From: Thioalkalivibrio nitratireducens DSM 14787
GTDB lineage: Bacteria; Pseudomonadota; Gammaproteobacteria; Ectothiorhodospirales; Ectothiorhodospiraceae
Length of the DNA stretch: 64,000 bases
NCBI RefSeq assembly: GCF_000321415.2
Contig: NC_019902.2
Location: forward strand, 2,046,001-2,110,000
Direction of reading: 5' to 3'
The notes beneath the pieces are model-generated. The model had not been told where the DNA came from. It saw only the letters and a list, made by a program, of their open reading frames with translations, and did not search any database. Position 1 is the stretch's first letter, and every line of letters begins with the position of its first letter. A program made the translations under genes and the position numbers. Below, piece by piece: positions 1 to 64,000 of the stretch.

Positions 1-487
1 CCAGCGCGTCAAGTGCGGCCTGAGCACATTGCTCGTCCAGGTGACCACCGGGGGCACCGGAAACGCCGACCGCTCCGACCATGCTGCCGGCGACTTCCAC
101 CGGCAGACCTCCGTCGAGCACCAGAATCCCGTCCACGTGATTCATTTCCATGCGAATGTCGTTCCGGTTGGTCCGGAACGCGGACGACGCGACGTTGGAC
201 AGAATGACCGCCCGCGCCTTGTCGTGCGCGATCTGGATCGTGAACGGCGCGGCGAGCGAGTCGCGCAGGATCGCCTGCGGATGCCCACCCCGGTCGACCA
301 CCACGGCGCTGGTCTGGTATCCCATCTCGCGGCAGGCGTCGACCGTCGCCTGGGCGATATCCCGCGCCATTTCCATGCTCATCACGCGTTGCGTCAGGAA
401 GTCGCTGGCCAGCAGGGCCGGTGTCACGACCAACAGGGCCAGTGCGGGCAAACCTCGGGTCAATGCTTTCGAAGCGAGTCTGAACAT
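1..487 (-). CDS. GlcG/HbpS-family secreted heme-binding-like protein, 3' end cut by window
   Basis: The reading frame starts at an ATG at 487, preceded by a GGAGG-type ribosome site, and runs off the window edge, leaving about 162 codons. An N-terminal signal peptide of roughly 27 residues (hydrophobic core LPALALLVVTPALLA) is followed by a GlcG/HbpS (DUF336) domain. The domain shows AVVVDRGGHPQAILR and a C-terminal glycine-rich segment around GGLPVEVAGSMVGAVGVSGA, which are family hallmarks. Members bind heme or corrinoids or have no known ligand; the export signal suggests a periplasmic role. The family assignment is firm, the ligand is not known. Confidence 0.8.
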   Translation of the reverse strand, partial: MFRLASKALTRGLPALALLVVTPALLASDFLTQRVMSMEMARDIAQATVDACREMGYQTSAVVVDRGGHPQAILRDSLAAPFTIQIAHDKARAVILSNVASSAFRTNRNDIRMEMNHVDGILVLDGGLPVEVAGSMVGAVGVSGAPGGHLDEQCAQAALDAL

Positions 488-519
488 GGGTGCATCCTCC
501 AGGATCACGAGCATCGAAA

Positions 520-549
520 CAGGGACGGCCCTGCCGCGGCCGTCCCCTG
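520..549. repeat. inverted repeat, possible weak terminator
   Basis: GGGACGGCC at 522-530 pairs with GGCCGTCCC at 538-546 across a 7-nt loop. It lies about 180 nt downstream of the PilZ-like gene on the minus strand and just upstream of the GlcG-type gene. No clear T-run follows on either strand, so terminator function is uncertain. Confidence 0.35.
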
Positions 550-726
550 GAGGACGTAATCCGTCCCGCCTGGATTCCAGCGCACCCGCCGCAGGCCAGC
601 CTGAACACCGCAAGAGCCACGGCCCCGGGGCGCGGGTCGCCACGCGCGTTCGCCAGTGACCCGCGGCTCAAACCCGCCCGGGGCAGAGACGATCCGGCCG
701 GTCCCGACCGGGAGGATGTGCTGGAT

Positions 727-1056
727 CTATATCGATGGATATACCGAGCGCGCAGCCCGGGAAAGGCCATTGCGCATCAGCATCTCCGACGACGACCGCA
801 GATCGCGCTGGAAACGGACCCAGATCCCGTCCGGCCAGCGCCCGGCCACCACACCGAACACATGCTGGCCGCCATCATCGGAACCGAACTCCGGAAAGAT
901 GATTTCGACGGCATCGTCGTCGATCGGTCCGGTATATTCGATGAATGCGCCACTGTTGCACAGTTTGCGCGTTTGCACCTTCACCGGCAGACCATCACCC
1001 GTATCGAGCCAGACATCGGTACGCACCCAGATGCATTCGTCATCGTGGTGATCCAT
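727..1056 (-). CDS. PilZ-domain-like small protein
   Basis: A 109-residue protein whose ATG at 1056 is preceded by a strong GGAGGTAAG ribosome site. The stretch RKLCNSGAFIEYTG resembles the second PilZ motif (D/N-x-S-x-x-G), followed by beta-strand-like segments (VEIIFPEF, VFGVVAGRW, GIWVRFQRDL). The first motif (RxxxR) is not clear, so binding of cyclic di-GMP is unproven. Its neighbour at 1183-4206 is a GGDEF-EAL protein that would make or break that messenger, which supports but does not prove a link. Confidence 0.55.
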   Translation of the reverse strand: MDHHDDECIWVRTDVWLDTGDGLPVKVQTRKLCNSGAFIEYTGPIDDDAVEIIFPEFGSDDGGQHVFGVVAGRWPDGIWVRFQRDLRSSSEMLMRNGLSRAARSVYPSI

Positions 1057-1182
1057 TGCTGCTTACCTCCAAGCGCCATCGTCGAGAATTCGGGAATTGC
1101 ACGCTCTGACTGGCGCGCTTGCCCGAACCTTGGTCTTAGAACATAGACGAATCTATATGACATGGGTAAGCCTGCCGACCAC

Positions 1183-4100
1183 CTAGGTATTACTACGCCC
1201 CGATGGGGAAGGCCAGGCTGCGAGCCAGCCCGGCAGGTCCTCGGCTGGCAGCGGGGCACTGGCGAAAAACCCCTGGTAGGCATCGCACTCCAGCATTTTC
1301 AGAATCTCCAGTTGCCGAACATTCTCCACCCCCTCGGCCAATACCTCTAGCGAGAGGTTGTGCCCCATTGCGACCACCGTCGACGCGATCTCGCGCGCGC
1401 TGTGATCGGTTTCGATATCGCGGACAAAGCTTTGGTCGATCTTCAACCTGTCGATCGGAAACTCGCGCAGATACGCCAGCGACGAGTAACCGATCCCGAA
1501 ATCGTCGATCACGAGCCTTACGCCGAGATCCTTCAGACTGCGCAGCATCGCCGGAGCCGAGTCGCCCTGCCGCATCAGCAGGGACTCGGTAATCTCCAGT
1601 TCCAGGAACTCCGGAGGCAGGCCGCTGAGTTCCAGTGCCTCCGATACCCGCGCCGTCACGTCCTGCAGCAGAAACTGCTGGCTCGAGAAATTGACCGCTA
1701 CCTGCGGCAGGGCGAGCCCTCGATGCCGCCAGACCTGGAGCTGGCGACATGCCTCCTTCAGCACCCAGAGGCCCAGCGGGGCGATCAGGCCCGATTCCTC
1801 GGCCACCGGAATGAACTCGTCGGGACCGACCAGCCCCTTCTCCTTGTCGTTCCAGCGCACCAGTGCCTCGACCCCGATCGTCCGCCCATCGGCGACCGAG
1901 ACCTGGGGCTGGAAATACAGCACGAATTCCCGATGCTCGATCGCCCTGCGCAGCCGGGTCTCCATCGCCAGCCGGCGGCCCGCTGCGCGGGTCAGCTCCT
2001 CGGTATAGAAATGGAAGGTGTTTCGGCCCAGTTCCTTCGCCCGATACATCGCCGAGTCGGCGTTGCGGACGAGCTCGCTGCTGCTCGCGCCGTCATCGGG
2101 AAACAGGCTGATGCCGATGCTGGCACCGATGAACACTTCGTGGCCGCTGGGCAGCGTGAAGGGTGCCTGCAGCAGCGCCAGCACGTCCCGCGCCACGCGG
2201 GCCGCCTCGTCCGCCCGATCCATGTGCTCGAGCAGGAGCATGAACTCGTCGCCACCGGCGCGCCCGAGGGTATCCTCCCGGCGGAGCCGGGGGTGCAGCC
2301 GGTCCGGCACCTGGCGCAGCAGTTCATCGCCGACCGGATGCCCGAGACCATCGTTGATGGCCTTGAACCGGTCGAGGTCGATATAGAGCAGTGCCACCCG
2401 GTGCCCGCGCCGCTGCGCGCGCTCGAGCGCCTTCGCGAGCCGGGATTCGAGCAACACGCGGTTGGGCAGCCCGGTCAGCGCGTCGTGGTGGGCCAGAAAC
2501 TCGAGCCGTTCCTGGCTTTCCTTGATCCCCGAGATATCGGTGAACACGCCGACGTAATGGGTGACGTTCCCGGCGTCGTCGCGCACGCTGTCGATCGTCA
2601 GCCACTCGGCGTAGGTTTCCCCGTTCTTGCGCCGGTCCCGGATCTCGCCCTGCCAGTGACCCAACTCGCGCAACTGTTCCCAGAGCTTGCGATAAAATGC
2701 CGAGTCGTGGTGACCACTCGCCAGCACACTGGGGTTGCGCCCGCGCACCTCGTCCTCGGTATAGCCGGTAATCTCGGTGAAGGCGCGGTTCACCGACAGG
2801 ATGCGCACATCGGCATCGGTCACCACCACACCGTCCCGGGTATGCTCGAAGACCATTGCAGCGCGGCGCAACGCCTCCTCGATTTTTCTGCGGTCCGTAA
2901 TATCCTGGAAGGCTCCCTGCACCCGGACGATCGTGCCCTCCGGGTTATGCACGGGCTGCCCGATCGCACGCACCCAGCGCCGCTTTCCCGATGCGGTGAT
3001 GATTTGCATCTCCTCGTCGTAAGGAATGCCGTCGCGCGCCGCCCTGGTGAACACCTCGCGGATCCGCTCGCGCCATTCCGGGGCGTAGAACGCGATACCT
3101 TCATCCACGCGAATCGAGGTTCCAGGCGGCATTTCGTGAATGCGGCAGACCTCGTCCGACCACCACGCGCGCTCGTCCTCCAGATCGACCTCCCAGCCTC
3201 CGATACGGGCCAGGTTCGCGGCCATCTGCACCAGGCTTTCGCTGGCGCGCAACCGCTGCTCGGTCCCCCTGCGCTCGGCGATCTCAGCCCGCAGCGCCCC
3301 GCGATCGGACTCGGCGGCCTTCCAGCGGACCTGCGCGACATGGGCGCGGTTCAGCGCAACGGCGAGCACGAACGCCAGCAACGCCCCCAAGAGCAGCAGC
3401 GCATGAACACTCCACCCTTGCGGGGCTGCTGCGCCACCGCCGATGTCAAAGGATGCTTGCCATGCCAGCACGAGGATCGTGAACACGCCCAACCCCGCAG
3501 GCACCGGCAGCCAGCCCAGCAGTGGCACATCGCGGCGGGAACCCTCGTACCAGGCCGTCAACAGCAGCGCTGTTCCGATCACCACCAGCGCCGCCGCGGT
3601 CTGCACAGCCATACGCGTCAGCGCCCCCCAGCCATAGACCGACTCCAACCTCATCGCGTCACCCGCGAGCGCCACCAGCCCCAGTCCGAACACGATCACA
3701 CCCGCTGAACCGAGTATGGACAGCAGCACACGGCCACGACCCAGGAGCGCCGGCAGCGCCAACGCCAGCCCCGTCAGCATCAGCCCCAGCGCCGTGTTCG
3801 GTGCCATGCGCCCCGGATGCGAGGTGGCGGGCATCGAGGGAGCCCCGACGATGCGCTGATCGATTCCGATGTCGACCGAGAACAGGTACTGCGACAGGGT
3901 CAGGGCCCCGAGAGCGAGGACTGCCACACCCGCCACCGCGGCGCCCCTGGCGACGCCGACGAGCAGCAACATTAGGCCACCGCCGACCAGGAACAGCGCC
4001 AGCGCCGTATTGTAGTGAACGGGAACCAGGTCCGCCTGCCACGGCAACAGCCCGGGGTATCCGGCGTGCCACGCCAGCATCACCGCAAGACCGAACAATG

Positions 4101-4206
4101 CGACGACCGCTCCGGCAGCCATCGCCGCTGCCGCACTCGGCGCGATCGCTCCACCCGCCGAACCGGTCACGGTTCTCTTGAACCAAGCTTCCCTGGCCAT
4201 CGGCAC
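1183..4206 (-). CDS. membrane PAS-PAS-GGDEF-EAL cyclic-di-GMP enzyme
   Basis: A 1007-residue signalling protein. Residues about 20-290 contain up to eight hydrophobic membrane segments. A short coiled linker (300-322) leads to PAS 1 (about 325-440), PAS 2 (about 447-565), a GGDEF domain (570-735) and an EAL domain (750-1000). The diguanylate cyclase motif GGDEF (651-655) is intact and preceded by an RxxD inhibitory site (RRED). The phosphodiesterase domain keeps EAL (780-782), LEITES, IDDFGIGYSSL, LKIDQ and LAEGVE, so both activities may be retained. The N-terminal sensor does not match a MASE type I can name. A second ATG lies two codons downstream of the chosen start. Confidence 0.9.
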   Translation of the reverse strand: MPMAREAWFKRTVTGSAGGAIAPSAAAAMAAGAVVALFGLAVMLAWHAGYPGLLPWQADLVPVHYNTALALFLVGGGLMLLLVGVARGAAVAGVAVLALGALTLSQYLFSVDIGIDQRIVGAPSMPATSHPGRMAPNTALGLMLTGLALALPALLGRGRVLLSILGSAGVIVFGLGLVALAGDAMRLESVYGWGALTRMAVQTAAALVVIGTALLLTAWYEGSRRDVPLLGWLPVPAGLGVFTILVLAWQASFDIGGGAAAPQGWSVHALLLLGALLAFVLAVALNRAHVAQVRWKAAESDRGALRAEIAERRGTEQRLRASESLVQMAANLARIGGWEVDLEDERAWWSDEVCRIHEMPPGTSIRVDEGIAFYAPEWRERIREVFTRAARDGIPYDEEMQIITASGKRRWVRAIGQPVHNPEGTIVRVQGAFQDITDRRKIEEALRRAAMVFEHTRDGVVVTDADVRILSVNRAFTEITGYTEDEVRGRNPSVLASGHHDSAFYRKLWEQLRELGHWQGEIRDRRKNGETYAEWLTIDSVRDDAGNVTHYVGVFTDISGIKESQERLEFLAHHDALTGLPNRVLLESRLAKALERAQRRGHRVALLYIDLDRFKAINDGLGHPVGDELLRQVPDRLHPRLRREDTLGRAGGDEFMLLLEHMDRADEAARVARDVLALLQAPFTLPSGHEVFIGASIGISLFPDDGASSSELVRNADSAMYRAKELGRNTFHFYTEELTRAAGRRLAMETRLRRAIEHREFVLYFQPQVSVADGRTIGVEALVRWNDKEKGLVGPDEFIPVAEESGLIAPLGLWVLKEACRQLQVWRHRGLALPQVAVNFSSQQFLLQDVTARVSEALELSGLPPEFLELEITESLLMRQGDSAPAMLRSLKDLGVRLVIDDFGIGYSSLAYLREFPIDRLKIDQSFVRDIETDHSAREIASTVVAMGHNLSLEVLAEGVENVRQLEILKMLECDAYQGFFASAPLPAEDLPGWLAAWPSPSGRSNT

Positions 4207-4633
4207 ACCCCACCCGGAAGGCGCGAACGGCGGTCTTCATTCCGCCAAAGCCCGTCCACGAGTCGTTCGCGCGCGACGGGAGACTTCCCACTGCAGGCGG
4301 CTCTTGGCGCGCCCTGAAACACGACGACCCGCCAGCTCATTGCTGACGGTCCTGGCGATACCTGCCGCCCCGCAACGTGAAAACCCATCCCGCGCTCGAT
4401 TCTCGCGTCACCAATCGCATCGTCGGGCACGACACACCCCGGCAAGTGAAGCCTGGCACGGAAACCCACCGAAACGACCGTGAATACCCTCCGTGTTCCG
4501 TGATGTTTGCGGTCTTCCGTGACTTCGTCTGGTTACGCTGACTTCCATCGTGCCCTGGCACCACCCGCGACCACACGGCGGAAGGAACCGGAAACCATCA
4601 TCTGCCGCCGAGGGGTTCAACGTCACGTCCCGT
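4207..4633. other. intergenic stretch with degenerate repeat
   Basis: No gene is visible. Positions about 4553-4598 (GGCGGAAGG ... CATCTGCCGCC) resemble the GGCGGAAGC ... CATCCGCCG segment at about 38704-38741, another intergenic region. Both sites also carry phrases related to TTCCGTG (4480-4535 and 38930-38960). I read these as copies of a dispersed noncoding repeat. Confidence 0.4.
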
Positions 4634-5170
4634 TCAGGTAGGGGGCGCCGTTCGTGGCGAGATCACTGCCTCAGTCAATGTTTCCCGATGATCCTGCAGC
4701 GCCCAGTGTACGGAGGGGAAAGCGATCTCGTCCACCGGGATCTGATCCTGCCGGAACAACCCCACCTCGATCGATTCCGGCCCTGGCAGCACCCGGGAAC
4801 TCTTCAACCAGGCCCGGTAGAACATCTGCACCTGGCTGATTCGGGGGATCGAGTACACCGCCAGCAGCTGGTCGATCTCCAGTTCCGCCCTCGCTTCCTC
4901 CCAGGCCTCGCGCATGGCACCCTCCTCGGTGGTTTCCCCGAGTTCGAGATAGCCGGCCGGAAGCGTCCAGTATCCCTCGCGCGGCGGAATCGCCCGACGG
5001 CACAGCAGGATCCGACCCTCCCAGCTGGCCACCACGCCGACCACGATCCGGGGATTCTCGTACTGAATGAAGCCGCAGGCGTCGCACACCAGCCGCAGGC
5101 GGTCATCGCCCTCCGGGACACGGCGGCTGAAATTCACGGGGTCGTCGTTGCTTTGATCGGACATCGGCAT
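4634..5170 (-). CDS. Nudix hydrolase with N-terminal zinc-ribbon remnant
   Basis: The Nudix box is complete: [21 protein letters not shown], the Mg2+-binding helix that cleaves nucleoside diphosphates linked to another moiety. Upstream, [19 protein letters not shown] is typical of the zinc-ribbon Nudix subgroup related to NADH pyrophosphatase, although only one CxxC is visible. I start at the ATG at 5170 (another at 5164). The open frame extends to 5236 but that leader looks nonconserved. The substrate cannot be read from sequence. Confidence 0.8.
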
Positions 5171-5327
5171 CGTACCGTTGCTGTCGAAACCATCCGCGAC
5201 TGCCTGGGCACGGCTGCCTGGGCACGGCTCACCCATCGAGGCGGCCCCGGCTCCCGGGATCTTTGCAGGCAGGCGCTGCCGTGGCCCGGGTCAGCCGCAG
5301 CAGGCAAGGCGATATGTTCGCAAGCGA

Positions 5328-6479
5328 TCAGGACAAAGCCGACACCAGCCGCTGCTGGAAGCGCAGACCCGCCTCGAGCTGTTCCAGCGTGATGAACTCG
5401 TCGGGCTGATGCGCCTGGTCGATCGATCCGGGCCCACAGACCACGCTGGCAAACCCTGCCCGCTGGAACAGACCGGCCTCCGCCGCAAACGGCACCCGGC
5501 CGGTATCCTCACGGCCGCTCAGTCGACAGGCCAGGTCGATCGCCGGGTTGCGACCCTCGTGCGCGAGGGCCGGAGCCTCCATCAGGATCTCGGTCGTAAT
5601 CCCGGTATCCGCTGCGATTTCGCGCATCGCGGGCTCGACCTGCGTCCGGCAATGCTCCGCGAAATCGTTCAGGATCCGCGCCGGGTCATCCCCCGGCACC
5701 GAGCGGATGTCCCAGTCGAACCGGCAGTCGCGCGCGACGATGTTGACCGCCGTGCCGCCGTGCACGACTCCCACGTGAACGGTGGTGTGCGACGGCTCGA
5801 AACCCGGCCCGAAAGGCCCGGACACCGCGCGCGCGTCTGCGACGTCATCGAGGTAGGTGATCAGCCGCGCCGCGGTGGCCACCGCGCTCACGCCCCGATG
5901 CGCCTGGCTCGAATGCATTTGGTGCCCACGCACGTGCGTGCGCGCGACCGTGATGCCCTTGTGCGCGGTGATGACCCGCATTCCCGTCGGCTCACCGACG
6001 ATCACCGCCGCCGGCCGCGGGAGCCGGCCCACCGCCTCGACCAGGCTCGGCGCGCCTCGGCAGCCGACCTCCTCGTCGTAGGACAATGCCAGGTGGATCG
6101 GCCGGCGCAGCGCCTTCATTTCTGGCACCAGCGCCAGCGCGATCGCCACAAAGCCCTTCATGTCGCAGCTGCCGCGACCGTAGAGGCGCCCCCCGCGCTC
6201 TTCCAGACGGAACGGATCCGTGGTCCAGGCCTGGCCATCGACGGGCACCACGTCGGTATGGCCGGACAGCACCACCCCGCCCTCGACCCGGGGTCCGACC
6301 GTCGCCAGCAGGTTCGCCTTGGTGCCATCACCGTTCGCGATCAGATCGGCGGCGACCCCCTGGCGCGCAAGACGGTCTCGGACGAAGTCGATCAGATCCA
6401 GGTTCGAATTGCGCGAAACGGTGTCGAAGGCGACCAGCCGTTCGAGCATTGCGCGTACATCGGAGAGTGTTGTCGCCAT
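5328..6479 (-). CDS. argE: acetylornithine deacetylase
   Basis: A 383-residue M20-family metallopeptidase. Metal-ligand motifs are present: GHTDVVPVDG, GSCDMKGFVA, SYDEEVGCRG and VGEPTG. The length and motif spacing fit ArgE, which removes the acetyl group from N-acetylornithine in arginine biosynthesis in the cytoplasm. A GAGGTG ribosome site precedes tandem ATGs at 6482 and 6479; spacing favours 6479. The upstream extension to 6581 is probably not translated. A related succinyl-diaminopimelate deacetylase is less likely from motif context. Confidence 0.85.
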   Translation of the reverse strand: MATTLSDVRAMLERLVAFDTVSRNSNLDLIDFVRDRLARQGVAADLIANGDGTKANLLATVGPRVEGGVVLSGHTDVVPVDGQAWTTDPFRLEERGGRLYGRGSCDMKGFVAIALALVPEMKALRRPIHLALSYDEEVGCRGAPSLVEAVGRLPRPAAVIVGEPTGMRVITAHKGITVARTHVRGHQMHSSQAHRGVSAVATAARLITYLDDVADARAVSGPFGPGFEPSHTTVHVGVVHGGTAVNIVARDCRFDWDIRSVPGDDPARILNDFAEHCRTQVEPAMREIAADTGITTEILMEAPALAHEGRNPAIDLACRLSGREDTGRVPFAAEAGLFQRAGFASVVCGPGSIDQAHQPDEFITLEQLEAGLRFQQRLVSALS

Positions 6480-6596
6480 CATCACACCTCGGACCGGTCC
6501 GCGGCCCCGGGATTCCCGCGTTCCTCCGCTGTGCCGTCCTGCCCGGTCCGGCAGCCAAGGAGCACCCCGGTCGCGGACCACCCCGGCCGCACCGCG

Positions 6597-6914
6597 TCAC
6601 CGATCTTCGGGGGTCGGATCGCCTTGCGCTCGGTGCTTCGGGATCAGCGCCGTTCCGATCATGACCTCCAGCCGGCGCGCGGCATAGAAGAAACTCTCTC
6701 CGGTCACCGTGCCAAGATACCGGATATTGGTCACGGCCTCGGCTTCGACCGGAACGTCCCGGCGGAAGCTCTCGAAGATCGTGCTGCCGCTGTAGCCGCC
6801 CTTCATGAATACGCCCCGCATTTCGTAGTCACTCAGGCGGGTGCCCCGGGACTCGCAGTACTCGCTGGCGGAGACGTTGACCATCTCTCCACGGAAGACC
6901 TTTTTCTCGACCAT
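6597..6914 (-). CDS. small conserved-looking protein of unknown function
   Basis: A 105-residue soluble protein starting MVEKKVFRGEMVNVSASEYC. I do not recognise the family with confidence. The C-terminal half (NIRYLGTVTGESFFYAARRLEVMIGTALIP) looks like an alpha/beta fold faintly reminiscent of YbjQ-type proteins. It lies upstream of argE on the same strand with a gap of about 117 nt, so co-transcription is possible. No signal peptide or membrane segment. Confidence 0.55.
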   Translation of the reverse strand: MVEKKVFRGEMVNVSASEYCESRGTRLSDYEMRGVFMKGGYSGSTIFESFRRDVPVEAEAVTNIRYLGTVTGESFFYAARRLEVMIGTALIPKHRAQGDPTPEDR

Positions 6915-7270
6915 CCGCTAAGTCTAGCGGGTCCGAGCCTGGGCGACGGCTTCATTCGATATTTTCCAGTAACGCTCCAACAATCGGCCAACCACTGGCC
7001 CGGGGTGATGCGCACGGCCGGCGCTCAAACGCGCTGGCACCTGAATCGCAATCGGCGCGGCACCACAGCAGCACTGTCACAGCAATCGCCCGGCCGGTCT
7101 GCTACTCTCAGAACTCGCCGGGCGGGGCCGCCTGCGCCGCGGGTCGCCCCGGCGCCAGTGAGAAACCGCAGCGCTCGCGCCAGGCCGGGGAGCCGACTCG
7201 GATTCGCCGGCACGTACGAGGTCGACTCGGTCTGCAGGCCCGAACAGGTCACAGGGAGACACACGCGCGC
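6915..7270. other. divergent intergenic region before the 2-oxoacid oxidoreductase operon
   Basis: About 356 nt between divergent genes. It must hold the promoter of the plus-strand operon. I see no clear operator; an AGGGAGA ribosome site sits just before the start at 7271. Confidence 0.4.
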
Positions 7271-7840
7271 ATGCTCGAGATCAGGATTCACGGCCGCGGC
7301 GGCCAGGGCAACGTGGTGGCGGCGTATCTGCTGGCATCTGCGGCAATCGACGGGGGGCGCTACGCCCAGGCGTTCCCGGCGTTTGGCGCAGAGCGCCGCG
7401 GCGCTCCGGTTGCCGCATTCGTCCGCATCGACGAACAACCGATCCGCCGCCGCTGCCAGGTCCGGGAGCCGACCTTCCTGATCGTCCAGGATCCGGCACT
7501 GATGGAAGTCCCGGGAACACTCAGCGGGATCCGCCCGGATGGCACCGTGCTGGTCGACGGGCCCTCCGGCCGGATCGACGACAGCGGTCCCAACGAGGTG
7601 ATCACGATGCCTGCGACCCATCTCGCGATGGAACATATCGGGCGCCCGGTACCCAACACCGCGCTCCTTGCCGCCTTCATCACGCTTACCGGGCTGATGC
7701 CGCTCTCGGCACTTACCGATGCACTCGGTGAGCGGTTCAAGGGGCCGATCTTGGAAAAGAATCGCAAGCTGGTGGAGGCGGCCGCCGAAACCGTCGAGGC
7801 TGGACGCTGGCGGGAGGTGGCCCATGCCGCAGGCGCTTGA
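7271..7840 (+). CDS. porC: 2-oxoacid:ferredoxin oxidoreductase, gamma subunit
   Basis: A 189-residue protein with the gamma-domain signature IHGRGGQGNVVAAYLLASAA near the N terminus and FPAFGAERRGAPVAAFVRID shortly after. The gamma subunit helps hold coenzyme A in pyruvate:ferredoxin-type oxidoreductases. It is the first gene of a tightly packed set, overlapping the alpha-subunit gene by 17 nt. Pyruvate is the default guess; 2-oxoglutarate or other 2-oxoacids are possible. Confidence 0.85.
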   Translation: MLEIRIHGRGGQGNVVAAYLLASAAIDGGRYAQAFPAFGAERRGAPVAAFVRIDEQPIRRRCQVREPTFLIVQDPALMEVPGTLSGIRPDGTVLVDGPSGRIDDSGPNEVITMPATHLAMEHIGRPVPNTALLAAFITLTGLMPLSALTDALGERFKGPILEKNRKLVEAAAETVEAGRWREVAHAAGA

Positions 7841-8999
7841 AGGCTCGCAGGCACTGGCCCGGGCGGTGGCAATGTGCCGTCCGCAGGTGGTCGCGGCCTA
7901 CCCCATCACCCCGCAGACCCATATCGTCGAGGGCATCGCCAGGCTCGTTGCAGACGGCCAGTTCGAGTGCGAGATGGTCAGCGTCGAGAGCGAGCACTCG
8001 GCCGCCTCAGTCGCCCTGGGCGCGGCGGTCGCCGGTTCGCGCGCCTACACCGCCAGCGCGTCCCAGGGAATCCTGCTGATGGCCGAGGTCCTTTACGACA
8101 TCGCCGGCCTGCGCGTACCGCTGGTGATGACCTGTGCAAACCGCGCGCTCTCCGGACCGCTGAACATCTGGAACGACCAGCAGGACTCGATGTCGATGCG
8201 CGATTCCGGCTGGATCCAGTTGTACTGCGCGACCAACCAGGAGGCGGTGGACACGACCATCCAGGCGTTCCGGATCGCCGAGCGCTGCGAACTGCCGGTG
8301 ATGGTCTGTGTCGATGGCTTCACCCTGACCCACACGCTGGAACCGCTGGAGATCCCGGCGCAGGAACAGGTCGACAGTTTCCTGCCCCCCTACCGTTTCC
8401 GGCACGGGCTCGACCCGGCCGAGCCGCGCAGCCTCGGCACGCTCGTCGGTCCCGAGCATTTCACCGAGGTGCGTCACGCTCACCACCAGGCCCTGCTGCG
8501 CGCACAGGCGGAGATCGCACAGGCGGACGCCGACTGGGGTGCCGTGTCCGGCCGGCAGTACGGCGGGCTGCTGGAAGTGCGGGGCGATGCGGATTCCGGC
8601 CTGGGCATCCTGACGTTGGGGTCCGTGCTCGGCACGCTGGAGGACGCGATGGACGAGGATCCGGGCCTGCCTCGTGCCCGCTTCCTGAAGCTGCGCAGCT
8701 TCCGCCCGTTCCCGGCGCAGGCGCTGCGCGAGGCATGCGCCGGCCTCGACACATTGATCGTGCTCGAACGCGCGCTGTCTCCGGGGGCCGGGGGCATCGT
8801 CGGCCCCGAGGTACAGGCCGCTTTGGCACAACTGCCCACGCGCCCGCGCGTGCACAACTTCGCGGCCGGGCTCGGCGGCCGGGACCTGTCCCTCGATCTG
8901 TACGCACGCCTGGTCACCGCCGCAACCAGCGAAGGCGATCCGGCCCCGTTCGCGATCATCGACGCGGATCCTTCCCTGTTACCCGAGGAGGATCGCTGA
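7824..8999 (+). CDS. porA: 2-oxoacid:ferredoxin oxidoreductase, alpha subunit
   Basis: A 391-residue protein starting MPQALEGSQALARAVAMC with a GGGAGGTGG ribosome site inside the end of the gamma gene. Typical alpha-subunit features are VVAAYPITPQTHIVEG near the N terminus, a SVESEHSAASVALGAAVAG segment and SASQGILLMAEVLYDIAGLR. Together with beta it forms the thiamine-diphosphate enzyme that converts a 2-oxoacid and CoA to acyl-CoA and CO2 with reduced ferredoxin, or the reverse. The open frame extends upstream but that part is inside the gamma gene. Confidence 0.88.
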   Translation: MPQALEGSQALARAVAMCRPQVVAAYPITPQTHIVEGIARLVADGQFECEMVSVESEHSAASVALGAAVAGSRAYTASASQGILLMAEVLYDIAGLRVPLVMTCANRALSGPLNIWNDQQDSMSMRDSGWIQLYCATNQEAVDTTIQAFRIAERCELPVMVCVDGFTLTHTLEPLEIPAQEQVDSFLPPYRFRHGLDPAEPRSLGTLVGPEHFTEVRHAHHQALLRAQAEIAQADADWGAVSGRQYGGLLEVRGDADSGLGILTLGSVLGTLEDAMDEDPGLPRARFLKLRSFRPFPAQALREACAGLDTLIVLERALSPGAGGIVGPEVQAALAQLPTRPRVHNFAAGLGGRDLSLDLYARLVTAATSEGDPAPFAIIDADPSLLPEEDR

Positions 9000-9025
9000 G
9001 GCCCAGCGGTCCGCGAGGTCAGATC

Positions 9026-10018
9026 ATGAACGAACAGCCCGTCTATTCCCTCGACACGCTGCGCTCGCGCCAGCCCCGTTTCCGCGGTCTGGAATCCGGC
9101 CACCGCGCCTGCCAGGGCTGCGGCGAGGCACTCGCCGCCCGGCTGACGACCGAGGCCGCCGGCCCCGACGTGGTCGTGGCCAACGCCACTGGCTGCCTCG
9201 AGGTGTTCAGTACCCCCTGGCCCCAGTCGGCCTGGCGCCTGCCCTGGGTCCACTCCGTGTTCGGCAACGTCGCCGCGGTTGCGGCCGGCATGGAGGCCGC
9301 GCTGAAGCAGCAGGGACGCGCGACCCAGGTGGTTGCCTTCGCCGGCGACGGCGGCACCTTCGACATCGGCTTCCAGGCCCTGTCGGGGATGATGGAGCGC
9401 GGCCACAACGTGCTGTTCGTCTGCTTCGACAACGAGGCCTACATGAACACCGGTGTTCAGCGCTCGGGGTCGACGCCGCATGCGGCGATGACGACCACCT
9501 CCCCGCCGGGCAAAGTGCGCATGGGCAAGCGACACATGAAGAAGGACATCCTCTCGATCATCGCGGCCCACCATATTCCCTATGCCGCCACCGCCTCGGT
9601 GGCCTACACGTCGGACCTGCGCAAGAAAGTGCGCCGCGCGATGGATACCGAGGGGGCAAGCTTCCTGCAGATCCATTCGCCCTGCCCGCTCGGCTGGGGC
9701 CACGACGGTGCCGCCACGATCGAAGTCGCACGCCTGGCGGTGCAAACCGGCCTGTTCCCGATCATCGAGATGGAACGCGGCGAACTGATCGGCACATTGC
9801 CGATCCGGGAACCGAGGCCGGTCTCCGACTACCTGCGGCTGCAGAACCGCTTCCGCCACCTGTTTGCCGACGACTACCGGGCCCGGAAGGAACTGGAACA
9901 CCTGCAGGCGATCGCCGATCGCAACATCGAACGCTTCGAGTTGCGGGGTATCCGGCCCGAGAGTTATGACACCGAGGGGGCCGACACGGTACACCGCGGC
10001 GGCGACCGCTGGGCCTGA
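9026..10018 (+). CDS. porB: 2-oxoacid:ferredoxin oxidoreductase, beta subunit (TPP-binding)
   Basis: A 330-residue protein. ACQGCGEALAAR carries the N-terminal Cys pair for the [4Fe-4S] cluster, and FAGDGGTFDIGFQALSGMM is the GDG...thiamine-diphosphate/Mg2+ motif, followed by CFDNEAYMNTGVQRSG. These match the pyruvate-type beta subunit. It follows the alpha gene by 26 nt and precedes the flavoprotein gene by 67 nt. The substrate is not fixed by sequence. Confidence 0.88.
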   Translation: MNEQPVYSLDTLRSRQPRFRGLESGHRACQGCGEALAARLTTEAAGPDVVVANATGCLEVFSTPWPQSAWRLPWVHSVFGNVAAVAAGMEAALKQQGRATQVVAFAGDGGTFDIGFQALSGMMERGHNVLFVCFDNEAYMNTGVQRSGSTPHAAMTTTSPPGKVRMGKRHMKKDILSIIAAHHIPYAATASVAYTSDLRKKVRRAMDTEGASFLQIHSPCPLGWGHDGAATIEVARLAVQTGLFPIIEMERGELIGTLPIREPRPVSDYLRLQNRFRHLFADDYRARKELEHLQAIADRNIERFELRGIRPESYDTEGADTVHRGGDRWA

Positions 10019-10085
10019 CCCGGGCCCGTTCCGGCATGCCATCGCTCCGTCCCCTGCCCCATCCATCGATGCAAGCGAGCCGATC

Positions 10086-11777
10086 ATGATCGAAATTCCC
10101 CGCGGCGCCTTCGCCCGTCCCGGCACCTCCCTCGACTTCAAGACCGGCACCTGGCGGGTGGAGCGGCCGGTGCATCAACGCCGCGCTGCTCCCTGCCATT
10201 CGGCCTGCCCGGCCGGCGAGGACGCCCAGGCCTACCTGGCCAAGGCCGAGGTCGGGGACTTGCGCGGTGCCTGGGAAACGCTGGTCGCAGCCAACCCGTT
10301 GCCAGCGATCACCGGAAGGGTCTGCCACCACCCCTGCGAGTCGGCCTGCAACCGCCGGCATTATGACGACGCGATCACGATCCACGGCGTCGAGCGTTTC
10401 CTGGGCGATCGCGCCCTGCACGAGGGTTGGGCGTATCCGGTGGCAGCGCCCGGTTCCGAGGCGCCGCGGGTCGCGGTGGTCGGCGCCGGGCCGGCGGGGC
10501 TTTCGGCCGCTTACCACCTGCTGCGCAACGGCTGCCGTATCACATTGATCGACGCGATGCCCGCCGCGGGCGGCACGATGCGTACCGCGATCCCCCGCTA
10601 CCGTCTGCCGACCGAAATCCTCGATCAGGAACTGGACCGGATCGTCGCGCTGCCCGGTATCGACTTCCGCCCGCAAACGCGGCTCGGACGCGACATCTCG
10701 CTGCAGGAACTCCAGGCCGAGCACCAGGCGCTGTTTCTCGGTCCCGGGCGGCGCAAGGGTCGTGAATGGAGTGCCGATTTCGCGGTGCCGGGAGACCTGC
10801 ACACTGGCCTGCAGTTGCTCGAGGCCTGGGTCGCCGAGGGAACGCTGCCCGATCAGCCGCGCTCGGTCGCGATCGTCGGCGGCGGCAACACCGCGGTGGA
10901 CCTGGCGCGCGTGCTGCGCCGCCAGGGCGTGGAACAGGTCCACCTGATCAGCCACCAGCGCGTTCCGGCACCGGATGTCCCCGCAGACGACGCGATGCGG
11001 GCCACGTCTCGCGAGGTCTCCCAGGCGATCGAGGAAGGCGTGACCATCCACGAGCACCGCGGCGTACGCCGGCTGATCCTGCGCGGCGAGCGGGTCGTCG
11101 GCATGGAACTCGTGCACATGAAGAAACTCGTGGGCCAGGACGGACGCCTGCGCCGGGTCGCGTTCGAGGGCACCGAGACCGTTCTCCACGTCGATCACGT
11201 GATTCCGGCGATCGGCCAGGACGTCGACCCCGAGGGGTTTAACGGGCTGGTCGAGCGCGGCCAGATGAACGTCGAACCGTGGTGGGGCGAACTGCGCGGG
11301 CATCCGAACATCTTCAGCGGCGGTGACGCCCGTTCCGATCACGGCACCGTCAGCGAGGCGGTCGGCGACGGGCGACGGGCAGCGCTGGGGATCATGCGCC
11401 GGCTTTCCGCGCAGCCCCTGGATCCGGGGGCTCCACCCGAGCCGATCCCGTTCGACGATCTCAACGTGCACTACTTCGAACCGCTGCCGGCAGCCCGGGA
11501 ACCGGTGCTGCCGCCGGAACACCGCAAGGGGCTCGAGGAGATCGAGGGCGGGTTGGACGGCAGCGGCGTGCGCAACGAGGCCCACCGCTGCCTGTCGTGC
11601 GGCGACTGCCTGGCCTGTGACAACTGCTGGACCCTGTGCCCGGACCAGTCGGTGCTGAAGACCCGCGAGATCGCCGCCGACGGCAGTCACTACGTGTTCG
11701 ACTACGACTACTGCAAGGGCTGCGGTATCTGTGCCCACGAATGCCCCACCGGCTACATCCGCATGATCCCGGAGTAG
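10086..11777 (+). CDS. GltD-like NAD(P)H flavoprotein fused to a ferredoxin domain
   Basis: A 563-residue protein. An N-terminal Fe-S domain of the glutamate-synthase small-subunit type (CHSACPAGEDAQAYL, VCHHPCESACNR) precedes an FAD site (VAVVGAGPAGLSAAYHLL) and an NAD(P)H site (VAIVGGGNTAVDLARVL). About residues 500-563 add a ferredoxin-like domain with CLSCGDCLACDNCWTLCPD and YCKGCGICAHECPTGYI. As the last gene of the oxidoreductase operon it probably moves electrons between ferredoxin or the Por complex and NAD(P)H. The start ATG at 10086 is chosen because the conserved domain begins just after it. Confidence 0.8.
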   Translation: MIEIPRGAFARPGTSLDFKTGTWRVERPVHQRRAAPCHSACPAGEDAQAYLAKAEVGDLRGAWETLVAANPLPAITGRVCHHPCESACNRRHYDDAITIHGVERFLGDRALHEGWAYPVAAPGSEAPRVAVVGAGPAGLSAAYHLLRNGCRITLIDAMPAAGGTMRTAIPRYRLPTEILDQELDRIVALPGIDFRPQTRLGRDISLQELQAEHQALFLGPGRRKGREWSADFAVPGDLHTGLQLLEAWVAEGTLPDQPRSVAIVGGGNTAVDLARVLRRQGVEQVHLISHQRVPAPDVPADDAMRATSREVSQAIEEGVTIHEHRGVRRLILRGERVVGMELVHMKKLVGQDGRLRRVAFEGTETVLHVDHVIPAIGQDVDPEGFNGLVERGQMNVEPWWGELRGHPNIFSGGDARSDHGTVSEAVGDGRRAALGIMRRLSAQPLDPGAPPEPIPFDDLNVHYFEPLPAAREPVLPPEHRKGLEEIEGGLDGSGVRNEAHRCLSCGDCLACDNCWTLCPDQSVLKTREIAADGSHYVFDYDYCKGCGICAHECPTGYIRMIPE

Positions 11778-11843
11778 CACAGCGCTCGCCCCGCGCGCCC
11801 GGAGCCGCTGACAGGAGCAACACACTCGGAGTAGCATTGCGCC

Positions 11844-11861
11844 CTGTCACAGAACCGTAAC
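11844..11861 (+). promoter_or_regulatory. possible Pho box upstream of the PiT gene
   Basis: CTGTCAC-AGAA-CCGTAAC has the 7-4-7 arrangement of a PhoB box (consensus CTGTCAT repeated), with the first half-site nearly perfect and the second diverged. It ends 15 nt before the GTG start, which is close for an activator and would also suit repression. Confidence 0.4.
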
Positions 11862-11876
11862 AAGAAAAGGGGGCAC

Positions 11877-13475
11877 GTGGCATTCCGAATCGGTAACCCG
11901 CTGGGCGACAGAAAGGCCTCTCTGGTCTGGAGCCCGGAGAACCTGCGCCTGGCCGCAGGCATGGTGTTCATGATCGGCGTCTTCGCCTATGCCCTGCTGC
12001 TGACGCGGGGCATCCCGACGCTGACGCCGCAGGGGCTGTTGCTGCTGGTTGCGTCGGCGGTGGTCGGCGCCTACATGGCGATGAATATCGGCGCCAACGA
12101 CGTCGCCAACAACCTCGGCCCGGCGGTCGGCTCGCGGGCGATCACCTTGGGCTGGGCCATCGTGATCGCCGCGGTGTTCGAGGCGCTCGGCGCGATCATC
12201 GCCGGCGGCGAGGTGGTCGGCACCATCAAGGGCGGCATCATCGACCCGGCGGAGATCGAGCAGGTTTCCGAGTTCGCCTGGCTGATGTTCTCCGCGCTGC
12301 TTGCCGGCGCGCTCTGGCTCAACCTCGCCACGGCCCTGGGCGCCCCGGTGTCGACCACGCATTCGATCATCGGCGCGGTGATGGGCGCCGGCATCGCGGC
12401 CGGTGGCTGGGCGTTGGTCAACTGGGCAACGATCGGCCAGATCGTCGCCAGCTGGTTGATCTCCCCGCTGATGGGAGGACTGATCGCAGCCACCATCCTC
12501 TACGTGATCAAGCGCAAGATCACGTATCGCAGCGCGATGCATCAGGCCGCGGGCCAGGTGGTGCCGTGGCTGGTCGCCCTGATGGCCTGGGCATTCGCGA
12601 CTTTCATGCTGATCAAGGGCCTCGGCGACCTGTATCGGCTGCCTGTGGTACAGGCGGCACCGGTCGGGGCCGTGGTCGCGCTCGCCGCGTTCCTGGCCGT
12701 CCGCGGGCCGATCCGTCGGAGTGCGGCGACGCTGGAGAACACCAAGGGCGCCGTCAACCGCCTGTTCACCGTGCCGCTGATCTTCGCCGCGGCGCTGCTG
12801 AGCTTCGCCCATGGTGCCAATGACGTCGCCAATGCGATCGGACCGCTCGCCGCGATCTACGAGGCGATCAAGACCGACGAGATCGCCACCCGTGCGGCGA
12901 CTCCGATGTGGATCCTGATCCTTGGCGCAGTGGGCCTCGCGGCCGGTCTCGCGCTGTACGGATCGAAGCTGATCCGCACCGTCGGCCGCGAGATCACCGA
13001 GCTCGATCGGATGCGGGCCTTCTCCATCGCGCTGGCGGCGGCCATCACGGTGATCATCGCGGCCCAGCTGGGTATGCCGATCTCGACCACCCACGTGACC
13101 ATCGGCGCCCTGTTCGGCGTCGGTTTTCTGCGCGAATACCTGAAGACCAACTACGCGAAGATGGAGCAGACCATCATCGCCGGACACGAGGGCGAGGAAC
13201 GGGCCAAAGTCGAGGCGTACCTGCACCGGTTCGAAGCCGCGCCCATCGAGGAGAAACGGCGGATGCTCGCCGACATCAAGGCGCGTTCCCCGGGAATCCC
13301 GGAGGCCCCGCTGTTCGCGAAAAAGGAACGCAAGGCAATGAAAAAAGTCGTCAAACAGCAGTTGGTCAAACGTTCGCTGGTTTTCCGCATCGTAGCCGCG
13401 TGGATTATCACCGTTCCGGCCACCGCGGTCCTTGCTGCCCTGCTGTTCAAGCTGATCATCCTGCTCGGCGGCTGA
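11877..13475 (+). CDS. pit: PiT-family inorganic phosphate transporter
   Basis: A 532-residue integral membrane protein with two PiT repeats: MNIGANDVANNLGPAVGS and HGANDVANAIGPLAAIYE (both carry the GANDVAN signature), each followed by PVSTTHSIIGAV and PISTTHVTIGAL. It imports phosphate with H+ or Na+. A long cytoplasmic segment lies before the last membrane span (residues about 505-530). Translation begins at a GTG at 11877 behind AAAAGGGGG. No PhoU-like gene is adjacent. Confidence 0.92.
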   Translation: MAFRIGNPLGDRKASLVWSPENLRLAAGMVFMIGVFAYALLLTRGIPTLTPQGLLLLVASAVVGAYMAMNIGANDVANNLGPAVGSRAITLGWAIVIAAVFEALGAIIAGGEVVGTIKGGIIDPAEIEQVSEFAWLMFSALLAGALWLNLATALGAPVSTTHSIIGAVMGAGIAAGGWALVNWATIGQIVASWLISPLMGGLIAATILYVIKRKITYRSAMHQAAGQVVPWLVALMAWAFATFMLIKGLGDLYRLPVVQAAPVGAVVALAAFLAVRGPIRRSAATLENTKGAVNRLFTVPLIFAAALLSFAHGANDVANAIGPLAAIYEAIKTDEIATRAATPMWILILGAVGLAAGLALYGSKLIRTVGREITELDRMRAFSIALAAAITVIIAAQLGMPISTTHVTIGALFGVGFLREYLKTNYAKMEQTIIAGHEGEERAKVEAYLHRFEAAPIEEKRRMLADIKARSPGIPEAPLFAKKERKAMKKVVKQQLVKRSLVFRIVAAWIITVPATAVLAALLFKLIILLGG

Positions 13476-13590
13476 GCCGGCCCGCACCCGGATTTTGGAA
13501 CCCGGGGCCGGGGCCGGGCACGGCAGTCCTCGAAGCAACCCGGCCCTGCACGAAAACCTGCACCCCCACCCGCGTACAGGAGAACCCGCA

Positions 13591-14031
13591 ATGCCAACCC
13601 GAAGATCCCTGCTGTTCATGCTTGCGCTGCTGCTGGCCGCGCCGTCCGTACTGGCCGATGCCGGTGGCCCCGCCGACCCGGTCCGCGTCGCGCTGCAACT
13701 GAGTGACCACGACCCGATCCGGCAGTCGATGGTCCTCAGCGTCGCGAACAACCTGGTCAACCATTACGGCGCGGATCACGTCGACGTGGAGGTCGTGGCT
13801 TTCGGTCCGGGCCTGACCCTGTTGCGCGATACCAGCCAGTTCGCCCAACGGGTCACCGCGCTGTCCGAGTCGCAGGGCGTACGCTTCAGCTACTGCGAGA
13901 TCACCGTGGACAGCATGGAACAACGCGAGGGTCAGCGGCCGCGCCTGTTGCCGGTGGCGCAGGCCACGCCGTCGGGCGCGGTGCGGATCATCGACCTGGT
14001 CGCAGAGGGTTACACCCACATCGCGCCCTGA
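13591..14031 (+). CDS. exported DsrE/DsrF-like protein
   Basis: A 146-residue protein with a signal peptide (SLLFMLALLLAAPSVLADA) and a DsrE-like fold: VRVALQLSDHDPIRQSMVLSVAN, then VDVEVVAFGPGLTLL and a final LVAEGYTHIAP. Start ATG 13591 follows a CAGGAGAA site. DsrE-type proteins often carry or transfer sulfur through a Cys; here one Cys is present in FSYCEITVDS. The periplasmic location and single Cys make sulfur trafficking plausible but unproven. Confidence 0.7.
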   Translation: MPTRRSLLFMLALLLAAPSVLADAGGPADPVRVALQLSDHDPIRQSMVLSVANNLVNHYGADHVDVEVVAFGPGLTLLRDTSQFAQRVTALSESQGVRFSYCEITVDSMEQREGQRPRLLPVAQATPSGAVRIIDLVAEGYTHIAP

Positions 14032-14075
14032 ATTCACCTGCTGAACTGCCGTTCCTGCGGGCCGGTCTCCGCCCG

Positions 14076-16916
14076 CTATCGGGGGCCGTTCCGCGAGGTG
14101 GAGCAGCGGTCCAGCAGGTACACGATGGAGCGATAATAGCGGCCGCTGTGCAGCGACAGGCCGATCTCGCAGGTGCGGCTGGTCGAGTACCCCGACTCGC
14201 AGACATCCGGGAGTGCCGGGCGCAGATCCTTGAGCGCGGCAGCATTGAGCTCGGGAAAAGTGAAACCGCGGTCGCCCGACCAGCCGCAGCAGTGCACTTG
14301 CTGCGGCACGACTACGCGTTCGGCGCAGGCCTCGGCGATCGCGGTCAGCTTTAACTGCAGACCCATCTTGATGCTGCTGCAGGTCGGGTGCACTGCCACG
14401 GTCTCGGGCAGCCTGCGAATCGCCAGGCGCTCCAGCACGAAGTCGTGCAGGAACTCCGCGATGTCGTGGATCCGCAAACCGGAACCCGCAAGATCCCGCT
14501 TCGCGCGGAACGCGCAGGGACTGGTGTCGAACACGATCGGATCCTGGCCATCACGGCTCGCCCGGCGCAGCGCCGTCTCCAGTTCGCCCATCTTGCGCGC
14601 GGCGTCGGCGTCGAAGCCCTTGCTCTCGAACGGTTGCCCGCAGCAGAGCCCGTCGAGCCGCTTCGGGTGGATCACCTCGTAGCCCGCCTTGCGCAGCAGG
14701 GCTTCGGTCTTCGGTACTAACGACTCTGCCTCGGGATCGCCTCGCGCGGGCCCCATCGTCCGGCTCGCGCAGCTCGAGAAATAGACCACCCGGGGGGCCC
14801 AGGGACCCGTCGGCCGCGGCGCTGGCCCGGGTCGGGCCCTGCGTGGCATGTAGGGGTTCCATAGCGGGATACGCCCGCCGCTGAGTCGCCGGATACCGCC
14901 AGTCAGCCCGGACATCAGCCGCGTACCCAGCATCGCGTGCAGCAGATTCGCCGCCCCCAGGCTGCCCCGGGTTACGACCGTCACCGGCCGGAAATGCCCC
15001 GCGACCCAGCGCGATACGCGGTGCGCCACCGGCCCCCAGCCACGCCCGCGCAATTGCTTCACCATCTTGCCGGTGTCGATGCCGACCGGGCAGGCCAGCG
15101 CACAGAGACTGTCGACCGCACAGGTATCGAGACCCTGGTAACGATAGAGCCTGCGCATATGCCGCAGGGCCCGCGATTCCCGCGCGCCCTCCAGCCGTAC
15201 GATCTCACGCATTGCGACGATCCGCTGACGCGGCGTCAACGTCAGTGCCCGCGACGGACAGGTCGGTTCGCAGAAGCCGCACTCGATGCACTTGTCCACC
15301 AACGGGTCGACCGCCGGCATCGGCTTCAAGTGACGAAGGTGCGCATGGGGATCGTCGTTCAACAGCACACCGGGGTTCAACAGATTCGCGGGATCGAACA
15401 GCCGCTTGATCTCGCGCATGAGTGCATGCGCCTGCGCGCCCCACTCGAGCTCCACGAACGGTGCCATATTGCGGCCGGTGCCGTGTTCGGCCTTCAACGA
15501 ACCATCATGGCGGACCACGACCATCTCGCTGAGATCGGCCATGAAACGCCGATACCGATCGACAGCCCCGGGCTCGGCGAAGTCCGGGGTGATCACGAAA
15601 TGCAGATTGCCCTCGAGCGCGTGACCGAAGATGATCGAACCGTCGAAGCCGTGCCGGCCGAACAGTTCCTGCAGGTCCAGCGTCAGGTCCGCAAGGCGCG
15701 GCACCGCCACCGCGACGTCCTCGATGATCACTGCGGTGCCGGTCGGGCGCAGCGATCCAACCGAAGGGAACAGGCCCGAGCGGATCGCCCAGAGCCGGTC
15801 GCATTCTGCACGGTCGGTGGTGAAGGTAAGCGGCGCAAGCGTCGCCACTGCGCTCAGGGCCGCCGTGATCGCGGCCACCTGGTCCTGCAGGCGCTGCGGA
15901 TCGCCGGCGCGGGTTTCGACCAGCAACGCGGCCGCCTGATCGTCCAGCTCCCTCAGCAGTCCCGGAACGCCCGGCTGGTCCTCGACCGAGCGCAGCGAAG
16001 CCCGGTCCATCAGTTCCGCCGCGGCGACCGGCAGCGGCTTGATGATGCCAACCGCGTGGCAGGCCGTACGGATATCGGGAAACAGGATCAGCGTGGTCGC
16101 CTTGTACTGCGGGTCGGGAACGGTCCGGTAGGTGATCTCCGCAATGAACCCCAGGGTTCCCTCGGATCCGATCATCAGATGCTGCAGGATGTCCACCGGA
16201 TCTTCGAAATCGACCAGCGCGTTCAGGCTGTAGCCGCAGGTGTTCTTGATCCGGAACTTGTCGCGGATACGGCTCGCCAGCGCCTCGTCGGCACGGGTCT
16301 TCCGGCCCAATCCCTCCAGCGCTGCGAGCAGCTCGCGGTGACTGGCGCGAAACGCGGCCCGGCTGTCGGCATCGCCGGTATCCAGCAGTGCGCCGTCCGC
16401 GAGGATCACGCGCATGGTTTCCAGCGTCCGGTAACTGTTCTGCGCGGTCCCGCAGCACATGCCGCTGGCATTGTTGGCCGCGATCCCGCCGACGTGGCAG
16501 ACGTTCAGCGACGCCGGGTCAGGCCCGATCTTGCGCCCGAAGGGCGCCAGGATGCGGTTCGCGTGCCCGCCGATCACCGCGGGCCGCAGCGCGATCGTCG
16601 AGGCGTCGCCCGCCAGTTTCCAGCTGCGCCACTCGTCGCCGATCAGCAGCAGCACGGAATCGGTGATCGCCTGCCCCGAGAGACTCGTTCCCGCAGCGCG
16701 GAACGTCACCGGCACCGCGTGCCGGGCGGCCAGCGGAAGGATGCGTTGGATCTCATCCTCTCCGCCCACCCGGACCACGAGCCGCGGGACCAGGCGATAC
16801 AGGCTCGCGTCGGTCCCGTAGGCCAGCGTACGCAGCGGATCCGAGATCAGACTGGATTGTGGAACGATGCCCCGGAGTTCCTGCAGGAACGAGTCGAAAT
16901 CGGCGTGCGCCATCAT
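14076..16916 (-). CDS. FAD/Fe-S D-2-hydroxyacid dehydrogenase (D-lactate dehydrogenase type)
   Basis: A 946-residue fusion of a GlcD-like flavoprotein and a GlcF-like iron-sulfur half. The N-terminal FAD_binding_4 domain shows VTFRAAGTSLSGQAITDSVL; a ferredoxin-like domain follows (CIECGFCEPTCPSRALTLTP and CALACPVGIDTGKMVK). The C-terminal CCG-type domains show LCCGQPFESKGF and HCCGWSGDRGF. Such enzymes oxidise D-lactate or related 2-hydroxyacids and pass electrons to quinone or cytochrome c at the membrane. Size and order fit the Dld-II/YdiJ group. Tandem ATGs at 16916 and 16913. Confidence 0.85.
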   Translation of the reverse strand: MMAHADFDSFLQELRGIVPQSSLISDPLRTLAYGTDASLYRLVPRLVVRVGGEDEIQRILPLAARHAVPVTFRAAGTSLSGQAITDSVLLLIGDEWRSWKLAGDASTIALRPAVIGGHANRILAPFGRKIGPDPASLNVCHVGGIAANNASGMCCGTAQNSYRTLETMRVILADGALLDTGDADSRAAFRASHRELLAALEGLGRKTRADEALASRIRDKFRIKNTCGYSLNALVDFEDPVDILQHLMIGSEGTLGFIAEITYRTVPDPQYKATTLILFPDIRTACHAVGIIKPLPVAAAELMDRASLRSVEDQPGVPGLLRELDDQAAALLVETRAGDPQRLQDQVAAITAALSAVATLAPLTFTTDRAECDRLWAIRSGLFPSVGSLRPTGTAVIIEDVAVAVPRLADLTLDLQELFGRHGFDGSIIFGHALEGNLHFVITPDFAEPGAVDRYRRFMADLSEMVVVRHDGSLKAEHGTGRNMAPFVELEWGAQAHALMREIKRLFDPANLLNPGVLLNDDPHAHLRHLKPMPAVDPLVDKCIECGFCEPTCPSRALTLTPRQRIVAMREIVRLEGARESRALRHMRRLYRYQGLDTCAVDSLCALACPVGIDTGKMVKQLRGRGWGPVAHRVSRWVAGHFRPVTVVTRGSLGAANLLHAMLGTRLMSGLTGGIRRLSGGRIPLWNPYMPRRARPGPAPRPTGPWAPRVVYFSSCASRTMGPARGDPEAESLVPKTEALLRKAGYEVIHPKRLDGLCCGQPFESKGFDADAARKMGELETALRRASRDGQDPIVFDTSPCAFRAKRDLAGSGLRIHDIAEFLHDFVLERLAIRRLPETVAVHPTCSSIKMGLQLKLTAIAEACAERVVVPQQVHCCGWSGDRGFTFPELNAAALKDLRPALPDVCESGYSTSRTCEIGLSLHSGRYYRSIVYLLDRCSTSRNGPR

Positions 16917-17176
16917 CGGGACTCCCCGTCACGCCCGGCACGGGCCTTTCGGAACTACCCACCCTCCGCCATCTCCACCGGGAGGAAACACGCAGTCCCG
17001 CCCAGCCGGGCTGCCGGAGGGCTCCGGCAGGAAGCGTGCCGGCAGTATAGCAACGGCGACTACCCCGGGGTGGGCGATCCCGAACCACGGTCGCGGCATC
17101 GCGCGTACCGAACCGGCGGCGTTCCGGCCGCAGGCGCGGAGCCGCCGACAGCAAGTACCCCGCGGCGCGTCAAGCG

Positions 17177-17602
17177 TCAACGATCGATCGCGGCATCCAG
17201 CGCGCGGCGCAGTTCGGCATCCGTACGGGGCGCGCGCACCGAGGTCACCCGTGAGCCATCGGCAGCGAACACCACCAGGGTGCCATCGGCCGCGTCGTAG
17301 TCACGGGCAAAGGCCTGCCCTTCGGGACGCCCGAGATGCGCCACCAGGAACTCCATCCGATCCGCATATTCATGACGGACGCCGTTCATCAGGTCCATCA
17401 CCTCGGCGCCGGCCACGAAACTGATGTCGCGCGCGACCACCGCGACGGGTTTCCCCTGCCCGATCAGCGACAGGTCGGTCGAGAACGCGCCACGCGGCAA
17501 CTGCGTGAAGATCAGCGCCGCGGCCCCGACCAGTACCGCCACCGTGATCAGAACCTTCGCCCACCCCGGGACACCGGGGGCTGCCTTCGACTTCTGTTTC
17601 AT
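17177..17602 (-). CDS. single-span membrane protein with possible thioredoxin-like domain
   Basis: A 141-residue protein starting MKQKSKAAPGVPGWAKVL behind a GAGGAG site at 17602. One membrane segment (about residues 13-32) is followed by a domain with FVAGAEVMDLMNGVR and DGTLVVFAADGSRVTSVRAP, which resembles the beta-strand end of a thioredoxin fold but has no CxxC. The function is not recognised. The open frame continues upstream to 17692, but the extra residues lack a ribosome site. Confidence 0.6.
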   Translation of the reverse strand: MKQKSKAAPGVPGWAKVLITVAVLVGAAALIFTQLPRGAFSTDLSLIGQGKPVAVVARDISFVAGAEVMDLMNGVRHEYADRMEFLVAHLGRPEGQAFARDYDAADGTLVVFAADGSRVTSVRAPRTDAELRRALDAAIDR

Positions 17603-18076
17603 GCCCGCTCCTCTCTCGTCACCGCCGGGCCACGCGCCCGGTGCGCCCGCGAGTTCTACGTGGCTCCGGGCCCGATTGCAAACACCGGGCAAACGTCCTC
17701 GTGTGGATCCCGCGACCCGCCCCGGGAATTCGACTATCTACGACGACCACCCGAACAGGCGCTGATTTTTTCGAACGATCACCCCCTATCGATCGCGCCT
17801 GGACTATATACAGCGGGGGTATGCAGCAGGGGGGTACTTCGGAAAGGGTAGATCGTCCACCCAAGAGACCGAGGCAAGCGACCAACAGGCCGCAGGCGCA
17901 AGGCGTCCAGCAATGATGGATGTCCCGCCGCGGTCTTTTTCGCGCGTCGAGACCGATCTGCAGCACCTCGAAATGCAGCATCCCACGCAGGCCTGGATTG
18001 GCGACTCATGCCAGGCATCGAAGATTCGATAACAACGCAAGTAGAAAGGCAAAAACGACACCAACAGGAGAAGATC
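17603..18076. other. divergent intergenic region before the hexaheme cytochrome
   Basis: About 474 nt. It contains an A/T-richer block (17765-17825, with TATATA at about 17805-17810) that could hold a promoter for the downstream gene. I see no gene or clear operator. A CAGGAG ribosome site precedes the ATG at 18077. Confidence 0.4.
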
Positions 18077-19585
18077 ATGAAACAAGGCGTGCTGTTGTTC
18101 GCAGCGAGCCTCGTGCTGGGCTGGGCCGGAATATCCCACGCCCTCCCCGAGGGCGACGTTGCGACCGGCGAGGAACTCGCCAACCAATATTGCGCGGCGT
18201 GTCACGGCGCCGGCGGCGTCGGCATGGCGCTCAACCCGCCGCTGGCGGGAATGTCGGAGGAAACCTTCGTCCGCACGATGCGCATGTTCAAGGCGGGAGA
18301 GCGCGAGAGTGCGACGATGGGAGTGCTCAGCGCGAACATGACCGACGAGCAGTTCGTGCACCTGGCGGCGTACTACGCCAGCCTCGAGCCCGTGGCCGCG
18401 GAACTGCACATCGAGGGTCCGCTTCACCACATATCGGCAAGCGTCTGTCAGGGCTGCCACGAAGACATCTACGAGCAGTGGTCGGGCTCGATGCACGCAA
18501 AGAGCACCGCGCTGCGGGACCCGATCCATGAGCTGCTCTACCGGCAGGAAGTCGGCGATCCGCGCGAGGAAGGGCAGGTGCATCAGCGCTCGCAGCGCTT
18601 TCCGGTCTGCCTGCAGTGCCACGCGCCCAACGCCGCGGCCGACAAGGTCACGAAACTCGACGCTAAGGACGCCTATGCCGAGGGCGTGAACTGCGTCGCC
18701 TGCCACCAGATCTCGGGCTACAAGGGCGTACGCCAGCCCGAAGGTGGGCTGCGGCTCGGGATCCTGGCCTACGAGACGTCGGATCAGCTTCAGGCGGCGA
18801 CCGGCTTCCCGTTCGACAAGCTCCAGGAGCCGGGAAACAGCAGCAATCCGCATCTGCCGACCGGTACCCTCGACGCCTTCGGACAGGCCGTTCCCGCGGC
18901 GCTGCCGCTGGACGCGAACCCGCGCATGCTGCGCAGCTCGGAACTCTGCCTCGGCTGCCATCACCTGCGGCCCAACCCGCAGGGCGTGCCGCTGTGTGCC
19001 ACCGGCGACGAGATCGAGGCCAGCGGCGCGCAGGTAACCTGCCAGTCCTGCCACATGCCGGTCGCCGATGGTTTCGCCAACCACAGCATGGGAGGCGGAC
19101 ATGACCCGGCGATGCTGGCGCGCGCGGTGGTGCTGACGGTCGACGTACAGCCGAATGGCGATGGCGTGCGTGCCGACGTCGTGATGCAGAACCAGCTGCC
19201 GCACAAGATGCCGACCGGGGCGCCGTTCCGGAACATCCAGGTCCGCGTGACCGCGCTCGACGCCACGGGCAACGTGCTGTGGCAGAACTTCGAGACGCAC
19301 GCCCAGGAAGAGGCGCCGGAGGCCTACCTCTTCTACCAGCTGGCCGATGACGAGGGCAAGGCGGCAATGCCGCCGGTGGCTACTCAGGTCGGACGGGATT
19401 CGCGCCTCGAACCGCACGAGCGGCGCGTAATCAGCTATGACATCCCGGTGCAGCCGGCCGTCGTGCGCGCGGAAATGCTGTACAACCTGGTGTTCGAGGG
19501 CATGAAGCCCCGGATCATGGAACTCACGGACGACGAGGAACTGCTGGAGTCCCGCCGTATGGCCTTCTACGAGGCCCGGCTCTAG
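18077..19585 (+). CDS. periplasmic hexaheme cytochrome c (class I domain fused to cytochrome c554-like domain)
   Basis: A 502-residue exported protein with a signal peptide (to about residue 22). Six CxxCH heme sites are visible: CAACH (39-43), CQGCH (124-128), CLQCH (178-182), CVACH (206-210), CLGCH (291-295) and CQSCH (322-326). The first lies in a small c-type cytochrome domain (GEELANQYCAACHGAGG); the others lie in a c554-like module containing HEDIYEQWSGSMHAKS. The last 170 residues are heme-free and beta-rich. No catalytic partner gene is adjacent. It could be an electron carrier or a reductase/dehydrogenase of the multiheme superfamily; the exact reaction is unknown. Confidence 0.8.
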   Translation: MKQGVLLFAASLVLGWAGISHALPEGDVATGEELANQYCAACHGAGGVGMALNPPLAGMSEETFVRTMRMFKAGERESATMGVLSANMTDEQFVHLAAYYASLEPVAAELHIEGPLHHISASVCQGCHEDIYEQWSGSMHAKSTALRDPIHELLYRQEVGDPREEGQVHQRSQRFPVCLQCHAPNAAADKVTKLDAKDAYAEGVNCVACHQISGYKGVRQPEGGLRLGILAYETSDQLQAATGFPFDKLQEPGNSSNPHLPTGTLDAFGQAVPAALPLDANPRMLRSSELCLGCHHLRPNPQGVPLCATGDEIEASGAQVTCQSCHMPVADGFANHSMGGGHDPAMLARAVVLTVDVQPNGDGVRADVVMQNQLPHKMPTGAPFRNIQVRVTALDATGNVLWQNFETHAQEEAPEAYLFYQLADDEGKAAMPPVATQVGRDSRLEPHERRVISYDIPVQPAVVRAEMLYNLVFEGMKPRIMELTDDEELLESRRMAFYEARL

Positions 19586-19630
19586 CTCTGCGGCAACCTG
19601 GCGCGCGTTCCGCGCCAGCAACCGCTATTG

Positions 19631-19650
19631 GGGGGCCGGCAACGGCCCCC
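19631..19650 (+). terminator. hairpin after the hexaheme cytochrome gene
   Basis: GGGGGCCG (19631-19638) pairs with CGGCCCCC (19643-19650) across GCAA, 45 nt downstream of the stop codon, followed by a weak pyrimidine stretch (TTCCTGCTTCT). Confidence 0.6.
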
Positions 19651-19833
19651 TTCCTGCTTCTGGAGAAGGAACGAAAACCGGCCGTCCCGGTCTACCCATC
19701 TTGATTCCACGGCAGGATCTGAGACACTAGCCGCCGAATTCGTGGCCGTACCTGTCCCCCCAAGTACCGCCCCGGCGCCTGATCGGGCACAATGCGGGCG
19801 CTTTCAGATGCATGACCAGACCCCAGGGGCCGC

Positions 19834-20478
19834 GTGACTGCTGAACTGAACTCCATGGCCGACAGGACTTTCCGGGCCGTCGATCTCGCGGCCGAACGCG
19901 GGGATCGCCGCCTGTTCGAGCATCTGAACTTCACGCTTTCGCCGGGGCAATTGCTGCAGGTCTCGGGGCGCAATGGCAGCGGCAAGACCAGCCTGCTTCG
20001 TATCCTGAGCGGCCTCTCGCGCCCTGCGGAAGGCCAGGTTTTCTGGGGCGAGGAGCCGATCCAGTCCGTGGACGGCGGGACCGGTTCCTGCCTGGGCTAT
20101 CTGGGGCACCTGAATGCGCTGAAGGACGACCTCTCCGCGACCGAGAACATCACCAGCGCTGGCCGCATCGGGGGCAGCGCCACCGACCCCGATGCCGCGC
20201 TCGGGATGCTGGAACGCATCGGGCTCGCCGGATACGAGGATCTGCCGGCCCGGTTCCTCTCCCAGGGCCAGAAGCGGCGGGTGGCGCTGGCCCGACTGTT
20301 GCTGCAGCGGCGCCCGCTGTGGATCCTGGACGAACCCTACGCCGCGCTCGATGTCCAGGTGATCGAGGTGCTGCGCGCGTCGATCGAGTCCCATCTCACG
20401 CGGAGCGGGATGATCATCATCACCACCCATCAGGCTGTCGACATCGACGGCGACTGTCACAACCTGCATCTCGGTTAA
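19834..20478 (+). CDS. ccmA: heme exporter ATP-binding subunit CcmA
   Basis: A 214-residue ABC ATPase. Walker [15 protein letters not shown], signature FLSQGQKRRVALARLLL and Walker B LWILDEPYAALD are all intact. CcmA with CcmB powers release of heme-loaded CcmE at the inner membrane. It opens the ccm operon. The GTG at 19834 follows AGGGG; an ATG at 19855 is an alternative start close to the conserved region. Confidence 0.93.
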   Translation: MTAELNSMADRTFRAVDLAAERGDRRLFEHLNFTLSPGQLLQVSGRNGSGKTSLLRILSGLSRPAEGQVFWGEEPIQSVDGGTGSCLGYLGHLNALKDDLSATENITSAGRIGGSATDPDAALGMLERIGLAGYEDLPARFLSQGQKRRVALARLLLQRRPLWILDEPYAALDVQVIEVLRASIESHLTRSGMIIITTHQAVDIDGDCHNLHLG

Positions 20479-20482
20479 GCCG

Positions 20483-21151
20483 ATGTTCCGATCCGTGTTC
20501 GCCCTGCTGCGGCGCGACCTGACCCTGGCGCTGCGCCGTCCGCAGGACGCGCTGACCGTGGTCGGTTTTTTCGTGGTCGTGGTCGCGCTGTTCCCGCTGG
20601 GCGTCGGGCCGGATCCCGAGTTCCTGCGCACGCTCGCGCCCGGTGTGCTCTGGGTCGCGGCGCTGCTGGCCACGATGCTGTCGTTGGAACGTCTGTTCTC
20701 GGATGACTATCGCGACGGCACCCTGGAACAGCTGCTGCTCGTCCCGGAGCCGCTGGGCCTGCTGGTCCTGACCAAGACCGCCGGGCACTGGCTGATCACC
20801 GGGTTGCCCCTGGTCCTGATCTCGCCGCTGCTCGCAGTGCAGCTGAACCTCGGGGCCGAGGAGATCCTGATCCTGATGCTGGCCCTGCTGCTGGGCACGC
20901 CGATCCTGAGCCTGATCGGCGCGATCGGGGCCGCGCTTACGCTGGGGCTGCGCGGCGGCGGCGTGCTGATCGCGCTGCTGATTCTGCCGCTGTACGTGCC
21001 GCCGCTGATCCTCGGATCGGGCGCGGTCGACGCGGTGATGCACGGCGCAAGCGCACAGGCGCATCTGTCGCTGCTCGGCGCATTGCTCGCCTTTGCCCTG
21101 TTCGCAACGCCCTGGGCGACCGCCGCGGCGCTGCGCATCATGCTCGACTGA
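20483..21151 (+). CDS. ccmB: heme exporter membrane subunit CcmB
   Basis: A 222-residue protein with six hydrophobic spans and the CcmB-typical start (VFALLRRDLTLALRRPQDAL), then FSDDYRDGTLEQLLLVPEPL. It is the membrane partner of CcmA. The gene begins 4 nt after ccmA. Codon use is C/G-ending, unlike the next genes (see findings). Confidence 0.93.
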   Translation: MFRSVFALLRRDLTLALRRPQDALTVVGFFVVVVALFPLGVGPDPEFLRTLAPGVLWVAALLATMLSLERLFSDDYRDGTLEQLLLVPEPLGLLVLTKTAGHWLITGLPLVLISPLLAVQLNLGAEEILILMLALLLGTPILSLIGAIGAALTLGLRGGGVLIALLILPLYVPPLILGSGAVDAVMHGASAQAHLSLLGALLAFALFATPWATAAALRIMLD

Positions 21152-21164
21152 CGGAGGTACCGAC

Positions 21165-21914
21165 GTGTCGGAAAGGGGTATCCAGTGGTTCCGGTTCACG
21201 GCGCCGGCGAATTTCTACGATCTGGCGGGGCGGATGATTCCGTGGTTTGCCGGGCTGACGGTGATTCTGTTCGTGATCGGGCTGTACCTGGGGCTGGTGG
21301 TGGCGCCGCCGGATTACCAGCAGGGGGACAGTTACCGGATCATTTACATTCACGTGCCGGCGGCGTGGATGTCGATGTTTCTGTACGTATTGATGGCCGT
21401 GTATGCCGGGATCGGGCTGGTGTGGCGGATCAAGATGGCGGAGGTGATGGCGAAGGCGATTGCGCCGACGGGGGCACTGTTCACGTTCCTGGCGTTGTGG
21501 ACCGGGGCGTTGTGGGGGCGGCCGACCTGGGGGGTGTACTGGGTTTGGGATGCGCGCCTGACGTCGGAACTTATTCTGCTGTTTCTGTATCTGGGCTACA
21601 TGGCGTTGCACGCGGCGATCGACGATCGGCAGCGGGCGGCGAACGCGAGTGCGGTGTTGGCGCTGGTGGGTGTGGTGAACGTGCCGATCATTTATTTTTC
21701 GGTGCAGTGGTGGAACACCTTGCACCAGGGGGCGTCGATCACGGTGACCGAGGCGCCGACGATGGCGACGATCATGTTCGTGACCTTGCTGATCATGACG
21801 CTGGCATGCTGGATGTATTCGATTGCGGTGGTGCTGGCGCGGGCGCGGATCGAGGTGCTCGAGCGCGAGCGCCGGGCGCGCTGGGTACGGGAACGGCTGG
21901 AGGGTGAGACATGA
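21165..21914 (+). CDS. ccmC: heme exporter protein CcmC
   Basis: A 249-residue membrane protein with the tryptophan-rich heme-handling motif WGRPTWGVYWVWDARLTSE and flanking histidines (IYIHVPAAW, NTLHQG). CcmC loads heme on CcmE. Translation starts at a GTG at 21165, decided by a GGAGGT site at 21154-21159. The stop overlaps the ccmD start as ATGA. Confidence 0.94.
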   Translation: MSERGIQWFRFTAPANFYDLAGRMIPWFAGLTVILFVIGLYLGLVVAPPDYQQGDSYRIIYIHVPAAWMSMFLYVLMAVYAGIGLVWRIKMAEVMAKAIAPTGALFTFLALWTGALWGRPTWGVYWVWDARLTSELILLFLYLGYMALHAAIDDRQRAANASAVLALVGVVNVPIIYFSVQWWNTLHQGASITVTEAPTMATIMFVTLLIMTLACWMYSIAVVLARARIEVLERERRARWVRERLEGET

Positions 21915-22081
21915 TGGAGTTTCTGGCGATGGGCGGGTATGCGCCCTATGTCTGGGGCTCGTATTTGGTGATGGCTGGGCTGTTACTGGTGGAGTTGGTG
22001 CAGTTGCGCTATCGCCGGCGCAGTCTGATGGGCTGGCTCAAGCGCATGGCCCGGTTGAACGAGCAGGAGGGTACGCGATGA
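21911..22081 (+). CDS. ccmD: heme exporter protein CcmD
   Basis: A 56-residue protein (MMEFLAMGGYAPYVWGSYLV...) with one membrane segment followed by a basic stretch (LRYRRR), the usual CcmD layout. CcmD helps release holo-CcmE from the CcmABC complex. It overlaps ccmC and ccmE by ATGA at both ends, so translation is probably coupled. Confidence 0.9.
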   Translation: MMEFLAMGGYAPYVWGSYLVMAGLLLVELVQLRYRRRSLMGWLKRMARLNEQEGTR

Positions 22082-22599
22082 AGACGCGACAGAAGCGGTT
22101 GTTGCTGGTGGCCGGCGGGCTGGCGAGCCTGGCGGTGGTGGCGGGGCTGGTGCTCAACGCCTTTCGGGACAATCTGGTGTTTTTCTACACGCCGTCGGAC
22201 ATCGTCGCCGACATCGTGCCGATGGAGCGGACGTTCCGGATTGGCGGGCTGGTCGAGGACGGCAGCGTGCAGCGGGCCGAGGACGGGGTGACGGTGCATT
22301 TCCGGGTGACCGACACCGCGGTGGCGGTGCCGGTGGTGTATCACGGCATCCTGCCGAACCTGTTCCGCGAGGGCCAGGGCGTGGTCGCGGTGGGCAGTCT
22401 GCAGGACGGCGGGGTGTTCAAGGCCAGCCAGGTGATGGCGCGCCACGACGAAACCTACATGCCGCCGGAGGCGGCGGAGGCGATCGAGCGCGCGCAGCGC
22501 GAGCAGGCGCGCACGGTCGGTGCGGCCGACGCTGCGGTGGGCGGCCATCCCGGCGGCACGCCCGGCGGCTATTCCGGCGGTTATTCCGGGGGGTACTGA
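22078..22599 (+). CDS. ccmE: periplasmic heme chaperone CcmE
   Basis: A 173-residue protein with an N-terminal membrane anchor (residues 8-27) and the heme-attachment motif H123-DET-Y127 in ARHDETYMPPE. Heme binds covalently to this His before transfer to apocytochromes. The C-terminal tail is glycine-rich with GGHPGGTPGGYSGGYSGGY repeats, a variable but common feature in the family. Confidence 0.94.
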   Translation: MKTRQKRLLLVAGGLASLAVVAGLVLNAFRDNLVFFYTPSDIVADIVPMERTFRIGGLVEDGSVQRAEDGVTVHFRVTDTAVAVPVVYHGILPNLFREGQGVVAVGSLQDGGVFKASQVMARHDETYMPPEAAEAIERAQREQARTVGAADAAVGGHPGGTPGGYSGGYSGGY

Positions 22600-22602
22600 G
22601 GC

Positions 22603-24613
22603 ATGATTGCCGAGCTTGGACTGTTTGCGCTGATCCTGGCGCTGCTGTTGGCGATCGCCCAGGGCACGCTGCCGCTGATCGGCGCCGCACGCGGCGACGT
22701 CGCGCTGATGGCGGTGGGGCGCAGCGCCGCGTTCGGGCAGCTGTTCTTCGTCGCGCTGGCGTACGCGGCGCTGACCTGGGCCTTTGTCACCGACGACTTC
22801 TCGCTGCGCTATGTCGCGACCCACTCCAACTCGCTGCTGCCGACCCAGTACAAGATCTCCGGGGTCTGGGGCGGACACGAGGGCTCGCTGCTGCTGTGGG
22901 TGTTGATCCTGAGCCTGTGGAGCGCGGCGGTCGCGACCTTCAGCCGCAGCCTGCCGCGCGAGGTGCTGGCGCGGGTGCTGGGCGTGATGGGCCTGGTCGC
23001 GATCGGCTTCATCGGCTTCACCTTGTTCACCTCGAGCCCGTTCGAGCGCCTGCTGCCGGCGGCGATGGAAGGGCGCGATCTCAACCCGATGCTGCAGGAC
23101 CCGGGGCTGATCTTCCACCCGCCGATGCTGTACATGGGCTATGTCGGCTTCTCGGTCGCGTTCGCGTTCGCGATCGCCGCGCTGATCGGCGGCCGGCTCG
23201 ATGCGGCCTGGGCGCGCTGGTCGCGGCCCTGGACCGCGGTCGCCTGGGCGTTTCTGACGCTCGGCATCGCGCTCGGGAGTTGGTGGGCGTACTACGTGCT
23301 CGGCTGGGGCGGCTGGTGGTTCTGGGATCCGGTCGAGAACGCGTCGTTCCTGCCCTGGCTGATGGGTACCGCGCTGCTGCATTCGCTGGCGGTGACCGAG
23401 AAGCGCGGCGGGTTCAAGAACTGGACCGTGATGCTCGCGATCCTGACCTTCTCGCTGGTGCTGCTGGGCGCGCTCCTGGTGCGTTCCGGGGTGCTGACCT
23501 CGGTGCACGCGTTCGCGGTCGACCCCGACCGCGGGCTGTACCTGCTCGGCTTCATGGCGTGGTCGTCGCCGGCTCGCTGACGCTGTTCGCCTGGCGCGCG
23601 GGCAAGGTCGGTCTCGGCGGCAGCTTCGGGCTGGTCTCGCGCGAGTCGGCGCTGCTGACCAACAACGTGCTGCTGGCGGTGTCCGCAGCGGCGGTGCTGC
23701 TGGGCACGCTGTACCCCTTGTTCCTCGACGCGTTCGGTCTGGGCAAGATCTCGGTCGGCCCGCCGTACTTCGAGGCGGTGTTCCTGCCGTTGATGCTGCC
23801 GCTGTTGCTGCTGCTCGGGTTCGGCCCGCGGCTGCGCTGGAAGCAGGACAGCCCGACCGAGCAGCTGTGGCGGCTGCGCTGGATCCTCGGGTTCAGCCTG
23901 GTGTTCGGGATGCTCTGGCCGCTGGCGGTCGGCAGCTGGTCGCTGCTTGCCGGAATGGGCACCTTCCTCGGGCTGTGGATCATCGGCTCGGCACTGAAGG
24001 ACCTGGTCGAGCGCCTGCGCCGGCGCCCGGGCAGCACGCAGGGCTTCGGCACCCGGGTCAAGCGGCTCGGGCGCAGCTACGCCGGCATGCAGATCGCGCA
24101 CATCGGCGTCGCACTGCTGGTGATCGGCGTCACCTTCGTGCTCGGCTACGACGACGAGCGCGACGTGCGCATGGCGGTGGGCGAGACGGTCGAGGTCGGC
24201 GGCTACGCGTTCCGGCTCGATGCGCTGGAACACATCGACGGGCCGAACTACAGCGCCGAACAGGCGACGGTCGCGGTGTACCGCGACGACGGCCGGCGCC
24301 TGGCGACGCTGCGCCCGCAGATGCGCGACTACTTCAGCCAGGACATGCCGATGGCACACACCTCGCTGCACCGGGGGCTGTTCCGGGACCTGTACGTGAA
24401 CATGGGAGAGCCGCTGGGCGGGGATGCCTGGGTGATGCGCGTCTATACAAGCCGTACATGAACTGGATCTGGACCGGCGCGGTGCTGATGGGCCTGGGCG
24501 GCTTCCTGGCCGCCACCGACCGCCGCTACCGCGTGCGCGTGCGCCGCGAGGAGGATCTGCCCGACGACGACACCGACACCGCCGCCAGGCCCAGCACGGC
24601 AGCGACGGGTTGA
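22603..24613 (+). pseudogene. ccmF: cytochrome c heme lyase CcmF, interrupted by two frameshifts
   Basis: CcmF similarity runs through three frames. Frame 1 (22603-23559) includes the WWD-type motif [18 protein letters not shown]. Frame 2 (23560 to about 24446) continues [16 protein letters not shown]. Frame 3 ends KPYMNWIWTGAVLMGL...RYRVRV. Each junction is explained by one missing base: a G after 23559 (GCGTGG for GCGGTGG) and a T after 24446 (TATACA for TATTACA). Restored, the protein would have about 670 residues, normal for CcmF. All neighbouring ccm genes are intact and the organism encodes several c-type cytochromes, so I suspect sequence errors more than true loss. Confidence 0.85.
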
Positions 24614-24735
24614 ACGGTGCCCTGCTGGTCGCGTCTACACCATGATCCGTGCCCCGCCTTCGCGGGTGCACGGGAATCGCAGAACCACGCTGACCGACAT
24701 ATTCGGGCAGGGTGGCCTGAGGAGGACTTGCAGAA

Positions 24736-25266
24736 ATGAAACTCCGCTTTGTGCTCCCGCTGGTCGCGTTCTTCGCGCTGGTGGGGCTGCTGTGGGTGGG
24801 ATTGAGCCTGGATCCCCGGGCCCTGCCCTCTCCGCTGATCGGCCGCGAGGCCCCCCAGTTCGATCTGCCGGAACTGCGGGATCCCGAGACTCGATTCTCC
24901 AGCGAGCAGATGCTCGGCACGCCGGCATTGCTGAACGTCTGGGCTTCGTGGTGCGTGACCTGCCGCCAGGAACATCCGATGCTCGCGGAACTGCGGCGCG
25001 CCGGGGTGCCGGTCTACGGGCTGAACTACAAGGACACGCGTTCGGATGCGCTGCGCTTCCTCACGCAGTTCGGCGACCCCTACGACGCGATCGGCTTCGA
25101 TGAAAGCGGTCTCGTCGGGATCGACTGGGGCGTGTACGCGACTCCCGAGACCTTCCTGATGGACCGCAACGGAATGATCCGCTTCAAGCATATCGGGATG
25201 ATCACGCCCGACGTCATTCAGAACGAAATCCTTCCCCTTTATCGAAAACTGGAGGCCGAGTCATGA
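24736..25266 (+). CDS. ccmG: periplasmic thiol:disulfide oxidoreductase DsbE/CcmG
   Basis: A 176-residue membrane-anchored thioredoxin. The anchor spans residues 5-24 and the active site is W72-C73-V-T-C76. The family tail EGVYG-type acidic loop corresponds to GIDWGVYATPETFLMD. It keeps apocytochrome cysteines or CcmH reduced for heme attachment. It ends overlapping ccmH by 4 nt (ATGA). Confidence 0.93.
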   Translation: MKLRFVLPLVAFFALVGLLWVGLSLDPRALPSPLIGREAPQFDLPELRDPETRFSSEQMLGTPALLNVWASWCVTCRQEHPMLAELRRAGVPVYGLNYKDTRSDALRFLTQFGDPYDAIGFDESGLVGIDWGVYATPETFLMDRNGMIRFKHIGMITPDVIQNEILPLYRKLEAES

Positions 25267-25769
25267 CTGCGCGCCATTGGATCCCTGCGCTGCTGTGCCT
25301 CGGGGCTCTTGCCCTGGCCACGCCCACGCACCTCGCCGCGGGCCCAACCGCACCGCCGTCGGAACCGCTGGTATTCGAGACCCCTGAACAGGAGGCCCGC
25401 TACCAGAAACTGGTACGCGAGCTGCGCTGTACCGTCTGCCAGAACCAGAACCTGATCGAGTCGAACGCGCCACTGGCCTCCGACCTGAGACGGCAGATCT
25501 CGCTGATGGTCAAGGACGGCGCCGAGACCGGCGAGGTCGTCGACTACATGGTCGCGCGTTACGGTGATTTCGTGCTGTTCCGCCCACCGGTGAATCGCAC
25601 CACCTACCTGCTCTGGTACGGACCCGTGATTCTGCTGGTGCTGGGCCTGTCCGTGCTCGGCCTGGTGCTGTGGCGGCGCAAGAGCCGGGTTACTTCTGCC
25701 CCGCTCTCTGCCGACGAGGAGGAGCGTCTGCGACGCCTGCTCGACGAGGATCGTGGAGGGCAGGCATGA
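25263..25769 (+). CDS. ccmH: cytochrome c maturation protein CcmH (CycL-type)
   Basis: A 168-residue protein with a signal segment, the redox motif LRC56TVC59QNQNL and a C-terminal membrane span (YLLWYGPVILLVLGLSVLGL). It reduces the apocytochrome CxxCH thiols. Short single-domain CcmH, with the TPR part encoded separately as ccmI, overlapping by ATGA. Confidence 0.93.
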   Translation: MTARHWIPALLCLGALALATPTHLAAGPTAPPSEPLVFETPEQEARYQKLVRELRCTVCQNQNLIESNAPLASDLRRQISLMVKDGAETGEVVDYMVARYGDFVLFRPPVNRTTYLLWYGPVILLVLGLSVLGLVLWRRKSRVTSAPLSADEEERLRRLLDEDRGGQA

Positions 25770-26683
25770 CGCTGTTCTGGTCCATGGCGGCCGTGCTCAC
25801 GGCCGTGTCCCTGCTGTTCCTGTTCGTGCCCATGCTGCGCGCCCGTTCCCCTCGGAACGAAGCGGTTTCGACCGAAGGCATGGCAGCAGCAGTCGACGTA
25901 TACCACGCACAACTCGCCGAGCTCGAAGCGGACCGGGAAGCCGGTGCGATCTCCGAAGCGCAGTACACGACCGCCCGGCTCGACCTCCAGCGCAGTCTGC
26001 TGGAAATGAGTGAGGACCGCGAAACGGCGGGCTCGCAGCGACTCCAGGGATCCTGGCGCTGGCCAAGCGGCATCGTCAGCCTGGTCGCGGTGCCGGTACT
26101 GGCGGTGTTGATCTACCAGGCCTACGGCAGCGGGCCCGCCGGACTCGATCCACAGGCCAGCGCTCCGCAACAGACGGCGGGAACCGAGCCCGGCGGCATG
26201 GACGGCAGCATCGAGGCTGCCGTGCAGGCGCTGAGCGCGCGACTGGAAGCCAACCCCGAGGATCCCGACGGCTGGGCACTCCTCGGGCGCTCGCTGCTGT
26301 TCCTCGAACAGCCGAGGGCGGCCGCCGGCGCGTATGCCCAGGCGATTCGCCACGGCGGCAACCAGGATCCGGAGATCCTGACCACCTATGCCGACCTGCT
26401 CGGCTCGCTGGATGGGGGTGATCTCTCCGCACGCGCGAAGCCATTCATCGAACAGGCCCTGGCCATCGAGCCGGACCACGTGAACGGCCTGTGGCTTGCC
26501 GGTCTCGCGGCGTTCCGATCCTCGGACTACCCGCAAGCCCAGGATTACTGGGAACGGCTGGCTTCCCAGTTCGAACCGGGATCCGAGGAGGCTCGAATCA
26601 TCCGCAGCAATCTCGACGAGGTGGAAGAGCGGATGCGCAACGGCGCAACGGCGGAAGACTCCCCCGTCAGCGCCGGAAACTGA
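25766..26683 (+). CDS. ccmI: cytochrome c maturation protein CcmI
   Basis: A 305-residue protein with two membrane segments (residues 2-22 and about 97-113) and a periplasmic TPR domain from about 150 (NPEDPDGWALLGRSLLFLEQ). CcmI chaperones apocytochrome c to the lyase. It ends the ccm operon and converges on the universal stress gene. Confidence 0.9.
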   Translation: MTLFWSMAAVLTAVSLLFLFVPMLRARSPRNEAVSTEGMAAAVDVYHAQLAELEADREAGAISEAQYTTARLDLQRSLLEMSEDRETAGSQRLQGSWRWPSGIVSLVAVPVLAVLIYQAYGSGPAGLDPQASAPQQTAGTEPGGMDGSIEAAVQALSARLEANPEDPDGWALLGRSLLFLEQPRAAAGAYAQAIRHGGNQDPEILTTYADLLGSLDGGDLSARAKPFIEQALAIEPDHVNGLWLAGLAAFRSSDYPQAQDYWERLASQFEPGSEEARIIRSNLDEVEERMRNGATAEDSPVSAGN

Positions 26684-26704
26684 CGGCAGCCACGGCCCCT
26701 GCCC

Positions 26705-26730
26705 GCCCGCGGGATAGTCATCCCGCGGGC
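26705..26730. terminator. perfect 11-bp hairpin between convergent genes, overlapping a stop codon
   Basis: GCCCGCGGGAT (26705-26715) pairs perfectly with ATCCCGCGGGC (26720-26730) over AGTC. It sits 22 nt past the ccmI stop and covers the last codons and stop of the minus-strand universal stress gene. There is no T-run, so a bidirectional terminator is inferred from position and symmetry. Confidence 0.55.
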
Positions 26731-27146
26731 ACCACTACGATCGGGCAGCGCGCGTGGTGAAGGATTTGCTGGCTGACCGAACCGAGCAGCAGTCCCTGGA
26801 AGCCGCCGCGGCCGCGTGAACCGACGACCAGCAGGTCGGCATCACTGGCGGCATCCAGGAGCGCCTTCGCGGCCCCGTGCCCCTCCCCGACCAGTACCTC
26901 CTGCGACAGATCCACCTCCGGCCCGCCAGCCTGCTCCACCGTCTCCTGAAGGAGGCGCCCGGCCTCCTCGTGGAGCTGTTCGACCGGCGGGGCCATCAGC
27001 GATGCCCATTCGGGCTCGACGTAACGGCGATCGAGCACGAACACCGCGCGAACCTCCGTTCCCCGCAACACACCCTCCTCCCGCGCCCAGCGCAGTGCCC
27101 GCCGGGCACCGTCCGAGCCATCCACACCCACGACAATGCCTGCCAT
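26718..27146 (-). CDS. universal stress protein (UspA family)
   Basis: A 142-residue protein with IVVGVDGSDGARRALRWA at the N terminus and VVGSRGRGGFQGLLLGSVSQ near the C terminus; the G-2x-G-9x-G(S/T) signature implies ATP binding. ATG 27146 follows AGGAGAG; upstream in-frame codons to 27293 lack support. Cytoplasmic stress-survival role known for the family. Confidence 0.9.
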   Translation of the reverse strand: MAGIVVGVDGSDGARRALRWAREEGVLRGTEVRAVFVLDRRYVEPEWASLMAPPVEQLHEEAGRLLQETVEQAGGPEVDLSQEVLVGEGHGAAKALLDAASDADLLVVGSRGRGGFQGLLLGSVSQQILHHARCPIVVVPAG

Positions 27147-27513
27147 CCCAGCTCTCCTGTTGTGATCATCTTGCGCCGAATCTCTCCCACAATCGTAGAT
27201 CACCGCACGGCGGCAGCCTTGCCTCCGACCATCGGTAGGCGGGCTCTCCCGAGACCCGCGCGGCTGGCATTCGTCCCACCGGGTATCTACCATTGGAACC
27301 TATACTTCCGGTTGATCCGATCCCGTGCTCGACGACGGCTTGCACCGCGCGGGCAGTCGGATCGTGTTCGGCGCTGTGTGAACGACAGACTTCGCGTTTT
27401 CCCAGGACGGACACGCCATCGACCGGAGGCCATCCGCAACGCGTCCCCGGGCGCAGGCTCAACCGGGGCCGCAAGGTCTGCAATCCGTAGCCAGCACTGA
27501 GGAGCATCGCGCC
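27147..27513. other. divergent intergenic region
   Basis: About 367 nt between the universal stress gene and the tetraheme cytochrome gene. No gene or clear regulator site is visible. Confidence 0.4.
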
Positions 27514-28122
27514 ATGCCCGTCCAGCCGAAGAAGACCCGACGCCGCGGCCTGTGGGGCTGGCCGCGAACGCGATGGCTGCTCGGGATCCCGCTCGGAGGC
27601 TTTCTGGCGTTCCTGGTCGGTGCAGCAACGATGGTCGGCTCGAGCGTGGCGATCGAGGCCACCAGCACCGACGCCTTCTGTGCCACCGCCTGTCACTCGC
27701 ACGAAGAGTTCATCTACCCCGAGTGGAAGGAATCGGTCCACTATTCCAACCCCAGCGGCATGCGTGCCGGCTGTGCCGACTGCCACATCCCGAAGCAGTA
27801 CCCCGACAAGCTGATCGTGAAGACCACGGCGGGGATCCGCGACGGCTACCACGAGTTCGTGCTGCGCTCGATCAGTACGCGCGAGCGTTTCGAGGCCCGG
27901 CGCGGCGAGATGGCCGAACGCGTCTGGGAGCGGATGCGGGCCAACGACTCGCAGGCCTGCCGCAACTGCCACCACGTCGACTCGTTCAGCGGTCAGAGCG
28001 CCCGGGCCGAACGGATGCACCAACGGATGGAAACTACCGACAACACCTGCATTGACTGCCATGAGGGCGTGGCTCACCTCCACCCTGCCGATGCCGCACG
28101 AAAATACGCGACGAACGACTGA
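27514..28122 (+). CDS. NapC/NirT-type membrane tetraheme cytochrome c with one CX3CH site
   Basis: A 202-residue quinol-dehydrogenase-type cytochrome. One N-terminal membrane span (about residues 21-43) anchors it. Heme sites: C56-ATA-C60-H61 (CX3CH, unusual), then CADCH, CRNCH and CIDCH. The family carries electrons from quinol to periplasmic reductases. No reductase gene is adjacent; the hexaheme cytochrome at 18077 is the nearest candidate partner but lies 8 kb away. Confidence 0.85.
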   Translation: MPVQPKKTRRRGLWGWPRTRWLLGIPLGGFLAFLVGAATMVGSSVAIEATSTDAFCATACHSHEEFIYPEWKESVHYSNPSGMRAGCADCHIPKQYPDKLIVKTTAGIRDGYHEFVLRSISTRERFEARRGEMAERVWERMRANDSQACRNCHHVDSFSGQSARAERMHQRMETTDNTCIDCHEGVAHLHPADAARKYATND

Positions 28123-28237
28123 GTATCGCGACAGCGCGGGCGCTGAATGCCCCGTGCAGGGCACCTCAGGGGCCCGCCCGCGGCCGCGCCGCCCCGTCCG
28201 GTGGTCTCGACCGCGTGCTCCGCTGTAAGCTCGTGCC

Positions 28238-29389
28238 ATGAACGACACCGTCATCCTCCAGGACTATGCGCGGATTTTTCTCGAGGGCATTCCGCTGCTG
28301 GACGTGCGCTCGCCCGGAGAATTCCGGCAGGGCGCGTTCCCCACGGCCGACAACCAGCCGCTGCTGGACGACGCGGAGCGTCACGCAGTCGGCCTCTGCT
28401 ACAAGGAGCGCGGGGAGCAGGCAGCAATCGAACTCGGACATCGCCTGGTGTCCGGGCAAAAGCGCGAGCGACGCATCGAGTCCTGGCTGGACTGGCACGC
28501 GCGCCACCCCGACGGGCGGGTCTACTGTTTCCGTGGTGGCCTGCGGTCCGCCACGGTGCAGCGGTGGCTGGCGGAGGCCGGGCAGCCGCTGCCGAGGCTC
28601 GGTGGGGGCTACAAGGCGATGCGCAGGTTCCTGCTGGAAAGCCTCGCACGGACCCTGCCGGGGATCCCGATCTGGACGCTCGCCGGACGCACAGGCTGCG
28701 GGAAGACGCGGGTAATCGCGGCCATGGAACAGGCTGTCGATCTGGAAGGCCATGCGCGGCACCGGGGTTCGGCCTTCGGCCGGCGCCCCGGAGGCCAGCC
28801 GACCCAGATCGATTTCGAGAACGCCATCGCAATCGAATTCCTGCGTTTGCACGCCCGCCAAGCGACCGGCGGGGTCCGGCCGGTCGTGCTGGAGGACGAA
28901 AGCAAGCTGATCGGCCATCGTCTGATTCCCCCGGTACTGTTTGCCCGGATGCAGACAGCCCCGCGCGTGCTGATCGAAGAACCGATGTCCAGCCGGATAC
29001 AGGTCACGCTGGAAGACTATATCGTCGATCCGCTGGGCGAGTATTCCCGTTTCTACGGACCCGAACAGGCGCTCGACCGGCTCGGTGCCGAACTGCTTGC
29101 CGCCCTCGACCGGATCCGCAACCGGCTCGGGGGCCAGCGGCACTCGACGCTGAACACCGCGCTTAGACAAGCGCTCGACGAACATCGCCGCACCGGCTCC
29201 GCCGAGGTGCATCGGGACTGGATCGGCCGCCTCCTCCACGAGTACTACGATCCGCAATACGACCACGCGTTGCGGCGCAAACCCGGGGCCGCGCCGGTTT
29301 TCGTCGGCCGCCGTTATGAGATCCTCGAGTTTCTGCAGGAGCGTACCGCGTCGCCGATCCCTGCCGATCCGAAGGCGGCCTTCGGCTGA
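28238..29389 (+). CDS. mnmH: tRNA 2-selenouridine synthase
   Basis: A 383-residue protein with an N-terminal rhodanese domain (LLDVRSPGEFRQGAFP; catalytic C97 in VYCFRGGLRS, the same position as in E. coli) and a P-loop domain (LAGRTGCGKTRVI, residues 150-157). It geranylates and then selenates 2-thiouridine at tRNA wobble positions using selenophosphate. No selD is in the window. The start ATG at 28238 fits the domain edge. Confidence 0.93.
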   Translation: MNDTVILQDYARIFLEGIPLLDVRSPGEFRQGAFPTADNQPLLDDAERHAVGLCYKERGEQAAIELGHRLVSGQKRERRIESWLDWHARHPDGRVYCFRGGLRSATVQRWLAEAGQPLPRLGGGYKAMRRFLLESLARTLPGIPIWTLAGRTGCGKTRVIAAMEQAVDLEGHARHRGSAFGRRPGGQPTQIDFENAIAIEFLRLHARQATGGVRPVVLEDESKLIGHRLIPPVLFARMQTAPRVLIEEPMSSRIQVTLEDYIVDPLGEYSRFYGPEQALDRLGAELLAALDRIRNRLGGQRHSTLNTALRQALDEHRRTGSAEVHRDWIGRLLHEYYDPQYDHALRRKPGAAPVFVGRRYEILEFLQERTASPIPADPKAAFG

Positions 29390-29400
29390 GCCGACCCGTG

Positions 29401-31254
29401 ATGCGCCGAACCCTGCTGCCAGTCACCTTCGTGTTGCTGGCTTGGGCATTCTGGGCAAGTCCGCATCTGAGCGATGTCGCCGCCGGCGTTGCCCTCTTCC
29501 TGTTCGGCATGATCGCGCTCGAGACCGGTTTCAAGACCTTCACCGGCGGCACGCTCGAGTCGGCACTGCGCCATTCGACCGACCGCCTGTGGAAGAGTAT
29601 CGGCTTCGGCATCGTGACCACCACGGTAATGCAGTCCAGCACACTGGTTTCGCTGGTCACGATCTCGTTTGTCAGCGCCGAGATGATCAGCCTCGCCGCA
29701 GGCATCGGCGTGATCATGGGTGCGAACCTCGGCACCACCACCGGGGCCTGGCTGATCGCCGGTTTCGGCCTGCGGGTCGACATCGCCGCCTATGCGGCGC
29801 CGATGCTGGTGTTCGGCGTCATCCTGCTGCTGAACCGGGACCGCATCCTGAAGGGGATCGGCTACCTGTTCCTCGGCGTCGGTTTCCTGTTCCTTGGCAT
29901 CCATTTCATGAAGGAGGGCTTCGAAGCCTTCCAGGAAGGCTTCGACCTTGCCGCCTACGCGGTTCCGGGACTCGCCGGCGTACTGCTATTCACCGCCATC
30001 GGCATGCTGATGACCGTCGTGATGCAGTCCAGCCACGCGACGTTGCTGGTGACCATCGCCGCGCTGGCAGCCGGACAGGTCACCTACGATAATGCCCTGG
30101 CACTGGCGATTGGCGCGAACCTCGGTAGCGCGATCACCACTGCGGCCGGGGGCATGGCCGCCAACCTCGGCGGTCGGCGCCTCGCGGTCGCCCACGTGCT
30201 GTTCAACGTGCTGACCGCGGCCATCGCGATCCTGCTCATCGAGCAGATGGCCTGGGCCGTGGAGCGGATCGCCGGCATGGTGGGCATTGCCAAGGACGAC
30301 TACCTGCTGAAGCTGGCGCTGTTCCATACCCTGTTCAACCTGCTCGGCGTCGCGATTCTGGCCCCCTTCGTGCGCATGCTGGAACGCGAACTGATTCGGC
30401 GCGTGCGTTTCGCACCGCGTCCGGCCGAACAGCCCCGTTACCTCTATGAGGATGCGCTGAAGACACCCGCAACCGCGGTAACCGCGGTACGCCGGGAGGT
30501 CGGGCACCTGCTAGACAATGCCCACGGGCTGATCGCCCATGGACTCAGCCTGCGCCGTGCGGTCATCGACTCCGAGCGGTCCCTGACGGAGGCGGTCCGG
30601 AATACCCGCAGGATCATGCCGCTGGACGTGGACGACGCCTACGAACAGAAGATCAAGAGCCTGCACAGCGCCATCGTCGCCTTCATCGCGGATGTGCAGC
30701 AGCGGCGCGAGCTGTCGGAACACTGGGTCCGGCGGCTTTACGCGCTGCAGCAGGCCAGCCGCGACATCGTCGAGGCGGTGAAGGCCATGAAGCATCTGCA
30801 CAAGAACCTAGCGCGCTATGGCACCGCATTCGACCCGATGGTGAGACGGCATTATGATGCGCTGCGCCTGCAGCTTGCCAGGCTCCTGCGGGAAATTGGG
30901 CAGTTACGAAACCAGGAGCCCGGGGCCGTCACCAGCCTGTCACTCGATTCGCTCAAACTCTCGCTTGAAACATCGCACCGCAGCCTGATGGAAAAGATCA
31001 ACCAGGCGATTCGCGACCACCACCTGTCGGCGCATATCGCCACCTCGCTGATGAATGACGAGGCCTACGCCTATACGATTGCCGAAAACCTGATTGATGC
31101 CGCCCACGCACTGCTGCTCAGCGACGAACCGGCCGACCATCTGGCCGACGAACGTCTGGCACTGGACCGGCAGGAAATCGAGCGCATGGCCAGCGGTGCC
31201 GCGGAACGTCCACATCCCGGGGAACACGCCGATGAAGACCCGAAAGCTTCTTGA
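29401..31254 (+). CDS. Na+/phosphate cotransporter family protein with PhoU-like tail
   Basis: A protein of about 617 residues. The membrane part holds two QSS-containing repeats typical of NptA/PNaS transporters (TTVMQSSTLVSLVTISFV and TVVMQSSHATLLVTIAALAAG), with GANLGTTTGAW and GANLGSAITTAAGG. The last 200 residues are helical and resemble the PhoU domain of this family. A GTG one codon upstream is an alternative start. It probably moves phosphate or serves in phosphate homeostasis. Confidence 0.87.
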   Translation: MRRTLLPVTFVLLAWAFWASPHLSDVAAGVALFLFGMIALETGFKTFTGGTLESALRHSTDRLWKSIGFGIVTTTVMQSSTLVSLVTISFVSAEMISLAAGIGVIMGANLGTTTGAWLIAGFGLRVDIAAYAAPMLVFGVILLLNRDRILKGIGYLFLGVGFLFLGIHFMKEGFEAFQEGFDLAAYAVPGLAGVLLFTAIGMLMTVVMQSSHATLLVTIAALAAGQVTYDNALALAIGANLGSAITTAAGGMAANLGGRRLAVAHVLFNVLTAAIAILLIEQMAWAVERIAGMVGIAKDDYLLKLALFHTLFNLLGVAILAPFVRMLERELIRRVRFAPRPAEQPRYLYEDALKTPATAVTAVRREVGHLLDNAHGLIAHGLSLRRAVIDSERSLTEAVRNTRRIMPLDVDDAYEQKIKSLHSAIVAFIADVQQRRELSEHWVRRLYALQQASRDIVEAVKAMKHLHKNLARYGTAFDPMVRRHYDALRLQLARLLREIGQLRNQEPGAVTSLSLDSLKLSLETSHRSLMEKINQAIRDHHLSAHIATSLMNDEAYAYTIAENLIDAAHALLLSDEPADHLADERLALDRQEIERMASGAAERPHPGEHADEDPKAS

Positions 31255-31540
31255 ACGCCTCGGTCATTTCCTGGACAAGGATTGGGCCGAACAGCGTGCG
31301 GAACTGGAGTCAATCCAGGAGGTATTACAGAAACTCGAGGAAAAGGAGACGCGGCTGCGCGCGAAGCTCGAGGCACACCCCGACCCGGACGAACGCCAGG
31401 AAATCCAGGCGAAACTCGAGGTCGTCCACGCCCAGCGCCAGAAGGGCCTCGACCGGGTTCGGCAACTGCGTGCCCACCAACGGGGCAAAGCTCCTGACCC
31501 CAAGGTGACCGAGCGACGGGCGACGGGAAAGGCAGATTGA
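31232..31540 (+). CDS. small coiled-coil protein
   Basis: A 102-residue highly charged helical protein (KLLERLGHFLDKDWAEQRAE, then repeated E/K/L heptads). It overlaps the end of the transporter gene by 23 nt, suggesting translational coupling. I do not recognise a family; no membrane segment or signal peptide. Confidence 0.65.
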   Translation: MKTRKLLERLGHFLDKDWAEQRAELESIQEVLQKLEEKETRLRAKLEAHPDPDERQEIQAKLEVVHAQRQKGLDRVRQLRAHQRGKAPDPKVTERRATGKAD

Positions 31541-31718
31541 TTCGGCATCGCGAGGCCTCTTGAGAAACAAATTTCCAGACTCCAGTAAAATCAGTGGGTT
31601 ACCACAGCACCAACGTGCCGTGCCGCAGTCCCGTTTCTCCGCGAACGCCTTCCCCGGCCCGGGGTTGGGAAGCTGATTATCACGAAACCTCCTCAGCCAG
31701 TGCGATACCTCTCCGCGT

Positions 31719-31873
31719 CGGTCGTCATTGCGAGCGAAGCGCGGCACTGATGCGCGCAGCGCATTGAACAGCCGAAGGCTGGCCCGCAGGGTGAGCGCAG
31801 CGAATAATCCAGACGGCGCGGGGGGGGACCATCGCCCTCTGGATCGCCACGTCGCTTCGCTCCTCGCGATGAC
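31719..31873. repeat. dispersed intergenic repeat, copy 1
   Basis: It begins with CGTCATTGCGAGCGAAGCG and ends GCTTCGCTCCTCGCGATGACG-like, i.e. terminal inverted repeats. This is the common GCGAGCGAAGC-type noncoding repeat of many proteobacteria. It lies in the 680-nt gene-free gap between a plus-strand gene and hypE. Confidence 0.7.
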
Positions 31874-31924
31874 GCTGGTTTCGAAGATGGCCCAGTCCAG
31901 CTTGCGGAGCTTCCGTGATAATCA

Positions 31925-32060
31925 GGTCGCGAGGAGCGAAGCCTTTAGCTACGAGCGCGGCGTGACGGGACGTGGCGATCGATACGCTACTGATGTCTCG
32001 TGTGCCGCTTGGATTACTCGCTGCGTCCGGCCTGCGGGCCAGCCTGCGGCGGGGCATCGC
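31925..32060. repeat. dispersed intergenic repeat, inverted partial copy 2
   Basis: CGCGAGGAGCGAAGC (31928-31942) is the exact reverse complement of 31854-31868. A region around 32010-32047 (TTGGATTACTCGCTGCG, GGGCCAGCC) matches in inverse the block at about 31775-31812 (GGCTGGCCC, GCAGCGAATAATCC). The two copies therefore face each other. Nothing else is visible in the 31541-32221 gap. Confidence 0.65.
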
Positions 32061-32221
32061 GGCAGGCGCGGTACGGGTTCGGGGTAACCCCCGCTTGCCG
32101 GGCTTCGGTGTCGCACCACGGGGAATGGAGCGGGTCACCCGTGGCCAGACGGGTAAACACAGGTTCCCTGAACTACCCCAACCGCGCTGCCAGCACGACC
32201 CGTCACCCGGACAGCGGCCGA

Positions 32222-33283
32222 TCAGCAGATGCGGGGGAGTTGTTCGCCGGAGATCCAATCGACGTTGCGGCGCCCGCCGAAGCTCGTTTGCATCTGCACG
32301 AACGCGTGTTCGTCGGCCACCACCTCGCCGATAATCGCAGCATCCTGGCCGAGCGGGTGGGCACGCATCGCAGCAAGCAGCCGCTCGGCCGATTCCGGCG
32401 GGCAGACCGCAACCACCTTGCCCTCGTTGGCGACATAGAGCGGGTCGAGCCCCAGCAGTTCGCAGGCGGCATCGACCTCTTCGCGTACCGGGATATCGTC
32501 CTCGCGGATCGTCATCCCCACGCCCGACTGCCGTGCGATCTCGTTCAGCGTCGCCGCGAGCCCGCCGCGAGTCGGGTCGCGCAGGCAGTGGATACCCGGC
32601 GCGGCCGCAATCATCGCCGCGATCAGCTCGTGCAGTGCGGCCGAGTCGGACTGGATGCTGGTGCTGAAGCTCAGGTTCTCGCGCAGCGACATGATCGCGA
32701 CGCCGTGGTCGCCGAGGAAGCCGCTGACGAGAATTCTGTCGCCGGGACGCGCACGGTCCCCGGAGATCTCGATGCCGTCCGGCACCACACCGACGCCGGT
32801 GGTGTTGATGAACACGCCGTCGCCCTTTCCGCGCTCGACGACCTTGGTGTCGCCGGTGACGATCGGCACACCCGCCGCCTTCGCGGCCGCCGCCATCGAG
32901 TCGACGATGCGCTTCAGATCGGCGAGCGGGAAGCCCTCCTCCAGGATGAAGCCGGCGGAGAGCCACAGCGGGCGCGCGCCGCTGGTCGCAACATCATTGA
33001 TCGTACCGTGCACCGACAGGCTGCCAATGTCGCCGCCCCGGAAAAACAGCGGCGCGACCACGTGGCTGTCGGTCGCCATCACGATCCGGCCCTCGGGCCG
33101 GGTCAGCAGTGCCTGGTCGTTCGCCTGGCGCAGCCAGGGGTTGTCGAACGCCAACTGGAACAACTCGTCGATCAGCTGCGCCATCGCGCGACCGCCGCCG
33201 CCGTGCGCCATCTCGACCTTGCCGTGCTTCAGGTCCAGCGGGCGAATGTAGCCCCGCTTCACCGTCTTCGGGTTCGCGCTCAC
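32222..33283 (-). CDS. hypE: hydrogenase maturation carbamoyl dehydratase HypE
   Basis: A 353-residue AIR-synthase-like protein ending PRIC, the C-terminal Cys that becomes thiocyanate. It converts the carbamoyl group passed on by HypF into the cyanide ligands of the NiFe site. Motifs: MAHGGGGRAMAQLI, INDVATSGARPLWLSAGF and LRDPTRGGLAATLNEIA. The start is a GTG at 33283 overlapping the hypD stop by four bases (GTGA). It is the last gene of the hyp set. Confidence 0.95.
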   Translation of the reverse strand: MSANPKTVKRGYIRPLDLKHGKVEMAHGGGGRAMAQLIDELFQLAFDNPWLRQANDQALLTRPEGRIVMATDSHVVAPLFFRGGDIGSLSVHGTINDVATSGARPLWLSAGFILEEGFPLADLKRIVDSMAAAAKAAGVPIVTGDTKVVERGKGDGVFINTTGVGVVPDGIEISGDRARPGDRILVSGFLGDHGVAIMSLRENLSFSTSIQSDSAALHELIAAMIAAAPGIHCLRDPTRGGLAATLNEIARQSGVGMTIREDDIPVREEVDAACELLGLDPLYVANEGKVVAVCPPESAERLLAAMRAHPLGQDAAIIGEVVADEHAFVQMQTSFGGRRNVDWISGEQLPRIC

Positions 33284-34425
33284 GACGCCTCGGCGACCGC
33301 GGTTATCTTCGTGAACTGTCCGTAGGTGTAGTACGCCGCGCAGGCGCCTTCGGCCGAGACCATGCACGAGCCGAGCGGGTTGTCCGGGGTGCAGACGGTC
33401 CCGAAAACCTTGCATTCCTGCGGCTGCTTCAGTCCACGCAGGATCGCGCCGCACTCGCAGGCCTTGTGGTCCGGAACCGAGCGGTACGGCAGTTCGAAGC
33501 GGACCTCGGCGTCGAAATCGCGGTACGCGTCGCGGATGCGCAGCGCGCTGTACGGCACCTCGCCGAGCCCGCGCCACTCGAAGCGGTCGCGCAGCTCGAA
33601 TATCTCGGCGACCAGCGCCTGCGCCTTCAGGTTGCCCTCGCGGGTCACCGCACGGCTGAACTGGTTCTCGACTTCGGCCCGGCCCTCGTTCAACTGGCGC
33701 ACCAGCATCAGCACCGACTGCAGCACGTCCAGCGGCTCGAAGCCGGCGATCACCACCGGCTTCTGGAACTCCTCGGCGAAGAATTCGTAGGGCCGGCTGC
33801 CGATGATCGTCGAGACATGCGAAGGTCCGATGAAGCCGTCCAGCGGCACCGTGCCCAGCTCGCGCACCTCGGGCGACTCGAGGATGTTCTGGATCGCCGA
33901 CGGCGTCAGCACGTGGTTCACGAAAACACTGAAGTTCTTCAGCCCCTCGGCGCGGGCCTGGCGCAAGGCCACCGCGGTCGGCGGCGTGGTGGTCTCGAAG
34001 CCGATCGCGAAGAACACGACCTCGCGATCGGGATTCTCGCGCGCGATCTTCAGCGCATCGGCGCTGGAGTAAACCATGCGGATGTCCGCACCCTCGGCCT
34101 TCGCACGGAGCAGGCTCATGCGCCCCGATGCCGGCACCCGCAGCGGGTCGCCGTAGCTGCAGAGGATCGCACCGTGGTCGCGCGCCAGCTCGATCGCGCT
34201 GTCGATGCGCCCGACCGGCAATACACAGACCGGGCAACCGGGGCCGTGGATGAACCGTACCTCCGGCGGCAGCAGGTCGCGCAGACCGTAGCGCGAGATC
34301 GCGTGCGTGTGGCCGCCGCAGAACTCCATCAGGTGGTAGCGGCGTTCAGGCTGGACTTCGGCGGCGATGGTCCTCGCGAGATTGCGGGCGACCTTGCCGT
34401 CGCGGAACTCGTCGACGTATTTCAC
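33280..34425 (-). CDS. hypD: hydrogenase Fe-cyanide assembly scaffold HypD
   Basis: A 381-residue protein with [35 protein letters not shown] and a C-terminal Cys-rich [4Fe-4S] region ([30 protein letters not shown]). With HypC it holds iron while CN and CO ligands are added. The start overlaps the hypC stop by ATGA. Confidence 0.95.
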
Positions 34426-34655
34426 GCCGCGGCTCCCGGCTCGACACCCATCTCGCGCAGCATCGCGAGCGTGCGCTGCGCCTCCGTCTCGTCGAGACGG
34501 TTGATCGCGAAACCGACATGCAGGATCACGTAGTCGCCCTCAGCCACGCCATCGACCAGACTCACGTCGACTTCCTTGCGCACGCCGCCGACATCGACCA
34601 GGGCCTGTTCGGCCTCCAGCAGTTCAACCACCTTCACGGGGATCGCTAGACACAT
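34422..34655 (-). CDS. hypC: hydrogenase assembly chaperone HypC
   Basis: A 77-residue protein beginning [12 protein letters not shown] with the essential Cys2, and [17 protein letters not shown] near the C terminus. It binds HypD and carries Fe(CN)2CO to the hydrogenase large subunit. It is the second HypC-family member in this region; the other (hupF) is at 42669-42965. Confidence 0.94.
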
Positions 34656-34981
34656 GTGCCGATTCTCGGTTCTCCCCGCGTGCAGCGCAAGATACCGCGG
34701 CCCGGCCGCGGACCGAGCACGGCGAGGAGCCATGCCGCGTCGATGGAACATTCGGGTGAAATGCGCTCCGAACTGACGATCGTGCTGCACGTGGGCTCCT
34801 TGGCGATCCCGAAACCGGCAGGGGACAGGCCGGCGGGAGACTCGCGCGCAGGCCTTGCCGCACAACAGAGCGGCGCGTCTACCCCGTCACATGTTGCTGC
34901 TCAAACCCGTACGACCCGCGATTTCGCTTCCTGCCCTCCCCCGATAAACTGTGCGATACCCTGGATCCTGAGGATGATACC
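34656..34981. other. divergent intergenic region upstream of hypC
   Basis: About 326 nt between hypC and a plus-strand small gene. It implies that hypCDE may have a promoter separate from the rest of the hyp genes. No clear operator seen. Confidence 0.4.
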
Positions 34982-35296
34982 GTGCCCCAGATCGATATCG
35001 ACGAACTCACCGAAGCGGAACTGATCAACCTGAACCACCGGATCGTCGAGCGTCTGAAGTTCCTCCAACAGATGCGCGCCCACGGCGCGATGATGAAATT
35101 CAACATCGGGCAACGGGTCATGTTCGACCCACCCGGGCGCCCCCGGGTGACGGGCCTGCTGGTCAAGTACAACAAGAAAACGGTGACCGTGGTCACCGAC
35201 GAGGGGGAACGCTGGAACGTACCTCCCGACCTCCTCCGTCTGGCGCAGGCCAAGGACATCACCCCCGCCAGCGGCAATATCGTGCCGATCAAGTAG
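34982..35296 (+). CDS. small hypothetical protein
   Basis: A 104-residue protein starting with GTG (MPQIDIDELTEAELINLNHR). The N-terminal 35 residues are a helix rich in E/L; the rest is a small beta domain (KFNIGQRVMFDPPGRPRVTG, KKTVTVVTDEGERWNVPP) that looks SH3/KOW-like. Function not recognised. It interrupts the hydrogenase accessory genes on the opposite strand. Confidence 0.7.
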   Translation: MPQIDIDELTEAELINLNHRIVERLKFLQQMRAHGAMMKFNIGQRVMFDPPGRPRVTGLLVKYNKKTVTVVTDEGERWNVPPDLLRLAQAKDITPASGNIVPIK

Positions 35297-35315
35297 CCGG
35301 CCTCCCGCCTTGCGA

Positions 35316-35945
35316 TTACAGTTCGCCGCCGAACGACGACGTCCTCACCCGCGAACGTGCTGGAAGTCGGGCCTCGATGATCGCGCGGGCGTCGCGATGG
35401 TGGCCGGGATCGCAGAGCAGGCGGATATCCCACGCGCCTCCACGGACAAGGATTTCGCGCGAACGGTCATCGAACAGCACCTCGCGGATCTCGCGCCACC
35501 GGGTTGAGGGAAGCCATGCGGCCCATTGCCCCCCTTTCCAGGTGAACAGGAACACGATCCGAACCAGCCGCGACATCCTCCGGTCCAGCTTCCTCTGGCC
35601 TACCGAGGGCCGGATATGAACCCCTTTCGTGTCCAGTACGAACGTCACATCCCGACCACGCAGCATGCCCTTGATCAGCAGCCAGAGCACCAGAAACCCC
35701 AGCCAGGTGACGGCCAGCAGAATCAGCGCCGGACCCGCCCCTCCAAGCCCACCTTTCTCCGTCTGGTCGATTCCCAGGAACAGTAGGAAGACCGCCATCA
35801 CGGTGTTCAGCGCAAGCGAGATCGGTCGTCCCGGGCCGCCCTCGCGCATCGGCGCAAACCAAGGCAGCGTGCCGTTCCAGCTGAGCAGCACCGCGGATGG
35901 AGGCACCCGGCGGCGCCTGGCGGACTGCATGCGTTTACCGCTCAT
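35316..35945 (-). CDS. two-span membrane protein, PH-like
   Basis: A 209-residue protein with membrane segments at about residues 43-60 and 70-92, then a cytoplasmic domain (DVTFVLDTKGVHIRPSVGQR and WREIREVLFDDRSREILVRG) with the beta-strand pattern of bacterial PH domains. The function is unknown. It sits between hypC and hypF but has no evident hydrogenase link. Confidence 0.65.
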   Translation of the reverse strand: MSGKRMQSARRRRVPPSAVLLSWNGTLPWFAPMREGGPGRPISLALNTVMAVFLLFLGIDQTEKGGLGGAGPALILLAVTWLGFLVLWLLIKGMLRGRDVTFVLDTKGVHIRPSVGQRKLDRRMSRLVRIVFLFTWKGGQWAAWLPSTRWREIREVLFDDRSREILVRGGAWDIRLLCDPGHHRDARAIIEARLPARSRVRTSSFGGEL

Positions 35946-35957
35946 CGCCCATCGACC

Positions 35958-36080
35958 TCACGCCTGCCAGGTCCAAGGCACGCCGTACACGAGCAGCGTC
36001 GTGAGGAGGGTCAAACCCAGCACAACGTACTGCCAGTTCGACCAGGCAGTGATGAAAATCCCGCCCGATAAACGGGCCAC
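35958..36080 (-). CDS. possible 40-residue single-span membrane protein
   Basis: A short frame from GTG 36080: MARLSGGIFITAWSNWQ, then a hydrophobic span (YVVLGLTLLTTLLVYGV) ending in PWTWQA. The span is convincing but no strong ribosome site is seen and the piece could be the remnant of a longer gene. It ends 12 nt upstream of the two-span membrane protein start. Confidence 0.3.
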   Translation of the reverse strand: MARLSGGIFITAWSNWQYVVLGLTLLTTLLVYGVPWTWQA

Positions 36081-36200
36081 GGATGCCTGACTGATGCAGG
36101 AACAGCGCGAGAGCGGTGTAGCCGGAATTGCGATCGGGTCCGGATCGGATGAAGGAGACTTTTTCTCTGCTCCCGTGCATAACTCGGGTTAAGCCGCCCC

Positions 36201-38666
36201 CTATCGTGCGTTCATCGCGATCCACGCCTGGCCGAGGCTGAGACCCCCGTCGTTGGCAGGCGCGAGGCGCGGGAGGTGGACATGGACGTCCACGGCGGTC
36301 AATCGCCGTTCGAGTTCGGTCATCAGGACCTGGTTCAGCACGCAGCCCCCGCTGAAGACGAGGTGGCGAATGCCGGTGGCCTCGGCGACCGGGCCGATCC
36401 AGCCGGCCAGCGCGGCAGCGAGCGTGGCATGGAACACGGCGGCCGCGTACGCCTGGCGGGCGCATCGATCTCGAGTAAACGAAAGCGGCGGCGAGCACCC
36501 GTGTTCGGTGGCAGCGTCGTTTGAAGTGCGGAAGCTGGTTCCCGTATTTCCGGATGTCGGGACCTGTACTCCGGTGGGACGCAGCGGCGCGCCGCCTGGC
36601 TGCCCAACGTCCGCCAGCCAGGCGAGCAGCGGCAGCAGGTTCAGGCTGTGGTCGGCCTCGATATGCCAGCCATCCGCAACTGGCTCGGCATGGCCGTACC
36701 ATTCGGCGAGGCCCTCCAGCAACATCGCGGCCTGGCCCTCGAAGCGCTGAACGGGCTTGAGGCCGAGCAGGCCGGCGGCGGCGTCGAAATGGCGGCCGAG
36801 GCTGGTGCTCAGCGGGCTGTGGATGCCGCGCTCCAGCACTTCGGCGAGTTGGACCGCCAGCGGCTGTTCGGGGAAGCGCGCGGCGACCTCCCCTCCCCGG
36901 CCCAGCGCGTGCAGCGCGGCGGCGGCCATGCGCCAGGGCTCGCGCGCGGCGCGGTCGCCGCCGGGGAGCGCGAGCGGTGCGAGGTGGCCGAGACGTTCGA
37001 AATCCGCACCGTCCAGGCGCAGCAGCTCCCCACCCCAGGGGGTCCCGTCGCTGCCCAGACCGACACCGTCCATCGCGATGCCGAGTACCGGGCCCTCGAG
37101 TCCGTGCTCGGCCTGTACCGCCGCGAGATGGGCATGGTGGTGCTGCACGCGGATCAGCGGGACATCGAGTTCTGCCGCCATCGCGGCCGCAAGCTGACTG
37201 CTGTAGAAATCCGGGTGCTGATCGCAGGCGATGCGTTCGGGCCGGATCTCGAGGATGCCGAGCAGGTGCCGCGCGCTGTCGTCCAGCGAACGGCAGGTCG
37301 CGGCGTTGTCGAGGTCGCCGATGTGCGGGGACAGGAAGGCCTGGTCATCGCGGGTCACGCAGAGGGTGTTCTTCAGCCAGGCACCCAATGCCAGTACCGA
37401 GGGACCACTGTGTGGCAGGCGGATCGCGTTCGGCGTGTAGCCGCGCGCGCGGCGCAGGAAGGCCGCGCCGCCGGCGCCGACGCGGATCACCGAGTCGTCG
37501 CAGCGAACGAGGATGTCGCGGTCGTGCACCAGCAGCGCGTCGGCGATGCCAGCCAGACGCTGCACGGCTTCAGCGTTATCGGTCACCAGCGGTTCACCGC
37601 CAGGGTTGGCCGAGGTGCAGACCAGCAGCCAAGGGTCGACATCCTCCGCCTCGAGCCAGGCAGTGCCGACGGGGCGTCCCGCGGCCTCGTGGAACAGCAG
37701 GTAGTGCAGCGGCGTGTACGCGAGCATCGCCCCCAGCCAGGCAAGCCCAGGGGCAACGCCGGGAAGCGTCTCGTCGCATTCCCGCGCCTTGCGCAGCAGC
37801 ACGATCGGGCGGTCGCGGGAGCGCAGCAACTGTTCTTCCGCGTCGCCGATTTCCACCAGGCCGTCCAGTGCGCGCAGGTCCGCTGCCATCACCGCGAGCG
37901 GCTTCTCCTCACGGTGTTTACGTGCACGCAGACGGGCGACACTGTCGGCGTTGCGCGCATCGCAGAGCAGATGGAAACCACCCAGGCCCTTCACTGCCAG
38001 GATCTCGCCCGCTTTCAGCCGACGCACGGTTTCGGCAAGCGGATCGGCAGCGGCGATCGGCGCACCGTCCGGCTTCAGCAGCGTGAGGCGCGGACCACAG
38101 TCCGGACAGGCGTTCGGCTGCGCGTGAAAGCGGCGGTGAGCCGGGTCGTCGTACTCGTGCTGGCAGGGCGGGCACTGGGAGAACGCCGCCATGCTGGTGT
38201 TCGGGCGGTCGTAGGGGAGCGCTCGAGTCAGCGTGTAGCGGGGACCGCAGTGGGTGCAGTTGATGAACGGGTAGCGGTAGCGCCGGTCGTTCGGGTCGAA
38301 AAGCTCTTCCAGGCAGGCCGCACAGACCGCGGCGTCCGGAGTGATCCCGGTGCGTACCGCGCCGGCGCGGCTGGGGGCGATCCGGAACGCGGGTTCGCCA
38401 TCCGGCGGTTCCGGCGCACGCTCGGTCGTCTCGACCGCGTCCACGCGGGCCAGCGGCGGTGCCTCGGCGGCAATGCGGCGCAGGAAGTCCGCGACGGCCT
38501 GCGGGTCGCCCTGGATTTCGAGATCGACACCGGCCGCGTCGTTCAGGACCCATCCGGTCAGGCCGAGTTCGACGGCAAGGCCGTAGACGTAGGGGCGGAA
38601 CCCGACGCCCTGCACCTGGCCGCGCACGCGGACATGGCGGCGGATGGGGTCAGTCCTAATGATCAT
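36201..38666 (-). CDS. hypF: hydrogenase carbamoyltransferase HypF (with unusual insertion)
   Basis: An 821-residue protein. Domains in order: acylphosphatase (VRGQVQGVGFRPYVYGLA), two zinc fingers (CAACLEELFD ... CTHCGPRYTL, CPPCQHEYDD ... CPDCGPRLTL), YrdC-like (KGLGGFHLLCDA) and Kae1-like (VQHHHAHLAAVQAEHG, VFSGGCVLNQVL). It makes the carbamoyl group for CN ligands from carbamoyl phosphate. About 50 residues around GVQVPTSGNTGTSF (DNA about 36455-36604) are not normally present and look like translated noncoding DNA. The ATG at 38666 is chosen because the acylphosphatase begins just after it. Confidence 0.92.
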   Translation of the reverse strand: MIIRTDPIRRHVRVRGQVQGVGFRPYVYGLAVELGLTGWVLNDAAGVDLEIQGDPQAVADFLRRIAAEAPPLARVDAVETTERAPEPPDGEPAFRIAPSRAGAVRTGITPDAAVCAACLEELFDPNDRRYRYPFINCTHCGPRYTLTRALPYDRPNTSMAAFSQCPPCQHEYDDPAHRRFHAQPNACPDCGPRLTLLKPDGAPIAAADPLAETVRRLKAGEILAVKGLGGFHLLCDARNADSVARLRARKHREEKPLAVMAADLRALDGLVEIGDAEEQLLRSRDRPIVLLRKARECDETLPGVAPGLAWLGAMLAYTPLHYLLFHEAAGRPVGTAWLEAEDVDPWLLVCTSANPGGEPLVTDNAEAVQRLAGIADALLVHDRDILVRCDDSVIRVGAGGAAFLRRARGYTPNAIRLPHSGPSVLALGAWLKNTLCVTRDDQAFLSPHIGDLDNAATCRSLDDSARHLLGILEIRPERIACDQHPDFYSSQLAAAMAAELDVPLIRVQHHHAHLAAVQAEHGLEGPVLGIAMDGVGLGSDGTPWGGELLRLDGADFERLGHLAPLALPGGDRAAREPWRMAAAALHALGRGGEVAARFPEQPLAVQLAEVLERGIHSPLSTSLGRHFDAAAGLLGLKPVQRFEGQAAMLLEGLAEWYGHAEPVADGWHIEADHSLNLLPLLAWLADVGQPGGAPLRPTGVQVPTSGNTGTSFRTSNDAATEHGCSPPLSFTRDRCARQAYAAAVFHATLAAALAGWIGPVAEATGIRHLVFSGGCVLNQVLMTELERRLTAVDVHVHLPRLAPANDGGLSLGQAWIAMNAR

Positions 38667-38986
38667 GGCGCGGGCAGCCACTCCGGACCACAAGGCACGC
38701 GTATGGCGGAAGCGCCCGAAAGCCGTCATCCGCCGACGAGTACCGCGGCTGTCGCACGCTCCTGGTTCTTGCCAACGCCGCATGGCCGATGACGGCCTTC
38801 GGCCTCTTCCGTCGCCGGGACGCTTCTTTCACGCTAACTCTCATGCCCTCGGCCGCGAGGCACACCGAAGGATGAAAACGGGCCACGCAAGCACACGGAA
38901 ATAGAGCAAGACATTGAATATCAGCCATTTTCCGTTCTGTCCGTGTCCTTCCGTGGCTGCCTTTTCACGCTGACGTCATGCCCGGT
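38667..38986. repeat. intergenic region with dispersed repeat
   Basis: About 320 nt with no gene. Positions 38704-38741 (GGCGGAAGC ... GTCATCCGCCG) form an imperfect palindrome related to 4553-4598. A second palindromic block lies at 38778-38815 (GGCCGATGACGGCCTTCGG region). It separates hypF from hypB. Confidence 0.45.
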
Positions 38987-40393
38987 TCAGCGCCCCTGCC
39001 GGGCCTCCTGCAGCTGGGCCTCGAGTTCCGCGACGCGGCGGCGAAGTGCTTCGAGTTCCTCGGCGGATTCCGCGGGGGCGTCCTGCCCCATGGCCTGATC
39101 CAGCCAGGCGACCCACGCGTCCATGCCCTCGCCGGTACGTGCCGAGACCTGCAATACCTCGAGATCCGGATTGATCCGGCGCGCGTACTCGATGCAGCGC
39201 TCGACGTCGAAATCCAGGTACGGAAGCAGGTCGACCTTGTTCAGGATCATCAGGTCGGAGGCGTGGAACATGTCCGGGTATTTCAACGGCTTGTCCTCGC
39301 CCTCGGTGACCGAGAGGATAACCACCTTGTGCGCCTCGCCAAGATCGAACGCCGACGGGCAGACCAGGTTGCCGACGTTCTCGATCAGCAGCAGACCGCG
39401 CCCCTCGAGTTTCAGGTGCTGCACGGCGTGTCCGACCATGTGCGCGTCGAGGTGGCAGCCCTTGCCGGTATTGACCTGCACTGCCGGTGCGCCGGTTGCG
39501 CGGATGCGCTCGGCGTCGTGGCTGGTCTGCTGGTCGCCTTCGACCACGCTGATCGGGTAGCGGCCCCGCAGGCGTTCGATGGTCGCGGTCAGCAGGCTGG
39601 TCTTGCCGGAACCGGGACTGGAGACGAGGTTCAGCGCAAGGATGCCGTGGCGCTGAAAGTGTTCGCGGTTGCTGTTCGCGTAGGCGTTGTTCTTGCCGAG
39701 GATATCCTGTTCGATCCGGACCATGCGCTCCTGGGTCATTCCCGGCGCATGGACGTGGGCCGGCCCGTGGCCGTAGTGCAGATCATCACCGCGCTCGGCC
39801 ATTGCCTCGCCGGCGTGGACATGATCGTGCGCGGTCCCGTGGCCGTGGGCGCCATCGTGATCATGGGGGTGACTGTGTACGGTGCTGTCGGCGTGGCGGT
39901 GCTCGTGCTGGTGGGGCTGCCCATGCCCGTGGTCGTGATCGGCGCCGTGACCGTGGGCCGCAGCATGGTCGTGCGGATGGGCATGCACGGTACCATCCGC
40001 ATGCTGGTGGGAATGCGCATGCCGGTGCCGATGGTCGTGCCCCGCACCGTGGCCGTGCTCGTCGGCGTGATCGTGGACGTGAAGGTGCACTGTACCATCC
40101 GCGTGCTCGTGCACATGCTCATGGTGGTGATGGTGCTCGTGCCCGTGCAGGTGTTCGCCCGCATGATCGTGCGCGTGACTGTGAACCGTGCCGTCCGCGT
40201 GCCGATGCTCGTGGTGATGTTCGTGTGAATGTTCATGTGCCGCGCCGTGGGCGTGGGCGTGGGCGTGGGCGTGGGCGTGGGAATGACTGTGCACCGTGCC
40301 ATCGGCATGGCGATGCTCGTGTTCGTGGCCGCGCACGGCCTGTCCTTCGACCCGGGCCTCACCTTCCCCGCATCCGCATACCGTACACATCAC
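38987..40393 (-). CDS. hypB: hydrogenase nickel GTPase HypB with giant His-rich domain
   Basis: A 468-residue protein, about 180 residues longer than typical HypB. The N terminus has the high-affinity nickel motif CTVCGCG. Residues about 22-213 contain over 70 histidines by my count, arranged around five repeats of H-A-D-G/S-T-V-H. The GTPase follows with P-loop [11 protein letters not shown], the metal-site [11 protein letters not shown] and NKVDLL. The C-terminal 35 residues are a coiled coil ([20 protein letters not shown]). It inserts nickel with HypA; the His domain should store nickel. Tandem ATGs at 40393 and 40390. Confidence 0.94.
40247..40281. repeat. hexanucleotide microsatellite inside hypB
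   Basis: Five perfect GTGGGC units plus a sixth partial (GTGGG), encoding His-Ala dipeptides on the minus strand. The unit is six bases, so slippage would change length without breaking the frame. Confidence 0.9.
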
Positions 40394-40534
40394 AGCCTCC
40401 TGTAATCGTCGACTACACCGTTCCTGCTACCGAGGTGGCCGCAGACCGTCATTGTGTGCCCCGATCCCACCTGGAGCCAGTTTCCCTGTCTTCAAACTTG
40501 CCACGCACGGTCGCCGGCGATATTGCGCTGGCTC

Positions 40535-40569
40535 ACGTTCGCGAAGCCTTTCGCAGGAACCGCGAACGT
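40535..40569. repeat. inverted repeat between hypA and hypB
   Basis: ACGTTCGCG (40535-40543) and CGCGAACGT (40561-40569) form a 9-bp perfect stem with a 17-nt loop, directly after the hypA stop codon. It could be an attenuator, an mRNA end or an operator; no T-run follows. Confidence 0.5.
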
Positions 40570-40572
40570 TTC

Positions 40573-40956
40573 TCAGCGCGCATGTCCCTCCGCAGCCTCG
40601 GTGCAATCGGCGACGGTCTCAACCTCCAGATCTAGGACCCGCATGTCCATCCCACCGGACGCACGCACGCGGTAGCTGCCGCACAGCGGGCAGGCGTCGA
40701 ACAGTGCGCCGATCGCCACCGTCGTGTTGCAGTCGAGGCACCAGCCCTCTCCCGGCACCTCGACAATCTCGAGCACGGCTCCTGACGCGATGCTGTCGGC
40801 CATCACCGCATCGAAGCCGAACCGCAGCGCGTCGAGCTCCACGCCGGACAGTTCTCCGACCTCGAGCCGGACCCGTCGCACGCGGTGGAAACCGCGCTGC
40901 GCGGCCTGGTCCTCGATGATCTGCAGGATCCCCTCGGCCAGCGACATCTCATGCAT
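40573..40956 (-). CDS. hypA: hydrogenase nickel insertion protein HypA
   Basis: A 127-residue protein starting MHEMSLAEGILQIIED; His2 is the nickel ligand. The zinc site is C-LD-C ... C-PL-C (WCLDCNTTV, ACPLCGSYRV). It overlaps hupK by 8 nt. A second ATG lies three codons in but His2 favours the first. Confidence 0.95.
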   Translation of the reverse strand: MHEMSLAEGILQIIEDQAAQRGFHRVRRVRLEVGELSGVELDALRFGFDAVMADSIASGAVLEIVEVPGEGWCLDCNTTVAIGALFDACPLCGSYRVRASGGMDMRVLDLEVETVADCTEAAEGHAR

Positions 40957-42058
40957 CCGCGATCTCCAGTTGGTGCTGCACGCAGGGATCCAGCGCCATC
41001 ACCTGCAGCGCGACCTGTTCGCGCAGCGCCGCCTCGCCGGCCGCCCGGATCCCGATCAGCCCCTGCGCCGCCGGCCCCTGCGGGTGGAAATTCCACTCGG
41101 TGGGCGCAACGATCCGGTACTCTGCGATCCGTCCATCCTCGACCTGCACCCAGTGCAGCAATACCCCGCGTACCATCTCCAGCGCCACCACTGCCTGGCC
41201 GAGCGCAGTCTCGCCATGGAGTGCATGCGGCCACGGTTTTTCGTCCACCAGGGATTGTAACCCCTGCCCCAGTTCCAGCACCCGCGCCAGCACCCGGTGC
41301 CAGGCGTCGGCGCGGCCATCGGCGAGCGCCAGCACCGGATGCGCCCGCAGCCGCGCCAGCGGTCCCATCTCGAAGACGCGCCCCTCGTGATCGGGCCGCC
41401 AGTGATAATCCCCATCGGCCTGCAGGCGCGCGGGTGCCTGCGCGACCCAGGCCTGCAGATCCGTCGCACCGAAGAGCGGTGCGCGGGACACGCCACGGCC
41501 TTGCAGCCGGGGAGCGAGTTCCCGCAGCAACGCGGCCAGCGGCGCCGAATCCCGACTCAGCCAGCGCCCGAAGCCGTCGGGATCCTGCATGGCCGTTCCC
41601 GGGCCGGGGCGCGATCCGAACAGGGCGCGTAGCGTGTCCGCCGCCCAGGAGCGCGCGGCCTCCGGGTCGGCTGCAAACCGTTCCTGCGCGGCCAGCAGCG
41701 CCCGCAGGGGGTCCGCGAGCGGTCCCGAACCGGCCATCCGCGTCCAGTCCAGTCCCAGGCGCCACAGATGCTCGCGCAGGAATTCCAGCCGGATTCGCCC
41801 GGCCCATACCGCACGCTGGCCTGCGTCGATCGCGCCCCGGTCCCGCAGGGCCAGCAAAGCCTCGACCGCAACCGCCTGGGCATCGCCACAGAGGCTGAAC
41901 AGGCGCGGGATCACTGCCAGAGCCTGCGCCGGCGGTTGCCCGCGCAGCAGACGCCCCGGCTGCGGACGGTGCGACTGCACGGTGGCAGCCGTCACCGCAT
42001 CGCCGTTCCACCGGATCCGGAGTTCGACCCGGCCTTCAGCGGGAATCGGGGTCGTCAC
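40949..42058 (-). CDS. hupK: HupK-type hydrogenase assembly protein (large-subunit paralogue)
   Basis: A 369-residue protein from a GTG at 42058 preceded by GGGGAGCC; an ATG at 42109 would lengthen it but deepen the overlap with hybE. It resembles a degenerate hydrogenase large subunit: SLCGDAQAVAVEALL near the N terminus replaces RICGVC, and the C terminus ends in ALDPCVQHQLEIADA, echoing the DPCxxCxxH site of HynL. Such proteins are thought to act as scaffolds for Fe(CN)2CO. Confidence 0.75.
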   Translation of the reverse strand: MTTPIPAEGRVELRIRWNGDAVTAATVQSHRPQPGRLLRGQPPAQALAVIPRLFSLCGDAQAVAVEALLALRDRGAIDAGQRAVWAGRIRLEFLREHLWRLGLDWTRMAGSGPLADPLRALLAAQERFAADPEAARSWAADTLRALFGSRPGPGTAMQDPDGFGRWLSRDSAPLAALLRELAPRLQGRGVSRAPLFGATDLQAWVAQAPARLQADGDYHWRPDHEGRVFEMGPLARLRAHPVLALADGRADAWHRVLARVLELGQGLQSLVDEKPWPHALHGETALGQAVVALEMVRGVLLHWVQVEDGRIAEYRIVAPTEWNFHPQGPAAQGLIGIRAAGEAALREQVALQVMALDPCVQHQLEIADA

Positions 42059-42665
42059 GCAGAAAGGCTCCCCGCAGGAAACCGCGCCGGTCCAGGTCGT
42101 GATCGGCATTGCGGCGTAGCGCGGCCAATGGGCCGCCGCCGGCGCGTGCCTGCGGCCGCGCGGCAGGGATCTCGTCCGTCGTCGCCCAGAGCTGCGCGAG
42201 CACTTCGTCGGCGACCGCGCGGGCGGTCGCCTGGTCGGGGAAATCGAACATCGGCGAAAACAGCGAGCAACTCTCGTAGGCGCCGATTCTGTCTTCGTAC
42301 GCGCCGACAAAGTCCACCGCCCCCCGCGGCAAATCGCGCGCCGCGGTCGCACCCACGCGCAATGTGCCGGCGTCGGGTATTCGCAACAGGATCATCGACC
42401 ACGGCGTGATCAGCACACCGAGCACGCCACCGCGCATGCGGCGAAACCCCACGGCTTCGACCTGCAGCGCGGGATTGACGAGAGCCATCGCGCGCATGCG
42501 CTCGGCCTCGATCGCATGAAAAGCCTGCTCGACGCGCTCGGCCCAAGCTTCGACGTCGGCTTCCACAGACACCGGTTCACGGGCGGCGGACGGCCGCGGC
42601 GGAAGGCCCTGCCCGCCGCTACCCGCTCCGCCGCCCGACGCCCCCGATGCATATCGTTCGTCCAT
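42036..42665 (-). CDS. hydrogenase assembly chaperone HybE/HupJ
   Basis: A 209-residue protein with a Gly-rich lead, then the HybE core (NPALQVEAVGFRRMRGGVLG, VLITPWSMILLRIP) and DLPRGAVDFVGAYEDRIGAY. The family acts as a chaperone for Tat-exported hydrogenase subunits, holding back early export. The C-terminal 60 residues go beyond the usual domain. It lies 3 nt after hupF. Confidence 0.8.
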   Translation of the reverse strand: MDERYASGASGGGAGSGGQGLPPRPSAAREPVSVEADVEAWAERVEQAFHAIEAERMRAMALVNPALQVEAVGFRRMRGGVLGVLITPWSMILLRIPDAGTLRVGATAARDLPRGAVDFVGAYEDRIGAYESCSLFSPMFDFPDQATARAVADEVLAQLWATTDEIPAARPQARAGGGPLAALRRNADHDLDRRGFLRGAFLRDDPDSR

Positions 42666-42668
42666 GCC

Positions 42669-42965
42669 CTACCCCACCTGCTTCGGAGGTCCGATCTGGG
42701 AAGGGAGCACCAGGTCCTGGAAGTAGTCTTCCACCCCGCCCTCGCCGCGCAGGGCCGCCTCCAGCGCGCAGACGGCCTGGTCTATCTGACTCGCCTGCTC
42801 GGGATCGAGTACTTCGCGGGCGTGGTCCTTGAGCGCCAGTACCCAGGTCCCGACCGGCTGCGCTCCCACCAGCATCATGTTCAGCCGGCGCTGTTCGCCG
42901 CGCCGTTCGCACAGCGCGGTGAATTCGCCACTTTCGATCACCTGCATCGGGATTCCAAGACACAT
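42669..42965 (-). CDS. hupF: HypC-family hydrogenase chaperone HupF
   Basis: A 98-residue protein beginning MCLGIPMQVIESGEF with the essential Cys2, and VGTWVLALKDHAREVLDPEQA. The acidic, longer C-terminal tail separates HupF from HypC. It is the first gene of the minus-strand accessory operon and divergent from the hydrogenase operon. Confidence 0.85.
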   Translation of the reverse strand: MCLGIPMQVIESGEFTALCERRGEQRRLNMMLVGAQPVGTWVLALKDHAREVLDPEQASQIDQAVCALEAALRGEGGVEDYFQDLVLPSQIGPPKQVG

Positions 42966-43193
42966 CGCCAGTCACACTCCAGGGCCTACACCCGATCCGG
43001 ATCCTTGAGAGATCCTCAGCACGTTCGGCACCGCCGGCGGTCGCTACGCCCGCCAAGGATCCGGCGGCTCGACCGGACTCGCCCGCTAACGTACCCTCCG
43101 CAGGTACCCGCGAACTCCGCCCCGCGCCAGGGGACCGAGCATGACACTTCCACGTCTCCAAGCCACCTTCCCACAATGGAACCGGGCCGAATA

Positions 43194-43205
43194 TGATCTA
43201 GATCA
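43194..43205. promoter_or_regulatory. CRP/FNR-family palindrome between divergent hydrogenase units
   Basis: TGATCTAGATCA is a perfect 12-bp palindrome holding the FNR core TGAT-N4-ATCA; the outer bases (A and C) deviate from TTGAT-N4-ATCAA. It is also close to a CRP site (TGTGA-N6-TCACA). It lies 148 nt before the protease start and 228 nt before hupF. The gap 42966-43341 shows no gene. Confidence 0.55.
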
Positions 43206-43341
43206 CCGCCGCCCGGAGGCGCTTCACGCATGCTTTGACTCAACATAAGAGAACGCTGATTTCTTCATAAAAATTACGAGGATGTCATACGGATCTGGCC
43301 TCGTTTCACCCGGCAGGGTAGCCGGAGACTGCAGAGCGGAC

Positions 43342-43869
43342 ATGATTATTCGAGAAGCCAGCCCCACCCCTACCGCCCGGTCACCCGCGGTCCAGAAGGC
43401 CGACACCACGCTGGTCCTGGGCCTCGGCAACATCCTGCTGACCGACGAAGGCACCGGTGTCCACGTGGTGACCCGGCTGGCGGAAACGCATGCCGGGCGC
43501 GAGGACGTCGAGTTCATGGACGGTGGCACCCTGAGCTTCTCCCTCGCAGGTGCCATCGTCGCGACCGACTCGCTGATCGTCGTGGACACCGCGGCGCTCG
43601 GCGCCGCACCCGGCGCCATCCGCGTGTTCGAGGGAGATGCGATGGATCAGTTCGTGACCACCGGCCCCCGGAGCAGCGTGCACGAGGTCAGCCTGTCCGA
43701 CCTGCTCGCGGTCACCGCGCTCGAGGGCCTGCTGCCCCGGCGCCGGGCACTGGTTGGGATCCAGCCGCAAGACATGGACTGGGGCGACCGGCCGACCAAC
43801 GCCGTGGCCCAGGCCATTCCCGCGGCCTGCGAGGCGGTGATGGACATCGTGAACCGGTGGCAGTCATGA
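43342..43869 (+). CDS. hupD: [NiFe] hydrogenase maturation endopeptidase (HupD/HyaD type)
   Basis: A protein of 175 residues with GLGNILLTDEGTGVHVV, IVVDTAALG and SSVHEVSLSDLLAV; the Glu, Asp and His in these motifs bind nickel in the substrate. It removes the C-terminal peptide of HynL after nickel insertion. I prefer ATG 43342 because the conserved region starts 20 residues later; an in-frame ATG at 43282 is an alternative. It overlaps the next gene by ATGA. Confidence 0.88.
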   Translation: MIIREASPTPTARSPAVQKADTTLVLGLGNILLTDEGTGVHVVTRLAETHAGREDVEFMDGGTLSFSLAGAIVATDSLIVVDTAALGAAPGAIRVFEGDAMDQFVTTGPRSSVHEVSLSDLLAVTALEGLLPRRRALVGIQPQDMDWGDRPTNAVAQAIPAACEAVMDIVNRWQS

Positions 43870-44294
43870 GCCTGAAAGACATTCCCGTCAAATTCGAAGG
43901 AAGCCCGAACGAGGCCGAGCCCGGCGGCATGGCACTGGCGCTGCTGCGCGAAATCGCCGACCACCTGTCCACCGTTGTCGGGGGCGGAGAGCGGCAGGTG
44001 GTCGAACTCGGCAACCTGCCGCTGAGCGAGGTCGACCGCGAGTTGCTGCGGGAAAGGCTCGGGCGCGGAGAGGTGGAGGCGAAAATCCTCGCCTCCGGGC
44101 TTACCGAGGTCTATGAAACGGCTTTCCCCGGCGTTTGGTGGGTCAAATATTTCCATGACGGCGACCACTACGTCGCCGAGCAGATCGAGATCGGCGCCGT
44201 ACCGATGATCCTGGAGACCCACGCCGAGGACATCCGGGCCAGCGCCGAACGCTTCACGCAACTGTTCGAACAGACAGCAAGGAACCAGCAGTGA
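43866..44294 (+). CDS. short HupH/HyaF-type hydrogenase expression protein
   Basis: A 142-residue protein (MSLKDIPVKFEGSPNEAEPG), containing one HupH/HyaF C-terminal type domain (GEVEAKILASGLTEVYETAFPGVWWVKYFH). Typical HupH or HyaF proteins are about 280 residues with two such regions. It sits between the protease and the small subunit gene, in the place usual for hydrogenase assembly factors. Confidence 0.75.
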   Translation: MSLKDIPVKFEGSPNEAEPGGMALALLREIADHLSTVVGGGERQVVELGNLPLSEVDRELLRERLGRGEVEAKILASGLTEVYETAFPGVWWVKYFHDGDHYVAEQIEIGAVPMILETHAEDIRASAERFTQLFEQTARNQQ

Positions 44295-44334
44295 CCACTC
44301 GCATTCAGCAACGACTTGCACAGAGGGGGTCGGC

Positions 44335-45396
44335 ATGAAAGAGCACGAAATGACATTGGGCGAGGAACTCCGCCGCCAGGGAATCACCCGGCGCTCGTTC
44401 CTCAAGTTCTGCGCGGCGGTGGCCTCGTCGATGGCGATCCCCGCGAGCATGGTGCCGGCGATGGCCGCATCCCTCGCCCAGGCCCGGCGCCAATCGGTGA
44501 TCTGGATGCCCTACCAGGAGTGCACCGGGTGCCTGGAGTCGCTGACGCGCTCGTTCGCGCCGACCGTCGAGAACCTGCTGTTCAACTTCGTCTCGATCGA
44601 CTACCAGCACACGCTGCAGGCCGCGGCCGGCGACCAGGCGATCGAGGCGCTGAAGGTGGCGATGGAGGAGAACTGGGGCAAATACCTGCTGCTGGTCGAC
44701 GGCTCGATCCCGCTGAAGGATGACGGCGTCTACTCGGTGTCGCACGGCCAGACCCACCTGGAATCCCTGCGCGAGGTCGCCGAAGGTGCGGCTGCGATCG
44801 TCAGCATCGGTACCTGTGCGGCGTTTGGCGGCGTCGGTGCGGCGCGACCGAACCCCACCGGCGCGGTCGGCGTCGACCAGATCATCACCGACAAGCCGAT
44901 ACTGAACGTCCCGGGCTGCCCGCCGCTGCCCGAGGTGATGACCGGCGTGCTGACCAGTTTCCTGGCCTTTGGTGCGCTGCCCGAGGTGGACAGCCTCAAG
45001 CGCCCGAAGGCATTCTTTGGCGACACCATCCACGACCGCTGCTACCGCCGCCCGTTCTACGACCAGGGCAAGTTCGCCGACACCTTCGACGACGAAGGTG
45101 CGCGCAAGGGCTGGTGCCTCTACAAGCTCGGCTGCAAGGGCCCGATCACCTACAACGCCTGCGCCTCGGTGAAGTGGAACCAGGGACTGAGCTGGCCCAT
45201 CCAATCGGGCCATGGCTGCATCGGCTGTTCCGAACCCAACTTCTGGGACAAGGACAGCTTCTACAAGCCGCTTTCCGCCGGCCAGTGGGGTTCCGCTGAA
45301 GGCATCGCGATCGCCGCTGCCGCCGGGGTTGCCCTGGGTGCGGCTTCCGCGGTGATGTCGCGCAAGAATCAGGACAAGATCTCGGGAGGTAAGTAG
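44335..45396 (+). CDS. hynS: [NiFe] hydrogenase small subunit, Isp type
   Basis: A 353-residue precursor. The Tat signal has T18-R19-R20-S-F-L-K. The proximal cluster motif is C63-T-G-C66; Gly65 replaces the extra Cys of oxygen-tolerant enzymes. Other ligands: GTCAAFGG, PGCPPLPE, HDRCYRRP, GWCLYKLGCKGP and HGCIGCSEPNFWD. A hydrophobic C-terminal segment (AIAAAAGVALGAASAV) may anchor it. It passes electrons from the NiFe site to Isp1/Isp2 on the periplasmic face. Confidence 0.95.
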   Translation: MKEHEMTLGEELRRQGITRRSFLKFCAAVASSMAIPASMVPAMAASLAQARRQSVIWMPYQECTGCLESLTRSFAPTVENLLFNFVSIDYQHTLQAAAGDQAIEALKVAMEENWGKYLLLVDGSIPLKDDGVYSVSHGQTHLESLREVAEGAAAIVSIGTCAAFGGVGAARPNPTGAVGVDQIITDKPILNVPGCPPLPEVMTGVLTSFLAFGALPEVDSLKRPKAFFGDTIHDRCYRRPFYDQGKFADTFDDEGARKGWCLYKLGCKGPITYNACASVKWNQGLSWPIQSGHGCIGCSEPNFWDKDSFYKPLSAGQWGSAEGIAIAAAAGVALGAASAVMSRKNQDKISGGK

Positions 45397-45398
45397 CC

Positions 45399-46052
45399 AT
45401 GACACTCCTCGACTTTGCACGCGGCCCCGCGATGCAGATCGCCATCATCATCTTCATCTTGGGTATCTTCTGGCGTCTGGTCGGCGTCTGGGCGCTGCGA
45501 CACAAGAAGGATTTGTCCGAACCGCGCCAGAAGGGCGCGTGGATCGGCGGGATCAAGGGCCTGTTCGTGCACGCCTGGCCATACAAGCCGTTCGTGCCGA
45601 AAGTGGGCACCCAGTACATCGTCGGCTATATCATCCACCTCGGCCTGTTCATCGTGCTGATCTTCGGCACGCCGCACATGCTGTTCTTCGCCGACATCGT
45701 TGGCTTCACCTGGTGGACGCTTCCGGGTGGCGTGATCACGGCGACCGCGGTCATCACCACGCTGGCGCTGTTCATCGCGCTGGCCAAGCGGCTGACCAAC
45801 CCAGTCCAGCGGCTGATCTCGAACTTCGACGACTACGCGGCCTGGGCGCTGACGACGGCACCGTTCGTGACTGGCCTGATGACCAAATGGAACATGTGGC
45901 CGCACTACGAGACCGGGCTCGCGATCCATCTGCTCAGCGTCTGGCTGCTGCTGATCTACTTCCCATTCGGCAAACTGATGCACTCGTTCTGGTTCGTGGT
46001 TTCCCGTTACACCACCGGATCCCGTTTCGCACGCAGGGGGGGCATGGCATGA
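45399..46052 (+). CDS. isp1: hydrogenase-associated b-type cytochrome Isp1
   Basis: A 217-residue membrane protein with five hydrophobic spans and paired His residues (IIHLGLFIV, AIHLLSVWLLL), resembling the NarI/DsrM cytochrome b family. Isp1 takes electrons from the small subunit across the membrane. It lies 2 nt after hynS and overlaps isp2 by ATGA. Confidence 0.88.
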   Translation: MTLLDFARGPAMQIAIIIFILGIFWRLVGVWALRHKKDLSEPRQKGAWIGGIKGLFVHAWPYKPFVPKVGTQYIVGYIIHLGLFIVLIFGTPHMLFFADIVGFTWWTLPGGVITATAVITTLALFIALAKRLTNPVQRLISNFDDYAAWALTTAPFVTGLMTKWNMWPHYETGLAIHLLSVWLLLIYFPFGKLMHSFWFVVSRYTTGSRFARRGGMA

Positions 46053-47413
46053 GCGACACAACGACTGAAATCGCCCTGGACCTCGAGGCCAAGCGGCTCT
46101 CGGTCCGGAAACCCGAAGAGCGTTACGACGTTCAGGGCACCATGAGCGACGAGCAGCGCGTCCAGAAGGTGATGGAGAATTTCGCCAAGGACTTCGGCCA
46201 CGTCGCGGCCACCTACATGGAAGCTTGCATCCACTGCGGCGCCTGCGCCCACGCCTGTCCGTTCTACGAGGCCAGCGGGGGTGACCCGCGGCTCACGCCA
46301 ATCTGGAAGATCGAACCCTTCAAGCAGGCGTACAAGCGCGAGGCCGGCCCGCTGGCTTTCTTCTACAAGGCGTTCAACCTGAAGCCCAAGGTCACCGTCG
46401 ACGAGTTGAAGGAATGGCAGGAACTGCTCTACGACACCTGCACCATGTGCGGTCGCTGCACGCTGATCTGCCCGATGAGCATCGACATCGCCGCTCTGGT
46501 CGGCATGGCGCGCCACGGCATGTTCCACGCCGGGCTGGTACCGCATGAGCTGTACATGGTGACCGAGAAAGCCGAACGCGAAGGCAGCCCGCTGGGCGCG
46601 ACGCCGCAGGTGTTCGAGGACCGCATCGAATGGATGGGCGACGAACACGAGGTCGAGATGCACGTCGACGAGGACCAGGCCGACGTGCTGGTGCTGATGT
46701 CGTCGATCGAGATCCAGAAGTACCCGGAATCGATGGCCGCCACCGCGAAGATCCTGAACGCGATGGGCAAGTCCTGGACCTTCCACACCGAAGGCTACGA
46801 GGCGACCAACTTCGGCATGCTCTCCGGCAACCTCGAGTGGCAGCGCGACATGTCGATGAAGATCATCCAGACGGCCGAGAATATCGGTGCCAAGCTGGTG
46901 ATCCTGCCCGAGTGCGGGCACGCCTACCAGGCACTGCGCTGGCAGGGCGCGAACATGTACGGCAAGCCCCTGCCCTTCCAGGTCCAACACATCTCCGAGT
47001 TCCTGGCCGACGCCGTGGAGTCGGGGGCACTCAAGCTGAAGAAGCTCGACAAGACGGTCGCCTTCCACGATCCCTGCCAGATCTCCCGCCGGGGTGGCGC
47101 CACGCCCGCACCGCGCAAGGTGCTCGAAGCCCTGGGTGTCGATCTGAAGGAATCCGAGAGCGGTGGCGACATGAACATCTGTTGCGGCGGCGGAGGCGGG
47201 GTGATCACCATCCACCGGGCCGACACGCTGCGCTACAAGGTGATGGGCGCCAAGTTCCGGCAACTGGATGCCACCGGTGCCGAAATGATGGTGACGAGCT
47301 GTTCCAACTGCCGTCAGAACTTTGACGACAGCGGCGAGAAGCTGAACTGGGGCAAGGAAATGAACAGCCTGCTCGAACTGGTGGCGGACAATCTGGAGGA
47401 GGCTAAGCAATGA
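46049..47413 (+). CDS. isp2: hydrogenase-associated HdrD-like Fe-S protein Isp2
   Basis: A 454-residue cytoplasmic protein. Two [4Fe-4S] motifs lie at residues 60-70 (CIHCGACAHAC) and 131-141 (CTMCGRCTLIC). A C-terminal HdrD-type CCG domain shows HDPCQISRRGG, NICCGGGGGV and TSCSNCRQNF. It resembles the catalytic part of heterodisulfide reductase and DsrK, so it may transfer electrons to quinone or a disulfide. Between hynS and hynL, as in Thiocapsa-type hyn operons. Confidence 0.9.
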   Translation: MSDTTTEIALDLEAKRLSVRKPEERYDVQGTMSDEQRVQKVMENFAKDFGHVAATYMEACIHCGACAHACPFYEASGGDPRLTPIWKIEPFKQAYKREAGPLAFFYKAFNLKPKVTVDELKEWQELLYDTCTMCGRCTLICPMSIDIAALVGMARHGMFHAGLVPHELYMVTEKAEREGSPLGATPQVFEDRIEWMGDEHEVEMHVDEDQADVLVLMSSIEIQKYPESMAATAKILNAMGKSWTFHTEGYEATNFGMLSGNLEWQRDMSMKIIQTAENIGAKLVILPECGHAYQALRWQGANMYGKPLPFQVQHISEFLADAVESGALKLKKLDKTVAFHDPCQISRRGGATPAPRKVLEALGVDLKESESGGDMNICCGGGGGVITIHRADTLRYKVMGAKFRQLDATGAEMMVTSCSNCRQNFDDSGEKLNWGKEMNSLLELVADNLEEAKQ

Positions 47414-49149
47414 GCTCGGAACGAATCGTTGTTGACCCCGTCACCCGCATCGAGGGCCACCTGCGCATCGAGGCGGAAACCGACACGGACGGGCGTATCA
47501 CCAGCGCGTACAGTTCGGGGACGATGGTGCGCGGTCTCGAGATCGTGATGCAGGGCCGCGACCCGCGTGATGCCTGGGCGTTCACCCAGCGCATCTGCGG
47601 GGTCTGCACGCTGGTGCACGGCATGGCCTCGATCCGCTCGATCGAGAACGCGCTCGACTACCCCATCCCGCCCAACGCCCAGCTGATCCGCAACTTGATG
47701 AGCGGAGCCCAGTACGTGCTCGACCACGTGATGCATTTCTATCACCTGCATGCGCTCGACTGGGTGGATGTGGTATCGGCGCTAAAAGCCGACCCGCAGG
47801 CCACGTCCGAACTGGCACAGTCCATCTCGACCTACCGCAACTCCTCGCCCGGCTACTTCGCCGACGTGCAGAAGAACGTGAAGAACCTGGTGGAATCGGG
47901 GCAGCTGGGGATCTTCGCGAATGCCTACTGGGGCCACCCGGAATACAAGCTGCCTCCCGAAGCGAACCTGATGGCGGTGGCCCACTACCTGGACGCCCTT
48001 GCCTGGCAGCGTGACGTGGCTAAGTTGCACGCGGTCTTCGGCGGCAAGAACCCGCATCCGAACTTCGTGGTCGGCGGCGCGCCTACCGCGTTCAGCGGCG
48101 GCCCCGGCGGCAGCGGGCAGACCTCGCTGAACGATGTCGGGCTGAGCGTGGTACGCGACGTCATTCTGCAGATGCAGGAGTTCATCGACCAGGTGTACGT
48201 GCCCGACACACTGGCCATCGCCAGCTTCTACAAGGACTGGTTCCAGCGCGGCGAAGGCGTCGGCAACTTTCTCACCTGCGGCGACTTTCCGGCCGAAGGC
48301 TATGGCGACGTCTCGAGCTACCTGATCCCGCCGGGCGTGATCCTGGACCGCGACGTGTCGAAGATCCACCCGCTCGACCTGAACGATCCCGAACAGATCC
48401 AGGAGTACGTGTCCCGCTCGTGGTACGAGTACAAGGATGGCAAGAACGTCGGCCTGCACCCCTACGATGGCGAGACGAAGCTGAATTACACCGGACCCAA
48501 GGCGCCGTACCAGTATCTCGACGTCGAGAACGACTACTCCTGGCTGAAGTCGCCCCGCTGGCGCGGCAAGCCGATGGAGGTGGGTCCGCTCGCCCGCGTG
48601 CTGATGATGTATGCCGCAGGCCACGAACAGACCCGCGAGCTCGCCACGATGGCGCTGACCCAGCTCGACCTGCCGCTCGAGGCGATGTTCTCCACCATGG
48701 GCCGCACCGCGGCGCGCACGCTCGAGAGCAAAATCATCGCCGACAACATGATGATGTGGTACGAGACGCTGGTCGCCAACTTCCGCGCCGGCGACCTGAA
48801 GACCTTCAACGAGGAACTCTGGCATCCGAACCGCTGGCCGAAACATGCGAAGGGCGTCGGTTACATGGAGGCCCCGCGCGGCGCACTGACCCACTACGCG
48901 GTGATCGACAATGGCAAGCTGTCGAATTACCAGGCGGTGGTGCCCACGACCTGGAACGCCGGTCCGCGCGACCCGGAGGGCCAGCCAGGCCCCTACGAGG
49001 CCGCGCTGATGGACAATCACCAAATGCATGACGTCAACCAGCCGCTGGAGATCCTGCGCACCATCCACAGCTTCGACCCCTGCCTCGCCTGCGCGGTGCA
49101 CATGGTCGGACCGGACGGCAAACCGGGGGTCACTGTCAAAGTGAGCTGA
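47410..49149 (+). CDS. hynL: [NiFe] hydrogenase large subunit
   Basis: A 579-residue protein holding the NiFe site: RIEGHLRIEAE, RICGVCTLVH (Cys63, Cys66) and the C-terminal DPC558LAC561AVH564. The 15 residues after His564 (MVGPDGKPGVTVKVS) should be removed by HupD. No in-frame TGA is present, so this is not a selenoenzyme. Context and layout place the enzyme in the Isp-type (group 1e) membrane-bound hydrogenases. It overlaps isp2 by ATGA. Confidence 0.95.
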   Translation: MSSERIVVDPVTRIEGHLRIEAETDTDGRITSAYSSGTMVRGLEIVMQGRDPRDAWAFTQRICGVCTLVHGMASIRSIENALDYPIPPNAQLIRNLMSGAQYVLDHVMHFYHLHALDWVDVVSALKADPQATSELAQSISTYRNSSPGYFADVQKNVKNLVESGQLGIFANAYWGHPEYKLPPEANLMAVAHYLDALAWQRDVAKLHAVFGGKNPHPNFVVGGAPTAFSGGPGGSGQTSLNDVGLSVVRDVILQMQEFIDQVYVPDTLAIASFYKDWFQRGEGVGNFLTCGDFPAEGYGDVSSYLIPPGVILDRDVSKIHPLDLNDPEQIQEYVSRSWYEYKDGKNVGLHPYDGETKLNYTGPKAPYQYLDVENDYSWLKSPRWRGKPMEVGPLARVLMMYAAGHEQTRELATMALTQLDLPLEAMFSTMGRTAARTLESKIIADNMMMWYETLVANFRAGDLKTFNEELWHPNRWPKHAKGVGYMEAPRGALTHYAVIDNGKLSNYQAVVPTTWNAGPRDPEGQPGPYEAALMDNHQMHDVNQPLEILRTIHSFDPCLACAVHMVGPDGKPGVTVKVS

Positions 49150-49207
49150 GACCGAACTCCGGAGGCACCCCGTGTGCTTCCGGCATTGCTGGCCCACACG
49201 GCCATTC

Positions 49208-49245
49208 AAGGGCCGGGGCGGTATCGCCCCGGCCCTTTCGCTTTT
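49208..49245 (+). terminator. rho-independent terminator of the hydrogenase operon
   Basis: AAGGGCCGGGGCG (49208-49220) pairs perfectly with CGCCCCGGCCCTT (49225-49237) over a GTAT tetraloop and is followed by TCGCTTTT. It lies 59 nt after the hynL stop. The rest of the gap to 49581 shows no gene. Confidence 0.9.
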
Positions 49246-49581
49246 CTCCCCGGCACAGCACTCGAGCTCCTCGCCGTTCCGCCCCCCTCCTGGGGGCGGT
49301 CCGGCCCATGGGGAGCAGACGCTCAGCCGGTACCATCGCCAACGCCTCTGCGCACACGATGTGCCGGGATGTGTCACCCAGTGGTGAGCCTCTGCCTCCA
49401 GCAGGATGTCGGATGGTCCTTCTGGGCACCGGGCGCGGCTCCGTGGCAGTCGATGCGCCGACGCATTCGGGTTGCGCACGGGCGATGGCCCACCGTCCCC
49501 CGCAGCCGTTTCTTGACCGGCAGTCGGCTCACCCGTCACTCTGATGCGCTGCTACAAACGACACGGAGCACTCGCCACCTC

Positions 49582-49908
49582 ATGTTCTTGAATGTGATCA
49601 TCGACGACCAGATCTACAGGCTGAACGTGCCGGACGAGATCGTGACCGACGCCGGCGACTTCTTCGACCGGATGGACCGCGAGATGGATGCGGGTTGCCA
49701 GCTGGGACGCGAGTGGGTGCGCCAGCCCGGGATCGAGGATCGCCTGCGCGTCGTCGGCGACCGACTACTGAGCGCGCTGGAGCGGGAGAACCATGACGTG
49801 GGCCGGATGATGGCGGCCTACATCCTGAACCGTGCGCCGAGCGTCGACACTCTGTCGCTCGACACCACCGGCGAGATTCAGAACACCGAGATCCGCTACC
49901 GCGCCTGA
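49582..49908 (+). CDS. small hypothetical protein downstream of the hydrogenase operon
   Basis: A 108-residue acidic soluble protein (MFLNVIIDDQIYRLNVPDE) with a mostly helical centre (GDFFDRMDREMDAGCQLG; RLRVVGDRLLSALEREN). No family recognised. It lies beyond the operon terminator, so it likely has its own promoter; a hydrogenase role is possible from position only. Confidence 0.65.
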   Translation: MFLNVIIDDQIYRLNVPDEIVTDAGDFFDRMDREMDAGCQLGREWVRQPGIEDRLRVVGDRLLSALERENHDVGRMMAAYILNRAPSVDTLSLDTTGEIQNTEIRYRA

Positions 49909-50262
49909 TCGGGGACCCTTGCCCACAACGGACACACGATTCACCTGGGAAGGACGGAACAGCATGGACGCTGTGCAGGCTTGGGGCTGCTTTTTTCGGT
50001 GGAATCGATGCCCACTCCCAGCCGACCATCCGCAATTCCAGTGGATCGCGTTGCACCAATCGCCGATTGCCTTGGCAACCCAGGTGCGGCGTTTATCCGC
50101 ACAACCCGATTCCTGCCGAATGCCGGCGCGGCCTGACAGCGTCATCCACCAACGGGAGGTCAAAGCCATCCTGGATGTTGTGGAACGCCCGCAACGCCGT
50201 GCGGTGGATGACAGCCAACGGCCTTTTCCGCCCTGGAGCGGCTGTGTCGAGTGTGGTCTGCC
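49909..50262. other. gene-free stretch
   Basis: About 354 nt between convergent genes. I see no convincing coding, RNA or regulatory element in it; the frames that stay open here have no recognisable motif. Confidence 0.4.
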
Positions 50263-51165
50263 TCACCGCACCACCTTCACGCGCTGGGTGCGTCGGGTCG
50301 GGTGGCGGTTGATCCAGAGGCAGTAGAACACCCACAGGAACACCGGGACGTTCATCAGAATGCCGTAGAGCAGCGGCACCAGCCCGAGCTGCGGAAGTTG
50401 CAGAATCGCGAATGCGACCATCATCGCGATGCCGGCGTTCTGCACCCCCACTTCCACTGTGATCGCACGCACGCTGTCGGCTGGCAGCTGCAGACGCCGC
50501 GCGAACTGGTAGCCGAGGGTCATCGCCGACACGCACAGTGCCAGCACCGCCAGCGTCTCCACGCTGAGCAGCGCCGGCAGGCGGTGCTGATACGCCAGGA
50601 ACAATGCCACCACCACCGTCACCATGGCCACCCCGGTAAAGACTTTCACCAGCGGCAGCAGGGTGGCGACCGTATGTTCCGCGAGCAGTCGGCGCACCCC
50701 CATACCCAGCAACGCAGGCACCACTGTAACCAGTAGCAGTTGGCCGACCGTGGCCCAGTACGGCAGCGAGAACCCCTGTTCCGCGAGTCCCAGCAGCTGC
50801 AGATTCCAGCCCATGATCAGCGGCAGCGTGAACGGGGCCAGGAGCCCTGCGATCGCGGTCAGGCTAACCGACAGTGCCAGGTCGCCCTGCACCAGGAAGC
50901 TGAACATGTTCGAGGTCGCGCCACCCGGAACCAGCGCGACCAGCAAAAGCCCGGCGGCCGCCAGCGCCGGTAGCGGAAGCACCAGCACCAGCGCCCAAGC
51001 GAGCAGCGGCAATGCCAGCACCTGCAGCGAGAGCCCGACCAGTACCCTTCGCGGGTGTCGCAGGATGCGCGTGAAATCGCCTCCGCGCAGGCTCAGTCCC
51101 ATCGCCAGCATCACGCTGGCCAATACCCAGGGCAGCACCACCTGCGCCAGCCACTCTGCGGACAT
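50263..51165 (-). CDS. SBF-family (bile acid:Na+ symporter-like) transporter
   Basis: A 300-residue membrane protein with about nine spans. Family features include LPWVLASVMLAMGLSLRGGDF, LVPGGATSNMFSFLVQGDLA and the sodium-site-like EVGVQNAGIAMMVA. Bacterial members carry small organic anions with Na+; the substrate is unknown. It appears monocistronic. Confidence 0.87.
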   Translation of the reverse strand: MSAEWLAQVVLPWVLASVMLAMGLSLRGGDFTRILRHPRRVLVGLSLQVLALPLLAWALVLVLPLPALAAAGLLLVALVPGGATSNMFSFLVQGDLALSVSLTAIAGLLAPFTLPLIMGWNLQLLGLAEQGFSLPYWATVGQLLLVTVVPALLGMGVRRLLAEHTVATLLPLVKVFTGVAMVTVVVALFLAYQHRLPALLSVETLAVLALCVSAMTLGYQFARRLQLPADSVRAITVEVGVQNAGIAMMVAFAILQLPQLGLVPLLYGILMNVPVFLWVFYCLWINRHPTRRTQRVKVVR

Positions 51166-51674
51166 GCTGCTCCCTTGGAATGTGTTGCGAGCCCTTACTG
51201 GGTCCCGAGCCTACCGTGCGTGCTCCCTCGGCGCCATTTGGATGAGCGATGCACCGATTGCTGCCAGGCCGCGCCGACGCGCTGCGGCAACGGGGGCCAC
51301 TTGACCCGCCCGGCCGGCGGCTCGACCATTGCCGCGGGGTTGCCCTCTCTCCCGCTTGCGGGACCCGGTGGCCAAGAGAACCGGGGACAGATTTGCCAAT
51401 CGGTCCCCGGAGGCGCCGGGAGCAGATTTCGAACAGCTGGGAACAAGCCCGAAGGGCGGAGGACAAAATGCTCGGAGTCATGGGGCGGGGTGAGGGTGAG
51501 TGCGCCGCGGCCACGCCGTGCGCTCCCCCCCCTCCCCAGCTCTCCCCCGCCAGCGGGGAGGGAGCTCATCCGCCCCTCTCCCCTCGCGGGAGAGGGGGTT
51601 GTTCTGCCCGGCCCCGCTTGGGGGGCGCTATTCCTCCCCGGCGGGAGAACTGCTGCCTTGGACGCGAGGGTTTG
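51166..51674. repeat. gene-free stretch with intergenic hairpin repeats
   Basis: CCCCTCTCCC (51573-51582) pairs with GGGAGAGGGG (51588-51597); just upstream (about 51543-51562) a second small palindrome (CCCCCGCCAGCGGGG) occurs. These are the common GGGAGAGGGG-type intergenic repeats. A GGGGACAGATTTGCC/GGTCCCCGG block at 51383-51412 is another repeat-like piece. Confidence 0.5.
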
Positions 51675-52541
51675 GTGCGCAAGACAACGATCTGGTGGCA
51701 AACCCTGCGCCCACGTACGCTGCCGGCGGCGGTGGGGCCGGTGGTGCTCGGACAGGCACTGGTTGCCGCGGGGCATTTTTCCTGGGCCACCGCGGTGCTC
51801 TGTGTCGTCTGCGCGGTCGCGCTGCAGCTCGCGGTGAACATTGCGAACGACCTGTTCGACGGTCTCTCCGGCGTCGATCAGCCCGACCGGGTCGGACCGA
51901 TACGGGCATTGCAGGCGGGCCTGCTGAACGCAGCCGAACTGCGCGCCGGGCTCGTCGTCACCCTCGGCATCGCCATCGCGACCGGGCTCTGGCTGATCGT
52001 CTTCGGACACTGGCTGCTCTGGATTCTCGGCGGCCTCGCCGTACTCGCGGTACTCGGCTACAGCGGCGGGAGGCGGCCTTACGCGAACCGCGCGCTGGGC
52101 GAGGTCGCGGTCTGGCTGTTTTTCGGTCCGGTGGCCGTGCTCGGCAGCCTGCTCGCCCAGCGCAGCCCGGTTACTCCCGAGGCCGTTGTCGCGGCCGTGC
52201 TCGTCGGCCTTCCCGTGGCGGCGATCCTGGTTGTGAACAACCTGCGCGACCGGCACACCGATGCGCGTGCCGGCAAGGCGACGCTCGCGGTGCGGCTGGG
52301 GCCGGAACGCACCCGCCTGCTGTTCGCGGCGCTGACACTCGGCCCGCTGCTCGCGGCGCTGCCCCTGGCACTGCCACTCTGGACCTGGGCCGCCTGGACG
52401 ATTGTCGCACTCGCTGCAGTACACATGAACCTGCGCCTGCGCAGCCGGGATGGCCGAAAGCTGAACCCGCTCTTGGGGTACAGTGCACTGTATTCCCTGG
52501 GATTCTCCCTGTGGCTGATCCTGCGCCTGGTGTTGGCATGA
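51675..52541 (+). CDS. menA: 1,4-dihydroxy-2-naphthoate polyprenyltransferase MenA
   Basis: A 288-residue UbiA-superfamily membrane protein. The two Asp-rich prenyl-diphosphate sites are NIANDLFDGLSGVD and VNNLRDRHTDARAGKATLAVRLG, which fit MenA rather than UbiA. It joins the polyprenyl chain to DHNA in menaquinone synthesis. The start is a GTG at 51675 behind GAGGG. It overlaps the next gene by ATGA. Confidence 0.85.
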   Translation: MRKTTIWWQTLRPRTLPAAVGPVVLGQALVAAGHFSWATAVLCVVCAVALQLAVNIANDLFDGLSGVDQPDRVGPIRALQAGLLNAAELRAGLVVTLGIAIATGLWLIVFGHWLLWILGGLAVLAVLGYSGGRRPYANRALGEVAVWLFFGPVAVLGSLLAQRSPVTPEAVVAAVLVGLPVAAILVVNNLRDRHTDARAGKATLAVRLGPERTRLLFAALTLGPLLAALPLALPLWTWAAWTIVALAAVHMNLRLRSRDGRKLNPLLGYSALYSLGFSLWLILRLVLA

Positions 52542-54016
52542 GTTACCGTTCCGGTACTGGTCGCCCGGGTCGAACGCTGGTCTTCGGCGCCAGCGGCTAC
52601 ATCGGAACGCACCTGGTGCCGCGGCTGCTGGCCACGGGCGCACCGGTACGTGCCGCCGCCCGGTCGGTCGCGGTCCTCGAAGCCCGGCAGTGGTCCGGAA
52701 TCGAACTCGTCGAGGCAGATGCCCTCAAGCCCGGAACGCTTGCGCCGGCGCTGCAGGGCGTCGATACGGCCTACTACCTGGTGCATTCGATGGGGGTCGG
52801 CAAGCGCTTCGGGACGATCGACCGGGAGGCCGCCGGCAACTTCGCCCGCGCCGCAGCCAACGCGGGCGTACAGCGCATCGTCTACCTAGGCGGGCTGGTG
52901 CCACCGGCGGCGGACACCGAGCACATCGTCTCGCGCCGGCAGACCGGCGACGCGCTGCGCGGCGGACCGGTCCCGGTGACCGAGATCCGCGCCGGGATCA
53001 TCGTCGGACCCGGATCGGCCGCCTTCGAGGTGATGCGCGACTTGGTGTTCCACCTTCCGGTGATGCTCACGCCCCGTTGGGTGCACTCGAAGTCGCCGCC
53101 GATCGCGCTCGACAACCTCCTCAACTATCTGGTCCATGCCCCGGCGATTCCGGAGGCCGCGGGACGCATTCTCGACGCCGCCGGTCCCGAGTACCTCAGC
53201 TATGCCGACATGATGCGGATCCTGGCCGAGGAGGCCGGGCGCCGCCCGCCATGGATCATCCCGGTCCCGGTCCTCACACCCCGGCTGTCGTCGTGGTGGC
53301 TGCGCCTGGTTACCGCGGTCCCGACACCGATCGCCCGGGCATTGATCGAAGGCATGCGCCAGGACTTCACTGCCGACGACAGCGAGATCCGCCGGCTGAT
53401 CCCGCAACCACTGCTCGGCTTCCGCGAGGCGGTGCGGGCGGCCTTCGAGGCCGAGCGCCGCCACACCGTCGCCGCGCGCTGGACCGAGGGCGCGTTCCAG
53501 TTCCGCAACTACCGGCCCGACTATGCCTACTACGCGAAACGGGCTGGCGGCAGTGCCTACTCGGAAGCGCCCCCGCAGGCCGTCTGGGACACGCTCTGCC
53601 GCGTCGGCGGCCGCAATCGGTACTTCTACATGAACGGTCTCTGGAAGCTGCGCGAGGCCCTCGACTGGATGGTCGGCGGTCCCGGGCTGAACTACGGGCG
53701 CCGGCACCCCAACGAGCTGCGGGTCGGCGACACTGTCGATTCCTGGCGGGTGATCGGGATCGAACCGCAGCGCCGGCTTACGCTCTTCTTCGGCATGCGC
53801 GCACCGGGTTCGGGGGTGCTGGAGTTCGAGCTCGTGCCGGAGTGGTCAGGTACCCGCATCCGCGCCACGGCCTACTGGCACCCCGCGGGGGTCTGGGGCC
53901 TGCTCTACTGGTACGCACTGGTGCCGGCGCACCGCTTCATCTTCGCCGGCATGACGCGGGCGATCGCCCGCCGGTCCGAGAGACAGCCCCGGCAGGACGG
54001 CGATGCACCCGGGTGA
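52538..54016 (+). CDS. NAD(P)-binding SDR-like protein with DUF2867 domain
   Basis: A 492-residue protein. The N-terminal atypical SDR domain shows LVFGASGYIGTHLVPRLL and DTAYYLVHSMG; the C-terminal 180 residues (RYFYMNGLWKLREALDWMVG, RLTLFFGMRAPGSGVLEFEL) form the DUF2867/SRPBCC-like lipid-binding fold. Coupled to menA by ATGA, so a quinone- or lipid-related redox step is possible. Substrate unknown. Confidence 0.8.
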   Translation: MSYRSGTGRPGRTLVFGASGYIGTHLVPRLLATGAPVRAAARSVAVLEARQWSGIELVEADALKPGTLAPALQGVDTAYYLVHSMGVGKRFGTIDREAAGNFARAAANAGVQRIVYLGGLVPPAADTEHIVSRRQTGDALRGGPVPVTEIRAGIIVGPGSAAFEVMRDLVFHLPVMLTPRWVHSKSPPIALDNLLNYLVHAPAIPEAAGRILDAAGPEYLSYADMMRILAEEAGRRPPWIIPVPVLTPRLSSWWLRLVTAVPTPIARALIEGMRQDFTADDSEIRRLIPQPLLGFREAVRAAFEAERRHTVAARWTEGAFQFRNYRPDYAYYAKRAGGSAYSEAPPQAVWDTLCRVGGRNRYFYMNGLWKLREALDWMVGGPGLNYGRRHPNELRVGDTVDSWRVIGIEPQRRLTLFFGMRAPGSGVLEFELVPEWSGTRIRATAYWHPAGVWGLLYWYALVPAHRFIFAGMTRAIARRSERQPRQDGDAPG

Positions 54017-54053
54017 CCCGCACGCGTGAAGCACGCCATCCCGGGACGTACGT

Positions 54054-54539
54054 TCAGTAGCGTCCGTGCTGATGGGTGATGTAGTTCGACATCTCGACAA
54101 ACTGGGCATTCATGCGGTGCAGGATGTCATGGCCAACCTGAACGATGTTTTTCATCACTCGGTACACCAGCCAAGGATCGCTGTCGACCAGGGCCTCGAA
54201 CTCCGCCCGGGTAAAGGTGCATACGGTCGGCCGACCCATTGCCCGCAGCGAGGCGCTGTGCGGACGCCCGCCCACGAAGCCCATCTCGCCGGCCAGATCC
54301 CCTGCCTGGAGAACATGCAGGGTCACCTCGCCGCCACCGCCGACGTTGCGGGTCACGGCCAGCCGGCCCGACGTGATCACGCACAGGGTATCGTCCGTTT
54401 CCCCCTCCTGGAAGAGTTTCTCGTTATCCTCGAGCCTACGGCACAGGGAAATGCCCGCCAGCCGTTCCACCTGCTCATCCGTGAGGCCGGCCGTCAACCG
54501 TGAACTGCGCAGACTCGTGAAATTGTCGGTGTCGCCCAT
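54054..54539 (-). CDS. cyclic nucleotide-binding protein without DNA-binding domain
   Basis: A 161-residue protein consisting of one cNMP-binding domain (EKLFQEGETDDTLCVITSGR, LQAGDLAGEMGFVGGRPHSA). No helix-turn-helix follows, so it is not a CRP/FNR regulator; it may be a sensor subunit. ATG 54539 follows AGGGGAC; residues upstream to 54668 are unsupported. Confidence 0.82.
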   Translation of the reverse strand: MGDTDNFTSLRSSRLTAGLTDEQVERLAGISLCRRLEDNEKLFQEGETDDTLCVITSGRLAVTRNVGGGGEVTLHVLQAGDLAGEMGFVGGRPHSASLRAMGRPTVCTFTRAEFEALVDSDPWLVYRVMKNIVQVGHDILHRMNAQFVEMSNYITHQHGRY

Positions 54540-54695
54540 GTCGTCCCCTGGTGCGGTGATGCGTCCGGCCACAGTATCCGATCCGGGTGCGCAGAGTTCA
54601 ATGCCCAGGAACAACGCTGCCGAGCCGCACAGGCGGCCCACCTGCGGCCGCACCGCCGCACGGTCCATTCACGAATGCAGACGGGAGGCCCGTTG

Positions 54696-55121
54696 ATGCC
54701 CTCGATCGAAACCCGCGCCCTGTTGCCCGCAGACCCGGACACGGTGTTCGGGATGATCCGCAAGGTCGAAGACTTTCCCCGCTACACCAGCGCGGTCGAG
54801 CGTGTGACGCCGATCGGCCCGGAACGCTATCACTGGCAGGTTCGCATCAGCGGGGTGGTCTACGAATGGGATGTCGAGGTGATCCAGTGCGAACCGCCGC
54901 TGCGCCTGGCCTGGCGTTCCCTGACCGGCATCGCGAACACCGGGCGCTACCGGCTGACCCCGGCGCCCGGGGGCACCGACGTCACGCTGGTGATCGACTA
55001 CAGCCTGAACAGCCGGCTACTGGACCATACCGTCGGCCGGGTAGCCGGTCCGATCGTGCGCCGCGTCAGCGCCGAGGTACTCCATCGTGTCCGCCAACGA
55101 CTGGCCTCCGGACAGGCCTGA
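54696..55121 (+). CDS. SRPBCC/polyketide-cyclase-like protein
   Basis: A 141-residue START-like protein: DPDTVFGMIRKVEDFPRYTS, VRISGVVYEWDVEVIQCEPP, then the long C-terminal helix (VAGPIVRRVSAEVLHRVRQR). Such proteins bind hydrophobic ligands or ubiquinone (COQ10-like). ATG 54696 lies behind GGGAGG. Confidence 0.8.
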   Translation: MPSIETRALLPADPDTVFGMIRKVEDFPRYTSAVERVTPIGPERYHWQVRISGVVYEWDVEVIQCEPPLRLAWRSLTGIANTGRYRLTPAPGGTDVTLVIDYSLNSRLLDHTVGRVAGPIVRRVSAEVLHRVRQRLASGQA

Positions 55122-55172
55122 GCCGGTTGTGTTGCGGGTGCCGGGGAATGCACGGGCCCCGGCAACGTCCGA

Positions 55173-56777
55173 ATGAATATGAGATTACGCAGACGACCTG
55201 CCACGGCCCGGCGCACGGCTGTCGCGCCGGTTGCCTTTCCCCACACAGCCGCAGCGGGTCTGTGGCTGCTGCTCACGCTGCTGCTGGCCAGCCTGGCAAC
55301 GGCGGCCGGCCAGGCCGCACTACCCGACCACGATTATCCACGAAGTTCACAGATCGGCTGGCACTCGTTCGCGCCCGCGCTGTTTACCCGGGCACGGGCC
55401 GAGAACCGGCCGCTGTTTCTGTATTTCCATGGTCAATGGTGCACCTGGTGCCGGGACTTCCAGGATGACAGCCTGGAACACCCGACCGTGGTCGAGGTAC
55501 TGGAGCGCGATTACATCCCGGTGCTGATCGACCTGGACCGCCGCCGCGATCTCTTCACCCGCTACGGCGGCCGGGGCCTGCCGTTCGTGGTGATCCTGGA
55601 CGCGAACGAGGACGTCCGGGGACGCTTCACCGGGCACGTCGGGCCGAGCGACCTGGCCCAGGTGCTCGCCGAGCGGCGGCGCCAGATCTCGGTGACCGGG
55701 CGCGAACTGACCCCGGACGACGAGCCCATCGACACGGTCGAGGGGTTTCTGGCCATGCTCGGCGAGGTCTACGATCCCGCCGCAGACCGGCTGAGCGGAA
55801 GCGCGATGTTCGGCACGCTGAGCAAGCGCCCGCAGCCCTGGACCTACAGCTTCCTGCTGCGCCAGGACGCCTGGCGCTCGCGCATGCCGGGCCTGCTGGA
55901 CCGCCTGGTCGCAGACCTGGCCGACCCCGAGGATGGCGGATTCTTCTTTTTCTACGACCCGGATCAGACCGACCCGGACCGCGCCCGCGAGACGTCCAAG
56001 CGCCTGGAGCAGAACGCCGCGTTTCTGTGGCTGTTCTCCGACGCCTACGCCGAGTTTGGGCTCGAACGCCACCGTACGCTCGTGCGGCGCAGCCTGAACT
56101 ACCTAAAGAACCACCTCTGGGACACCGAGGAACGCCGGTTCTACACCAGCCAGTACTCGGACAATTTCTACTACGCGCAGCCACGCGCGGTGCGCGACAA
56201 CCTAGCCCCTCCTCCGGTGGACCGCACGACCTACGCAGACGCCTCGGGCCAGGCGATCGCCGCACTGCTGCGCGCGGCAAACGCGCTCGACGACCCGGCG
56301 CTGGTCTCATGGGCCGGCGAGGCGCTGGACGGGCTGGACGAGCGCCTACGCTCCAGGGCTGGATACCTGCACGCGCTGCCCGAGGATGGCCCCGCGGAAC
56401 TCGAAGGGTACCTCCCCGCGCAGGTTTGGCCGGGAATCGCCTGGCATTTGTACCGCGGCACCACCGCCGACAGGGACAATGCGCGCGAACGCGAGATCCT
56501 GGCCGCGATCGCCGCATTCCACGATCCCGGCCTGGGAGGCTACCGCGAACGCATCGGCAGCGAGCTGGAGCCCTGGGTGGAGGTCCGGACCCAGGCCGCG
56601 CTGGCCTGGTGGCTCGCCCGCCTGCCGGACACGGTGATTACGGCTGCTGGGATCGATCCGGACCGGGTCCACGCGCATCTGCGCCTGGTGCCGGGCGCCG
56701 ATCCGGACGACGCCGCACTCGGGTTCTGGGCCCTGGAGCGCGCATCCCCAGCGCCAGCAGCGACGCCAGCGGACTGA
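55173..56777 (+). CDS. membrane-anchored DUF255-type thioredoxin protein
   Basis: A 534-residue protein with a signal/anchor at about residues 29-48 and a thioredoxin-like domain with W-C90-TW-C93 (LFLYFHGQWCTWCRDF) and GLPFVVILDAN. The remainder is helical and resembles the alpha/alpha barrel of the YyaL/SPATA20 family (NAAFLWLFSDAYAEFG; ASGQAIAALLRAANAL). It likely acts in the periplasm as a reductant or glycan-like enzyme; the role is unknown. Confidence 0.8.
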   Translation: MNMRLRRRPATARRTAVAPVAFPHTAAAGLWLLLTLLLASLATAAGQAALPDHDYPRSSQIGWHSFAPALFTRARAENRPLFLYFHGQWCTWCRDFQDDSLEHPTVVEVLERDYIPVLIDLDRRRDLFTRYGGRGLPFVVILDANEDVRGRFTGHVGPSDLAQVLAERRRQISVTGRELTPDDEPIDTVEGFLAMLGEVYDPAADRLSGSAMFGTLSKRPQPWTYSFLLRQDAWRSRMPGLLDRLVADLADPEDGGFFFFYDPDQTDPDRARETSKRLEQNAAFLWLFSDAYAEFGLERHRTLVRRSLNYLKNHLWDTEERRFYTSQYSDNFYYAQPRAVRDNLAPPPVDRTTYADASGQAIAALLRAANALDDPALVSWAGEALDGLDERLRSRAGYLHALPEDGPAELEGYLPAQVWPGIAWHLYRGTTADRDNAREREILAAIAAFHDPGLGGYRERIGSELEPWVEVRTQAALAWWLARLPDTVITAAGIDPDRVHAHLRLVPGADPDDAALGFWALERASPAPAATPAD

Positions 56778-56796
56778 CCAGAGGCGCGGCCGCTGT

Positions 56797-57060
56797 TCAC
56801 TGAACGTCCAGACGCCCCGGCCCGACGCGGGCGGTACCGATTTCATCCGTCTCCGGGGGCGGCACGGTCCGCGGAACGGGAGCGGGCTCCGGGCTTGGCG
56901 GATCCAGTTCGAATTCGAGCAGTTCGAGGATCACCGCGTCCGGAAAGACCTCGATCGGCGGCACATCGGCATACGGATCGGGCGCATCGCTCCGATACAG
57001 GCCGAACGCAAAATAGAGCAGGTTCAACGACACCAGCAGAAGCAGCACCCAGCGCATCAT
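56797..57060 (-). CDS. small membrane-anchored proline-rich protein
   Basis: An 87-residue protein: membrane span (MRWVLLLLVSLNLLYFAFGL) then an acidic/proline-rich tail (PPSPEPAPVPRTVPPPETDE). Starts MM at 57060/57057 and overlaps the coaX stop by ATGA, so translation is coupled to coaX. Function unknown. Confidence 0.65.
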   Translation of the reverse strand: MMRWVLLLLVSLNLLYFAFGLYRSDAPDPYADVPPIEVFPDAVILELLEFELDPPSPEPAPVPRTVPPPETDEIGTARVGPGRLDVQ

Positions 57061-57857
57061 CGTGGCTCCCCGGTGCCTGCGCCTGACCGGCAGGCATACA
57101 GCCAGAGGCCGTCGAGCACGAGGTCGGGCTCGACCCGCACCGGACGCCCCAGCGACTCGGCCAACCAGGGTGCGTCGCCCCCGGTCAGCCACCATTGAGC
57201 ACCGGCGCCGGCCGCAGTCTCTGCGGCGGCGCCAAGGCGTTCGACCGCACCGATCAGACCCAGCCTCCAGCCCTGTTCCAGCGCAGCGGCCGTTCCGTGC
57301 CCCGGCGCCCCCACATGCGCCGAGGCGTGTTGCTGCGCCGGCCCGGGCAGCGCCGCGCCGATCTGCTCGCGCAGCGCTCCGGGCAGCAGGCGCATCACCG
57401 CGGCCCACCCGGGCCTCAGGCCCGGTGCGATGTATCCGCCCAGGTGACGCCCGCCAGCACCGAGGACGTCGACGGTAATCGCGGTACCCGCATCGATCAC
57501 CACAGCCGGTTTCCCACTCCGCGCCAGCACGCCCAGCAGCGCGCAGAACCGGTCGGCGCCCAACTGCCGGTGATCGTAGTCCAGCCGCAGGCCCGCCGGC
57601 CCCTCCGGCTCCGGGCGCACGTACTGTACCGGCACGGCCGCGAAGCGCTGCCGGACCCAGGCCAGCAGCGCCTGTGCGCGTTCGCCCGGCCCGACATGGG
57701 CCATCCAGATGCGATCCGGCGCCCGGGATGGCAACTCGGGCCGTGGCGTGCCCCCCGGCCAGGCACTGCCACCGCAGGCCAGGATCTCGCCGGCGTCCGA
57801 GCGCACCTGCCACTTCAGCCGGCTGCTGCCCAGATCCAGCAACCAGGTCTCAGCCAT
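57057..57857 (-). CDS. coaX: type III pantothenate kinase
   Basis: A 266-residue ASKHA-fold kinase. Motifs: LLDLGSSRLKWQV (phosphate 1), VVIDAGTAITVDVLGAGG (phosphate 2) and GGYIAPGLRPG, with the substrate segment QLGADRFCALLG. It phosphorylates pantothenate, the first step of coenzyme A synthesis. It overlaps birA by 8 nt; birA-coaX pairing is common in proteobacteria. Confidence 0.93.
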   Translation of the reverse strand: MAETWLLDLGSSRLKWQVRSDAGEILACGGSAWPGGTPRPELPSRAPDRIWMAHVGPGERAQALLAWVRQRFAAVPVQYVRPEPEGPAGLRLDYDHRQLGADRFCALLGVLARSGKPAVVIDAGTAITVDVLGAGGRHLGGYIAPGLRPGWAAVMRLLPGALREQIGAALPGPAQQHASAHVGAPGHGTAAALEQGWRLGLIGAVERLGAAAETAAGAGAQWWLTGGDAPWLAESLGRPVRVEPDLVLDGLWLYACRSGAGTGEPR

Positions 57858-58674
57858 CGGGGGCCACTCGGATCGAGACATCGCCGGAGTAGAGGCGGGT
57901 GCGGCGCCCGGCGCGCTCCAGCAGCAGCGCCCCGTCCCGCACATCGATACCGGCGACGATGCCCTCCTCGCCGCTGTCCACGACCCGGACCCGGCGACCG
58001 GCGAGGTGGTCCATTCGCGCATACTCCTGCACGAAAGGAGCCAGGCCCGATTCCGAGAAGCCGTCCCAGGCGTCGACGACCGCACACAGAATCGACTCCA
58101 ACAGGCCGGACATGCGTACCGCCGCAGGCCCCGCGATCTGGCTCAGATCCGCCACCGGCCGTTCCACTCCCAGTGCCTCGGCACCCGTCAGATTCAGGCC
58201 GATCCCCACCACGATCGCGGGCACGCGCTCGGCGGCTCGCCCTCTCGCCTCCACCAGGATGCCGGCCAGCTTGGCGCCCGTGGGCGTGACCAGGTCGTTG
58301 GGCCATTTCATTTCGAAGCCGCTCACCCCGCAGGCGGCCAACCCCCGGGTCAGCCCCACCCCGGCCGCGAGCGCCAGTGCCGCGGTCGACCGCTCGCCCG
58401 GACGCAGCGCGCGGGCGACCGAGAAGGTCAGACTCGCCCCCCCGGCCGAAATCCAGGCACGTCCCCGGCGGCCGCACCCGGCGGTCTGCTGCTGCGCGAC
58501 GCAGACATGGAACCGGTCGCTGACCAGGGCCGGACTGTCCAGCAGCCGGCGGTTGGTCGAGTCCACCGTGGGCAGCAACTCGACCCCGGCCCAGCGCCGC
58601 GGACATGCTTGTTCGAGCCGGACCGCCAGGCCGGCGAACGCTCCCGCCCACATCACTGCTGAATGTTCAACCAC
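57850..58674 (-). CDS. birA: biotin-protein ligase BirA lacking the DNA-binding domain
   Basis: A 274-residue ligase with TAGCGRRGRAWISAGGASL (biotinyl-AMP loop), MKWPNDLVTPTGAKLAGILVE and a C-terminal SH3-like domain (GRRVRVVDSGEEGIVAGI). E. coli BirA begins with a helix-turn-helix absent here, so it cannot repress as E. coli BirA does. Start uncertain: GTG 58674 or ATG 58653. Confidence 0.92.
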   Translation of the reverse strand: MVEHSAVMWAGAFAGLAVRLEQACPRRWAGVELLPTVDSTNRRLLDSPALVSDRFHVCVAQQQTAGCGRRGRAWISAGGASLTFSVARALRPGERSTAALALAAGVGLTRGLAACGVSGFEMKWPNDLVTPTGAKLAGILVEARGRAAERVPAIVVGIGLNLTGAEALGVERPVADLSQIAGPAAVRMSGLLESILCAVVDAWDGFSESGLAPFVQEYARMDHLAGRRVRVVDSGEEGIVAGIDVRDGALLLERAGRRTRLYSGDVSIRVAPDG

Positions 58675-58717
58675 GAAACGCTAAAATTGTGAAACGAAGC
58701 ACAAAAGAGCGCCCGGC

Positions 58718-59470
58718 ATGACCCTGATCCGATTCCTTTTCCTGGCTCTGCTCGCATGGGCGCCCATTGCAGGGGCCCAGCTGTATACCTATGTCGACGC
58801 GCATGGCACACGAGTGTACACCGACCAGCCGCCATCGGACGTCAGCTACCGGCAGGTTTCGGTGCCCGGATCCAGTGCGGGACGCTCGGCCAGCCAGCTG
58901 TTCGTATACCAGGGGGCCGACGGCAAACGGCTGGTTACCAATCAGCGCCAGCAGGGCCAGGCCCTGACGCTGATCGCGACCTATGGCCGTCCGACAGCCA
59001 GCGTACGCTGCCGGCTCCGGGCCGAAGACGTGATGCCGGTCGGTTCGGGTCCGTACGATGCCATCATCGTGCAGGAGGCGCTTGCCCGGGATCTCGATCC
59101 GGTGCTGGTGAAATCCGTGATCTGGGTCGAATCCTGTTTCGACCCTCAGGCCGTTTCCCGGGTCGGCGCACACGGGCTCATGCAGTTGATGCCCGCGACG
59201 GCGGTCGAGCTCGGCGTGACCGACCGCTTCGACCCCGAGCAGAACATCCGGGGCGGCGTGGCCTACCTGTACCGGATGCTGAACCGCTTCGATCAACAGC
59301 TGGACCTGGCGCTGGCCGCGTACAATGCCGGCCCCGGGGCAGTCGAGCGCTACAATGGCATTCCGCCGTTTCGTGAGACGCGGAACTATGTCGAGCGCGT
59401 CAACGCCCACTACCGGCTGCACGTTGCGAAGTCCGAAGCGGAATCGACAGCGCAAGCCACGACCGACTAG
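58718..59470 (+). CDS. periplasmic lytic murein transglycosylase (SLT family)
   Basis: A 250-residue protein with signal peptide (FLFLALLAWAPIAGAQ), a DUF4124-like start (LYTYVDAHGTRVYTDQPP) and an SLT domain with catalytic Glu in VKSVIWVESCFDPQAVS, then AHGLMQLMPATAVELGV and LALAAYNAGPGAVERY. It cleaves peptidoglycan glycan strands. Confidence 0.92.
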   Translation: MTLIRFLFLALLAWAPIAGAQLYTYVDAHGTRVYTDQPPSDVSYRQVSVPGSSAGRSASQLFVYQGADGKRLVTNQRQQGQALTLIATYGRPTASVRCRLRAEDVMPVGSGPYDAIIVQEALARDLDPVLVKSVIWVESCFDPQAVSRVGAHGLMQLMPATAVELGVTDRFDPEQNIRGGVAYLYRMLNRFDQQLDLALAAYNAGPGAVERYNGIPPFRETRNYVERVNAHYRLHVAKSEAESTAQATTD

Positions 59471-59514
59471 CCCGTCACAGCGATCCTGCCGGCGCCGGTT
59501 CGCGAATCCCGGAT

Positions 59515-59769
59515 TCAGCGCCGGGTCACGAGCCGCAGGATCGAGAGCAGGATCACCGCGCCGAGGGTCGCCGTCAGGAACAGGCTCCCCAGCCCGCCGG
59601 TGACGGCGATCCCGAGCGCACCGACGACCCAGCCACCCAACAATGCCCCAAGGATCCCCACCACGACATTGATCACGATCCCCTGCCCCCCACCGTGTAC
59701 CAGGATACCGGCAACCCACCCCGCAAGGCCGCCGACGACCAGGATGACCGCCAGGTGTGTCAGGCTCAT
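59515..59769 (-). CDS. GlsB/YeaQ/YmgE-family membrane stress protein
   Basis: An 84-residue protein with three membrane helices: AVILVVGGLAGWVAGILVHG, GIVINVVVGILGALLGGWVVG, then SLFLTATLGAVILLSILR. The family (transglycosylase-associated) is stress induced; mechanism not known. Confidence 0.9.
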   Translation of the reverse strand: MSLTHLAVILVVGGLAGWVAGILVHGGGQGIVINVVVGILGALLGGWVVGALGIAVTGGLGSLFLTATLGAVILLSILRLVTRR

Positions 59770-59862
59770 TCATTTCCTCCATTCTTGGTTCTGGATCCTC
59801 GGCACAGCGCCGCTCCACCGATCCCGGCTTGTGACTGCCACCCACTTGTCCGGCGCACCGAC

Positions 59863-60171
59863 CTATCGATCCCACATCACGTACGCTTGGGCATCGGCCG
59901 CGGCCTGGAGCAGCTGGATCAGCGGCAGAGCGCGGTTTGCGAGGCTGACCCGGCCCTCGTCGTCCTCCGCGTCCGGACGGGGCTCCGGCACGCTCCGGAG
60001 ATGGTCCTCCTCGATCGAACGGCGCAATCGCTCCAGGGCTTCGGGCACGTCTTCCGCCGCGATCGCTCCGGGCACGGTCGGCATATGTCCCATCCGTTCG
60101 ATCAGGGTCTGCGCCACATCGCCGAACATCGTGATGTCGGCATAGGCGGGCGTATGGAAGGTCAGCAGCAT
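59863..60171 (-). CDS. DUF1840-type protein
   Basis: A 102-residue protein starting MLLTFHTPAYADITMFGDVA behind AGGGGAGC, with EALERLRRSIEEDHLRSV and a last ALPLIQLLQAAADAQAYVMWD helix. These features fit DUF1840, whose role is unknown. An upstream ATG at 60207 lacks a ribosome site. Confidence 0.8.
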   Translation of the reverse strand: MLLTFHTPAYADITMFGDVAQTLIERMGHMPTVPGAIAAEDVPEALERLRRSIEEDHLRSVPEPRPDAEDDEGRVSLANRALPLIQLLQAAADAQAYVMWDR

Positions 60172-60350
60172 CGCAAAGCTCCCCTGGATCGGGCCTGCCC
60201 GAAGCATACCCGAATTGTCGCGGAGCCCGCTCGCCCGGCCCCGTTACCCGGTGCATTGGCAGTTGCAGGGGCTCCGGCAATGTCTCAAAGTCGGCGTCCA
60301 GACCCCGCCGATCGCGGCGGCGCGATTCTCGACCCGGAGAGCCACAACCG

Positions 60351-60824
60351 ATGTCACCCGCCAGACGCCTGTTCCTGTTTGCCGCAACCGCCGCCCTTGC
60401 GGGGGGCTGCGCCGGCATGAGACCCGGTTACGAGCAACCGTCGGTGATGCTCGACTCGTTCCGGGCCTTGCCCTCCGAGGGCCTGTCGCCCCGATTTGCC
60501 ATCGGCCTGCGGGTCGTCAACCCCAACCCCTCGCCGCTCCCGTTACGGGGGATGAGCTACAACGTTGAACTCGAAGGACACCGGCTGATCACGGGTGTCG
60601 CCGGGGATCTGTCGAGCGTGCCGGCTTACGGGGAATCGATCATCGAGGTCCAGGCGGGTATCGACCTGCTCAGCGGCGTGCGGCTGTTCAACGACCTGCT
60701 CAATGACCCTCGCCGCGACCGGTTCCGCTACAACCTGCGCGCGCGGCTCGACACCGGCGGCCTGTGGCGATTCCTGACGCTGGAGGAGGCCGGCGAGCTC
60801 TCGCTCGCTGCGCTGAGGCGCTGA
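60351..60824 (+). CDS. LEA-type-2 (water stress/hypersensitive response) lipoprotein
   Basis: A 157-residue protein with a lipoprotein-like signal (LFAATAALAGGC) and an LEA_2 fold: PRFAIGLRVVNPNPSPLPLR, then ISYNVE-like GMSYNVELEGHRLITGVAG. Such small outer-membrane-attached beta proteins are common in Proteobacteria; function unknown. Confidence 0.85.
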   Translation: MSPARRLFLFAATAALAGGCAGMRPGYEQPSVMLDSFRALPSEGLSPRFAIGLRVVNPNPSPLPLRGMSYNVELEGHRLITGVAGDLSSVPAYGESIIEVQAGIDLLSGVRLFNDLLNDPRRDRFRYNLRARLDTGGLWRFLTLEEAGELSLAALRR

Positions 60825-60855
60825 CCGGAAAACGGCGCCCGGTTCCCGGTCGTTT

Positions 60856-60893
60856 CCAGCCCCCTGGCGCCACACCTGCCGCCAGGGGGCTGG
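60856..60893. terminator. perfect 14-bp hairpin between convergent genes
   Basis: CCAGCCCCCTGGCG (60856-60869) pairs with CGCCAGGGGGCTGG (60880-60893) over a 10-nt loop, between convergent genes that end at 60824 and 60908. No T-run; bidirectional termination is the simplest reading. Confidence 0.65.
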
Positions 60894-60907
60894 ATGCAGG
60901 CAGGCCG

Positions 60908-61534
60908 TCAGCGCATGAACGGCATCATGATGCTCTCGGGGCGCGTGAACCGGTTCATGTCGTGCGCCATGCGGCTGATGTCCTGGCCGATCCGGCCCAT
61001 GCTCTGATTCATGGCCCCCATGTTCTGGTTCATGTGGGTCATTTGTTGCGTCATTTCCGTCATGCTGTCGTTCATCTCGACGATGTTCGGTGTCATCAGC
61101 GCCATGTCCTTCTGAACCATATCCAACGAAGCCGTCATGCCGGTGATATTGCCGTCGAGGTTCGCGACGCTCGACTGCATCGCATGGATCACACCGACCA
61201 GGGTCGAGATCTCGCCGGTCATCGTCGCGATGTTCTGGGAGAGCTGCGCGATGTTCTCAGACATCGCGAGCATGTTCTCTTCCATTTGCGGGTCCACGGC
61301 GCGCGACATCCGGGCCATGTCTCCGGTCAGATTGTAGATCAGGTAGAAACCGGACAGCACCAGGACGCCTGTGATCAGCATCGACGGATATACCATCCGC
61401 TCCCATCGACGCACACTGCCTTCGAACGCGCGGAAAAAATTGCTGAGCGCGATCTCCAGCTTCACCATCGCCTTCTGCTCCGGCGACAGATTCTGGTATT
61501 CGGGAGAGAACGTGCGTGGATCTTTCTCAAACAT
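60908..61534 (-). CDS. membrane-anchored protein with 16-heptad methionine-rich coiled coil
   Basis: A 208-residue protein. A cytoplasmic lead (residues 1-47) and one membrane span (about 50-69) precede an unbroken run of 16 heptads (residues 84-195). Positions 1 and 5 of each heptad are Met, Ile, Leu or Val, for example MTQQMTH and MNQSMGR. The final 13 residues are FTRPESIMMPFMR. No family is recognised; the coil suggests an oligomeric stalk on the periplasmic side. Confidence 0.8.
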   Translation of the reverse strand: MFEKDPRTFSPEYQNLSPEQKAMVKLEIALSNFFRAFEGSVRRWERMVYPSMLITGVLVLSGFYLIYNLTGDMARMSRAVDPQMEENMLAMSENIAQLSQNIATMTGEISTLVGVIHAMQSSVANLDGNITGMTASLDMVQKDMALMTPNIVEMNDSMTEMTQQMTHMNQNMGAMNQSMGRIGQDISRMAHDMNRFTRPESIMMPFMR

Positions 61535-62197
61535 CCCTGGATCGCCTCGAGATCGGTGTCGGTGCCGGTGACTACACGGGCGCTTCCCGGAAGTACCGAA
61601 GTGCCCTGACCGCGCTCCCGCGCGGCTTATCCGCAGCACACCTGACCCCCCGATACCCGGCGCGCGGGGGCATACGGGCGGCACGCCGCGCCTGGGGATC
61701 CCTGGGGCCTGCCTCGGCAATCTAGTCTCTTGGGTGCCCGTCCGTCAACGCACGCCCCGGCTCGCAGGGGCCGGCGCACACGGCAACAGCCTCCGCGCAA
61801 CGTTGGCGATACGCTGCACCCGCCAACCTACCCGTGTACCGCATGCCCCGCGCCGGTGGTCGCCGCATATCGCCGCGGCCCGGGATCCATCACCCGGTAC
61901 GCCCTGCCGGCCCTGGCAGATGGCGCACCCGCCGTTGGCGACAGCGCGAGCCGTTCCGGGGGCCGGCACCGAATGTGAACTCGCGCACATTACCCGCCAG
62001 GGCGTTCAGTGGTTGTTCAGATCACCGCGGATATTCTGGCCTCGACGACGGGAACAACGCTTCCCGAACGTCGCGGGGACCGGGATACCGGACCCGGAAC
62101 GGCCGGAAGACTTCGCCCGGTGATGACGCAGAAACCCAGTGGGCGAATCACGACGGCGCAACTGCAACGCACCGTACCAACCAATGAGGATCGCCAC
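61535..62197. other. long gene-free region upstream of the curlin-like cluster
   Basis: About 660 nt with no convincing gene on either strand. It should contain the promoter of the curlin-like genes. The one site I can support is the CRP-like palindrome at 61972-61991. Confidence 0.45.
61972..61991 (+). promoter_or_regulatory. CRP-like site upstream of curlin-like genes
   Basis: AATGTGA-ACTCGC-GCACATT has the CRP layout TGTGA-N6-TCACA with one mismatch in ten core positions and matching AA/TT flanks. It lies about 207 nt before the first curlin-like start. Confidence 0.4.
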
Positions 62198-62515
62198 ATG
62201 AAAAACAACCCCAAGTTCCTGTCCCTGGCCATCGCGGCCACCCTTCTCGCATTCGGTGGTGCCGCATCGGCACAGACGAATTACAACACCACCATCCAGG
62301 AAGGCCATATCAACACCAACGATACCTACCAGGCGGGGCGTTACAACGACAACGCGACCTACCAGGAAGGCCGGGACAATGCCAACCGCACCCGCCAGCG
62401 CGGTACCGAGAACTGGAACCAGACCGGGCAGTTCGGCCGGTTCAATTACAACGAAACGCACCAGACCGGCCTTTCGAACCGCAGCAGCCTCACGCGCGGA
62501 CGGGGCCGCAACTGA
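62198..62515 (+). CDS. secreted curlin-like repeat protein 1
   Basis: A 105-residue protein with a signal peptide (LSLAIAATLLAFGGAASAQ). From about residue 34 it consists of five exact 11-residue repeats and a sixth partial, consensus Q-x-G-x-x-N-x-N-x-T-x (example QAGRYNDNATY). The Q-x-G-x-x-N core is the curlin (CsgA/CsgB) amyloid motif, but here every 11 residues carry it, half the usual period. The basic tail (RGRGRN) ends the protein. Probably secreted to the cell surface. Confidence 0.75.
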   Translation: MKNNPKFLSLAIAATLLAFGGAASAQTNYNTTIQEGHINTNDTYQAGRYNDNATYQEGRDNANRTRQRGTENWNQTGQFGRFNYNETHQTGLSNRSSLTRGRGRN

Positions 62516-62580
62516 ACCGTGCGCCGGCGCCCGACCGCGGGTGCCGGCATTTCTGCGAATACCACCGGAGACATCCAACG

Positions 62581-62874
62581 ATGAAAGGCATTCTGATCCC
62601 GAGCGGGCTGGCCCTGCTGCTGGCCGCACCGATCGCATTCGGCGACGCCCCGCGCGAACGTACTCATGGACCCTGCTTCAACGTGACCATCCAGGGCGAC
62701 CGGGTCAACGATGCCCGGGTACGGCAGGAGTGCGACATGACCTTCAGCCGCACCGTGCAGGCCGGGCAGCACAATTCGGTCGAAACCATCCAGAGGGGGC
62801 GCGTGAACGACAACAAGGTTCGCCAGTATCAGCACGACTGGGCCGGTTCCCGGCACCACCGGGCGGGGCGATAA
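62581..62874 (+). CDS. secreted curlin-like repeat protein 2
   Basis: A 97-residue protein with a signal peptide (GLALLLAAPIAFG). Two adjacent 11-residue repeats (QAGQHNSVETI and QRGRVNDNKVR) and a degenerate earlier one (QGDRVNDARVR) match protein 1. Two Cys (GPCFNV, RQECDM) could form a disulfide bracketing the first repeat. Shares strand and spacing with proteins 1 and 3; the ATG follows a weak ribosome site. Confidence 0.68.
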   Translation: MKGILIPSGLALLLAAPIAFGDAPRERTHGPCFNVTIQGDRVNDARVRQECDMTFSRTVQAGQHNSVETIQRGRVNDNKVRQYQHDWAGSRHHRAGR

Positions 62875-63032
62875 ACGCGGCAGCGACGCGGCCTGCCGGA
62901 AACGCGGGCCGCGTGCCGCCCACCGCACTGCCCTCGGATCCCGAGCCGAGTGCCCCCAGCCGTGGGGTGCACCCCGGGGTCCGGCACCCGGGAGCAATTT
63001 CGCACCCGTTCCCCTAACTTGAGGTACAACCG

Positions 63033-63356
63033 ATGGAAAAGCCAACCGCCCGGAACAGCCTGACCCTGGTCCTGGTCCTGGCACTTCTTCCCGCCCTGCT
63101 CGCGACCGCGTCCGCTCGCGACAACGGTAACACCACCGTCCAAACGGGACAGGTCAATATCAACCGCACCGTGCAGTGCGGCGACACCAACGACAACGTG
63201 ACCCACCAGGACGGCCGCATCAACATCAATCAGACCGTTCAGGGCGGATGCGGCGGCAAGGGCCATGCCTATGGCCGTTCCGGCGACACCCAGCGCGGGC
63301 ACGCGGCTCAGCGCGCCGGGCGCTCCGCGGCTGCCGCCTCCCGGGCACACCGGTGA
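63033..63356 (+). CDS. secreted curlin-like repeat protein 3
   Basis: A 107-residue protein with signal peptide (TLVLVLALLPALLATASA). Three perfect 11-residue units follow (QTGQVNINRTV, then QCGDTNDNVTH, then QDGRININQTV), then a Gly/Ala/Arg-rich tail. Two Cys lie in QCGD and GGCGGK. The order and repeat match proteins 1 and 2. It may be a curli subunit paralogue. Confidence 0.7.
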   Translation: MEKPTARNSLTLVLVLALLPALLATASARDNGNTTVQTGQVNINRTVQCGDTNDNVTHQDGRININQTVQGGCGGKGHAYGRSGDTQRGHAAQRAGRSAAAASRAHR

Positions 63357-63511
63357 ACCGGTCCACCCCCTGGCCCGTCGTCCGGCCGGCTGCACCGCCG
63401 TTGGCAGGCAGGCCAGTGCGCCCCCAGACCCGGCCGCAGTCGATGCACCGGCTTCGGGGCGGCATCGCCCAGACGACGGGCGCGGCCACTACGCACACGA
63501 GAGGAGATCCG

Positions 63512-63901
63512 ATGAACAACCGAAACCAGGCCAGCGCACTCCTCAAACCGGCCCTCGTGATCGCCACGATGCTGGTGGCAGCCAGCGCGAATGCGGGTTG
63601 TGCCACGGCCGACGTGCATACGCCCGGCGGTTCGACGACGGTCATTCACCATGACGCCAGTCCGGGGTTCACCGAATCGCGCGTGATCCGTTATCGCGAC
63701 GGGCATAAGGTCATCACCCGGGACGGGAACAACACCGACATCACGGTACAGCGCAGCACGGCGGGCGGCGCCTTCGGCGGCCACAACCGGTTCGACCGTG
63801 CTCCAGGAGACGGCCGTTTCCGCACCACCGAACCCGCCGACACCCGCGAGTCTTTCCGGCAACGCATGCTCGAGCGGTTGAGGCAGCATCCGGACCCATG
63901 A
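63512..63901 (+). CDS. exported protein at the end of the curlin-like cluster
   Basis: A 129-residue protein behind a GAGGAG site, with signal peptide (PALVIATMLVAASANAG). The mature part has a beta-rich segment (STTVIHHDASPGFTESRVIR, GHKVITRDGNNTDITVQRST) and a charged tail (ESFRQRMLERLRQHPDP). It lacks the 11-residue repeat, so it may be an accessory rather than a subunit. Not recognised. Confidence 0.65.
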   Translation: MNNRNQASALLKPALVIATMLVAASANAGCATADVHTPGGSTTVIHHDASPGFTESRVIRYRDGHKVITRDGNNTDITVQRSTAGGAFGGHNRFDRAPGDGRFRTTEPADTRESFRQRMLERLRQHPDP

Positions 63902-64000
63902 CCGCAGCGACGGCGCCACTGCCGGGGGTGCAGTAGGCACCGGGGCGACCCGAACGCCGAGGGGCGGATGCCACTGCACTCTTCCGCGCCACGGGTCGGG

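Follow-up and report, generated by a model that had tools for sequence, protein, structure and literature searches.

A conserved cassette of diverged curlin-like genes in Thioalkalivibrio and related Gammaproteobacteria in which no curli-type CsgG was found

The closest described relatives of the proteins reported here are the curli subunits CsgA and CsgB (PF07012). The base signature of the curlin half-repeat is N-x-psi1-x-psi2-x-Q, with A, I, V, L, F, S or T at the psi positions, and in the 'centrosymmetric' (CS) class near-identical core-facing motifs are carried by both strands, a N-x-psi-x-psi-x-Q-x-G-x-x half-repeat being present in every strand (Sleutel et al. 2023, PMC10192328). Two minimal repeats have also been described within each repeat of Halomonas CsgA (PMC3521004). 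CsgG is regarded as the curli exit. Of 43,279 genomes bearing CsgA, 41,041 had a detected CsgG, and the few lacking it, put at 1033 (2%), are mentioned in that part of the survey of Sleutel et al. without explanation (PMC10192328). Curlin subunits without other csg genes have been described in Alphaproteobacteria, in curlin-only loci with csgH (PMC3521004). The locus analysed here resembles these loci and the CsgG-less minority of CsgA genomes in having curlin subunits without the channel; it differs from them in belonging to Gammaproteobacteria and in its fixed gene layout, either A-B-C-D or A-B-D-E. Two genes of these layouts, D and E, are absent from the descriptions that PMC3521004 and PMC10192328 give in their accounts of curlin-only and CsgG-less sets.

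The window, a stretch of 64,000 nucleotides, comes from the genome of Thioalkalivibrio nitratireducens DSM 14787, a single contig of 4,002,350 bases with a completeness of 100. Four adjacent genes, named A to D, lie close to its downstream edge, and their reading frames are open at the coordinates first given for them:

62198..62515, forward strand: gene A, an exported 105-residue curlin-like protein with six 11-residue half-repeats, presumed major subunit
62279..62476, forward strand: the six repeat units of A (residues 28-93), N-x-N-x-T-x-Q-x-G-x-x
62581..62874, forward strand: gene B, an exported 97-residue curlin-like protein with five degenerate half-repeats, presumed minor subunit
63033..63356, forward strand: gene C, an exported 107-residue curlin-like protein with four half-repeats, a Cys pair and a Gly/Arg-rich tail
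63123..63254, forward strand: the four repeat units of C (residues 31-74)
63512..63901, forward strand: gene D, a 129-residue probable lipoprotein (Cys30), presumed membrane anchor or nucleator
63731..63751, forward strand: a N-x-D-x-T-x-Q stretch of D (residues 74-80), resembling a curlin half-repeat when read by eye

For A and D we chose the starts (62198 and 63512), both of them ATG codons internal to longer listed open reading frames; those of B and C were taken from the list of open reading frames. The N-termini resemble signal peptides, as judged by eye. Periodicity was assessed on the mature proteins by counting same-residue matches at a lag of 11 and comparing them with 10,000 shuffles. 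We counted 29 matches in A (6.4 ± 2.3 in shuffles) and 17 in C (5.9 ± 2.3), values that none of the shuffles reached. B gave 8 matches (4.3 ± 2.0), equalled or exceeded in 595 of the 10,000 shuffles, and its period is not significant when B is taken alone; the alignment of the B family follows the same 11-residue register. The strict period of 11 that the initial annotation had assigned to all three proteins is regular in A and C and degenerate in B, and its counts of five-plus, two-plus and three units were too low, since six, five degenerate and four units are found in register in A, B and C, respectively. The cysteine pair reported in two members is present in B and C, one pair each. C32 and C51 of B are both invariant in 12 of 12 aligned homologues; in C the first cysteine is invariant and the second, present in all 12 rows, shifts slightly in position. 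Many residues of the A motif are invariant across 13 A sequences, and dN/dS ranged from 0.07 to 0.40 in the 16 pairs computed for A to D. The four genes are under purifying selection.

PF07012 matched neither A, B or C nor any other protein of the window's whole genome. The NCBIfam CsgB model recognised A with E = 6e-6, far under the model cut-off of 165 bits, and more weakly B (0.0052) and C (0.017), both under the equivalog cut-off, while none of eight shuffled or column-permuted copies of A matched the CsgA or CsgB models. A profile built from 13 A homologues retrieved a single match from the PDB, 8c50, 'Curlin associated repeat-containing protein' (2.2e-6). A diverged homologue from locus L088, matching the A profile at 1e-20, passes PF07012 with 32.0 bits for a cut-off of 20.7. 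By these NCBIfam CsgB, 8c50 and L088 matches, homology to curlins is well supported via intermediates. The term curlin-like was thus appropriate; a curlin HMM score was obtained with these other curlin models, Pfam being blank on the window's proteins. The initial annotation had set the locus apart from known curlins, described as carrying the motif in alternate strands only. This contrast was overstated, because the published CS class already carries a single motif in its two strands (PMC10192328); the 11-residue period is the already known curlin half-repeat, and the period alone is therefore not new.

Like CsgA and CsgB, the cassette proteins have signal peptides, are encoded by several adjacent paralogues and match CsgB or CsgA models. 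Unlike CsgA and CsgB, A is short, with only six half-repeats, B and C carry Cys pairs, a lipoprotein-like D belongs to the cassette and psi1 of A is occupied by Asn. In 13 A proteins, psi1 was Asn and psi2 was Thr or Ser in 78 of 78 units, so that A departs from the strict psi signature at psi1 in every unit and all its presumed inward positions are polar. In B, psi1 was Ser, Ala, Val or Thr in 35 of 49 units and Asn in 13. In the seven A proteins of the A-B-D-E type, Asn occupied psi1 in 22 of the 35 units retained; because the residue is only partly Asn in this type, the polar core has the appearance of a shift inside the curlin family. One A-B-D-E genome, G046, has a tandem duplicate of gene A (L053:9195-9805), and its A repeats carry Ala or Ser at psi1, nearer to canonical curlins.

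The fourth exported protein noticed after the three curlin-like ones is real and conserved among homologues. In 19 of 20 D homologues (L012 is the exception) the hydrophobic stretch ends with a cysteine that follows a Gly or Ser, position -3 often not being the usual Leu, and this pattern suggests that D is a probable lipoprotein. Its predicted structure, of low confidence, has four strands and a C-terminal helix. The strict half-repeat signature was detected in 11 of 20 D proteins (2.6 ± 1.4 in shuffles), with 14 matches altogether (2.8 ± 1.6; none of 2000 shuffles reached 14), both counts being inflated by kinship between the sequences. The window's own D lacks the strict signature, its residues 74-80 falling outside it because Asp is found at psi1, and the mature protein displayed no lag-11 self-similarity when compared with shuffles.

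The order A-B-C-D is kept in 14 loci (the window, L005-L012, L014-L016, L054 and L089), not all of them independent, L005/L006 and L008/L009/L010/L089 being close kin; in L013 and L056 contig ends truncate the cassette. C was seen solely in A-B-C-D cassettes, and C proteins form a clade separate from all A proteins (support 99/99). The flanks inspected vary by lineage: a GGDEF-EAL gene in the window, an AcrB-type pump and a UvrA-like gene in L008 (Thiocapsa), a two-component system and SpoVR in L012, topoisomerase/RecQ in L016. No gene outside the cassette was common to all the loci compared, among which some contigs are short and close kin share flanks. A GGDEF-EAL-type neighbour or its fragments were common to seven of the compared loci, and a c-di-GMP link to the cassette is possible. 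Just downstream of the window lie genes for an NMT1-type binding protein, a Phosphonate-bd/PAS/GGDEF/EAL protein and an asparaginase. The second of these (L001:4201-7713) combines a Phosphonate-bd periplasmic domain, PAS domains, GGDEF and EAL in one protein and adjoins the NMT1-type gene; several Thioalkalivibrio loci have homologues or fragments of it close to the cassette. Upstream, a divergent gene (60908-61630 of the window, reverse strand) encodes a protein of 240 residues that contains a single hydrophobic segment and an extended repeat, rich in Met and Asn and probably helical; all its Pfam matches are sub-threshold. The initial annotation had seen no csgE/F/G-type gene in the window; none of ten open reading frames tested downstream of the window matched a csg family, and Pfam searches of the cassette neighbours returned none either.

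The cassette is rare and patchily distributed. Within the window's order, 12 of 47 genomes matched the A profile; the figures were 9 of 210 for the order to which G047 (Thiocapsa) belongs and 2 of 369 for a sample spanning the class, in which the window's own genome is counted. The 12 named hosts of A, mostly metagenome bins, comprise seven Thioalkalivibrio, three Thiocapsa, one other member of the Chromatiaceae and one of the Competibacteraceae.

The curli channel was also sought in whole genomes. In the window's genome, PF03783 (CsgG) remained without a match at E ≤ 10 and CsgF was likewise not found, control genomes being positive for both; a lack of csg transport genes in this genome, one of the results that the initial annotation had named as refuting, holds for these two components of the csg biogenesis system. 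The cassette is in this respect similar to the Fap amyloids of Pseudomonas, functional amyloids with an operon of their own and no CsgG. Among 17 genomes matched by the A profile, no curli-type CsgG was found. Of these, 13 hold the complete A-B-C-D cassette, G029 and G035 hold copies truncated at contig ends, G038 holds a mere fragment and G046 holds A-B-D-E; several are drafts, three at 77-80% completeness. No match at E ≤ 10 was obtained in 13 of the 17. By reading of the sequences, the matches over cut-off in G014 and G033 are SH3-tailed lipoproteins in the same context, that in G051 is a protein that has PEGA-like repeats and lies next to a kinase, and a sub-threshold match in G046 falls inside an aspartokinase; all were rejected. 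A CsgG-domain lipoprotein with an SH3-like C-terminus was seen by eye between ubiA-like and aroE-like genes (L055:8448-9470, L048:1168-2190). Its appearance is unlike that of a curli channel.

More distant relatives possess cassettes with the order A-B-D-E and without C (six loci, L052, L053 and L085-L088, L085 and L086 being near-identical). E, of about 465-497 residues, starts with N-terminal curlin half-repeats and continues with an autotransporter beta-domain; it directly follows D:

L052:6642-8129: E fusion
L053:11210-12700: E fusion
L085:1932-3401: E fusion
L086:10371-11840: E fusion
L087:6370-7845: E fusion
L088:2565-3959: E fusion

All six E proteins match PF03797 over cut-off (112.7-137.2 bits) along a near-complete domain, as in classical (type Va) autotransporters. 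They differ from these in having a short passenger, read by eye as about six successive curlin half-repeats whose hydrophobic positions are canonical, and in being encoded beside free curlin subunits. PF07012 recognised the six with E ≤ 0.04, over cut-off for L085 and L086 and sub-threshold for the other four, and the five that were given to NCBIfam all matched CsgB or CsgA at 1.7e-4 or better (best 8e-8). Beyond the known E genomes G046 and G166, full-length E was not found in the 16 genomes searched, including that of the window. C occurs only in A-B-C-D and E only in A-B-D-E, so that the two alternate in the present data, and the B tree splits the two cassette types with moderate support (80/89). 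Genes resembling those of lipid transport were also observed beside E: an ABC ATPase, MlaD and an auxiliary lipoprotein in L087:3658-6239, and MlaD in L085:4046-5182.

Structure prediction of A with AlphaFold2 yielded, at low confidence (pLDDT 66.5, pTM 0.42), six strands spaced by about 11 residues. Its nearest structures are antiparallel sheets. The model does not depict disorder, and the beta-solenoid suggested at first found no match either at this low confidence. On balance, we consider it probable that the cassette is a diverged curlin-family amyloid system working without CsgG, with A as the fibre subunit, B and C as minor subunits and D, or E elsewhere, as anchors or nucleators. We infer amyloid formation, the part played by each protein, their location and topology and the export route along the following lines. 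A would be exported through its own signal peptide, and its paired 11-residue strands would fold into curlin beta-arches, six strands making three arches per subunit that stack into a fibre, whose interior would be filled by an Asn/Asn/Thr/Gln ladder replacing the usual aliphatic zipper. B, which has cysteines and resembles CsgB, and C, a paralogue of A that likewise has cysteines, may initiate or cap the fibre as minor subunits, and D, probably a lipoprotein and one whose strands are curlin-like, could anchor or seed it at a membrane. In the A-B-D-E type, the curlin repeats of E, held beside the autotransporter barrel, would place the seed at the outer membrane, a job comparable to that of CsgB on CsgF-CsgG in E. 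coli. As neither CsgG nor E was found in the window's genome, both a periplasmic polymer and another exit route are possible for A in this organism.

Other explanations were weighed against these data. The curlin likeness of A and B would suit ordinary surface curli whose CsgG, encoded elsewhere, has diverged too far for the Pfam model, the more so as the absence of CsgG is uncommon among CsgA-bearing genomes (PMC10192328). A hidden channel of this kind is nevertheless improbable in a single-contig genome where PF03783 stays blank and CsgF is not found while controls are positive, no CsgG in a curli context having been seen in the 17 A-matching genomes either. The A-B-C-D products, deprived of CsgG and E, could instead build a periplasmic amyloid or matrix, a D-tethered internal scaffold or storage polymer. 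The signal peptides, the probable lipoprotein, Cys pairs suiting an oxidising compartment, a cassette without an outer-membrane exit gene and the 16 genomes without full-length E are consistent with it, and E. coli lacking CsgG and CsgC is reported to build up intracellular amyloid (PMC4389571). This possibility is made less likely by the A-B-D-E cassettes, which point to the outer membrane, and by the toxicity of periplasmic amyloid unless it is controlled. Small Asn/Gln-rich periplasmic beta proteins that are not amyloid (metal- or glycan-binding, for example) and merely share the curlin period would accommodate both the all-polar presumed core and the antiparallel sheets nearest to the model of A. 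We regard them as unlikely, however, since the curlin model matches A and none of its eight permuted controls, and since curlin repeats pass the Pfam cut-off in cassettes L085, L086 and L088.

A link to sulfur metabolism was also considered, namely that the proteins form the periplasmic envelope of sulfur globules. Eleven of the 12 named hosts belong to Thioalkalivibrio, Thiocapsa and other Chromatiaceae, which we take to be sulfur-oxidising groups, and an A-profile match accompanies dsrA in 7 of 30 genomes of the window's genus (A only in 4, dsrA only in 3, neither in 16; dsrA counts comprise genes over cut-off and, in G033, the split gene), an association that is confounded by kinship. Yet sulfur globules are common in the order of Thiocapsa, of which so few genomes have A; no dsrA match was obtained in G046, which carries the cassette, and dsrA-bearing genomes of other genera (G011, G041-G045) are without A. 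The data thus argue for such a role weakly at best, and we deem it very unlikely. The window's genome itself harbours two full-length dsrA genes, both over the model cut-off (G000:C1:775290-776495 and 1775437-1776630). As to a decaying remnant of a curli locus after loss of the channel, for which the failure to find E or CsgG might speak, it is largely contradicted by the dN/dS values, by the invariant motif residues and by the four genes staying together in 14 loci, and is hardly credible.

What is new about this cassette is its conservation where no curli CsgG was found, its lipoprotein-like partner, its polar core and, in sister cassettes, the curlin-autotransporter fusion. We tentatively propose, with less assurance than for the cassette itself, that these loci represent a CsgG-independent branch of curli in Gammaproteobacteria, in which the seeding done elsewhere by a CsgB-CsgF-CsgG complex would fall to autotransporter-fused repeats in the A-B-D-E type and, in the A-B-C-D type, which lacks that barrel, to a curlin-like lipoprotein acting with Cys-bearing curlins, the fibre, with its all-polar Asn/Thr/Gln ladder, being periplasmic or otherwise exported. 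An all-polar curlin core would test the need for a hydrophobic zipper in curlin stacking. The curlin-autotransporter fusion of the relatives hints at a different anchoring of such fibres, and two small operons make alternative curlin anchoring or export a testable question.
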